Source of the DNA: an uncultured Holophagaceae bacterium
Lineage (GTDB): Bacteria > Acidobacteriota > Holophagae > Holophagales > Holophagaceae
DNA: 34,190 nucleotides
Reading direction: 5' to 3'
Assembly (NCBI GenBank): GCA_903890595.1
Contig: CAITBU010000238.1
Span: 1-34,190 of the forward strand
The notes beneath the pieces are model-generated. The model saw nothing but the letters and a program-made list of their open reading frames with translations, did not search any database and was not told the DNA's origin. The number at the start of each line of letters is the position of its first letter. Within the stretch, counting starts at the first letter, position 1. This document shows positions 1 through 34,190 of the stretch, piece by piece. The position numbers and the translations under genes are program-made.

Positions 1-119
1 CCCTCCAGCACATCGTCCGCCAGGAAGGAGATGTGGGCCCGCAGGGCCGCCTCTTCCAGGGCCGGGGCCTGGGGCAGCAGGGTGGAACAGGCGAGCAAGG
101 CAAGCAGGATGGATTTCAA
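1..119 (-). CDS. N-terminus of a probable M28-family exported peptidase (partial)
   Basis: Only the first 39 or so codons are inside the window; the rest lies beyond base 1. The start is a TTG at 119-117, preceded by GGGAGG five bases upstream, a strong ribosome binding site. The visible protein begins with Lys and a hydrophobic stretch (SILLALLACSTLLPQAPA), a signal peptide or possible lipoprotein signal (LLAC). It is followed by ALRAHISFLADDVLEG, which resembles the segment that opens the mature part of many M28 zinc aminopeptidases (usually ...FLADDxLEGRGTG...). The gene is divergent from the tricorn-like protease gene at 265, another exported peptidase. No metal ligands are visible in this fragment, so the family call rests on the short motif only. 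Confidence 0.6.
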   Translation of the reverse strand, partial: MKSILLALLACSTLLPQAPALEEAALRAHISFLADDVLE

Positions 120-264
120 CGTGGCCTCCCAGGGTCCACCTTAGACGGGACGGGCCCCCCGTGCAGTAGCAGCACTTATTTCCCTACAATTCCCAACCTC
201 GACTCAACGGCCGGAAGCCTCACGCCGTATGCTTCCTGGACCACCCCCGAGCCCGGAGATTCTC

Positions 265-3200
265 ATGCGCCTGCTTCCCTGTTTCGCCACGGCCCTGGTC
301 GTGGCCACCGCCCTCAGCGCCACCGCCCAGGTCGATGCCCGGCTGATGCGCTATCCCGCCGTCTCGGCCACTCAGATTGCCTTCACCTACGCCAACGACA
401 TCTGGCTGGTGCCCAAGACCGGCGGCATGGCCCAGCGCCTGTCCACCCCCAAGGGCGAGGAGTCCTTCCCCCGCTTCTCCCCGGATGGCCGGGAGCTGGC
501 CTTCTCGGCCAACTACGACGGGAACCAGGATGTCTACGTCCTGCCCGTGGCCGGCGGCGTGCCCACCCGGGTGACGCACCACCCCATGGCCGACCGCCTC
601 GTAGACTGGCACCCCAATGGCAAGTCGCTGCTCTTCGCCTCGGGCATGGAGTCCGGCAAGGACCGCTTCAACAAGCTGTTCCTCGTCCCCAAGGAGGGCG
701 GGCTGCCCGTGGCCCTGCCCCTGCCCTACGCCGAGTTTGGTGCCCTGTCCCCGGACGGCAAGCTCCTGGCCTACCAGCCCGTGAGCACGGACTTCCGCAC
801 CTGGAAGCGCTACCGCGGCGGCATGGCCTCGGAGATCTGGCTCTACGACCTGGAGCAGAAGACCGCCAGCCGTCTGCCCAGCCTGGGCGGCTCCAATGAC
901 TCCCTGCCCATGTGGCATGGCGGCAAGCTCTACTTCCTCTCGGACCGCGACGAGGTGAAGCGCAGCAACATCTGGTCCTACGACCCCGCCACCAAGGCCT
1001 TCCAGCAGCTCACCTTCTTCAAGGAATACGACGTCCACTTCCCCGCCATCGGACCTTCCGACATCGTGCTCGAGGCCGGCGGCCGTCTGCATCGCCTGGA
1101 GCTGCCCTCGGAGAAGCTCCAGGAGGTGAAGGTCGAGGTCATCACCGACCGGGCCACCCTGAAGCCCCGGGAGGAAAACGCCAGCAAGCTCCTCAAGCAC
1201 CCCGACCTTTCCCCCCAGGCCAAGCGGGCCGTGTTCGAGGCTCGGGGCGAGATCTTCTCTGTGCCGGCGGAGAAGGGCTACGTCGTCAACCTCACCCGCA
1301 GCCCCGGGGTTGCGGAGCGCTTCCCGGCCCTGTCCCCGGACGGCAAGCAGGTGGCCTACTTCAGCGACCGCTCCGGGGAGTACGAGCTGCACGTGCGGCC
1401 TGCGGACGGGTCCGGCGAGGAGCGCCAGGTCACCCACCTGGGTCCCGGCTTCCGGTACCACATCTCCTGGTCCCCGGATGCCAAGCGGGTGCTCTTCGTG
1501 GACCAGGCCATGCGCATCAACCTCTGCGACCTGGACACAGGCAAGGTTCAGACCGTGGACAAGGGGCTCGGCCTGTATGAGAACGCCCTAGAGGCCTTCC
1601 GGGCCAACTGGTCTGCCGACAGCCGCTGGGTCACCTACGCCCGGGACAACGCCAACCAGAACAGTGTGGTGGTCCTCTACGACACCAAGACCAGCCAGCG
1701 CCACGAGGTGACCTCGCCCTTCTACAGCGCGGGTGACCCGGTCTTCGACTCCGAGGGCAACCACCTCTTCCTCACCACGGGCCAGCAGTTCAACCCCACC
1801 TACAGCGACCTGGACAACACCTGGGTCTATGCCTCCACCACCCGCCTGGCGGCTCTCCCCCTGCGCAAGGACGTGGCCTCGCCCCTGGCCCCGCGCAACG
1901 ACGTGGACGCCCCCAAGGAAGACAAGCCGAAGGAGGACAAGCCGAAAGACGAAAAGGACGCCAGCGCCGACAAGAAGGAGGCCGCCAAGGCCGTGGAGAT
2001 CGACCTGGAGGGCATCGAGTCCCGCATGGTCCTCCTGCCGCCCCCAGCGGGCTACTACGACAACCTGGCCGCCCCCAAGGGCAAGCTGGTCTACCGGCGC
2101 ACCGCCCACCGGAACGCCGACGGTGAGGACAAGGCCACGCTGTACACCTTCGACTTTGAGGAGCGCGAGGAGAAGGCCGTGCTGGCGGATGTGGATGGCG
2201 CCCTCCTGAGCTCAGACGGCAAGAAGGTCCTGGTGAACCGCAAGCAGGACTTCGCCCTGGTGGACCTCAAGCCCGACCAGAAGTTCGAGAAGAAGCTGCC
2301 CACGGGTGAGCTGCCTATGACCGTAGATCCCCCGGCGGAGTGGCAGCAGATCTTCAACGACACCTGGCGCCTCCAGCGAGACATGTTCTACGACCCCGCC
2401 ATGCATGGCGTGGACTGGGCCGCCATGCGGGTCCGCTACGGCAAGCTGCTGAAGGACTGCGTCACCCGCGAGGACGTGAACTTCGTCATCGGTGAGCTCA
2501 TCTCCGAGCTGAACGCCTCTCACGCCTACCGGGGCGGTGGCGACGTGGAGGCCTCCAGCCGCCAGGGGACGGGTCTGCTGGGTGCGGACTTCAGCCTGGA
2601 AAACGGTGCCTTCCGCATCAAGACCATCCTCCGCGGTGCGACCTGGGATGCCGTGCACCGGGGACCGCTGGCCCAGCCGGGCTTGAAGGTGAAGGAAGGC
2701 GACTACCTGCTGGCCGTGAACCGCAGGGTCCTCGATACCAAGAAGGATCCCTGGTCTGCCTTCCAGGGTCTGGCTGGCAAGACCGTGCTGCTGACCGTCA
2801 ACGACAAGCCCTCCCTGGAAGGTGCCCACGACGTCCTCGTCGAGACCGTGGCCAATGACTACTCGCTGCGCTACTGGGCCTGGATCGAAGCCAAGCGGAG
2901 CTATGTGGAGAAGGCTACCAACGGGCGCCTCGGCTACGTCTACGTGCCGGACACCGGCATCGGCGGCCAGAATGACCTGGTGCGCCAGTTCCGCGGCCAG
3001 TGGGACAAGGCCGGCCTGGTCATCGATGAGCGCTTCAACAGCGGCGGGCAGATCCCGGACCGCTTCGTGGAGATGCTGGGCCGGAAGACCCTCAACTACT
3101 GGGGCGTGCGCGACGGCAAGGACTGGCAGTGGCCCCAGGTAGCTCACGAAGGACCCATGGCCATGCTCATAAACGGCTGGAGCGGCTCCGGGGGCGATGC

Positions 3201-3531
3201 CTTCCCCCGCTACTTCAAGCAGGCTGGGCTCGGCCCCCTCATCGGCCGCCGCACCTGGGGTGGACTCATTGGCATCACCGGCGCCCCCGCCCTCATCGAT
3301 GGCGGCTACCTGACCGTCCCCACCTTTGGCCTCTACTCCCGCGAGGGCCAGTGGGTGGTCGAGGGCTACGGTGTGGATCCCGACATCGAGGTGATGGACG
3401 ATCCGGCGCTGCTGGCCCAGGGCAAGGATCCCCAGCTGGACCGGGCCATTCAGGAGGTCGAGGCCTCCCTCAAGAAGAACCCGCCCTTGGTCACCCCCAA
3501 GCCGGCCTACCCGAAGCGCTCGGGGTTCTGA
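265..3531 (+). CDS. Tricorn-like S41 family serine protease, exported
   Basis: A 1088-residue protein matching the tricorn protease plan. It has an N-terminal signal peptide (MRLLPCFATALVVATALSATAQ) and two beta-propeller regions with repeated PD40-type motifs (FPRFSPDGREL, FPALSPDGKQVAYFSD). A PDZ-like segment spans about residues 770-870, and the S41 core is at the C-terminus. Likely catalytic residues are His753 (in NASHAYRGGG), Ser975 (in WSGSGGDAFP) and Glu1033 (in VEGYGVDPDIEV). Their spacing closely follows the His746/Ser965/Glu1023 triad of archaeal tricorn. A charged Lys/Glu/Asp linker (about residues 550-575, with repeats of KEDKP) separates the propeller region from the downstream domains. 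I chose ATG 265 over the upstream ATG at 229 because it has GGAG six bases upstream and starts the signal peptide directly. Probable role: degradation of peptides in the periplasm or outside the cell. Confidence 0.9.
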   Translation: MRLLPCFATALVVATALSATAQVDARLMRYPAVSATQIAFTYANDIWLVPKTGGMAQRLSTPKGEESFPRFSPDGRELAFSANYDGNQDVYVLPVAGGVPTRVTHHPMADRLVDWHPNGKSLLFASGMESGKDRFNKLFLVPKEGGLPVALPLPYAEFGALSPDGKLLAYQPVSTDFRTWKRYRGGMASEIWLYDLEQKTASRLPSLGGSNDSLPMWHGGKLYFLSDRDEVKRSNIWSYDPATKAFQQLTFFKEYDVHFPAIGPSDIVLEAGGRLHRLELPSEKLQEVKVEVITDRATLKPREENASKLLKHPDLSPQAKRAVFEARGEIFSVPAEKGYVVNLTRSPGVAERFPALSPDGKQVAYFSDRSGEYELHVRPADGSGEERQVTHLGPGFRYHISWSPDAKRVLFVDQAMRINLCDLDTGKVQTVDKGLGLYENALEAFRANWSADSRWVTYARDNANQNSVVVLYDTKTSQRHEVTSPFYSAGDPVFDSEGNHLFLTTGQQFNPTYSDLDNTWVYASTTRLAALPLRKDVASPLAPRNDVDAPKEDKPKEDKPKDEKDASADKKEAAKAVEIDLEGIESRMVLLPPPAGYYDNLAAPKGKLVYRRTAHRNADGEDKATLYTFDFEEREEKAVLADVDGALLSSDGKKVLVNRKQDFALVDLKPDQKFEKKLPTGELPMTVDPPAEWQQIFNDTWRLQRDMFYDPAMHGVDWAAMRVRYGKLLKDCVTREDVNFVIGELISELNASHAYRGGGDVEASSRQGTGLLGADFSLENGAFRIKTILRGATWDAVHRGPLAQPGLKVKEGDYLLAVNRRVLDTKKDPWSAFQGLAGKTVLLTVNDKPSLEGAHDVLVETVANDYSLRYWAWIEAKRSYVEKATNGRLGYVYVPDTGIGGQNDLVRQFRGQWDKAGLVIDERFNSGGQIPDRFVEMLGRKTLNYWGVRDGKDWQWPQVAHEGPMAMLINGWSGSGGDAFPRYFKQAGLGPLIGRRTWGGLIGITGAPALIDGGYLTVPTFGLYSREGQWVVEGYGVDPDIEVMDDPALLAQGKDPQLDRAIQEVEASLKKNPPLVTPKPAYPKRSGF

Positions 3532-3532
3532 G

Positions 3533-3566
3533 GAGAGCCCCGGGCCCGGTTGGGCTCGGGGCTCTC
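3533..3566. terminator. Strong hairpin between convergent genes, likely bidirectional terminator
   Basis: Two 15-base arms (3533-3547 and 3552-3566) pair with a single G-U wobble around a GGTT loop. The hairpin starts 2 bases after the tricorn-like stop and ends 8 bases before the stop of the convergent hydrolase gene. There is no long T-tract on either side, so termination efficiency is unproven, but position and stem strength fit a shared terminator. Confidence 0.7.
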
Positions 3567-3574
3567 AATCGCCC

Positions 3575-4333
3575 CTAGAAGATCTCCTGGAAGAAGGCCT
3601 TCATGTGGTCCCAGCTGCGGCGGTGGGCGGCCTCGTTGTAGGCGGCGCCCTTGCTGTTGTCCTTGCCAGCTTCCTTCTGGGTGAAGGCGTGGACGGCACC
3701 GGCATAACCGACGAAGACATAGTCGGCCTTGCTCTTGCGCATCTCGTCCTGGAAGGCGGCCACATCCTTGGCGGGCACGAAGGGATCATCGGCCCCGTGG
3801 CACACCAGCACCTTGGCACTGATGGGACCTGCTGCGTAGTCCGCGGGCACGTCCAGGCCACCGTGGAAGGACACCACACCCTTCACCGGCAGGCCCGCGC
3901 GGGCAGCCTCCAGGGCCCCGGTGCCACCAAAGCAGTAACCGATGACCGCCAGGCGGGAGGGGTCCACCCCCTTCTGGGCCTTGAGGGCTTCCAGGGCCGC
4001 CGAAACACGACGGCGGTAGAGGGCCCGGTCGCCCTTGAAGCTGCCCGCCAGCTTGCCGGCCTCGCCGCCTGTCTTGGGCCTCACCCCTTCGCCGTAGAGG
4101 TCGGCCGCCAGGGCCACATAGCCCAGCTTGGCTAAATCGTCCGAGACCCGGCGCTCATGGTCCGAGAGGCCCATCCACTGGTGGATCACCAGCACGCCGG
4201 GCACCTTACCCTTGGCAGCGGATGGCTGGGCCAGGTAGCCCGCCAGCTTGGTGGGGCCTTCCTGGTAGGCGAGGGGCTCACCGGCAAAGGCCGGAAGGAC
4301 AGCAAGGGAAAGGGCAAATACCGTTCGGCGCAT
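3575..4333 (-). CDS. Dienelactone hydrolase family protein, exported
   Basis: A 252-residue alpha/beta hydrolase of the dienelactone hydrolase family. The nucleophile elbow is GYCFGG with Cys134, the cysteine nucleophile typical of this family rather than serine. The likely acid is Asp182 or Asp183 (GADDPFVP) and the likely base is His215 (AVHAFT). Residues 1-17 (MRRTVFALSLAVLPAFA) form a signal peptide, so this copy is probably periplasmic, unlike the cytosolic enzymes of chloroaromatic degradation. ATG 4333 has GGAG five bases upstream. No aromatic-degradation genes are nearby, so the substrate is unknown; a general esterase or lactonase role is as likely as true dienelactone cleavage. Confidence 0.88.
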   Translation of the reverse strand: MRRTVFALSLAVLPAFAGEPLAYQEGPTKLAGYLAQPSAAKGKVPGVLVIHQWMGLSDHERRVSDDLAKLGYVALAADLYGEGVRPKTGGEAGKLAGSFKGDRALYRRRVSAALEALKAQKGVDPSRLAVIGYCFGGTGALEAARAGLPVKGVVSFHGGLDVPADYAAGPISAKVLVCHGADDPFVPAKDVAAFQDEMRKSKADYVFVGYAGAVHAFTQKEAGKDNSKGAAYNEAAHRRSWDHMKAFFQEIF

Positions 4334-4407
4334 GGGATCTCCGGTGTTACGACACCCATCCTAGTCTCGACAGGACCAGAATGCCAGGGGAAGCAAAAGC
4401 AACCACT

Positions 4408-4486
4408 CTCGCAGAGGACGCGGAGAGAGCAGAGAGTCGCAGAGGACCTCTGTGCTCTCCGCGCCTTCCTCCGCAGCCTCTGCGAG
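4408..4486. repeat. GC/AG-rich imperfect inverted repeat
   Basis: The ends are perfect 10-base inverted copies: CTCGCAGAGG at 4408-4417 and CCTCTGCGAG at 4477-4486. The interior also folds back on itself imperfectly through runs of GCGGAGAG/CTCTCCGC. It lies between the dut stop and the start of the dienelactone hydrolase gene. The gCAGAGGAcg vocabulary recurs beside the repeats near 4998-5040 and 25234-25466, which suggests a dispersed intergenic repeat family. Confidence 0.6.
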
Positions 4487-4498
4487 GGTAGTTAATCC

Positions 4499-4954
4499 CT
4501 ACCGCCCCGTGCTGCCGTAGCCGCCGCTGCCGCGACCGGTGTCGCCCAGGGCTTCCACGCTGGGCTCGGGGGTCCAGGTCCAGTGAGCCGCCGGGGCCAC
4601 CAGCAGCTGGGCGATGCGCTCGCCGCGGCGCAGGTCGAAGGGGGCGTCGCCGTGGTTGATGAGCAGGACCTGCACCTCGCCCCGATAGTCGGCATCGATG
4701 GTGCCCGGCGCATTCAGCACCGTCAGGCCATGCTTCAGCGCCAGCCCCGAGCGGGGCCGCACCTGACCCTCGTAGCCCGGCGGGATGGCCATGACCAGCC
4801 CCGTGGGCACCAGGCGCCGCTGGCCCGGCACCAGGGTCCAGGTCTCGCCCTCGGGCGTGGCCGCCCGCAGGTCCATCCCCGCCGAGTGGGCCGTGGCGGC
4901 CGAGGGCAGGTCAAGGCCAAGGCCGTGGGGAAGCTGATGAACCGGGATGCGCAT
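4499..4954 (-). CDS. dut: dUTP diphosphatase (dUTPase)
   Basis: Hydrolyses dUTP to dUMP and pyrophosphate, keeping uracil out of DNA and supplying dUMP for thymidylate synthesis. All five trimeric dUTPase motifs are visible in order: SAGMDLRA (I), [11 protein letters not shown] (II), [16 protein letters not shown] (III, with the catalytic Asp), [11 protein letters not shown] (IV) and [11 protein letters not shown] (V, the glycine-rich C-terminal arm). The length, about 151 residues, is usual. I prefer ATG 4954 (MRIPVHQLP, as in homologues) over the in-frame GTG at 4969; neither has a good Shine-Dalgarno sequence. It lies downstream of rlmN on the same strand, separated by about 220 bases of repeat-bearing DNA, so it may have its own promoter. 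Confidence 0.95.
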
Positions 4955-4997
4955 CCAAAAAGCATCCACGCAAAGGTGCAGGGGGGTCTATGGAAAA

Positions 4998-5130
4998 GAC
5001 AGGTTGAACGCAGAGGACACCCGAGGGGCAGAGGAGCGCAGCGCCAGCAGTATCCCCTTCCTCCCCTTCATCCCTGTTTTCACGAAAAAGCATCGGGGAC
5101 AGGGATGAAGGGGATAATGGCAGAGACTTC
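4998..5130. repeat. Intergenic palindromic repeat, copy 1 of an AGGGATGAAGGGG family
   Basis: The core is a perfect 15-base inverted repeat: TCCCCTTCATCCCTG at 5062-5076 and its reverse complement at 5100-5114, around a 23-base loop containing AAAAAGCAT. The left flank (from about 5005) has GCAGAGGAcaccc and GCAGAGGAGCG words. The same core, with the same AAAAAGCAT loop word, recurs at 25318-25381. It sits between rlmN and dut. The outer limits given are approximate. Confidence 0.65.
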
Positions 5131-5176
5131 CTTGCCAGCCTGAACACCGATTACGTGCCGGATTGAACCCGGGCTG

Positions 5177-6295
5177 CTAGCCCCGTTCCTGCCCAACCTC
5201 GTTGTCCTTACGGCCCAGACCGGGCGCCTTCACCAGCTGCCCGCAGGCCCCCTGGATGTCGCGGCCTCGGCTGCGGCGGACGGTGACGAAGCAGCCGCGG
5301 GCCTTGAGGCGCTGGGCGAAGGCCTGGACGCGGTCCTCCTCCGGGGTGCGGAAGGTGCTGGCGTCGTGCTCGTTGAGGGGGATGAGGTTGAGGTTGTGGG
5401 CGCTGCGCAGGTCCCCCAGCCAGTCCGCTAGGCGCTCGGCATCGGCCTCGGTGTCGTTCTCGCCGGCGATGAGCACGTACTCGAAGGTGAACTTCTCGCC
5501 CCGGCGCAGGCCCCAGCGGTCCAGGGCCTCCCGCAGACGGGCCAGATTCCACACCCGATTCACGGGCATTGTGCGGCTGCGGGCCTCGTCGGTGGTGGCG
5601 TTGAGGCTGAGGGCCAGCAAGGGTCTCGGCTCCATCAGCGCCAGCTTCTCCAGGCCGCTCACTAAGCCGGCGGTGCTCACGGTGATGCGGCCCTTGCCCA
5701 GGCCCAGGCCCGACTCGTGACAGAGCAGGCGGATGGCGCGGTGCAGGTTCTCCAGGTTGTGCAGAGGCTCGCCCATGCCCATGAACACCAGGGTCAGCTC
5801 ATGGCCCCGGTCGGGGCCCAGCGCCGCCATGAGGGCCAGCACCTGGCCCAGGATCTCGCCAGCCTGCAGGTTGCGCAGGATGCCCATGCTGCCCGTCGCG
5901 CAGAAGGTACAGCCCATGGCGCAGCCCACTTGGCTGGACACGCAGTAGGTCACCCGGGGGTTGCGCACCCGCCGGGGCATGTGGACGGCCTCAATGCGCT
6001 TTCCGTCGCCCAGTTCGAGGGCCAGCTTGGTGGACCCGTCCTCCGAAGGCTGCTGCTCCACCAGGCGCGGCAGGCTCAGGTCAGCCACGCCCTCCAGCCA
6101 GCGGCGGATGCCTGGGCCCAGTGCCGGGGCGCCATCCTGCCAGGTCCAGGGGCGGTGCAGACGGCGAAAGGTCTCCAGGGCACTGCCGGGACAGCCCAGG
6201 GCCGCCAAGTCCTCCGGGAACAGGGACCAAGCCGAGGGCAGGCCCCCCCGCTCGGGGGCGGGGCGATCCCAGGGCATGTTCGAAGGCGCTTCCAT
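5177..6295 (-). CDS. rlmN: Dual-specificity 23S rRNA/tRNA methyltransferase RlmN (radical SAM)
   Basis: Methylates C2 of adenine 2503 in 23S rRNA and of adenine 37 in some tRNAs. The radical-SAM cluster motif is CAMGCTFC (C-x3-C-x2-C). The preceding YCVSSQVGC segment and the downstream FMGMGEPL SAM-binding segment are conserved. The C-terminal GACGQL carries the cysteine that forms the transient adduct with the RNA base. The frame is open well upstream (to 6454). I chose ATG 6295, giving about 372 residues, close to the family length. ATG 6277 and ATG 6328 are alternatives, and none has a convincing Shine-Dalgarno site. The gene is divergent from the M1-like gene at 6394, so the interval holds both promoters, though I could not pick clear -35/-10 pairs. 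Confidence 0.94.
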   Translation of the reverse strand: MEAPSNMPWDRPAPERGGLPSAWSLFPEDLAALGCPGSALETFRRLHRPWTWQDGAPALGPGIRRWLEGVADLSLPRLVEQQPSEDGSTKLALELGDGKRIEAVHMPRRVRNPRVTYCVSSQVGCAMGCTFCATGSMGILRNLQAGEILGQVLALMAALGPDRGHELTLVFMGMGEPLHNLENLHRAIRLLCHESGLGLGKGRITVSTAGLVSGLEKLALMEPRPLLALSLNATTDEARSRTMPVNRVWNLARLREALDRWGLRRGEKFTFEYVLIAGENDTEADAERLADWLGDLRSAHNLNLIPLNEHDASTFRTPEEDRVQAFAQRLKARGCFVTVRRSRGRDIQGACGQLVKAPGLGRKDNEVGQERG

Positions 6296-6393
6296 CGACC
6301 CAGTGTAGTGTCCAGGATTTGCTAACATGCCAGATTCGCCGCGCCCGCTAGCATCAACCACACATATACGATGAAGACCTCTCGGAGTCAGCC

Positions 6394-8439
6394 ATGAGCA
6401 CCCGAACCACGCTACGTATTCTGCTGGCCCTGCTGTGGGCCAATAGCCTGGCACCTGCGGCAGAGCCCGTGGTGCCCTCGAACTTGAGTCGCCAGGTGGA
6501 ACTGTTCACGGCCCAGCCCACCCTGGGCCCGGCCCAGACCGTGCAGAACTGGAAGTTGCCCGTGGGCCGGATGACGTTCCAGATGACCTCCGGCACCGTG
6601 GCCCCCTTGGTAGCCAGCGGCCGCACCCTCGGCTTCCACTTTTCGGGCCGGGCATCCTTCCGTTATCGCGCCGAAGACGAACTCGAACGCACGACCCTGA
6701 AGTCCAATTTCCGGAAGAACCTGGAAAAATTCGCCGCCAAGGTGACCCTGGCTGAAAGCGAAGGTTCCCTGGTGGTGACCGAGGAAGTAAAGAGCTTCAC
6801 CCTCTGGTATACGGGCCTGGACCTTTTGCTCCCCGCAGGAACCCCAGCCGAGGCACCCAAGGCGTCCTTTGCCACCGACTGGGCCTACTTCAAGCGGGAA
6901 GGACTCGGGGACCGGGGGCAGGACTTTGCGCTCCATCTCGCCAACACCCCCCGCACCAAGCTGGTGCGGGCTGAGATCACCGGCGCCGACAGCCCATTCC
7001 TCTACGCCCTGGACGAAAGTGGCAGCCAGAAGGAGTCTCTCTCCTTCGTGGCCGACCCCGCTCAGCCTGCCATTTACGATGGTTTGAGGAGGGTCCTGCT
7101 TTCGGAGCAGCCCTTGGGGTGGACCTGGAAGGCCCCCCTTTCGCCCCTGCTCAGCCTCACGGCCGTAGACATCAACCTGCAAGCAGGTAAGAGCCTAGCC
7201 ACCCTGAAGGTCACCGAAACCCTGGTGGCCGGTGACGAAGGGCTGGCCGTGCTGTCGCTGAATCTCTACAACATGGCAGAACGAGTCGAAAACCTTGGCG
7301 TCTATCAGGTCTCCCGGGTGCTTGATGCCCAGGGTCGCTCACTCCCCTTCCACCACCGCAATGACACGCTCCTTGTTGAGCTGGTGAAACCCTACCCGGC
7401 TGGCCAGCCTTTCACCCTCACCTTTGAATACGGGGGCAGAATCCTGCTGCGTCCCGGCGGCGATAACTACTGGCAACTCGGTGTGGAGCCGTGGTTCCCC
7501 CAGCCAGAGATGGGCGGCCAGGCCTACACCGTCCACGCCCTTATCCAGAGCCCCAAGGAGGATGTGCCCATAACCGGCGGCAAGACCCTGCGCCGGGTGC
7601 AGACGGCGGAGGGGAACCTCCTTGAAGTTCAAGTCGACAAACCCATCCAGTTCTTCACCATCTTCGCTGGCGCCTACACGCTGACCGAGGAGATAAAAGA
7701 TGGGATCACCATCCGGGTGGCCGCCTACGGCGACAAGGGTGGCGGCATGCAGAAGCGGCTCATCAACATCGCCAGCCAGACCATTGGGTTCTATGAACAG
7801 CTGTTCGAGGCCTTCCCCTTCCGGGAATTCAACATCGTCCAAGTGAACGCACTGGGCTTCGGGCAGGCACCTCCGGGGATGATGCTCATCACCAACGAGG
7901 CCTTCGAGGGGAAGTCGGATGACCTGAGCAGTCTATTCACTCGAGGCATCAACCAGCGCTTCGCCCATGAGATCGCCCACCAGTACTGGGGGCACCTGGT
8001 AAAGATGCCCTCAGAGGAAGAGCAGTGGGTGACCGAGTCCTTCGCCAACTACGCTTCGGCCCTGGCCATGCGCAGCATGAAGAACCAGGGCACCAGCGCC
8101 TACGAGGGAATGATCAGCCGCTGGCGCAGCCAGGCCTCGGCTTACGCGGACTCATCCACCATCCCCTTTGCCAACCGCCTGAAATGGATCAACGATCCCC
8201 GCGGGGCCTTCCTGGCGCGCTTCACCCTGCTCTACGAGAAGGGCGCTCTCATCCTGGCCAACCTGCACAAGGAGATGGGCGACAAGGCCTTCGCCCTCTT
8301 CATGAAGTCCATCATCGCCAACTTCCGGTGGAAGACCGTCACCACCGCCTCCATCGAGCAGATCGCCGCCATGGCGGGCCGCAAGGACTTCGGCCCCCTC
8401 TTCCGGGACTGTTACTGGGGCAGCCAGATGCCCAAGTAG
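6394..8439 (+). CDS. M1-family-like (gluzincin) metallopeptidase, exported
   Basis: A 681-residue protein with a signal peptide (residues 1-23, ending near LAPAAE). An N-terminal all-beta region is followed by an M1-type zinc domain. The motif HEIAHQYWGH gives His525, Glu526 and His529, and TESFANY supplies Glu548, exactly 19 residues after the second His as in M1 enzymes. The classical GxMEN exopeptidase motif is not present. The equivalent stretch upstream of the zinc motif reads GFGQAPPGMMLITNEAF, a form seen in some divergent M1-like proteins. Cleavage of substrate N-termini is therefore less certain than metal binding. ATG 6394 has CGGAG seven bases upstream. It probably acts in the periplasm or at the outer membrane. 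Confidence 0.85.
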   Translation: MSTRTTLRILLALLWANSLAPAAEPVVPSNLSRQVELFTAQPTLGPAQTVQNWKLPVGRMTFQMTSGTVAPLVASGRTLGFHFSGRASFRYRAEDELERTTLKSNFRKNLEKFAAKVTLAESEGSLVVTEEVKSFTLWYTGLDLLLPAGTPAEAPKASFATDWAYFKREGLGDRGQDFALHLANTPRTKLVRAEITGADSPFLYALDESGSQKESLSFVADPAQPAIYDGLRRVLLSEQPLGWTWKAPLSPLLSLTAVDINLQAGKSLATLKVTETLVAGDEGLAVLSLNLYNMAERVENLGVYQVSRVLDAQGRSLPFHHRNDTLLVELVKPYPAGQPFTLTFEYGGRILLRPGGDNYWQLGVEPWFPQPEMGGQAYTVHALIQSPKEDVPITGGKTLRRVQTAEGNLLEVQVDKPIQFFTIFAGAYTLTEEIKDGITIRVAAYGDKGGGMQKRLINIASQTIGFYEQLFEAFPFREFNIVQVNALGFGQAPPGMMLITNEAFEGKSDDLSSLFTRGINQRFAHEIAHQYWGHLVKMPSEEEQWVTESFANYASALAMRSMKNQGTSAYEGMISRWRSQASAYADSSTIPFANRLKWINDPRGAFLARFTLLYEKGALILANLHKEMGDKAFALFMKSIIANFRWKTVTTASIEQIAAMAGRKDFGPLFRDCYWGSQMPK

Positions 8440-8513
8440 GGGACCCCTGGGCAGGGACCCAGAGTGGGTAGCAGGGAACGTCTAGCCAAGAGCAACCCTC
8501 CACTCGGGTGGCA

Positions 8514-8580
8514 GTAATCAGGTGCCGATACTCAACCCGGACCAGGAATCGGCCGATTCGGATGGGTCATTCCTGATTAC
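8514..8580. promoter_or_regulatory. Stacked palindromes upstream of the sensor kinase gene
   Basis: Three nested inverted repeats lie in the 180-base gap between the M1-like gene and the kinase gene. GTAATCAGG (8514-8522) pairs with CCTGATTAC (8572-8580). CAGGAAT (8543-8549) pairs with ATTCCTG (8569-8575). GAATCGGCCGATTC (8546-8559) is a perfect 14-base palindrome. They could be operators or alternative RNA hairpins in the leader, or a terminator for the upstream gene, although no T-tract follows. Confidence 0.45.
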
Positions 8581-8619
8581 CGGGGACTGCCTGGGGTCTG
8601 GTGGCGTTTGGGGGTCTGG

Positions 8620-11211
8620 ATGGATCACCGAGGGATCCGTGGGGAGGCTGCGTTGAGGCTGCCAGCAAGGCTGCGCCTGGCCTGCTGGGCCCTGGGCCTC
8701 CTTCTGGCTTGCAGGACCTGCCTCCTGGGTGCGGCCTCAGCCCCAAACCCCGTCCCCGTGCGCATCGGCGTCCTGGCCTACCGCCCAGTTCCCCAGGTCC
8801 AGGCCCAGTGGCAGCCCATGGCCGCCGCCCTCCACAAGGCCATGCCCGACCGCACCTTCGTGGTGGAGGCCCTCTCCTATCCAGAGCTGACCCTGGCCCT
8901 CCGGGAGAAGCGCCTGGACTTCGCCCTGACCAACCCGGGCCACTTCGTGCTGCTGAACCGCCAGGGTGTCCTGTCCCCCCCCCTGGCCACCCTCTCCGTC
9001 TACGAGTCTGGCCGCTCGACCTCCGTCTTCGGGGGGGTGATCTTCTGCCTGGCAAATGAGCCTCGCCCGGATGCCCTGGAGAACCTGAAGGGGAGGAAGA
9101 TCGCCATTCCCAGCCTGGACTCCCTGGGCGGCTACCAGATGCAGGCTCACGAGCTGAAGCATGCGGGGGTGCGCCTGCCCCAGGACGCCAGCCTGGTTGT
9201 TACAGGCATGCCCCACGACCGGGTTGTGGATGCGGTGCTGGCCGGATCTGCCGACACAGGGTTCGTGCGCACCGGGGTGCTGGAAGGCATGGCCCGGGAG
9301 GGGAAGCTCGACATGAGCCGCATCCGCATCCTGAACGAGCGCATGGAGACGGGCTTCGCCACCCGTTCCTCCACCCCGCGCTATCCGGAGTGGCCCTTTG
9401 CGGCCGCAGCTTCCAACACCGACGAGGTACTCGCCCGCTACGTGACCTCTGCCCTGTTTGTCTTCGAGCGTGACCGGTCCCTTACCGAGGCCCTGGACAT
9501 CTGCGGGTTCCTGGTTCCAGCGGACTATGGGGCCGTGGAGGACCTCCTCCGGGACCTGCGCTTGCCACCCTTCGAGGAGGCTCCAGCCTTCACCATGGGG
9601 GATGTGGGGAAGCGCTTTCGCTGGCCCCTGGCGGGGGCCGCACTGGCGATCTGCCTGATTCTGGTCCTGAGCATCAGCCTGCAGGTGGCCAACCGCCGCT
9701 TGGCCCAGGAGAAGGAGCGGGTGCTTTTGCAGCAGGAGCGACTCGACCTGGCGCTGAATGCCACGGGCCTGGGCCTCTACGACTGGAACCCACTCACGGG
9801 CGTGGTGGTCTACGACGAGCGCTGGGCGGCCATGTTCGGCCATCGACTGGACGAGCTGACCCCCGATTTCACCACCTGGTCCGGCCGAGTCCATCCCGAT
9901 GACCTGGCCCACTCCCGGGCGGCCTTCGAGCACGCCAGCCAGGGCCATGTGCCCTATACCTGCGAGTACCGGATGCGGCACCAGGATGGCTCCTGGCGCT
10001 GGATCCTGGACCAGGGCCGCATCGTCTCCAGGGATGCCGAAGGCCACCCCCTGCGGGTGGTGGGAGCCAACCTCGACATCACCGAGCGCAAGTACCTGGA
10101 GTCCCAACTCAGCCACTCCCAAAAAATGGAGGGTCTGGGCATCCTGGCCGGCGGTGTGGCCCACGACATGAACAATGTCCTGGGGGCCATCCTGGGCCTG
10201 GCCTCCATCCACCTTGAGGTCCAGCCCCCAGGGACGCCCATCTACCGCTCCCTCCAGACCATCACCAAGGCCTGCAACCGCGGCGGGGAGCTGATTCAGC
10301 GCCTGCTGGGCTTTGCCCGCCAGCGGCTGGCAGAGGGCCGGGAGCTGGATCTGAACGCCCTCATCGGGGAGGAGGTCCGCCTGCTGGAGCGCACCACCCT
10401 GGCCCGAGTCAGCCTCCAGACGGACCTCGCCGACAACCTGAAGCCCATCCGGGGCGATGCCGGGGCCCTCTCCCAGCTGCTCATGAACCTCTGCGTGAAC
10501 GGCGTGGATGCGATGCCGGAGGGTGGCGTCCTGATGCTGCGGACCCGCAACCTGGAAGGCGAGTGGGTCGAGGTGGAAGTGGAGGACTCAGGCATGGGCA
10601 TGTCGCCTGAGGTGCTGGCCCAGGCCACCGCCCCCTTCTTCACCACCAAGGACCCGGGCAAAGGCACGGGACTGGGCCTGTCCATCGCCCACAGCACCAT
10701 GAAGGCCCACCAGGGTTCCATGAAGATCGACAGTGAGCCGGGGCGAGGCACCCGCGTGACCCTGCGCTTTCCCGCCTGCGTGACCCAGAGCCTGGAGCCT
10801 GAGGCCGAGCCAGCGCTCGCCATGGCGGCCGGGAGCCCCGAGGGAGCCCCCCTGCACATCCTGCTGGTGGACGATGACGAACTCATCCGGCAGTCCATGC
10901 GGGCCAGCCTCGAGCTGATGGGTCATCGCCTCACCACCGCGCCCTCCGGGGAGAGTGCCCTGCAGCAGATGGCGGCAGGCCTGCAGCCGGACTTGGTCAT
11001 CCTGGACATGAACATGCCGGGCCTGGGAGGCTCGGGGACCCTGCCCCGCCTGCGCGACCTTCGGCCAGGCCTGCCTGTGATCCTGGCCACGGGCCGGGTC
11101 GACCAGCGGGCCCTCGACCTGCTGGAAGCCCATGCTCCTGTGACCCTGCTGCCCAAGCCCTTCGACATGGCCGCCCTGAGAGAGCACCTCAACCCGCTCG
11201 TCCCGGCCTGA
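8620..11211 (+). CDS. Hybrid sensor histidine kinase with PhnD-like periplasmic sensor, PAS, HisKA, HATPase and receiver
   Basis: About 863 residues. It has a signal peptide or first membrane segment (LRLACWALGLLLACRTCLL), then a periplasmic binding domain at roughly residues 45-325. That domain resembles phosphonate/phosphate-type PhnD proteins (IGVLAYRPVPQVQAQWQP, DFALTNPGHFVL, GRKIAIPSLDSLGGYQMQ). A transmembrane helix follows at about 337-357, then a coiled linker and a PAS domain (LALNATGLGLYDWNP to ITERKYLE). The kinase core has phospho-acceptor His515 in GGVAHDMNN, an N-box (NLCVNGVDAMPEGG), and G boxes (DSGMGMS, GTGLGLS). The C-terminal receiver has acidic residues in LLVDDDE, phospho-acceptor Asp796 in ILDMNMPG, and the KPF lysine. 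ATG 8620 has GGGGG six bases upstream. TTG 8653 with GGGGAGG five bases upstream is a good alternative start. No DNA-binding response regulator is adjacent, so the output partner is unknown. Confidence 0.93.
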   Translation: MDHRGIRGEAALRLPARLRLACWALGLLLACRTCLLGAASAPNPVPVRIGVLAYRPVPQVQAQWQPMAAALHKAMPDRTFVVEALSYPELTLALREKRLDFALTNPGHFVLLNRQGVLSPPLATLSVYESGRSTSVFGGVIFCLANEPRPDALENLKGRKIAIPSLDSLGGYQMQAHELKHAGVRLPQDASLVVTGMPHDRVVDAVLAGSADTGFVRTGVLEGMAREGKLDMSRIRILNERMETGFATRSSTPRYPEWPFAAAASNTDEVLARYVTSALFVFERDRSLTEALDICGFLVPADYGAVEDLLRDLRLPPFEEAPAFTMGDVGKRFRWPLAGAALAICLILVLSISLQVANRRLAQEKERVLLQQERLDLALNATGLGLYDWNPLTGVVVYDERWAAMFGHRLDELTPDFTTWSGRVHPDDLAHSRAAFEHASQGHVPYTCEYRMRHQDGSWRWILDQGRIVSRDAEGHPLRVVGANLDITERKYLESQLSHSQKMEGLGILAGGVAHDMNNVLGAILGLASIHLEVQPPGTPIYRSLQTITKACNRGGELIQRLLGFARQRLAEGRELDLNALIGEEVRLLERTTLARVSLQTDLADNLKPIRGDAGALSQLLMNLCVNGVDAMPEGGVLMLRTRNLEGEWVEVEVEDSGMGMSPEVLAQATAPFFTTKDPGKGTGLGLSIAHSTMKAHQGSMKIDSEPGRGTRVTLRFPACVTQSLEPEAEPALAMAAGSPEGAPLHILLVDDDELIRQSMRASLELMGHRLTTAPSGESALQQMAAGLQPDLVILDMNMPGLGGSGTLPRLRDLRPGLPVILATGRVDQRALDLLEAHAPVTLLPKPFDMAALREHLNPLVPA

Positions 11212-11212
11212 C

Positions 11213-12481
11213 TCAGGCCACGAGGTCCTGGGGGCGGATGTCGCAGCCGCGGCGGGTGCCGAGGGCGCTGAGGCCCACCTGGGCGGGGTCCAGGAGGTCC
11301 TGAGCCACGCGCAGCAGGTCATCCGGGGTGACGGCTTCGATCTCGGCCATCTGCTGATCCAGGCTGCGCAGCTCGCCGTGGTGGATGGCCTGGTGGGCCA
11401 GGCTGAACATGCGGCTGCTGCTGCTCTCCTGGCTGAAGACCAGGCCGGTGCGGGCCTGGAGCTTGGCCCGCTCCAGCTCGGCGTCCTCCACCCCGGAGAG
11501 GCGGAGCCGGGCGCACTCCGCCAGGGCCCGCTTCACCAGCTCCCGCAGCTGGGCCGGGGCACAGGAGGCACTGATCTGGAGGGCACCGGAGTCGGCGTAG
11601 GGGCTCAGGTAGCTGCCCACCTGGTAGCAGAGGCCCCGGCGCTCTCGGAGCTCCATGAACAGCCGGGAGGCCATGCCGCCACCCAGCACGTGGCTGAGGA
11701 GGTGGACGGCGGCACGGTCCGGGGAGCGGTGGCCAGGAGCCGGGAAACCCAGCACCAGGCTGGCCTGCTGGAGGTCCTTGCGGGGGGTGTTGAGCAGGAA
11801 GGGGCGGGTGCCCACCGGGGCTGGGGAGGCGGGTGCTGCGGTCGCCGGCAGCTTGGCCAGGAGGGGGGCCAGCAGGTCCAGGAAGGGCCCCGGCTCCAGG
11901 GCCCCGGCCGCGGCCACCACCAGGTTGGGGGCGCGGTAGGTGTGGTCGAAGAAGGCCCGGGCCTCGGGGGCACCGTACAGAGACACCTGATCCCGGCGAC
12001 CCAGGATGGGGTGGGCCAGGGCTGAGCCCTCCCAGAACCGGCCGTAGAACAGCTCGCTCACCCAGTCGTCCGGCTGATCCTCGCTCTGAGCGATCTCCTC
12101 CAGGATGACGTTCCGCTCCCGCACCAGCTCCTCTGGATCGAAGATGGGGGCGGTCAGCAGGTCGCCCAGCAGGTGCACCAGCTCCGGCAGCTGATCGTTC
12201 AGCACCTTGCCGTAGAAGCAGGCCACTTCCTTCCCCGTGAAGGCATCCACATGGCCCCCCAGGCGATCCGTGGCCTCGGCCAGCGCATCCGGCGTGGGGT
12301 AGGCCTCCGTGCCCTTGAACACCGTGTGCTCCAGGAAGTGGGCCAGACCCTCCTCCGCCGGTCCCTCGTGGCGGGATCCGCGCCGCACCCAGAAGCCCAG
12401 GGCGCAGCTCCGCACATGGGGCAGGGTCTCCACCAGGATCTCGGTGCCACCGGGGGTGAGGGTGCGGAAGGGTTCGGTCAT
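11213..12481 (-). CDS. M16 family zinc peptidase (processing-peptidase-like)
   Basis: A 422-residue protein of the pitrilysin/mitochondrial processing peptidase family. The inverted zinc motif HFLEH (HxxEH) is near residue 50, with the third ligand in NVILEEI about 75 residues later. The N-terminal sequence LPHVRSCALGFWVRRGSRHE is typical of bacterial YmxG/PqqL-type proteins. The second half (CYQVGSYLSPYADSGALQI) is the usual inactive repeat that closes the chamber. There is no signal peptide, so it is probably cytoplasmic. Its stop codon lies one base from the convergent stop of the kinase gene. The start ATG 12481 is immediately preceded by GGCGGG, too close for an ideal ribosome binding site. 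Confidence 0.92.
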   Translation of the reverse strand: MTEPFRTLTPGGTEILVETLPHVRSCALGFWVRRGSRHEGPAEEGLAHFLEHTVFKGTEAYPTPDALAEATDRLGGHVDAFTGKEVACFYGKVLNDQLPELVHLLGDLLTAPIFDPEELVRERNVILEEIAQSEDQPDDWVSELFYGRFWEGSALAHPILGRRDQVSLYGAPEARAFFDHTYRAPNLVVAAAGALEPGPFLDLLAPLLAKLPATAAPASPAPVGTRPFLLNTPRKDLQQASLVLGFPAPGHRSPDRAAVHLLSHVLGGGMASRLFMELRERRGLCYQVGSYLSPYADSGALQISASCAPAQLRELVKRALAECARLRLSGVEDAELERAKLQARTGLVFSQESSSSRMFSLAHQAIHHGELRSLDQQMAEIEAVTPDDLLRVAQDLLDPAQVGLSALGTRRGCDIRPQDLVA

Positions 12482-12602
12482 CCCGCCAGTCTATCGTCCC
12501 CGGGAGCACCCTGATCCGGCAGATTCCCGGGGTGTCCAACCGAGCGAGGGCGATGGCTCCGAACCCAAAATTGCCCCAGACTGCAGACCTAGGGAGGCAC
12601 CC

Positions 12603-13589
12603 GTGAGCCATCGCATCGAGTACGCCGTGACCGGAGGACCCGAGGTCCTGCAGTGGGTGGAAGCGCCCCTTACCGACCCCGGTCCGGGCCAGGCACGGGT
12701 CCGCCACACGGCCATCGGCGTGAACTACATCGACGTCTACCAGCGCAGCGGTGCCTACCCCGTGCCCCTGCCGGGGGCGCCGGGCTTCGAGGCCGCCGGG
12801 GTGGTGGAGGCCCTGGGCGAGGGGGTCACCGGCCTTGCTGTGGGCCAGCGGGTGGCCTACGTGGACGGCCCCACGGGCGCCTATGCAGAGGCCCGGAACT
12901 ACGCCGCCCACCGTCTGGTCCCCCTGCCGGAGGGCGTGACGGACGAGGCGGCGGCGGCCCTGCTCTTCAAGGGGCTCACCACCCACATGCTGATCCACCG
13001 GGTCTGGCGGCGGGACAACGGCCCCTGGGCCCTGGTCCATGCCGCAGCTGGCGGCGTCGGCCTGCTGCTCACCCGCTGGCTCACCCACGAGGGGGCCAAG
13101 GTCATCGGGGTGGTGAGCACGCCGGAGAAGGCCAAGGCCGTTGAGGCCGAGGGCGCCGAGGCCGTGCTGGTGGTGGCCCGAGGGGGTTCCTACGAAGGCA
13201 TCCCTGCCGAGGTCAAGCGCATCACCGGTGGGACCGGCGTGGGTACGGCCTTCGACTCTACGGGCAAGGACACCTGGGAGGCCTCTCTGGACAGCCTGGC
13301 TCCCTTCGGCCTGCTGGCCGCCTTCGGTCGGGCCAGCGGACCCCAGCCCCCGGTGGAGCTGGCGGACCTGGCCAAGCGCGGCTCCCTGGCGGTGCAGCGG
13401 CCCACGTTCTTCAACCACGTGGCCACCCCCGAAGCCCTGCGCGCCGCCGCCAAGGACGTCTGGGATGCCCACCTCCAGGGCATCCTCACCGCCCGCATCC
13501 ACGCCCGGATCCCCCTGCAGGAAGCCGCCGCCGCCCACACCCTCATCGAGTCCAGAACCACCACCGGGGCCCTCATCCTCGTGCCGTAG
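12603..13589 (+). CDS. qor: Zinc-independent quinone oxidoreductase (NADPH:quinone reductase family)
   Basis: A 328-residue member of the medium-chain dehydrogenase/reductase superfamily. It carries the quinone reductase pattern: NYIDVYQRSGAYPVPLPGAPGFEAAGVV near the N-terminus (residues within about 40-70) and the nucleotide-binding HAAAGGVGLLL loop (AxxGGVG) near residue 145. The cysteine and histidine ligands of zinc-dependent alcohol dehydrogenases are lacking. It probably transfers one or two electrons from NADPH to quinones in the cytosol. I chose the GTG start at 12603 because AGGGAGG lies five bases upstream and the protein then begins as homologues do (MSHRIEY); the frame is open further upstream without a better site. 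It ends three bases from the convergent ABC permease stop. Confidence 0.92.
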   Translation: MSHRIEYAVTGGPEVLQWVEAPLTDPGPGQARVRHTAIGVNYIDVYQRSGAYPVPLPGAPGFEAAGVVEALGEGVTGLAVGQRVAYVDGPTGAYAEARNYAAHRLVPLPEGVTDEAAAALLFKGLTTHMLIHRVWRRDNGPWALVHAAAGGVGLLLTRWLTHEGAKVIGVVSTPEKAKAVEAEGAEAVLVVARGGSYEGIPAEVKRITGGTGVGTAFDSTGKDTWEASLDSLAPFGLLAAFGRASGPQPPVELADLAKRGSLAVQRPTFFNHVATPEALRAAAKDVWDAHLQGILTARIHARIPLQEAAAAHTLIESRTTTGALILVP

Positions 13590-13592
13590 GAC

Positions 13593-14378
13593 TCAGCCTT
13601 CAGATTCACTGCCGGCGAGGCCGACGGGGGTGCGGTGGAGCTGCCAGCCGGCCAGGGCCCAGCAGAGGGCTCCGAAGGCGATGAGCACGAGGAAGGCGAG
13701 AACCGGGTGGGTGCTGACCTGCTCCTGGGCCAGCATCTGCTGGACCTTCACGTCCGTGGCGCGGCTGCCCGCCAGGCTCTCGATGTGGTGGGTGAAGGTG
13801 AGGCGCTGGAGGAAGGGTGGGAAGACCCGCACCAGGGGCTCCCAGATGAAGAAGTACAGCGCACCCCAGAGGGTGCCCCGCTTGAAGACGAGGCCCACCA
13901 GGGTCAGCAGGGCCAGCTCGCCCCACCAGGCCCCGACCAGGGCCAGGATCCGGCCCAGCAGCTGGCTCGGGTCGCCCCCCAGGGACTGGAGGGAGAGGAC
14001 ACCCAGCACCAGCCAGAGGGTGCCCCACAGGAACCAGGGGAGCCCCTTGCCCAGCGGCAGGGCCCAGGCCGGTGCCGGGCGCGCCAGCATCAGGGGGAGG
14101 GTGCGCTGCTCCAGGTCCTCGCGGATACCCGCTGGGGCGGCCACCAGGGCCATGATGGGCAGCATCACCTTGGCGAGGCCGTCATGGAAGACCCGCAGGG
14201 CCTCGCCGGGATGAGTATCCAGGCCCTTCATGCGGCCGATGGCCGCGATGACCAGGCTGAGCCCGACGGGTACGGCCACCAGGGCCGCCAAGGACCAGCC
14301 GCGGCCCTGCAAGAGGCGGGGCGCATAGCCCAGCGCCGTGGCCCGGATCGTCGAGAGAGGAGAAGGAGCGGCGCTCAT
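13593..14378 (-). CDS. ABC-2 type permease, fourth gene of the ABC operon
   Basis: A 261-residue membrane protein with about six hydrophobic helices (for example SLAALVAVPVGLSLVIAAIG, GTLWLVLGVLSLQSL, VLAFLVLIAFGALCWALAG). The AREDLEQRTLPLMLARP-type segment between helices 2 and 3 is typical of ABC-2 permeases that work with a separate ATPase. The start ATG 14378 overlaps the stop of the preceding ATPase gene (ATGA), which implies translational coupling and pairing with that ATPase. The substrate is unknown. It is the last gene of a four-gene minus-strand operon. Confidence 0.85.
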   Translation of the reverse strand: MSAAPSPLSTIRATALGYAPRLLQGRGWSLAALVAVPVGLSLVIAAIGRMKGLDTHPGEALRVFHDGLAKVMLPIMALVAAPAGIREDLEQRTLPLMLARPAPAWALPLGKGLPWFLWGTLWLVLGVLSLQSLGGDPSQLLGRILALVGAWWGELALLTLVGLVFKRGTLWGALYFFIWEPLVRVFPPFLQRLTFTHHIESLAGSRATDVKVQQMLAQEQVSTHPVLAFLVLIAFGALCWALAGWQLHRTPVGLAGSESEG

Positions 14379-15295
14379 GCATGGTCCTTCGTTAAGTACT
14401 GGAACACCGCATCGAGGTTGAGGTCCAGGGGATCCAGGGACCGCACGGGGATCGTGCCTGCAGCGACCGCCGCCTGCAGGCGGGGCAGGATCTCCCGGGG
14501 GGAGCGCACGGAGATCACCACGCCCTCCTCCTCCACCCGCAGCACCGCCAGCTCCGGCTGCTCCACGGCCCAGCGGGCCAGGGCCAGGGGCTCGCCCACG
14601 AGGCGCAATTCCACCGGATGGCGATCCAGCAGCTGCCGGATTTCGGGCACCGAGCCCTCCGCCAGCAGGCGGCCCCGGAACAGCAACAGGATGCGATCCG
14701 TGAGCTGGGCGATCTCCCCCAGGATGTGGCTGGAGACCAGTACCCGGACACCGCCGTCTGCCAGGGTCCGCAACAAAGCCATGAGGACCAGGCGGGCCTC
14801 GGGGTCCAGGCCGTTGAAGGGCTCGTCGAGGATGAGCAGGTCCGGCCCGTGCAGGAGGGCCTGGGCCAGGCGGATGCGTTGGCGCATGCCCTTGGACATG
14901 CTGGCAAAAGGCAGGTGGGCGCGGTCGGCCATGCCCACGGTGGTCAGGGCCCGGGCCTGGGCCGCCGGCAGCTCGGCGGCTGGAATGCCGGCCAGCTGGC
15001 CCATCATCCGCAGCCAGCGATCGGCGCGCAGGCCCGAGGGCATGCGGTCCCCTTCGGGCACCAGACCGAGGCGGGCCAGCACCGCGGGGTTGCGGAAGGG
15101 GGCCTGGCCAAAGACCCGGACCTCGCCGCCCGAAGGGGGCAGCAGGCCCGAGAGCAGCTGGATCAGGGAGGACTTCCCCGCCCCGTTGGGCCCCAGCAGG
15201 CCCGTGATGCCACCGGCTTCCGGCAGCTCGAAGGAGGTGGGGCTGAGGCCGAGGATGGGCCCATAGCGGAGGGAGGCACGGTCGAGGCTGATCAT
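14375..15295 (-). CDS. ABC transporter ATP-binding protein, third gene of the ABC operon
   Basis: A 306-residue ATPase. Walker A is GPNGAGKSS near residue 36, the Q-loop region lies about 80-90, the signature is degenerate (SMSKGMRQR instead of LSGGQ), and Walker B is LLILDEPFNGLD. The degenerate signature and the C-terminal extension (about residues 215-306) are usual for ATPases of ABC-2 exporters such as the NatA and CcmA types. Its start ATG shares one base with the stop of the preceding permease gene (TGATG), and its end overlaps the following permease by four bases. Pairing with the 13593-14378 permease is inferred from that coupling. Confidence 0.92.
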   Translation of the reverse strand: MISLDRASLRYGPILGLSPTSFELPEAGGITGLLGPNGAGKSSLIQLLSGLLPPSGGEVRVFGQAPFRNPAVLARLGLVPEGDRMPSGLRADRWLRMMGQLAGIPAAELPAAQARALTTVGMADRAHLPFASMSKGMRQRIRLAQALLHGPDLLILDEPFNGLDPEARLVLMALLRTLADGGVRVLVSSHILGEIAQLTDRILLLFRGRLLAEGSVPEIRQLLDRHPVELRLVGEPLALARWAVEQPELAVLRVEEEGVVISVRSPREILPRLQAAVAAGTIPVRSLDPLDLNLDAVFQYLTKDHA

Positions 15296-16155
15296 CAGAG
15301 AATCGCCTCAGAGGGGCGGGTCCGGCGGACCGCCAGAGTGACCCAGAGGGCCATGTGGAGGGCGGTGCCCACCACCGTCGGCACCCAGGCCACGAAGGGC
15401 CGCTCCACGCCCACCAGCAGCTGCGGCCAGGCCTCCGCCAGCAGGACGGGGTTGAGGGCATCCACCGCGGCGATACCGGTCATGCCCCGCAGCAGCCCCG
15501 CCAGGGCTCCGGCACCCAGCACGCTGCCCAGCACCCAGCTCACCCCGGCGCGGGGCGTGGCCGCCAGGCTGGAGGCCCCCACCGCCAGGGACCCCATGAG
15601 GATCGAACTGATGGCCATGGCCGGCAGCAGCCGCAGGGGAGCCGTGACCCACACCGGCCCATCCAGGCCCGCCAGGAGCAGGGACATGAGCCAGGGCAGG
15701 AGCACGAAGGGCAGCAGGATCAGGAAGGGGAGCCCGGAGGCAAAGCCGAGCTTGGCCAGCAGGTAGTCCCGGGGAGACACGGGATGGGCGTAGATGAGGG
15801 GGCGCACCCGGTAGAGGGTGTCCCGGGCCACCAGGCCACCGCCCACCAGAGCCACCAGGAACCACAGCAGGTAGCTGGCGGGGCTCAGCAGGTCCGCCTG
15901 GAAGGAGGCCCCCTGGGTGAGGATGCTCTGGGCAAAGTCCTTCACCGGGCGCAGGGCGGCATTGGTCTGGAGCAGGTGGCCGACATAGATGCGGGCCACC
16001 TTGAAGAGCAGGAGGGCCAGGAAGCCGAAGCCGAAGAAGCGGCCGATCTTCTGCCGCCAGAGGCGGGCCAGGTCGAAGCGCATGAGGACCAGCACCGGGG
16101 GCTGACCCAGCGAGAGGTCCGGGGCGGGCGGCAGGGTGGGGGCGTAGATGGGCAT
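15295..16155 (-). CDS. ABC-2 type permease, second gene of the ABC operon
   Basis: A 286-residue integral membrane protein. After a short cytosolic N-terminus (LMRFDLARLWRQKIGRFFG) come about six predicted helices (FFGFGFLALLLFKVA, LLWFLVALVGGGLVA, LPFLILLPFVLLPWLMSLLLAG and others). The RDTLYRVRPLIYAHPVSPRDYLLAKL segment is the cytosolic coupling region seen in ABC-2 permeases. I chose ATG 16155, with GGGGGG upstream and only one base after the stop of the preceding ATPase gene; the frame is open further upstream only as a shadow of that ATPase. It likely forms an exporter with the 16157-17092 ATPase. The substrate cannot be told from sequence. Confidence 0.86.
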   Translation of the reverse strand: MPIYAPTLPPAPDLSLGQPPVLVLMRFDLARLWRQKIGRFFGFGFLALLLFKVARIYVGHLLQTNAALRPVKDFAQSILTQGASFQADLLSPASYLLWFLVALVGGGLVARDTLYRVRPLIYAHPVSPRDYLLAKLGFASGLPFLILLPFVLLPWLMSLLLAGLDGPVWVTAPLRLLPAMAISSILMGSLAVGASSLAATPRAGVSWVLGSVLGAGALAGLLRGMTGIAAVDALNPVLLAEAWPQLLVGVERPFVAWVPTVVGTALHMALWVTLAVRRTRPSEAIL

Positions 16156-16156
16156 G

Positions 16157-17092
16157 TTAGTTCCCCCCCATGGATGTGGCATCCCCATGCAGCGCACGGA
16201 GCAGCACCTCGTCCAGGCGGTCATGGCGGGGCGTGAGCTGGATGAGGGTGGCCCCCTGAGCCTGGGCCCAGCGGAAGGCCGCGGCGGGGTCCGGCACTGC
16301 CAGCTCCAGGTCGTAGAGGCCGTTGCGGGCATCTAGCACTGTGCCCAGCTCCGTAAGGGCCGCCTCCTGCGCGGGCACCAGGGGATCCAGGAAGCGCAGC
16401 TCCACCCGCCGCGCCAGGGCCCGCCGCAGCCCGGCCATGGAGCCCGCTGCCTTGATCTGGCCCTGATCCAGGATGACCAGCTGATCGGCCACCCGCTCCA
16501 CGTCGCCGAGCAGGTGGGAGGCCAGGATGACCCCGGCCCCCAGCTCGGCATGGACCCGGAGCACCAGGTCCAGCATCCGCCGGCGGCCATCCGGGTCCAG
16601 GCCGTTCGTGGGCTCGTCCAGGAAGACCAGGGCCGGGCTGTGGACCAGGGCCTGGGCCAGCTTCACCCGCTGGCGCATGCCGGTGGAGTAGCCGCTAACA
16701 GAGCGGTAGCGGGCCTCATCCAGGCCCACGAAGTAGAGCACCTCGTGGGCGCGGTCCCGGGCGGCCTCGGGGGCCAGACCACTTAGCTCACCCCAGAAGG
16801 CCACCTGCTCGTAGGCAGAGGCATCCTCGATGAGGGCGTCGTACTCCGGCATGTACCCGATGCGGCCCCGCAGGCGCCGGGCGGCTTCTGAACCCAGGGG
16901 CACCCCGAGCACGGTGCCAGTCCCGGCGCTGGGGGTGAGCAGGCCCAGCCAGGTCTTCAGGAGGGTGGACTTGCCGGACCCATTGGGCCCCAGCAGACCC
17001 ACGATGCCCCGCTCCAGGGACAGGGTCAGGCCCCGGAGGGCCGGCGTGGTCGCCTGGGGGTAGCGCACTTCCAGGTTCTCGAAGGCGATCAA
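16157..17092 (-). CDS. ABC transporter ATP-binding protein, first gene of the ABC operon
   Basis: A 311-residue ATPase. Walker A is GPNGSGKST near residue 36, the signature region is GYSTGMRQR, and Walker B is LVFLDEPTNGLD, followed by an H-loop in ILASHLLGDVE. The C-terminal extension of about 90 residues is typical of ABC-2 exporter ATPases. The start is TTG at 17092-17090, with GGGGGG about ten bases upstream; no in-frame ATG fits. It leads a four-gene operon (ATPase, permease, ATPase, permease) whose junctions are 1-base gaps or overlaps. A possible -10 (TATGCT) lies upstream near 17121-17126, without a matching -35. Confidence 0.92.
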   Translation of the reverse strand: MIAFENLEVRYPQATTPALRGLTLSLERGIVGLLGPNGSGKSTLLKTWLGLLTPSAGTGTVLGVPLGSEAARRLRGRIGYMPEYDALIEDASAYEQVAFWGELSGLAPEAARDRAHEVLYFVGLDEARYRSVSGYSTGMRQRVKLAQALVHSPALVFLDEPTNGLDPDGRRRMLDLVLRVHAELGAGVILASHLLGDVERVADQLVILDQGQIKAAGSMAGLRRALARRVELRFLDPLVPAQEAALTELGTVLDARNGLYDLELAVPDPAAAFRWAQAQGATLIQLTPRHDRLDEVLLRALHGDATSMGGN

Positions 17093-17275
17093 CAGGGGCC
17101 CCCCATGGTGCAGTCAGTGGTTCCAGCATAAGCGGTCCGGCCGCAGGGGCCGCACCGGGCCGCTCAGATCAGGGGCCAAGGCGGCTACGGAGGGGTCCGT
17201 GATCGGATTAGGGTGGGCTCGGCACTGGGGTCGGGGGACTTGCCCGCCGGGCCCCCATCCAGCGGAGAATGGGGC

Positions 17276-20200
17276 ATGAGCTTCGCGCACCTGCACCTGC
17301 ACACCGAACACTCCCTCCTGGACGGCCTGACCCGCATTCCGGACCTGGTCAAGAAGTGCCAGGCCACCGGCATGCCCGCCGTGGCGGTCACGGACCACGG
17401 CAACATGTTCGGCATGATGAAGCTCTACGACGCCTGCGAAAAGACGCAGGACGGGAGCGGCAACTGGGCGGTGAAGCCCATCCTGGGCTGTGAGGTCTAC
17501 GTGGCGCCCAAGACCCGCTTCGACCGGAAGCTCGAGGCCCGCAGCCCCACCGGGGAAGAAGGTCTGGAGGACTGCGAGGACCCCAGCGGCTCGCGAGATG
17601 CTGGCTACCACCTGGTGCTGCTGGCCAAGGATTCCGTGGGCTTTACCAACCTATCCCGCCTCGTCTCGGCAGGCTTCACCGAGGGTTTCTACTACAAGCC
17701 CCGGGTGGACAAGGACCTCCTGCGCCAGCACAGCGAGGGCCTCATCGCCCTCTCCGCCTGCCTGGGCGGCGAGGTGCAGGCCCGCCTGCTGCAGAACCGA
17801 CCCGATCGAGCCGAGCAGGTGGCCCGGGAGTTCCGGGACATCTTCGGCGAGGACTTCTTCCTGGAGATCCAGGACCAGGGCTTCGAGCGGGAGCAGCAGA
17901 TCATCCCGCTCCAGCAGGAGCTCTCGGCCCGCCTGGGCATCCCCCTCGTGGCCACCAACGACGCCCACTACCTCAACCACGAGGACGCCGACCTCCACGA
18001 CACGCTCCTCTGCATTGGCACCAAGACCACCAAGTCCAAGGAGAAGCGCATGCGCTTCGCCACGGACCAGTTCTTTGTAAAGGACCCCGAGGAGATGCGG
18101 CGGGTGTTCCCGGGCCACCCGGAGTACCTGGAGCGCACCCTGGAGATCGCGCAGCGGGTGACCCTCTTCCCCATCACCCGCAAGCCCATCACGCCGCGCT
18201 TCCCGGTTCCCTCCGACCACACCCTGGAGAGCTACTTCGTCCAGGTGGCCAAGGAGACCTTTGAGGAGCGCCTGGCGGTGTGCCAGCCGCTCTGGCAGAA
18301 GGGTGTCCTGAAGCACCCGGAGACCGCCTACCGGGAGCGTCTGGCCTTCGAGCTGGACATGATCCTGAAGATGGGTTTCCCCGGCTACTTCCTGCTGGTC
18401 TGGGACTTCATCCGCAAGGCCCGGGAGATGGGTGTCCCCGTGGGCCCGGGCCGTGGCTCCGCCGCCGGCAGCATCGTGGCCTGGTCCATGAAGATCACGG
18501 ACATCGACCCCATGCAGTACGACCTGCTCTTCGAGCGGTTCCTCAACCCCGAGCGCAAGTCCATGCCCGACGTGGACATCGACTTCTGCCGGGACGGCCG
18601 CCAGAAGGTCATCAACTACGTCACGGAGAAATACGGCCAGGACAAGGTCAGCAACATCGTCACCATCAACCAGCTCAAGACCAAGGCCGTCATCAAGGAT
18701 GTGGCCCGGGTCTTCGACAAGGACTTCGCCTACGCCAACAACCTCACCAAGCTCGTCCCGCAGGAGCCGGGCAAGCCCATGACGGTGAAGGATGCCCTGG
18801 AGAAGAGCGAGGGGCTGCGCAAGCTCTACAACGAGGACAAGGAGGTGCGGAACATCCTCGACATTTCTGCCCGGCTGGAGGGCCTGTCCCGCAATACCGG
18901 CGTCCATGCGGCCGGCATCATCATCGCCCCCGACGAGCTGACCCGCTTCGCCCCGCTGTGCAAGGACAAGGACAACAAGGTGATGGTGCAGTACACCATG
19001 GTCGAAGCGGAGCGCGCGGGTCTGCTGAAAATGGACTTCCTGGGCCTGGAGACCCTCACCCAGATCGCCAAGATCCAGGAGGTCATCGCCCGCCGCCACG
19101 GCCAGCCCCTGGACATGACCACCATCCGGGGCTACGACGACAAGAAGACCTTCGACCTCTTCTCCGCGGGTGACACGGACGGCGTGTTCCAGTTCGAGTC
19201 CGGTGGCATGAAGCAGCTGCTCCGGCAGCTGGGCCCCAACCGCTTCGATGACCTCATCGCCCTAAACGCCCTCTTCCGCCCAGGCCCCCTGGGCGCTGGC
19301 ATGGGCAATACCTATGTGGAGCGCCGCCACGGCCGCGAGCCCGTCACCTTCCTGTTCCCGGACATGGAGCCCATCCTGTCGCCCACCTACGGCGTGATCC
19401 TCTACCAGGAGCAGGTCATGCAGCTGGCCAGCCTGCTGGCCGGCTACTCCCTGGGCGAGGCCGATACGCTGCGGCGGGCCATGGGCAAGAAGGACCACGA
19501 CAAGATGGCCCAGGAGAAGTCCAAGTTCATCGAGCGGGGCGCCTCCCGAGGCTACGACCGCACCAAGGTGGCGGACACCTTCGACCTCATCGAGTACTTC
19601 GCCGGCTACGGCTTCAACAAGAGCCACAGCGCCGCCTACGCCATGGTGGCCTACGAGACGGCCTACCTGAAGGCCAACTTCCCCGTGGAGTTCATGGCGG
19701 GCCTGCTGTCCACCAAGTCTGGCCGCACGGAAGACATCGCCAAGTACGTGCAGAACTGCCGGGAGCGCGGCATCGAGGTGCAGGGGCCCGACATCAACGA
19801 GTCGGCCCTGGACTTCACCGCCACCGGCGATCGCCTCATCCGCTTCGGGTTTGCCGCAGTAAAAGGACTGGGGGAGGCTGCGCTGCAGGCCATCCTCGAG
19901 GCCCGCACAGCGGAGGGGCCCTTCAAGGACCTGTTCCACGCCCTCAAGAGCACCGACCTCCAGAAGGCCAACCGGAAGGTGTGGGAGTCCCTCATCAAGG
20001 CCGGTGCCTTCGACAGCCTGGAGCCCAACCGGGCAGCCCTCCTCCTGGGCCTGCCAGACGCTGTCTCGGCAGCCTCCAAGGGGGGCGGGGACATGGGCAT
20101 GACCAGCCTCTTCGACGATGCGGAGATGGCCAGCCTGAGCGCCGAGTGGCGAGTACCTGAGAATGTCGAGCCCTGGGACCGCAAGACCCGCCTCGCGGCC

Positions 20201-20902
20201 GAGCGGGAGGTGCTGGGCCTCTTCGTCAGCGGGCATCCCCTGGAGGAGTTCGCCGACGCGATCCAGGTCCACACCCGCGGCACCATCACCCAGACCCTGG
20301 AGGAGGTGGCCGCCGGCCGCCTGCGGGACCGCAACGAGGTCGTCCTGGGGGCCATGGTCACCTCCGTGACCTTCAAGACCAACCAGAAGGGCGAGCCCTG
20401 GGCCATCCTCCAGGTGGAGGACCTGAGCGGCAAGCTGGAGGTCCTGCTCATGGCCTCCCGCTGGGATCCCCTCACCAAGAAGCAGGGGCCCAAGCCCTTC
20501 GAAAACTACCGCCAGTTCGCCGTACCGGAAGCCATGCTCCGCATCACGGGCGAGGTGCGAGTGGAGACCATCCAGGCCAACGGCAGCGGCGACCCCGAGG
20601 AAGAGGAGGAGGAGAAGACCGTGGTCAAGGTCTTCGCCCACGTGCTGGAGAGCCTGGAGAGCTACCAGGGCCGAGGCTTCACCGGAGCCCTCATCCGCCT
20701 GCCCCCGGGCGAGTGCCCCCCCCGCCTGGGCGCCATCCTGGCGGACCACTCGGGGGACCTGCCCGTGACCTTCGAGTACCGCTCCAAGGAGGGCCTGGTG
20801 GCCCGGGTGAAGGCCGGCAAGGACCTGCGCCTGCGGCATGATCCAGGCCTGGCGGAGCGCCTGGCCCGGGACACGGGCTGTGGCCTGACCTGGACCTTTT
20901 GA
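17276..20902 (+). CDS. dnaE: DNA polymerase III alpha subunit
   Basis: The replicative polymerase, 1208 residues, close to the usual DnaE1 length. Order: PHP domain (HLHLHTEHSLLDG at the N-terminus, AVTDHGNMFG) that keeps the His-rich metal motif, and the palm with GPGRGSAAGS and PDVDIDF. The likely catalytic aspartates are Asp432, Asp434 and Asp587 (KMDFLGL), spaced as Asp401/403/555 of E. coli. Then come fingers, a beta-binding region with helix-hairpin-helix, and an OB fold (TFKTNQKGEPWAILQVEDLSG begins it). A short acidic run (DPEEEEEE) follows the OB fold. I chose ATG 17276, with GGAG eight bases upstream, because homologues start at MSFAHLHLHTEHS; the frame is open about 20 codons further upstream. 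It is divergent from the ABC operon. Confidence 0.97.
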   Translation: MSFAHLHLHTEHSLLDGLTRIPDLVKKCQATGMPAVAVTDHGNMFGMMKLYDACEKTQDGSGNWAVKPILGCEVYVAPKTRFDRKLEARSPTGEEGLEDCEDPSGSRDAGYHLVLLAKDSVGFTNLSRLVSAGFTEGFYYKPRVDKDLLRQHSEGLIALSACLGGEVQARLLQNRPDRAEQVAREFRDIFGEDFFLEIQDQGFEREQQIIPLQQELSARLGIPLVATNDAHYLNHEDADLHDTLLCIGTKTTKSKEKRMRFATDQFFVKDPEEMRRVFPGHPEYLERTLEIAQRVTLFPITRKPITPRFPVPSDHTLESYFVQVAKETFEERLAVCQPLWQKGVLKHPETAYRERLAFELDMILKMGFPGYFLLVWDFIRKAREMGVPVGPGRGSAAGSIVAWSMKITDIDPMQYDLLFERFLNPERKSMPDVDIDFCRDGRQKVINYVTEKYGQDKVSNIVTINQLKTKAVIKDVARVFDKDFAYANNLTKLVPQEPGKPMTVKDALEKSEGLRKLYNEDKEVRNILDISARLEGLSRNTGVHAAGIIIAPDELTRFAPLCKDKDNKVMVQYTMVEAERAGLLKMDFLGLETLTQIAKIQEVIARRHGQPLDMTTIRGYDDKKTFDLFSAGDTDGVFQFESGGMKQLLRQLGPNRFDDLIALNALFRPGPLGAGMGNTYVERRHGREPVTFLFPDMEPILSPTYGVILYQEQVMQLASLLAGYSLGEADTLRRAMGKKDHDKMAQEKSKFIERGASRGYDRTKVADTFDLIEYFAGYGFNKSHSAAYAMVAYETAYLKANFPVEFMAGLLSTKSGRTEDIAKYVQNCRERGIEVQGPDINESALDFTATGDRLIRFGFAAVKGLGEAALQAILEARTAEGPFKDLFHALKSTDLQKANRKVWESLIKAGAFDSLEPNRAALLLGLPDAVSAASKGGGDMGMTSLFDDAEMASLSAEWRVPENVEPWDRKTRLAAEREVLGLFVSGHPLEEFADAIQVHTRGTITQTLEEVAAGRLRDRNEVVLGAMVTSVTFKTNQKGEPWAILQVEDLSGKLEVLLMASRWDPLTKKQGPKPFENYRQFAVPEAMLRITGEVRVETIQANGSGDPEEEEEEKTVVKVFAHVLESLESYQGRGFTGALIRLPPGECPPRLGAILADHSGDLPVTFEYRSKEGLVARVKAGKDLRLRHDPGLAERLARDTGCGLTWTF

Positions 20903-20954
20903 GGCCGCTGCCCATAGGGAAAGCCTGAATCCCCGTTCCAGCCTTGAGCGGCCT
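20902..20954 (+). terminator. Weak candidate terminator after dnaE
   Basis: AGGCCGCT (20902-20909, overlapping the dnaE stop) and AGCGGCCT (20947-20954) are perfect 8-base inverted copies, with a 37-base loop that can itself fold. No T-tract follows, so this is only a candidate end point between dnaE and the downstream acetyltransferase gene. Confidence 0.3.
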
Positions 20955-21004
20955 GCGTCATTCTGGAGTCGGGGGTTGCTACCCTGCCCCCTTCCGGAGC
21001 ACCC

Positions 21005-21904
21005 ATGGCCGCAGCGCCTCAGCCCGATCCCAACGCGAACCTCCACGCCGTGGTGGACGCCCTGGTAGCGGCGTCGACCGCCCTCACGGAGATGCCCCTG
21101 GGGCGCCGGGAGTTCCCCTCCCGGGCGGCCCTGGCCGAGCTGGTCGATGATCTGCGGGCCCTGCTCTTCCCGGGCTACTTCGGTCCCTCGGACCTCACGG
21201 GCGAGACCCTCCGCTACCACCTGGGTGCCCGCATGGACCGGGTGCTGCACGGCCTGCGCGACCAGATCCAGCGGGGCATGATGGCCGCCGACCCCAGCCT
21301 GCCACCCTGCGGGGAGCGGGCCCTGGAGCTGGCCCGGGCCTTCCTCTCCCGCCTGCCCAAGGTGCGCCACCTGCTGGCCACGGATGTCCAGGCCGGCTTC
21401 GAGGGCGACCCCGCCGCCACCAGTCCCGACGAGGTGCTGTTCTGCTACCCGGGTCTGCTGGCCATCACCAGCCAGCGCCTGGCCCACGAGATGCTGGACC
21501 TGGGCGTGCCCCTGCTGCCCCGCATGATCACCGAACACGCCCACAGCCTCACGGGCATCGACATCCACCCCGGCGCCCAGATCGCCGAGCGGTTCTTCAT
21601 TGACCACGGCACCGGCGTGGTCATCGGCGAGACCTGCGTCATCGGCCGAAATGTGCGCATCTACCAGGGCGTCACCCTGGGGGCCAAGAGCTTCCCCCTG
21701 GACGCCGAGGGCCACCCCATCAAGGGCGTGCCCCGCCATCCCGTGGTGGAGGATGACGTGATCATCTACTCCAACGCCACCATCCTGGGCCGCATCACCC
21801 TGGGCAAAGGGTCTGCCATCGGCGGCAACGTGTGGCTCACCCGCAGCGTGCCGCCCGGGAGCATCGTCACCCAGGCCAACGAGAAGGATGGGATGCCCAC
21901 ATGA
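21005..21904 (+). CDS. cysE: Serine O-acetyltransferase (cysteine biosynthesis)
   Basis: Transfers acetyl from acetyl-CoA to L-serine, giving O-acetylserine for cysteine synthesis. At 299 residues it is longer than short CysE proteins and has a roughly 180-residue helical N-terminal part, like EpsC/SAT enzymes of many anaerobes. The C-terminal part is a left-handed beta helix with hexapeptide repeats. The active-site segment GIDIHPGAQIAERFFIDHG carries the conserved catalytic His and Asp, followed by TGVVIGETCVIG, and the C-terminal GGNVWLTRSVPPGS is typical. ATG 21005 has CGGAG six bases upstream. Its stop overlaps the next gene by four bases (ATGA). No sulfhydrylase gene is in the window. 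Confidence 0.93.
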   Translation: MAAAPQPDPNANLHAVVDALVAASTALTEMPLGRREFPSRAALAELVDDLRALLFPGYFGPSDLTGETLRYHLGARMDRVLHGLRDQIQRGMMAADPSLPPCGERALELARAFLSRLPKVRHLLATDVQAGFEGDPAATSPDEVLFCYPGLLAITSQRLAHEMLDLGVPLLPRMITEHAHSLTGIDIHPGAQIAERFFIDHGTGVVIGETCVIGRNVRIYQGVTLGAKSFPLDAEGHPIKGVPRHPVVEDDVIIYSNATILGRITLGKGSAIGGNVWLTRSVPPGSIVTQANEKDGMPT

Positions 21905-22299
21905 CCCTGCTGCTGCGCTTCTTCTTCTCCGCCATCGGCCTGCTGGTGGCCTCGGCCCTGCTGAAGGGCATCACCACCGGGAGCTTCCTGGACCTGCTGG
22001 TGGTAGCCGTCCTGCTGGGGGCCCTCAACACCACCGTGGGCTCACTGCTCAAGGCCCTGGCCTTCCTGCCCGTGGCCTGCTCCTTCGGCTGCTTCAGCCT
22101 GGTCATCAACGGTCTGGTGTTCTGGCTCGCCGGCACCCTCTCCGCCAACCTGGGCCTGGGCTTCCGCGTCGAGGGCTTCTGGCCCGGCTTCTTCGGCGCC
22201 CTGGTGACCAGCGTCGTCGCCTCCGTCCTCGGCGCCATCTTCATTAGCAAAGACCGCCAGCGGCCCGAGCCGCCTAGGCCGATCAAGATCATCAACTAG
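21901..22299 (+). CDS. Phage-holin-family four-helix membrane protein
   Basis: A 132-residue protein with four hydrophobic helices: LLLRFFFSAIGLLVASALL, FLDLLVVAVLLGALNTTVGS, CFSLVINGLVFWLAGTL and FFGALVTSVVASVLGAIFI. The LGALNTTVGSLLKALAFLPVACSFGCFSLVINGLVFWLAG stretch of two helices matches the small bacterial membrane family called mycobacterial-type phage holin (PF04020). Despite the name it is common in chromosomes with no phage nearby and its function is unknown. The start ATG overlaps the acetyltransferase stop by four bases, so translation is probably coupled. The end is seven bases from the convergent cyclophilin gene. Confidence 0.85.
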   Translation: MTLLLRFFFSAIGLLVASALLKGITTGSFLDLLVVAVLLGALNTTVGSLLKALAFLPVACSFGCFSLVINGLVFWLAGTLSANLGLGFRVEGFWPGFFGALVTSVVASVLGAIFISKDRQRPEPPRPIKIIN

Positions 22300-22306
22300 C
22301 GCTGGG

Positions 22307-22909
22307 CTACGGCGCAGGGAGGACCGTGGCTTCTTTGAGGCGGACGGGGAACTGGGGGATGTCGCCCATGCCTCGGCGCCACTCGGTCTTCACCTTGCCG
22401 ATGCGGTCCACTGCGTCCATGCCGGAGACCACGCGGCCGAAGACGCAGTACCCGTAGCCGGCCTCAGTGAGGTCCCGGTTGTCCAGGCGGGGGTTGTCCA
22501 CCAGGTTGATGAAGAACTGGGCCATGGCGCTGTGGGGATCGTTGGTGCGGGCCATGGAGATGGTGCCGCGTAGGTTCTTCAGGCCGGCTTTGGCACCGGC
22601 AGGGGCCTCGTTGGCGATGGGGGCCCGGGTGGGCTTCTCCGCCATGGACTCCAGGAAGCCGCCGCCCTGGATCATGAAGCCGTCGATGACCCGGTGAAAG
22701 ATCGTCCCGGCGTAGAAGCCGTCCTGCACGTACTTGAGAAAGTTGGCCACCGTCTGGGGGACCGCCTGGGCCTCCAGCTCAATGACCACTGGGCCGTAGG
22801 AGGTCATAAGCTGCACCCGGGGCTTGGCAACGGGGGCCGGCTGGGGGGCCTGGGCCAGGGCCGGCAGGGCCAGGGCGAGCAGGAGGGAAGTCAGCAGGGG
22901 ACGAATCAT
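22307..22909 (-). CDS. Peptidyl-prolyl cis-trans isomerase, cyclophilin type, exported
   Basis: About 200 residues with a signal peptide (MIRPLLTSLLLALALPALAQA) and a cyclophilin domain. Recognisable motifs are IFHRVIDGFMIQGGG (catalytic Arg and binding pocket), GTISMARTNDPHSAMAQFFIN and CVFGRVVSGMDAVD. It catalyses proline isomerisation, here probably in the periplasm, helping to fold exported proteins. I chose ATG 22909, with GGAG five bases upstream, over the in-frame GTG at 22915, which overlaps that site. The gene is divergent from the prepilin peptidase at 22975. Confidence 0.93.
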   Translation of the reverse strand: MIRPLLTSLLLALALPALAQAPQPAPVAKPRVQLMTSYGPVVIELEAQAVPQTVANFLKYVQDGFYAGTIFHRVIDGFMIQGGGFLESMAEKPTRAPIANEAPAGAKAGLKNLRGTISMARTNDPHSAMAQFFINLVDNPRLDNRDLTEAGYGYCVFGRVVSGMDAVDRIGKVKTEWRRGMGDIPQFPVRLKEATVLPAP

Positions 22910-22974
22910 GGACACTCCGGGGTGACGTTCTATATTGCCGCAAACCGGGCCAAGGTCCCCGCTATCGTAGTCCC

Positions 22975-23889
22975 ATGTTCCTTGCTGACCTGCCCCCCTG
23001 GCTCCTGGCCCTCCTGCTGGCTCCCTTCGGCCTGGCCTTCGGCTCCTTCGCCAATGTGCTGATCCACCGCCTGCCCCAGGAAGACCCGGCCCAGAGCAAC
23101 GTCACCACGCTGCCCAGCCACTGCCCGTCCTGCCAGGCCCGCATCCGCCCCTGGCACAACGTCCCCCTGGTGGGCTGGCTCATTCTGCGGGGGAAGTGTG
23201 CGGACTGCGGCTGGCGCATCCCCGGCCGCTACCCCCTGGTCGAGTTGCTGGGGGGCCTGCTCTTCGCCGCCTCGCCCTGGCTCTTCCCCTTCGGCACGCT
23301 CATCTGGTTCAAGGGCATGGTGTGCGGCTACGCCCTCCTGGTGCTGTTCTTCACCGACTTCACCGAGATGATGCTGCCGGATGCGATCCAGTATCCGCTC
23401 ATGGCCCTGGGCGTCCTGCTCACCCTGCCTCAGCTGCAGTGGCCCGACGCCCTGATCAAGGTCTGGGTTGCCCCCGGCCATGCCCTCCAGACACTGGTCA
23501 GCTACAACGGCCTGCAGCCTGCCCTGCTCTACAAGGGCTTCGAGCCCGCGGTCACCTGGGAGCAGAGCCTCATCGGCCTGGCGGTGGGCTACGGCGTGCC
23601 GGACCTCATCAACCGCCTCTACAAGGCCCTGCGCAAGACCGACGGCCTGGGCATGGGCGACTTCAAGATGCTGGCCTGGCTGGGTGCCTTCTGGGGCTGG
23701 GCGCCGATGCTGGGCATCCTCTTCCTGGGGGCCGGACTGGGTGCCGCCGTGGGCGTGCCCCTCATGCTCATGCGGAAGTCCGACGGTCAGACCATGCTGC
23801 CCTTCGGCTGCTTCCTCGCCCTGGCCACACCGATCATCGTCTTCTTCGGCCGGGCCCTGTGGCTGGGCTACCTGGGGGTGGTGGGGTAG
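22975..23889 (+). CDS. pilD: Prepilin peptidase (type IV leader peptidase and N-methyltransferase)
   Basis: A 304-residue membrane aspartic protease that cuts type IV prepilins and related pseudopilins and methylates the new N-terminus. The N-terminal methyltransferase domain begins FGLAFGSFANVLIHRLP and keeps both zinc-binding cysteine pairs (HCPSCQARI and KCADCGWRIPGRYPLVE). The protease domain has the two catalytic aspartate regions, FFTDFTEMMLPD and GLGMGDFKML. About eight hydrophobic helices are visible. An insert of roughly 60 residues (about 150-210) between the two aspartate motifs is longer than in E. coli-type enzymes but common in other phyla. No pilus structural genes are nearby. 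ATG 22975 lacks an obvious Shine-Dalgarno site. It ends three bases from the convergent esterase stop. Confidence 0.95.
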   Translation: MFLADLPPWLLALLLAPFGLAFGSFANVLIHRLPQEDPAQSNVTTLPSHCPSCQARIRPWHNVPLVGWLILRGKCADCGWRIPGRYPLVELLGGLLFAASPWLFPFGTLIWFKGMVCGYALLVLFFTDFTEMMLPDAIQYPLMALGVLLTLPQLQWPDALIKVWVAPGHALQTLVSYNGLQPALLYKGFEPAVTWEQSLIGLAVGYGVPDLINRLYKALRKTDGLGMGDFKMLAWLGAFWGWAPMLGILFLGAGLGAAVGVPLMLMRKSDGQTMLPFGCFLALATPIIVFFGRALWLGYLGVVG

Positions 23890-23892
23890 GCC

Positions 23893-24681
23893 TCAGCGCT
23901 TCGTCCGCCGCTGGGCGAGGAGCCACGCGCTGAAGGACTGGGAGCCGTAGGCGGCGTCCCAGGTGTTGTGGTCCAGGCCTGGGTACTCGGTGTAGCGCAC
24001 GGGGGCGGACACGGCCTTCAAGGCCTCAGCCGCATCCCGGGAGCCCTGCACGGGCACCACGCTGTCCATTTCCCCGTGGAAGATCCAGACGGGCATTTTG
24101 GCGAGGCGGCGGGCCAGGGCCGGCAGGGCGGGGCCGTCCTCCGGGGGCACCACCGGCACCCCGAAGGCGTGGCTGGCAAGGTCCTTGGTCCACCCGCAGA
24201 TGGGTGCCACAGCGGCGAAGCGCTCCGGATTCCGGTAGGCCAGGTACCAGGTGCCGTGACCGCCCATGGAAAGGCCCGTGAGGTACACCCGGTCCAGGTC
24301 CACCTTGAACTCCCCGAGGGTACGGTCCAGGGCCGCCAGGGCCATGTCAGCCTGGGCACCGGCCCACTGGGTCTCCGGGCGGGCATGGGGGAACACCACG
24401 ATGGCGGGGAAGCGCTGGGGGTGGCGGCGGATGGCCGGGGCAAGGCCCGCCACGGTGGGTCGCAGGCCGTCCACGCCCCGCTCCCCGGCACCGTGGAGGT
24501 AGAGGATCACGGGCCAGGCCTTGGCTGGCGAGTAGTCCGCGGGGACATAGACCTGGTACCGGTAGCGCTGGCCGCCCAGGTCGAGGGTGCGGTCGAGGAA
24601 GCCGGTCTCGGCACCCTGCACCCCCAGGGAACCCGCCCACAGGCAGCCTGCGATCAGACCGGCGAGGTCGGCTCTAAACAC
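23893..24681 (-). CDS. Exported alpha/beta hydrolase, PHB-depolymerase/carboxylesterase-like
   Basis: A 262-residue exported serine hydrolase. A signal peptide (residues 1-24) precedes a domain with oxyanion-side motif LYLHGAGERG, nucleophile elbow GLSMGG, probable acid Asp in GEMDSVVPV and His in GLDHNTWD. This order and spacing fit the LpqC/esterase D-like group that includes poly(3-hydroxybutyrate) depolymerases and feruloyl esterases, but the substrate cannot be fixed. The start is GTG 24681 with a perfect AGGAGG six bases upstream. It lies 37 bases downstream of methylmalonyl-CoA epimerase on the same strand and may be co-transcribed, though the functions are not obviously linked. Confidence 0.87.
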   Translation of the reverse strand: MFRADLAGLIAGCLWAGSLGVQGAETGFLDRTLDLGGQRYRYQVYVPADYSPAKAWPVILYLHGAGERGVDGLRPTVAGLAPAIRRHPQRFPAIVVFPHARPETQWAGAQADMALAALDRTLGEFKVDLDRVYLTGLSMGGHGTWYLAYRNPERFAAVAPICGWTKDLASHAFGVPVVPPEDGPALPALARRLAKMPVWIFHGEMDSVVPVQGSRDAAEALKAVSAPVRYTEYPGLDHNTWDAAYGSQSFSAWLLAQRRTKR

Positions 24682-24718
24682 GGGGCACCTCCTCAGGTCT
24701 GGGTGGACCTACCGAGCA

Positions 24719-25129
24719 TTAGTGGGCCATGCCCTGGCTCAGCTCGATGAGCACGCCGCCGGTCTCGGCGGGGTGGAGGAAGGCCACGCGACAGCCGTGG
24801 GCGCCCTTGCGGGGAGCCTGGTCGATCATGCGCACACCCTTGGCCAGCAGGCCCGCCACGGCGGCGTCGATGTCGTCCACCTCGAAGCAGACGTGGTGGA
24901 TGCCAGGGCCGCGCTTCGCCAGGAACTTGCCGATGGGGCCCTCGGGATCGGTGCTCTCCAGGTACTCCAGCGTGCTCTCACCCACCGGGAAGAAGGCCGT
25001 CTTCACCTTCTGCTCCGCCACCTCTTCCGTGTGCTCCGGCCCCATGTCGAAGAGGCGGGCCATGCGGTCCATGGCCTCAGAAAGGCCCGGCGTCGCAATG
25101 CCCAGGTGGTTGATGCGCAGCAGCTTCAT
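24719..25129 (-). CDS. mce: Methylmalonyl-CoA epimerase
   Basis: Interconverts (R)- and (S)-methylmalonyl-CoA, linking propionyl-CoA to succinyl-CoA. The 136-residue length is standard. It has two vicinal-oxygen-chelate repeats: the first starts RINHLGIATPGL with a metal-ligand His, the second has GPGIHHVCFEVDDID with the metal-ligand His. The C-terminal LIELSQ supplies the metal-ligand Glu, and the central VGESTLEYLES carries an acidic catalytic or ligand residue. GGAGG lies upstream of ATG 25129. The mutase subunits and carboxylase are not in the window. Confidence 0.95.
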   Translation of the reverse strand: MKLLRINHLGIATPGLSEAMDRMARLFDMGPEHTEEVAEQKVKTAFFPVGESTLEYLESTDPEGPIGKFLAKRGPGIHHVCFEVDDIDAAVAGLLAKGVRMIDQAPRKGAHGCRVAFLHPAETGGVLIELSQGMAH

Positions 25130-25497
25130 GGGGCCTCCGGGTAGGTGACACCAGTTTCCATCGAAAACCCCGTCAGCCCAGCAGAAAACCAGGGACCACC
25201 GGAATTGGGGCGGGCCTGAAAAGCCAGGAGAGATGAACGCGGAGGAAAGATAGAGAAGCGGAGGGGAGCGGAGAAAGAACTGTTATCGAGTGAACCAGGG
25301 GATCTTTGGTTCCCTACCCCCTTCATCCCCTCCATCCCTGTAAAAAAAGCATTTTGAACAAGGATGAAGGGGATGAAGGGGAGTTCAAGCTGGCCCGGTC
25401 TCAGTCTGCAGACCGCGGCTAGGCAGGCGAACCTCCGCGCTCCTCCGCTCCTCCGTCCTTCCTCTGCTTACATTCAGTGCTTTCCCAGCTGGTGCCC
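25130..25497. repeat. 368-base intergenic region with a nested inverted repeat, copy 2 of the AGGGATGAAGGGG family
   Basis: No gene is visible here. The inner hairpin has 21-base arms at 25318-25338 and 25361-25381 with two mismatches, and a 22-base loop containing AAAAAAAGCAT. Outer arms run from about 25234 (GAACGCGGAGGAAAGA...) to 25466 (...CCTCCGCGCTCCTCCGCTCC...), imperfectly complementary. Between inner and outer arms is GGTCTCAGTCTGCAGACC (about 25397-25414), itself partly palindromic. The inner core matches the repeat at 5062-5114, and the outer words match those at 4408-4486. It separates mce from the YecH-like gene, both on the minus strand. Confidence 0.65.
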
Positions 25498-25740
25498 TCA
25501 GTGCTGACACGCCGGGGCGTGGCCCAGGCTCACGGTGCCGTTCTGCACGGTGACTTTGCCTTTGCTGCCCAGGAAGCCGAGGACGCCGTCGAAGTCGAAG
25601 CTGTCGCCACCACAGTTGCAGTAGACGGCGGCAGGACCGTGGGCGGCGGCAGAGGCGGTGCGCAGGTCCTCGAGGGAACAGGTCCCGCCCTTTTCCAGCA
25701 GAAGGCCCAGGAGGTCGTGACCAAAGAGGGGTTCAGACAT
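25498..25740 (-). CDS. YecH-family small metal-binding protein (DUF2492-like)
   Basis: An 80-residue protein that follows the pattern of E. coli YecH and relatives. It has an N-terminal GHDLLGLLLEKGG segment (family: HGHEVLxxMxxSG), a central YCNCGGDSFDFDGVLGFLGSKGKV segment (family: FHTCSxxxMxxxxLxxFLxxKGK) and a C-terminal Cys-Gln-His (ACQH) like the family's ICxH ending. The Cys and His residues are presumed metal ligands; function is unknown. ATG 25740 has CGGAG seven bases upstream. It lies downstream of holB but behind an intrinsic terminator, so it probably has its own promoter in 25741-25788, which is AT-richer than its surroundings. Confidence 0.75.
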   Translation of the reverse strand: MSEPLFGHDLLGLLLEKGGTCSLEDLRTASAAAHGPAAVYCNCGGDSFDFDGVLGFLGSKGKVTVQNGTVSLGHAPACQH

Positions 25741-25788
25741 GGGGGGGCTCCGAATTAGGACATAAGACTCTTTAACTATTCTAGCCCG

Positions 25789-25811
25789 AAAAACCGGGAT
25801 GGCAACCCCGG
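25789..25811 (-). terminator. Intrinsic terminator of the tmk-holB operon
   Basis: Read on the minus strand, CCGGGG (25811-25806), loop TTGCCA and TCCCGG (25799-25794) form a 6-base-pair stem followed immediately by TTTTT. It starts 8 bases after the holB stop codon. It is the most canonical rho-independent terminator in the window. Confidence 0.75.
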
Positions 25812-25819
25812 CTCAGCCC

Positions 25820-26836
25820 CTAGGTCAGAGACAGGGCCACTTCCCGCATCAAGGGGTCGGGGCTGAGGTTGCGGGGCAGGTGCCGCAGGGCCTCCAGCAC
25901 CGCCTCCTGGGGGGACTTCAGGTCCCGGGGAATGGCAGCCAGGGGCGCCAGGGCCTCTCGCCAGGGCAGCAGGACCGGGGGCTCGCCAGCCTGTAGGCGG
26001 GCCAGGTCCGCCAGGATCCGCAGCAGCAGCTCCAGGGGCTGGCGCAGCTGTTCCCCCTGGGCCAGTAGGGCGTCTTTCTCGGGCAGCAGGATCCCCGCGG
26101 TCTGGCTGTAGGGCCGGCCCGCCAGCAGGTCCAGCCAGGCCTCCAGCTGGGCCTCGGCCCGCCGGTACTCCGCTTCTCCCAGCAGACGCAGGCTGCCCTC
26201 GCCCAGGGCGGACCAGCGCTCCCGGTCGGCCTCCTGCCAGCCGTGGCGCGCGGCCACCTCCCAGGCCTCTCGGGGGGCCAGGGGCGCAAAGGAGATGCGC
26301 TCGCAGCGGCTACGGATGGTCTGCAGCAGGGCCTCGGGACGGTGGGTCACCAGGATGAAGTGGGTGCCCTCCGGGGGCTCTTCCAGGGTCTTCAGCAGGA
26401 TGTTGCCGCTGGACTCGTTGAGGCGGTGGGCCTCCTCCACCAGGACCCAGCGGTGGCAACCCAGGGCCGGCGCCAGGGCGGCCCACTCGATGACCCCCCG
26501 GCTGAAGCGGGGCTGGCCGTTGGAGTCCAGGCCTTCCCGCACCTGGTCGATGCGGATGACACCGGCCTTGCCCTCGGGGACGATGCGCAGCAGGTTGGGT
26601 AGCTCGAAGGGCAGGTCCTCCCCCTCCAGCATGCGGCAGCCCTCGCACTGGCCGCAGGCACAGCGGCGCAGGCAGATCTCGCGCTGGGCCAGCTCCAGCG
26701 CCACGCGCCGCTTGCCGATGCCCTCGGGCCCCGTGAAGAGCAGGGAGCCGCGGATCCGGCCGCCCTGGATCCGATCCAGCAGGCGCTGGCGGATGGCCTG
26801 GTGCCCGCTGACCTTGGCCGAGAAGGGCCCGGTCAT
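25820..26836 (-). CDS. holB: DNA polymerase III delta-prime subunit (clamp loader)
   Basis: A 338-residue AAA+ protein of the clamp-loader complex that opens the beta clamp and places it on primed DNA. It has a P-loop-like GPEGIGKRR near residue 37 and the four-cysteine zinc module CACGQCEGC (about residues 59-67) characteristic of delta-prime and gamma/tau. The Walker-B-like segment is WVLVEEAHRLNESSGNILLKTLEEPP and the SRC motif is in IRSRCERISF. The C-terminal collar domain is helical. Its ATG overlaps the tmk stop (ATGA), so it is translationally coupled to tmk, an arrangement found in many bacteria. Confidence 0.94.
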   Translation of the reverse strand: MTGPFSAKVSGHQAIRQRLLDRIQGGRIRGSLLFTGPEGIGKRRVALELAQREICLRRCACGQCEGCRMLEGEDLPFELPNLLRIVPEGKAGVIRIDQVREGLDSNGQPRFSRGVIEWAALAPALGCHRWVLVEEAHRLNESSGNILLKTLEEPPEGTHFILVTHRPEALLQTIRSRCERISFAPLAPREAWEVAARHGWQEADRERWSALGEGSLRLLGEAEYRRAEAQLEAWLDLLAGRPYSQTAGILLPEKDALLAQGEQLRQPLELLLRILADLARLQAGEPPVLLPWREALAPLAAIPRDLKSPQEAVLEALRHLPRNLSPDPLMREVALSLT

Positions 26837-27501
26837 GGATCCACCGAGAAGCCGGCGTTGCGCAGAAGCGGGGCCACCCGCAGCCAGATCGCCGCTTCCA
26901 CCTGGTCGGCAGTCGCCCGGGAGGGAATGAGGGCCACGCGGTTGGGGTGGGCCTGGGCGATGGCCAGGAAGCGCTTCCGCACGCGCCGGTGGAAGTCCAG
27001 CTCGGCCCCGTCGAAGCGGGTCTCGGCGAACTCCGGTCCCAGGGCCTGGTTCCGGCTATTCACCCGCAGGAGAGAGACCTCCGGGTCCATGTCCAGGAGG
27101 ATGGTGAGGTGGGGACGCAGGCCCCGCAGCACCAGCTCGCCCAGGCGGTCCAGGGCGGAATCCGAGACTCCGCTGGCCCCCTGGTAAGCCCGGGTGGAGT
27201 CCTCGAAGCGGTCCACCAGCACCACCTTGCCTTCGGCCAGGGAAGGCCGGATCACCTGCTCCAGGTGCTGGGCGCGGTCGGCGTAGAAGAGCAGCAGCTC
27301 GGCGTCCGGGCACCAGGCCTCGCCGCAGTCGTGGGGCTCCAGCAGCAGGCGGCGGACCTCGCGGCCCAGGGCCGTGCCACCGGGCTCCTTGGACACCACC
27401 AGCGGCAGGTACAGACGCCTGAGGCGCTCCGAAAGCCGCAGGAGCTGGGTGGACTTGCCCGACCCCTCCACGCCCTCGATGGTGATGAACACGCCCTGCA
27501 C
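26833..27501 (-). CDS. tmk: Thymidylate kinase
   Basis: Phosphorylates dTMP to dTDP. At 222 residues it is close to the usual size. P-loop EGVEGSGKST is at the N-terminus, the VDRFEDSTRAYQG motif (usually DRYxxSxxAYQ) is near residue 100, and a lid region follows around NSRNQALGPEFAETRFDGAE. The open frame runs far upstream, but the protein must begin near the P-loop. I chose GTG 27501, with GGAGG four bases upstream; the next GTG, at 27492, is too far from that site. The gene is divergent from the zinc-ribbon gene at 27592 and begins the tmk-holB operon. Confidence 0.95.
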   Translation of the reverse strand: MQGVFITIEGVEGSGKSTQLLRLSERLRRLYLPLVVSKEPGGTALGREVRRLLLEPHDCGEAWCPDAELLLFYADRAQHLEQVIRPSLAEGKVVLVDRFEDSTRAYQGASGVSDSALDRLGELVLRGLRPHLTILLDMDPEVSLLRVNSRNQALGPEFAETRFDGAELDFHRRVRKRFLAIAQAHPNRVALIPSRATADQVEAAIWLRVAPLLRNAGFSVDP

Positions 27502-27591
27502 GGTGCCTCCAGACTTTGAGGATACCCGGGCCGGCCGGGCGACATGCTCACAGCGGAGTGCTATCCTTTTCCCCACCCCCAGGAGTGCCAG

Positions 27592-28647
27592 GTGGCCGAA
27601 GCGATCCATTGCCCGAGCTGCTCCACCCGCTACCGCCTTCGGCTGGAGCGTGTCCGACTTGCCCATCGCCGGGCCAGATGCTTCACCTGCGGCGACATCT
27701 TCCCCGTGGATGAGGCTGTGCAGCGCCTGCTGATCGAGGCCTTCCCCGTGGAGGAGGCCCCTGCCCCCGAGCCAGTCCCCGAGGCCGAGGCGGTTCCCGA
27801 CCCCGAGCCGATGACCGAGCTGGTTCCCGCCCTGACCCTGGGCGATCTGGAGCCTGAACCCGAGGAGCTCTACGAGGAGGCCCTGGACGAGGAGCCCCCG
27901 GCCGCCCTGGCCGATACGCTGGCTGACGCCCCGCTGATCCTGCCGGAATCCAAGGACCCCTTCCTGCCCACGGAGCAACCCGCCGCCGAGGCAGACCCGG
28001 TCACCGCCTCGGGCTACACCTCGGCTCGGGATGCCATCGACAAGCTCTTCGCCGACACCCCGCTGCAGGCCCCTGCCATGCACTTCGAGCGGGGCGAGGG
28101 TCCCATGGACATGGATGCTGCCCTGTCGGCCCTGGACGCCACCCTGCCCTCCCCTCCAGCCGTCCCCGAGACGGTGGCTTCCGGCGTCCCCGGGGACGAC
28201 CCCCTGGCCCCGGAGTCTCCCAGTGCCCTCAGCGGTGCGAGCAATGCCACCGTCCGCATCTCCCAGGAGGAGCTGCTGGCGGCGCTGGCCACGGTACCTG
28301 CCTCTGTCGTCGAGGAACCAGCCCCGGAGCCAGCCTTCCAGGCCCTGCCCGAGGCTGCCGAGGTGGGGGCCGAGCTGCTGCGCCTCAAGGTGGGGGCCGA
28401 GATCTACGGTGGCCTGACCATGCCCCAGCTCATCGCCTGGGTAGAAGAAGGCCGCATCCTGGAGCAGCACCTGATTGCACGCCAACACAGCGAGAATTGG
28501 CTGGAAGCCTTCAAGGTCCCGGGACTTCGGCCGGTCTTCGAGCGCCTCCGCCGCACCCGCACCGGCAGTGTGCCCACCCTGGAGTCTCCTGCTCCCGAGC
28601 CGGAGCCCAAGAAGGGCTTCCTCAGCAGCCTGTTCGGAAGGAACTGA
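27592..28647 (+). CDS. Zinc-ribbon (MJ0042-type) protein with acidic linker and GYF-like C-terminal domain
   Basis: A 351-residue soluble protein of unknown role. Residues about 5-38 form an MJ0042-type zinc ribbon (HCPSCSTRYRL ... RCFTCGDIFPV) with two CxxC pairs. Residues about 45-255 are rich in Pro, Glu, Ala and Asp and look disordered. Residues about 263-322 (KVGAEIYGGLTMPQLIAWVE ... ENWLEAFKVPGLRPVF) resemble a GYF_2-type domain, the pattern being a polar start, a helix ending in EEGRI, then a conserved W near the end. The tail FLSSLFGRN is hydrophobic and short. Start GTG 27592 has AGGAG six bases upstream. Similar ribbon-plus-GYF layouts occur in myxobacterial regulatory or motility proteins, but I do not claim that function. 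The next gene starts directly after its stop. Confidence 0.75.
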   Translation: MAEAIHCPSCSTRYRLRLERVRLAHRRARCFTCGDIFPVDEAVQRLLIEAFPVEEAPAPEPVPEAEAVPDPEPMTELVPALTLGDLEPEPEELYEEALDEEPPAALADTLADAPLILPESKDPFLPTEQPAAEADPVTASGYTSARDAIDKLFADTPLQAPAMHFERGEGPMDMDAALSALDATLPSPPAVPETVASGVPGDDPLAPESPSALSGASNATVRISQEELLAALATVPASVVEEPAPEPAFQALPEAAEVGAELLRLKVGAEIYGGLTMPQLIAWVEEGRILEQHLIARQHSENWLEAFKVPGLRPVFERLRRTRTGSVPTLESPAPEPEPKKGFLSSLFGRN

Positions 28648-29121
28648 ATGCAGACCATCCTCTTCGCCGCCTGCCTGGCCCTGGCCCAGGTGCCAGCCGC
28701 ACCCGCCAAAGAAGCCACGGTTCCCGTAGCCGCGCCCCTCTCCTTTTACTCGGAGTCCTTCCCCTTCCAGTGGGACCGCACCATCCCCCTCACCGCCAAC
28801 GTGGACGGCCTGAAGGTCAGCAAGATCTTCTTCAACAAGCGCATGATCCAGGGCGGTGTCCTGGGCATGCTCAAGACCACCGAGTTCGGCACCCGGGCTC
28901 AGGTGGAGGTCACCAATACCAGCACGCTGCCCCGAGTGCCAGGCTTCGCCGTGGCGGTGCTGGACCGGGATGGTCGCCTCCTGGGCGTCGCCTCCGGCGG
29001 CACCAAGCTGGGCACCCTCAGCCCCGGCGAGACCGAGACCTTCGACCTGAACTTCACCCAGGTGAAGGAGCGCCTCGCCTCGGGGGCGACGTTTATTCTG
29101 GCCGTGGAGTTACGGAACTGA
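28648..29121 (+). CDS. Hypothetical exported protein, probable beta-sandwich
   Basis: A 157-residue protein I cannot assign to a named family. Residues 1-20 (MQTILFAACLALAQVPAAPA) form a signal peptide. The rest is rich in beta-strand patterns: TRAQVEVTNTSTLPRVPGFAVAVLDRDGRLLG and GGTKLGTLSPGETETFDLNF. These resemble the FxLYD-type fold (a tail-like domain with 'vtN.s....vpgf.v.v.D..g.llgv...g......pGet..f') often found in exported proteins. ATG 28648 follows the TGA of the zinc-ribbon gene with no gap, and GGAAGGA in the end of that gene can serve as ribosome binding site, so the two are translationally linked. Confidence 0.7.
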   Translation: MQTILFAACLALAQVPAAPAKEATVPVAAPLSFYSESFPFQWDRTIPLTANVDGLKVSKIFFNKRMIQGGVLGMLKTTEFGTRAQVEVTNTSTLPRVPGFAVAVLDRDGRLLGVASGGTKLGTLSPGETETFDLNFTQVKERLASGATFILAVELRN

Positions 29122-29126
29122 GTCCT

Positions 29127-29275
29127 TGGCTATCAGCTGTCGGCTATCAGCCATCAGCCAAGACTGGACGCCGACCCACCCGATCAGGCCAGCTTGTCCT
29201 GCACGCAATGAACAGGCACGGCTCACCCATTCGAGCCAGGACCTGCTTTAGCTGATAGCTGACAGCTGATAGCCA
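29127..29275. repeat. Inverted-repeat element (GGCTATCAGC type) filling a convergent gap
   Basis: Arms of 26 bases at 29127-29152 and 29250-29275 are inverted copies with two mismatches. Each arm contains repeats of the word GCTATCAGC or its complement GCTGATAGC, and the left arm is followed by a further partial unit (ATCAGCC). The 97-base interior shows no gene. The element occupies 149 of the 158 bases between the stop codons at 29121 and 29280. It may act as a bidirectional terminator or be a small non-autonomous mobile repeat. Confidence 0.75.
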
Positions 29276-29279
29276 CCAA

Positions 29280-30284
29280 TCAATTCGCTTCCTGCTCCCG
29301 GTAGTGCGCCAGGATCTCTTCGGGGGAGGCGGTGGCGGTGCCGACTTTGGCGACCACCACGCCGGCGGCGGCGTTGGCCAGCATGGCCGCTTCCCGCCAG
29401 TCGGCACCGGCCCCCACGGCGGCGCTGAAGGCGGCGATGACGGTGTCACCCGCGCCGCTCACGTCGTAGACTTCGCGAGCCTCGGTGGGGATCATCCAGG
29501 GGGTGCCCTGCCCGGTCTCCGGGGAGAACAGCGCCATGCCCCGCTCGCTGCGGGTGATGAGCAGGCCCTTCAGGCCCAGGTCGGCCATGAGCTCCCGGCC
29601 CGCGACGGTGACTTCCATGTCCGAGCGGGCCGCGCGAGCCGCCAGCTCAGCGGTCTCCTTGGTGTTGGGGGTCATCAGCGTGGCCCCGCGGTAGAGCTCC
29701 CGGTGGGCGGGCTTGGGATCCACGATCCAGGGCAGGTTGCGGGCGGCGCAGAGGGCGCGCACGGAGGCCATCACGGGCGCACTCACGGCCCCCTTGGCGT
29801 AGTCCGAGATGATGAGGGCGGAGGCCTCTGCGAGGGCCCGCTCCAGGCGGTCCTTGAGGCCCAGCAGCACCGCCGGATCCGGTGGCCCGGCCTCTTCCCG
29901 ATCGATGCGGAGCATCTGCTGCTGCTGGCCGATGACCCGGGTCTTGATGATGGTGGGGCGGGAGGTGTCCAGCACCAGGCCCGAGATGGAGACCCCGAGG
30001 CCTGCGAGCAGGCCCAGAACCCGGTCGCCAGCGGCGTCCTTCTGGAGGGTGCCGATGAGGAGGGGTTCGGCCCCGAGGGCCTTGAGGTTGGCGGCCACGT
30101 TGGCAGCTCCACCCAGCACCGCCTGCTCCCGGGTCACCCGGACGATGGGCACCGGTGCTTCGGGCGAGATTCTGTTCACCTCACCGAAGAGGTACTCGTC
30201 CAGCATCACATCGCCGAGGACGGCCACCTTGCAGCCCTCCATGCGGCGCAGGAGGGTCGCCGCCTGGTCCCGGTCGAGCCTCAT
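29280..30284 (-). CDS. rfaE1: D-glycero-beta-D-manno-heptose-7-phosphate kinase, single-domain (RfaE domain I)
   Basis: Adds the C1 phosphate to heptose 7-phosphate on the path to ADP-heptose for LPS inner core. A 334-residue PfkB/ribokinase-fold protein. The N-terminal DVMLDEYLFGEVNRISPEAPVPIVRV is the hallmark of RfaE domain I, with GGAANVAANL sugar-binding next. The C-terminal VSGAGDTVIAAF carries the catalytic Asp and anion hole. The cytidylyl- or adenylyltransferase domain II of E. coli HldE is missing, so a separate HldC/RfaE2 must exist elsewhere. Its ATG overlaps the stop of the small Trm112-family gene (ATGA). It ends next to the inverted-repeat element. Confidence 0.93.
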   Translation of the reverse strand: MRLDRDQAATLLRRMEGCKVAVLGDVMLDEYLFGEVNRISPEAPVPIVRVTREQAVLGGAANVAANLKALGAEPLLIGTLQKDAAGDRVLGLLAGLGVSISGLVLDTSRPTIIKTRVIGQQQQMLRIDREEAGPPDPAVLLGLKDRLERALAEASALIISDYAKGAVSAPVMASVRALCAARNLPWIVDPKPAHRELYRGATLMTPNTKETAELAARAARSDMEVTVAGRELMADLGLKGLLITRSERGMALFSPETGQGTPWMIPTEAREVYDVSGAGDTVIAAFSAAVGAGADWREAAMLANAAAGVVVAKVGTATASPEEILAHYREQEAN

Positions 30285-30448
30285 GCCTCCACCTTCTTTG
30301 CGGAGTCCAGCAGCATCACGGGGATGCCGTCCTCGATGGGGTAGAGCAGGCCGCAGGCCGTGCAGCGTAGGCCGTCGGTCCGCTCCTCCAGGTCCCCGCC
30401 ACAGGCAGGGCAGCAGAGGATCTCCAGGAGGCGTGGGTCGAGCGGCAT
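30281..30448 (-). CDS. Trm112 family (YcaR-like) small zinc protein
   Basis: A 55-residue protein starting MPLDPRLLEILCCPACGG. Two CxxC pairs (CPAC and CTAC) form a probable zinc ribbon, and the LLYPIEDGIPVMLLD ending is the core of the Trm112/UPF0434 family. Members are small zinc proteins; eukaryotic Trm112 activates methyltransferases, and bacterial roles are poorly defined. In many genomes it sits by LPS or lipid A genes such as lpxK and kdsB, which fits its ATGA overlap with the heptose kinase gene here. The coding length and position in front of rfaE1 are clear. Confidence 0.9.
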   Translation of the reverse strand: MPLDPRLLEILCCPACGGDLEERTDGLRCTACGLLYPIEDGIPVMLLDSAKKVEA

Positions 30449-30471
30449 GGGCCTAGCTTAGCGGAATTCGC

Positions 30472-30483
30472 AGCGGTTCCGCT
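30472..30483. other. 12-base perfect-arm hairpin after the DUF535 gene
   Basis: AGCGGTTCCGCT folds as a 5-base-pair stem with a two-base centre; it overlaps the first base of the DUF535 stop codon region and precedes the Trm112-family gene by 23 bases. It may mark the end of the upstream transcript or sit in the leader of the downstream pair. No T-tract is seen. Confidence 0.3.
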
Positions 30484-31406
30484 CAGAGGGACATTCGTTC
30501 CAGGATCTGCTGATGCAGGTGGTCCAGGAGGGCATACCGCCGGGCATAGAGCGCCCGCTTATTGGGCTTGACGGCCTCCGGAGCCCGGCGCGGCGTCACG
30601 AGAGGGACCCTGAACCAGCCGCCCTCCACTGGGACCCCACCGAGCTCGGTCCAGAGGGCATCGAAGTCAAACCGGATGTCCCGGACAGGCACCAGGAAGC
30701 TACCCCTGCGGGCCCGGTAGACCTGAATGCCATTGCCCACCCCGTCGATTCGAGCAATCCCCAGTGCCCGGGCGAGTTCCTGCACCACCAGGAGCAGGAG
30801 GTTCTTGGGACGGAGGCCGCAGAGAGCCTTGGTGGCCAGCTTGATGGTGGCCTCGTCCCCACCCCGGCGGCCCTGGAGGCCACCGATCCGGAGGGTCCAG
30901 CCCACCTCCCGCTCCAGGGAGAAGGCCAGGCCGGAAATGGCCCCCTTCACCCCTTCCAGCTCAAGGAAGATCGAGATCTCCCCCTCCTTGCGGAACTGGG
31001 CATCGCTCCCCAGGCGAATCAGGGCCGTCTGCCCCCGATCCAGCTCCAAGCGCGCCAGGAGCAGCCCCCCGGACTGCTGCATGGCCTCCAGGAGGAACCC
31101 AGACCGCTCGACCAGAAACCGGTAGGTGTCCTTGATGACCTTGGTCCGGCGCTCCAGACCCCAGCCCACGGACATGTAGCGCGTCAGGGCCCTGAAGATG
31201 AGCCTGGGATTGGTCTGAACGAAGCCCTCCATGGCCGGCGCATCGTGAAAGGAGAACCAGGCCAGGGCGGCCTCGGGATGGACGGCAGCGGCGGTAGCCC
31301 AGCGCAGGTGCCGCTTGTAGAGGCGCATGCTCCCAACGTGGGGCTGGTAGACAAGGACGCTCCAGTCCCAGGCCGTGCGTGCCGCTTCCCAATAGACCCG
31401 AACCAC
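30483..31406 (-). CDS. DUF535 (VirK/YbjX) family protein
   Basis: A protein of about 307 residues matching the VirK/YbjX family of enterobacteria. It shows the characteristic order: an N-terminal region with MRLYKRHLRWA, a central LxLEGVKGAISGLAFSLE segment, LRIGGLQGRRGGDE, then ATKALCGLRPKNLLLLVVQE LARALG and a terminal YARRYALLDHLHQQI. VirK is linked to virulence and surface modification in Shigella and Salmonella, and YbjX to stress; the biochemical activity is unknown. The frame is open to TTG 31484, but I chose GTG 31406, preceded by GGGGG six bases upstream, which gives the family's usual length. The TTG-started version would lack a ribosome binding site. It is divergent from the SGNH-like lipoprotein gene. 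Confidence 0.8.
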   Translation of the reverse strand: MVRVYWEAARTAWDWSVLVYQPHVGSMRLYKRHLRWATAAAVHPEAALAWFSFHDAPAMEGFVQTNPRLIFRALTRYMSVGWGLERRTKVIKDTYRFLVERSGFLLEAMQQSGGLLLARLELDRGQTALIRLGSDAQFRKEGEISIFLELEGVKGAISGLAFSLEREVGWTLRIGGLQGRRGGDEATIKLATKALCGLRPKNLLLLVVQELARALGIARIDGVGNGIQVYRARRGSFLVPVRDIRFDFDALWTELGGVPVEGGWFRVPLVTPRRAPEAVKPNKRALYARRYALLDHLHQQILERMSL

Positions 31407-31431
31407 GGGTTTCCCCCGATCGACAAAGGTT

Positions 31432-31437
31432 ATTGTA
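31432..31437 (-). promoter_or_regulatory. Candidate -10 element for the DUF535 gene
   Basis: On the minus strand TACAAT lies 25 bases upstream of the chosen GTG start, in an AT-richer patch (GTACAATAACC). It matches the -10 consensus at five of six positions. No convincing -35 is present at 16-18 bases, so this is tentative; it supports the shorter start of that gene. Confidence 0.3.
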
Positions 31438-31556
31438 CCCAACAGGTATACCTCTGGGCCCTGGCAAGGCAGGGCGGGACTCAACGGCCCTGCGCTAACA
31501 TGGGTCCAACCTCTAGACCGTCACCCCTTCCCGCCACCCCCCAGGCAGGGGTTCCC

Positions 31557-32207
31557 ATGCACTTCACCTCCGAGACCGGCTTGCACCTGAGATCCCTATT
31601 GATGTCCATGGGCGCCGCCCTCCTGTTGGGGTGCGGCGGTGGGGTCAAGGGCGACACCAACAACATCGAGATCCGCGCCCTGAACATGGCCCTGGCCAAC
31701 AAGGCGAGGGACCTCAACCTGATCTATCTGGACACCTACGCCATCCTGCTCACCAACGCCGGCAAGCCCCTGGTGTTCTTCTACGAGCACGATGGAGAGC
31801 ACCTCTCGGAGCTGGGTTACCTGCGGTGGGCGGACGCCATCCTCGTCCCCTACATCAAGTTCAACAAGGTCACCTGCGCAGGCATGGTGGGGGACTCGAT
31901 CACCCGCCGGGTGAGTGTGGTCCAGATGCAGAACCCCACCCGGGACGCCACCTGGGATGACCTGTTGGGCATCAAGACCTACAACATGGGTGTCGACGGG
32001 GAGACCTCCGGGGATGTCCTCAAGCGGCTGGACCAGCTGATCCAGCCAGACATTGACCGCTACTTCCTGATGATCGGGAACAATGACCTCCACGCCGCCA
32101 TCCCCATTCCCCAGGTCATCGCGAACGTCGAGACCATCGTCCGCTACCTGAAAGATCACAGCGGGAAGCCAGTGGTGATCCAGGCCGTGATGCCCTTGAA
32201 CCGCTAG
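31557..32207 (+). CDS. SGNH/GDSL-hydrolase-like lipoprotein with circularly permuted motif order
   Basis: A 216-residue protein. The N-terminus is a lipoprotein signal with lipobox LLLGC, Cys26 being the likely lipidation site. All SGNH catalytic features are visible but out of the usual order. First come Asp79 and His82 in DGEHLSELGYLRWADAI (block V). Then come Ser114 in VGDSIT (block I), Gly145 in NMGVDGETSGD (block II) and Asn176 in GNND (block III). In normal SGNH enzymes the order is Ser, Gly, Asn, Asp/His. The C-terminus (PVVIQAVMPLNR) ends at the point where a normal protein would continue into the segment that here starts at about residue 31 (KGDTNNIEIRALN). This suggests a circular permutation joined at about residues 96-107 (VPYIKFNKVTCAG). 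ATG 31557 has AGGGG about five bases upstream. It is probably a periplasmic or outer-membrane esterase; substrate unknown. Confidence 0.85.
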   Translation: MHFTSETGLHLRSLLMSMGAALLLGCGGGVKGDTNNIEIRALNMALANKARDLNLIYLDTYAILLTNAGKPLVFFYEHDGEHLSELGYLRWADAILVPYIKFNKVTCAGMVGDSITRRVSVVQMQNPTRDATWDDLLGIKTYNMGVDGETSGDVLKRLDQLIQPDIDRYFLMIGNNDLHAAIPIPQVIANVETIVRYLKDHSGKPVVIQAVMPLNR

Positions 32208-32228
32208 CCCGCTTCCGAAAGCAGCCCC

Positions 32229-32837
32229 ATGCCCCATCCGTTCCACAGGATCCTCGCCTCCTGCCTCGTCGGCGGCGGGATGCTCTCGGCTGCCGAGCCC
32301 ATGACCCCGGGCCTGCACCTGTCCATCGCCGATGCGCAGGGCGACTTCCGAAACGAGATGGGCTCGAAGCATGCCCCAGGTCTAGGCCTTTCCCTGGGGA
32401 TACCCCTGACCCGGACCCTGGCCGTGCGCCCCATGGTCTCCTTTCAGTCCTTCCCCACGCTCGACTACCAGTACGCCTACAAATCCAGCCGCTACTCTGA
32501 CCTGGGCGCCGAGTCTGCCCGCTGGAGCGCCTGGACCATGGGTGCCGACTGCCTCTACCGGCCCGGTGGCCCAACGGGCAGGCTCTACTTCCTGGCCGGA
32601 GCCCACATGAAGGTCTGGCGGCTACACAGCTTTGGGACCTACACCACCAGCGACCGCGTGAACCCCACCCGCACCTACACGGTGAACGACGCCAGCACCA
32701 AGGATGAACCCGCCCTTGCGGCAGGCCTGGGCTGGACCTTCCTCCGTCATGTAAGTGTGGAGAGCCGCTACGTCTTTGGCAGCTACCGGGGGCTTACCTA
32801 CAACACGCTGGAAGCCTCCCTGGTGCTGACCTACTAA
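32229..32837 (+). CDS. Outer-membrane beta-barrel protein
   Basis: A 202-residue protein with a signal peptide ending near MLSAAEP. Alternating hydrophobic strands with aromatic girdles follow (GLHLSIADAQ, GLGLSLGIPL, LAVRPMVSFQ, GRLYFLAGAHM, VSVESRYVFG, EASLVLTY). The C-terminal Tyr, preceded by alternating hydrophobic residues, is the classic signal for the outer-membrane assembly machinery. About eight strands fit an OmpA/OmpW-like small barrel, but no named family is certain. It begins 21 bases after the SGNH-like lipoprotein gene on the same strand and is probably co-transcribed with it. The Shine-Dalgarno site is weak. Its ligand or role is unknown. Confidence 0.8.
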   Translation: MPHPFHRILASCLVGGGMLSAAEPMTPGLHLSIADAQGDFRNEMGSKHAPGLGLSLGIPLTRTLAVRPMVSFQSFPTLDYQYAYKSSRYSDLGAESARWSAWTMGADCLYRPGGPTGRLYFLAGAHMKVWRLHSFGTYTTSDRVNPTRTYTVNDASTKDEPALAAGLGWTFLRHVSVESRYVFGSYRGLTYNTLEASLVLTY

Positions 32838-32909
32838 GAGCCCCTTGAGGGCGAACTATGTATCCTGGGACACCAACCCATCCTTCCATCCCCTGCCTTC
32901 AGGTGCCCC

Positions 32910-34190
32910 ATGGACCGTCCCTGGACCCAGCACTATGATCCCGGCGTGCCCCGGGATTTGGTCTTCGAGCCCTGCACCGTCCTGGAACTCTTTGACCGCA
33001 GCGTGACCACCTGGGGGGATCGTCCCGCCGTCACCCTCAAGGGTCGGACCCTCAGCTACCGGCAGCTGGCAGATCACGTGGACCGCTTCACCACGGCCCT
33101 GGCGGGCCTGGGGGTCGAGAAGGACACCCGGGTCGCGCTCTGGATGCCCAACCTGCCGCAGATGGTGATCGCCTTCCTGGCCACCCTCCGCCTGGGGGCC
33201 CAGGTGGTGAACACCAACCCCCTCTATGTGGAGCGGGAGCTGGAGCACCAGTTCAACGATGCCGGGGTGACCGTGGTGGTGACCCTGGACTACCTCTGGA
33301 TGCATAAGCTGCGGCCCATGCTGGCGCGCACCGGGGTGCAGCAGGTGGTGGTGGCTTCCATTCCCGACTACCTGCCCTTCCCCTTGAACCTGCTGGCGCC
33401 CCTCAAGCTCCGCCGGACCGGGCACCACGCCAAGGTCCCCCGGGAGGCGGGCGTCCACAGCTTCCGCGACCTCATCACCCGGACCCCGCCCACACCACCC
33501 CGACCGAGCTTGCCCCTGGATCACCTCGCGGTGCTCCAGTACACCGGGGGCACCACGGGCCTCTCCAAGGGCGCCATGCTCTCCCACCGCAACCTCTCGG
33601 CCAATGTTCAACAGGCCGCATCCTGGTTCCCGGATGTGCGGCCCGGCCACGAGGTGCTGCTGGCCTGCCTGCCCTTCTTTCATGGCTTCGGGATGATGGT
33701 GGGGATCCTCTGGCCTCTCAGCACCGGGGCCCACATCGTGCTGGCGCCCAATCCCCGGGACATCGCCGACCTGGTGAAGTCCATCCACAAGCACCGGGTC
33801 AGCCTCTTCCCGGCCGTGCCAGCGCTCTTCCAGGCCATCACCACCTTCCCCGGCGTGCACCGCCTGGACATGTCCAGCGTGCGGGCCTGCTTCTCCGGGT
33901 CAGCGCCCCTGCCGGTGGAGGTCATGGCCCGCTTCGAGGCCATGACGGGCGGCAAGATCACCGAGGGCTTCGGCATGACCGAGACCACCACGGCCACCCA
34001 CGGCAATCCCCTCCATGGCCTCCGGAAGCCCGGCTCTGTGGGGATTCCTTTCCCGGCCACCGAAGCCCGGGTGGTGGACCTGGAGACCGGGGAGCGGGAC
34101 CTGGGTGTGGGCGAGGAGGGCGAGCTCATCGTTCGGGGACCCCAGATCATGGCGGGCTACTGGAACCGGCCAGAAGAGACGGCCCTCGTC
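32910..34190 (+). CDS. fadD: Fatty acyl-CoA ligase (AMP-binding), N-terminal 427 residues, runs off the window
   Basis: An acyl-adenylate-forming enzyme activating fatty acids to acyl-CoA. The frame is open from ATG 32910 to the last base, 427 codons, so the C-terminal lid domain is missing. Motifs in order: phosphate-binding YTGGTTGLSKGAMLSHRN, PFFHGFG, the aromatic/adenine-binding GFGMTETT, and GELIVRGPQIMAGYW. The hinge Asp lies beyond the window. The N-terminal MDRPWTQHYDPGVPRDL is typical of long-chain acyl-CoA synthetases of the FadD type, but chain-length preference cannot be read. The ribosome binding site is weak (CAGGTG). A gap of 72 bases separates it from the barrel gene. Confidence 0.92.
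   Translation, partial: MDRPWTQHYDPGVPRDLVFEPCTVLELFDRSVTTWGDRPAVTLKGRTLSYRQLADHVDRFTTALAGLGVEKDTRVALWMPNLPQMVIAFLATLRLGAQVVNTNPLYVERELEHQFNDAGVTVVVTLDYLWMHKLRPMLARTGVQQVVVASIPDYLPFPLNLLAPLKLRRTGHHAKVPREAGVHSFRDLITRTPPTPPRPSLPLDHLAVLQYTGGTTGLSKGAMLSHRNLSANVQQAASWFPDVRPGHEVLLACLPFFHGFGMMVGILWPLSTGAHIVLAPNPRDIADLVKSIHKHRVSLFPAVPALFQAITTFPGVHRLDMSSVRACFSGSAPLPVEVMARFEAMTGGKITEGFGMTETTTATHGNPLHGLRKPGSVGIPFPATEARVVDLETGERDLGVGEEGELIVRGPQIMAGYWNRPEETALV

Follow-up and report, generated by a model that had tools for sequence, protein, structure and literature searches.

What is the nested inverted repeat that lies between positions 25234 and 25466 of the DNA analysed here, and what might have dispersed its parts? 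An initial annotation of the window (the whole 34,190-nt stretch, which is contig C238 of a 97% complete genome of 3.19 Mb in 526 contigs) had described a large nested hairpin at this place, with a core that recurs at 5062–5114 and outer-arm words that recur at 4408–4486, and had taken these shared parts to imply a repeat family that is dispersed and modular and that might be non-autonomous mobile DNA or a structured RNA. The nested hairpin is real. A core inverted repeat (arms 25318–25347 and 25352–25381, 30 nt each, 87% complementary, with a 4-nt spacer) sits inside an outer one (arms 25233–25273 and 25433–25473, 41 nt, 78% complementary) that is the longest inverted repeat of the whole window, and both fold beyond shuffles: the core hairpin has z = -3.9 and is equalled by none of 200 shuffles, and the nested structure as a whole has z = -7.4. 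The core and outer arms are both made of about three tandem 9-nt words, a property that the initial annotation had not recorded, and these words match the arms found around genes for GxxExxY proteins. The recurrence of the core in the dut-rlmN gap was borne out, its arms there (5062–5077 and 5099–5114) being 100% complementary over 16 nt. The hairpin around 4408–4486 was also verified (4401–4493, z = -5.2), but the supposed identity of its words with those of the outer arms did not hold: the former are of the GCAGAGGAC type and the latter, at 25234–25466, of the GCGGAGGA type, similar yet different families, and the GxxExxY element with the nearest arms is not the same for the two. In the window's list of inverted repeats, the first four entries (I1–I4) and I6 are hairpins of this kind. 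The features are listed below.

25233–25473, no strand assigned: outer hairpin of the GCGGAGGA-word family, with the core hairpin nested in its loop; among known arms, GxxExxY elements L253 (genome G027) and L227 (G018) have the nearest ones.
25315–25384, no strand assigned: core gene-less hairpin of the ATCC-word family; its 27-nt arm equals the arms of elements L216 and L223 at 25 of 27 nt.
5048–5119, no strand assigned: another hairpin of ATCC words, located between dut and rlmN and recognized by its arms and fold; the content of this gap varies across species.
5010–5042, forward strand: probably one remaining arm (GAACGCAGAGGACACCCGAGGGGCAGAGGAGCGC) of a further GxxExxY-type element, next to the 5048–5119 hairpin; assigned by word similarity and reading of the sequence.
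4401–4493, no strand assigned: hairpin of the GCAGAGGAC-word family, downstream of dut; the nearest arms are those of L218, L252, and L254, all of which bracket GxxExxY genes.

The closeness of the outer arms to those of the L253 and L227 elements argues that the structure at 25234–25466 is an ATCC hairpin nested within a GCGGAGGA hairpin. Both hairpins are found at the same site in G027, and an unrelated 7-nt-word repeat is present there instead in G035. Elsewhere in the window, positions 29127–29275 form a hairpin of a different class, built from 7-nt words (GGCTATCAGCTGTCGGCTATCAGC) and 96% complementary; this hairpin, which this genome has, is mostly missing from G027. After the point that corresponds to window position 23893, G027 (L183) carries an insertion of ∼700 bp that is absent from the window and that appears, judged from sequence only, to encode an AbrB-like/PIN-like toxin–antitoxin pair.

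When the whole genome was searched with the core, matches were obtained at about 35 sites on about 33 contigs, and the 4401–4493 query gave about 25 further sites; AAAAAGCAT by itself was unspecific (8 genome matches versus 5 for the reversed control). All 32 core copies scored in this genome are intergenic, mostly not between divergent genes and mostly near gene 3′ ends. The consensus of the hairpin family is TTATCCCCTTCATCCCCTTCATCCCTGTT-loop-AACAGGGATGAAGGGGATGAAGGGGATAA, with the word ATCC(C)-N4–5 and the foot TTATCCCC. Some copies carry a variant (TTATCCCCGTTCATCCCTTTTATCCCCGTC, or an ATCCG form) in place of one arm; their pairing is poorer, but ATCC still recurs every 9–10 nt. When aligned, 18 copies agree in their ATCC words and differ in the intervening spacers in ways that break the pairing, with compensatory changes at none of the base pairs; such a combination would be expected of a repeat that is recognized by a protein rather than of an RNA fold. 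The ATCC family is patchy in the genus, with many copies in G000, G003, G023, G027, G030, and G035 and 0–10 matches in each of the other genus genomes; no matches were detected in the other families tested, and no copies of the hairpin were found on plasmids. Bare single ATCC arms (CACAGGGATGAAGGGGATGAAGGGGAT) were seen in a few viral contigs (L157–L162), at apparent gene borders, where they adjoin 7-nt-word repeats such as GAAGGCTGAAGGCTGAAGGCTG.

In two sister genomes the core arms, TATCCCCTTCATCCCCTTCATCCCTGT, bracket an intact 132-codon GxxExxY open reading frame (L223 on contig C7 of G035 and L216 on contig C217 of G027). The start codon lies 7 nt inside the left arm, the stop codon falls within the right arm, and the 27-nt arms of L216 are identical. 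The hairpins and the gene-bearing element thus have terminal inverted repeats in common, the arms of L216 and L223 being equal to the consensus arms of the hairpins. Contig C305 of the genome under study holds a broken GxxExxY copy with both inverted ATCC arms kept, at a locus that is intact in G035 and G027. The loop motif GCTTTT/AAAAGC, present in 30 of 47 hairpins versus 4% in shuffles, also occurs at the right inner end of the ATCC element, as expected of internal-deletion derivatives; the shared sub-terminal sequence consists of this short motif only. GxxExxY corresponds to TIGR04256/PF13366 (PDDEXK_3), and the L223 protein scores 136.6 bits against a curated cut-off of 35. Besides the GxxExxY motif, the proteins contain the PD-(D/E)XK residues D, ExK, and QxxxY; a PD-(D/E)XK core plus QxxxY is known from RecB/Cas4-type nucleases. 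All of the 44 GxxExxY proteins have residues G26, E29, Y32, D68, E78, Q92, and Y96, and 43 of them have K80. Retention of the catalytic residues, together with dN/dS values of 0.07–0.16 between elements (pairs with good estimates), indicates that the GxxExxY gene is maintained under purifying selection.

To our knowledge, GxxExxY proteins, which are annotated in several bacterial phyla, have no known function. Across the genus, inverted arms of about three 9–10-nt words with a score of at least 33 are present at 38 of 46 GxxExxY loci, and the other 8 are without detectable arms. As controls, 341 ordinary genes were taken from contigs of these genomes that are rich in elements; only 5 of them reach a score of 33, the highest-scoring of which is the GxxExxY gene itself. 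Mismatched pairs of left and right arms mostly score 26 or less (6 of 120 reach 30 or more, mainly word-sharing elements), and the distant flanks of the same GxxExxY loci score at most 32. The words differ between elements, each lineage having its own, and they track the proteins moderately (Mantel rho 0.28, p 0.0015). For GxxExxY loci drawn from across the Acidobacteriota, a score of at least 28 is reached by 16 of 28, whose words are mostly CACAGAG-like, and about 10 of 28 are without detectable arms; similarity among the words makes the mismatched control high in this draw (19 of 140 pairs). GxxExxY genes on annotated secondary replicons of Bernardetia, Bacteroides finegoldii, and Sphingomonas parapaucimobilis are bracketed likewise; the Sphingomonas gene is located between fabD and fabG, with the element immediately after the stop codon of fabD. 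Searches for GxxExxY in phages, and in viral contigs with two queries, gave none.

Several related arrangements were encountered in the same surveys. In two plasmid records (L316 and L317, from Fusobacteria ZRK30 and Prevotella nigrescens), the repeats around GxxExxY are direct and not inverted; one example is CAGATTTAATCCGTGTACCTAT, which occurs on either side of the gene. One complete chromosome (G132:C1, L292–L309) has about 30 scattered copies of a repeated unit of >500 bp with a GxxExxY element in it; an identical internal deletion within the GxxExxY gene is shared by many of the copies, and the unit was likely moved by some other element. We rejected this amplification as proof of GxxExxY transposition because the repeated unit exceeds the arms and the gene is a passenger in it. 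Most of the genes for S23p/IVP four-helix proteins (PF05635) found in the genus have arms of 7-nt words, a parallel class (e.g., L233, L234, and L239), and contig C98 of this genome has an entire IVP element that G027 lacks.

Orthologous gaps differ in what they hold. The dut-rlmN gap, which contains an ATCC hairpin in the window, is occupied in G008 and G010 by a complete GxxExxY element whose words are CGCAAAGG; gene-less hairpins of other words are present in G002, G005, G009, G016, and G017, G014 has a single arm, and almost no such words occur in G001 and G013. The proC-glnS gap (gene names assigned by eye from sequence) contains the ATCC element in G035 and G027 and gene-less hairpins of three other words in G004, G017, and G007, and is empty in G012 and G032. 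Pairwise comparisons of G035, G027, and this genome revealed further insertions or losses of hairpins. Insertion polymorphism at orthologous sites is therefore present, mainly for non-ATCC word families; the ATCC hairpins of the three genomes are mostly at the same sites where compared, so this family does not appear to be visibly active now. No clean target-site duplication was seen in the dut-rlmN, proC-glnS, or G035/G027 comparisons. Many ATCC hairpins and no detectable ATCC-type GxxExxY gene were found in G023, G030, and G003 (the last only 85% complete), so that the mobilizer in these genomes would have been lost, missed, or another protein.

We propose, with a probability of about 0.7, that the hairpins are MITE-like, gene-less derivatives of GxxExxY elements and are probably mobilized by the nuclease. 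That they are GxxExxY element arms minus the gene is shown by sequence comparison, and mobilization by GxxExxY, a candidate nuclease, we infer. The element would be a unit of about 450–530 bp with the order inverted arm, GxxExxY gene, inverted arm, in which each arm has ∼3 tandem copies of a 9–10-nt word and each element lineage its own word. The nuclease may recognize these words, cut at the hairpin or its foot, and move or copy both its own element and, in trans, the gene-less hairpins, with insertion mostly just behind stop codons. Internal deletion of an element would yield a gene-less hairpin, and the structure at 25234–25466 could have arisen by nested insertion of an ATCC hairpin into the loop of a GCGGAGGA hairpin. 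The suggestion that the repeats are a dispersed, modular family of possibly non-autonomous mobile DNA is thereby strengthened, an autonomous-looking partner having been found in the GxxExxY element.

The closest competitor to this proposal accepts that the GxxExxY elements and the hairpins are one family and denies that the nuclease is their mobilizer: the gene would be cargo or serve a self-preserving function, and spread would be due to another enzyme acting in trans or to replication errors (template switching, hairpin-primed copying). It would account for the lack of a clean target duplication in the compared gaps, for the abundance of ATCC hairpins in G023, G030, and G003 without an ATCC-type GxxExxY gene, and for the carriage of GxxExxY by a different amplified unit in G132. 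We consider it unlikely, though not negligible, because GxxExxY is the only gene that was seen repeatedly within arms of this word class, the catalytic residues of GxxExxY are kept and its dN/dS is low, and the words are lineage-specific with matching left and right arms within one element. Far less probable is a structured RNA, either an attenuator or a bidirectional terminator, dispersed by selection. Although the window copies fold stably and the hairpins are mostly near gene 3′ ends, there is no Rfam match in the window at gathering thresholds, the 18 aligned copies are without compensatory changes, the window copies have no closing U tract (read from the sequence), and these arms are found elsewhere around a protein gene; the structured-RNA option of the initial annotation is not supported by either the Rfam or the covariation evidence.

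Least probable of all, and contradicted by these data, is the reading of the hairpins as ordinary REP/REPIN elements with a RAYT (Y1 HUH transposase) as their mobilizer. The doublet hairpins of ∼70 bp, intergenic and mostly not between divergent genes, are of a scale like that of REPINs (PMC3116915), but each single arm is a tandem of words and not a palindrome, and the consensus foot TTATCCCC is no GTAG/CGTC foot. A RAYT or Y1 transposase was ruled out as a partner, Y1_Tnp (PF01797) having 0 matches in the 97% complete genome. An intervening sequence of 23S rRNA was also ruled out, the site being intergenic between protein genes and the bracketed gene encoding GxxExxY, not S23p.

Returning to elements mobilized by GxxExxY, we give about even odds to the broader claim that they are a new class of minimal mobile DNA, in which a ∼450-bp unit whose sole enzyme is a stand-alone PD-(D/E)XK nuclease, GxxExxY, recognizing element-specific tandem 9-nt words as long inverted arms, would have spread word-specific gene-less hairpins through the chromosomes of bacteria from several phyla. 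If this is true, a structurally parallel class would pair S23p four-helix proteins with 7-nt words. Within the open-access literature searched, where we found neither a link of GxxExxY to word repeats or mobility nor the words themselves, the GxxExxY mobile element is apparently undescribed. The GxxExxY family model (TIGR04256/PF13366) describes the protein only; tying this protein to word-specific arms and dispersed hairpins gives it a candidate job and offers a testable enzyme/substrate pair.

Among known systems, the REPIN/RAYT pairs (PMC3116915, PMC3733652) are similar in having intergenic gene-less hairpin doublets, several word families per genome, and, for each family, a tie to a mostly single-copy gene with the same repeats at its ends. 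They differ in their enzyme, which is a Y1 HUH transposase rather than the stand-alone PD-(D/E)XK protein GxxExxY, whereas the arms described here are tandem 9-nt words without a GTAG/CGTC tag, in a genome without RAYT. MITEs are likewise short gene-less inverted repeats with ends common to a gene-bearing element, but no known transposase is present here, and the gene of the element encodes a nuclease-like protein without known function. The intervening sequence of Coxiella 23S rRNA, a unit of ∼430 nt long suspected to be mobile, has one small S23p open reading frame between inverted repeats of ∼28 nt (PMC4990558) and so resembles the present elements in bracketing a single small gene; the latter lie outside rRNA and encode another protein. 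CGTC-tagged REPs have been reported without a dedicated transposase (PMC3733652). Our results are relevant to how palindromic repeats move in RAYT-less genomes, for which GxxExxY is a candidate mobilizer; if it does mobilize them, a nuclease-only mobile system would take its place beside REPIN/RAYT.
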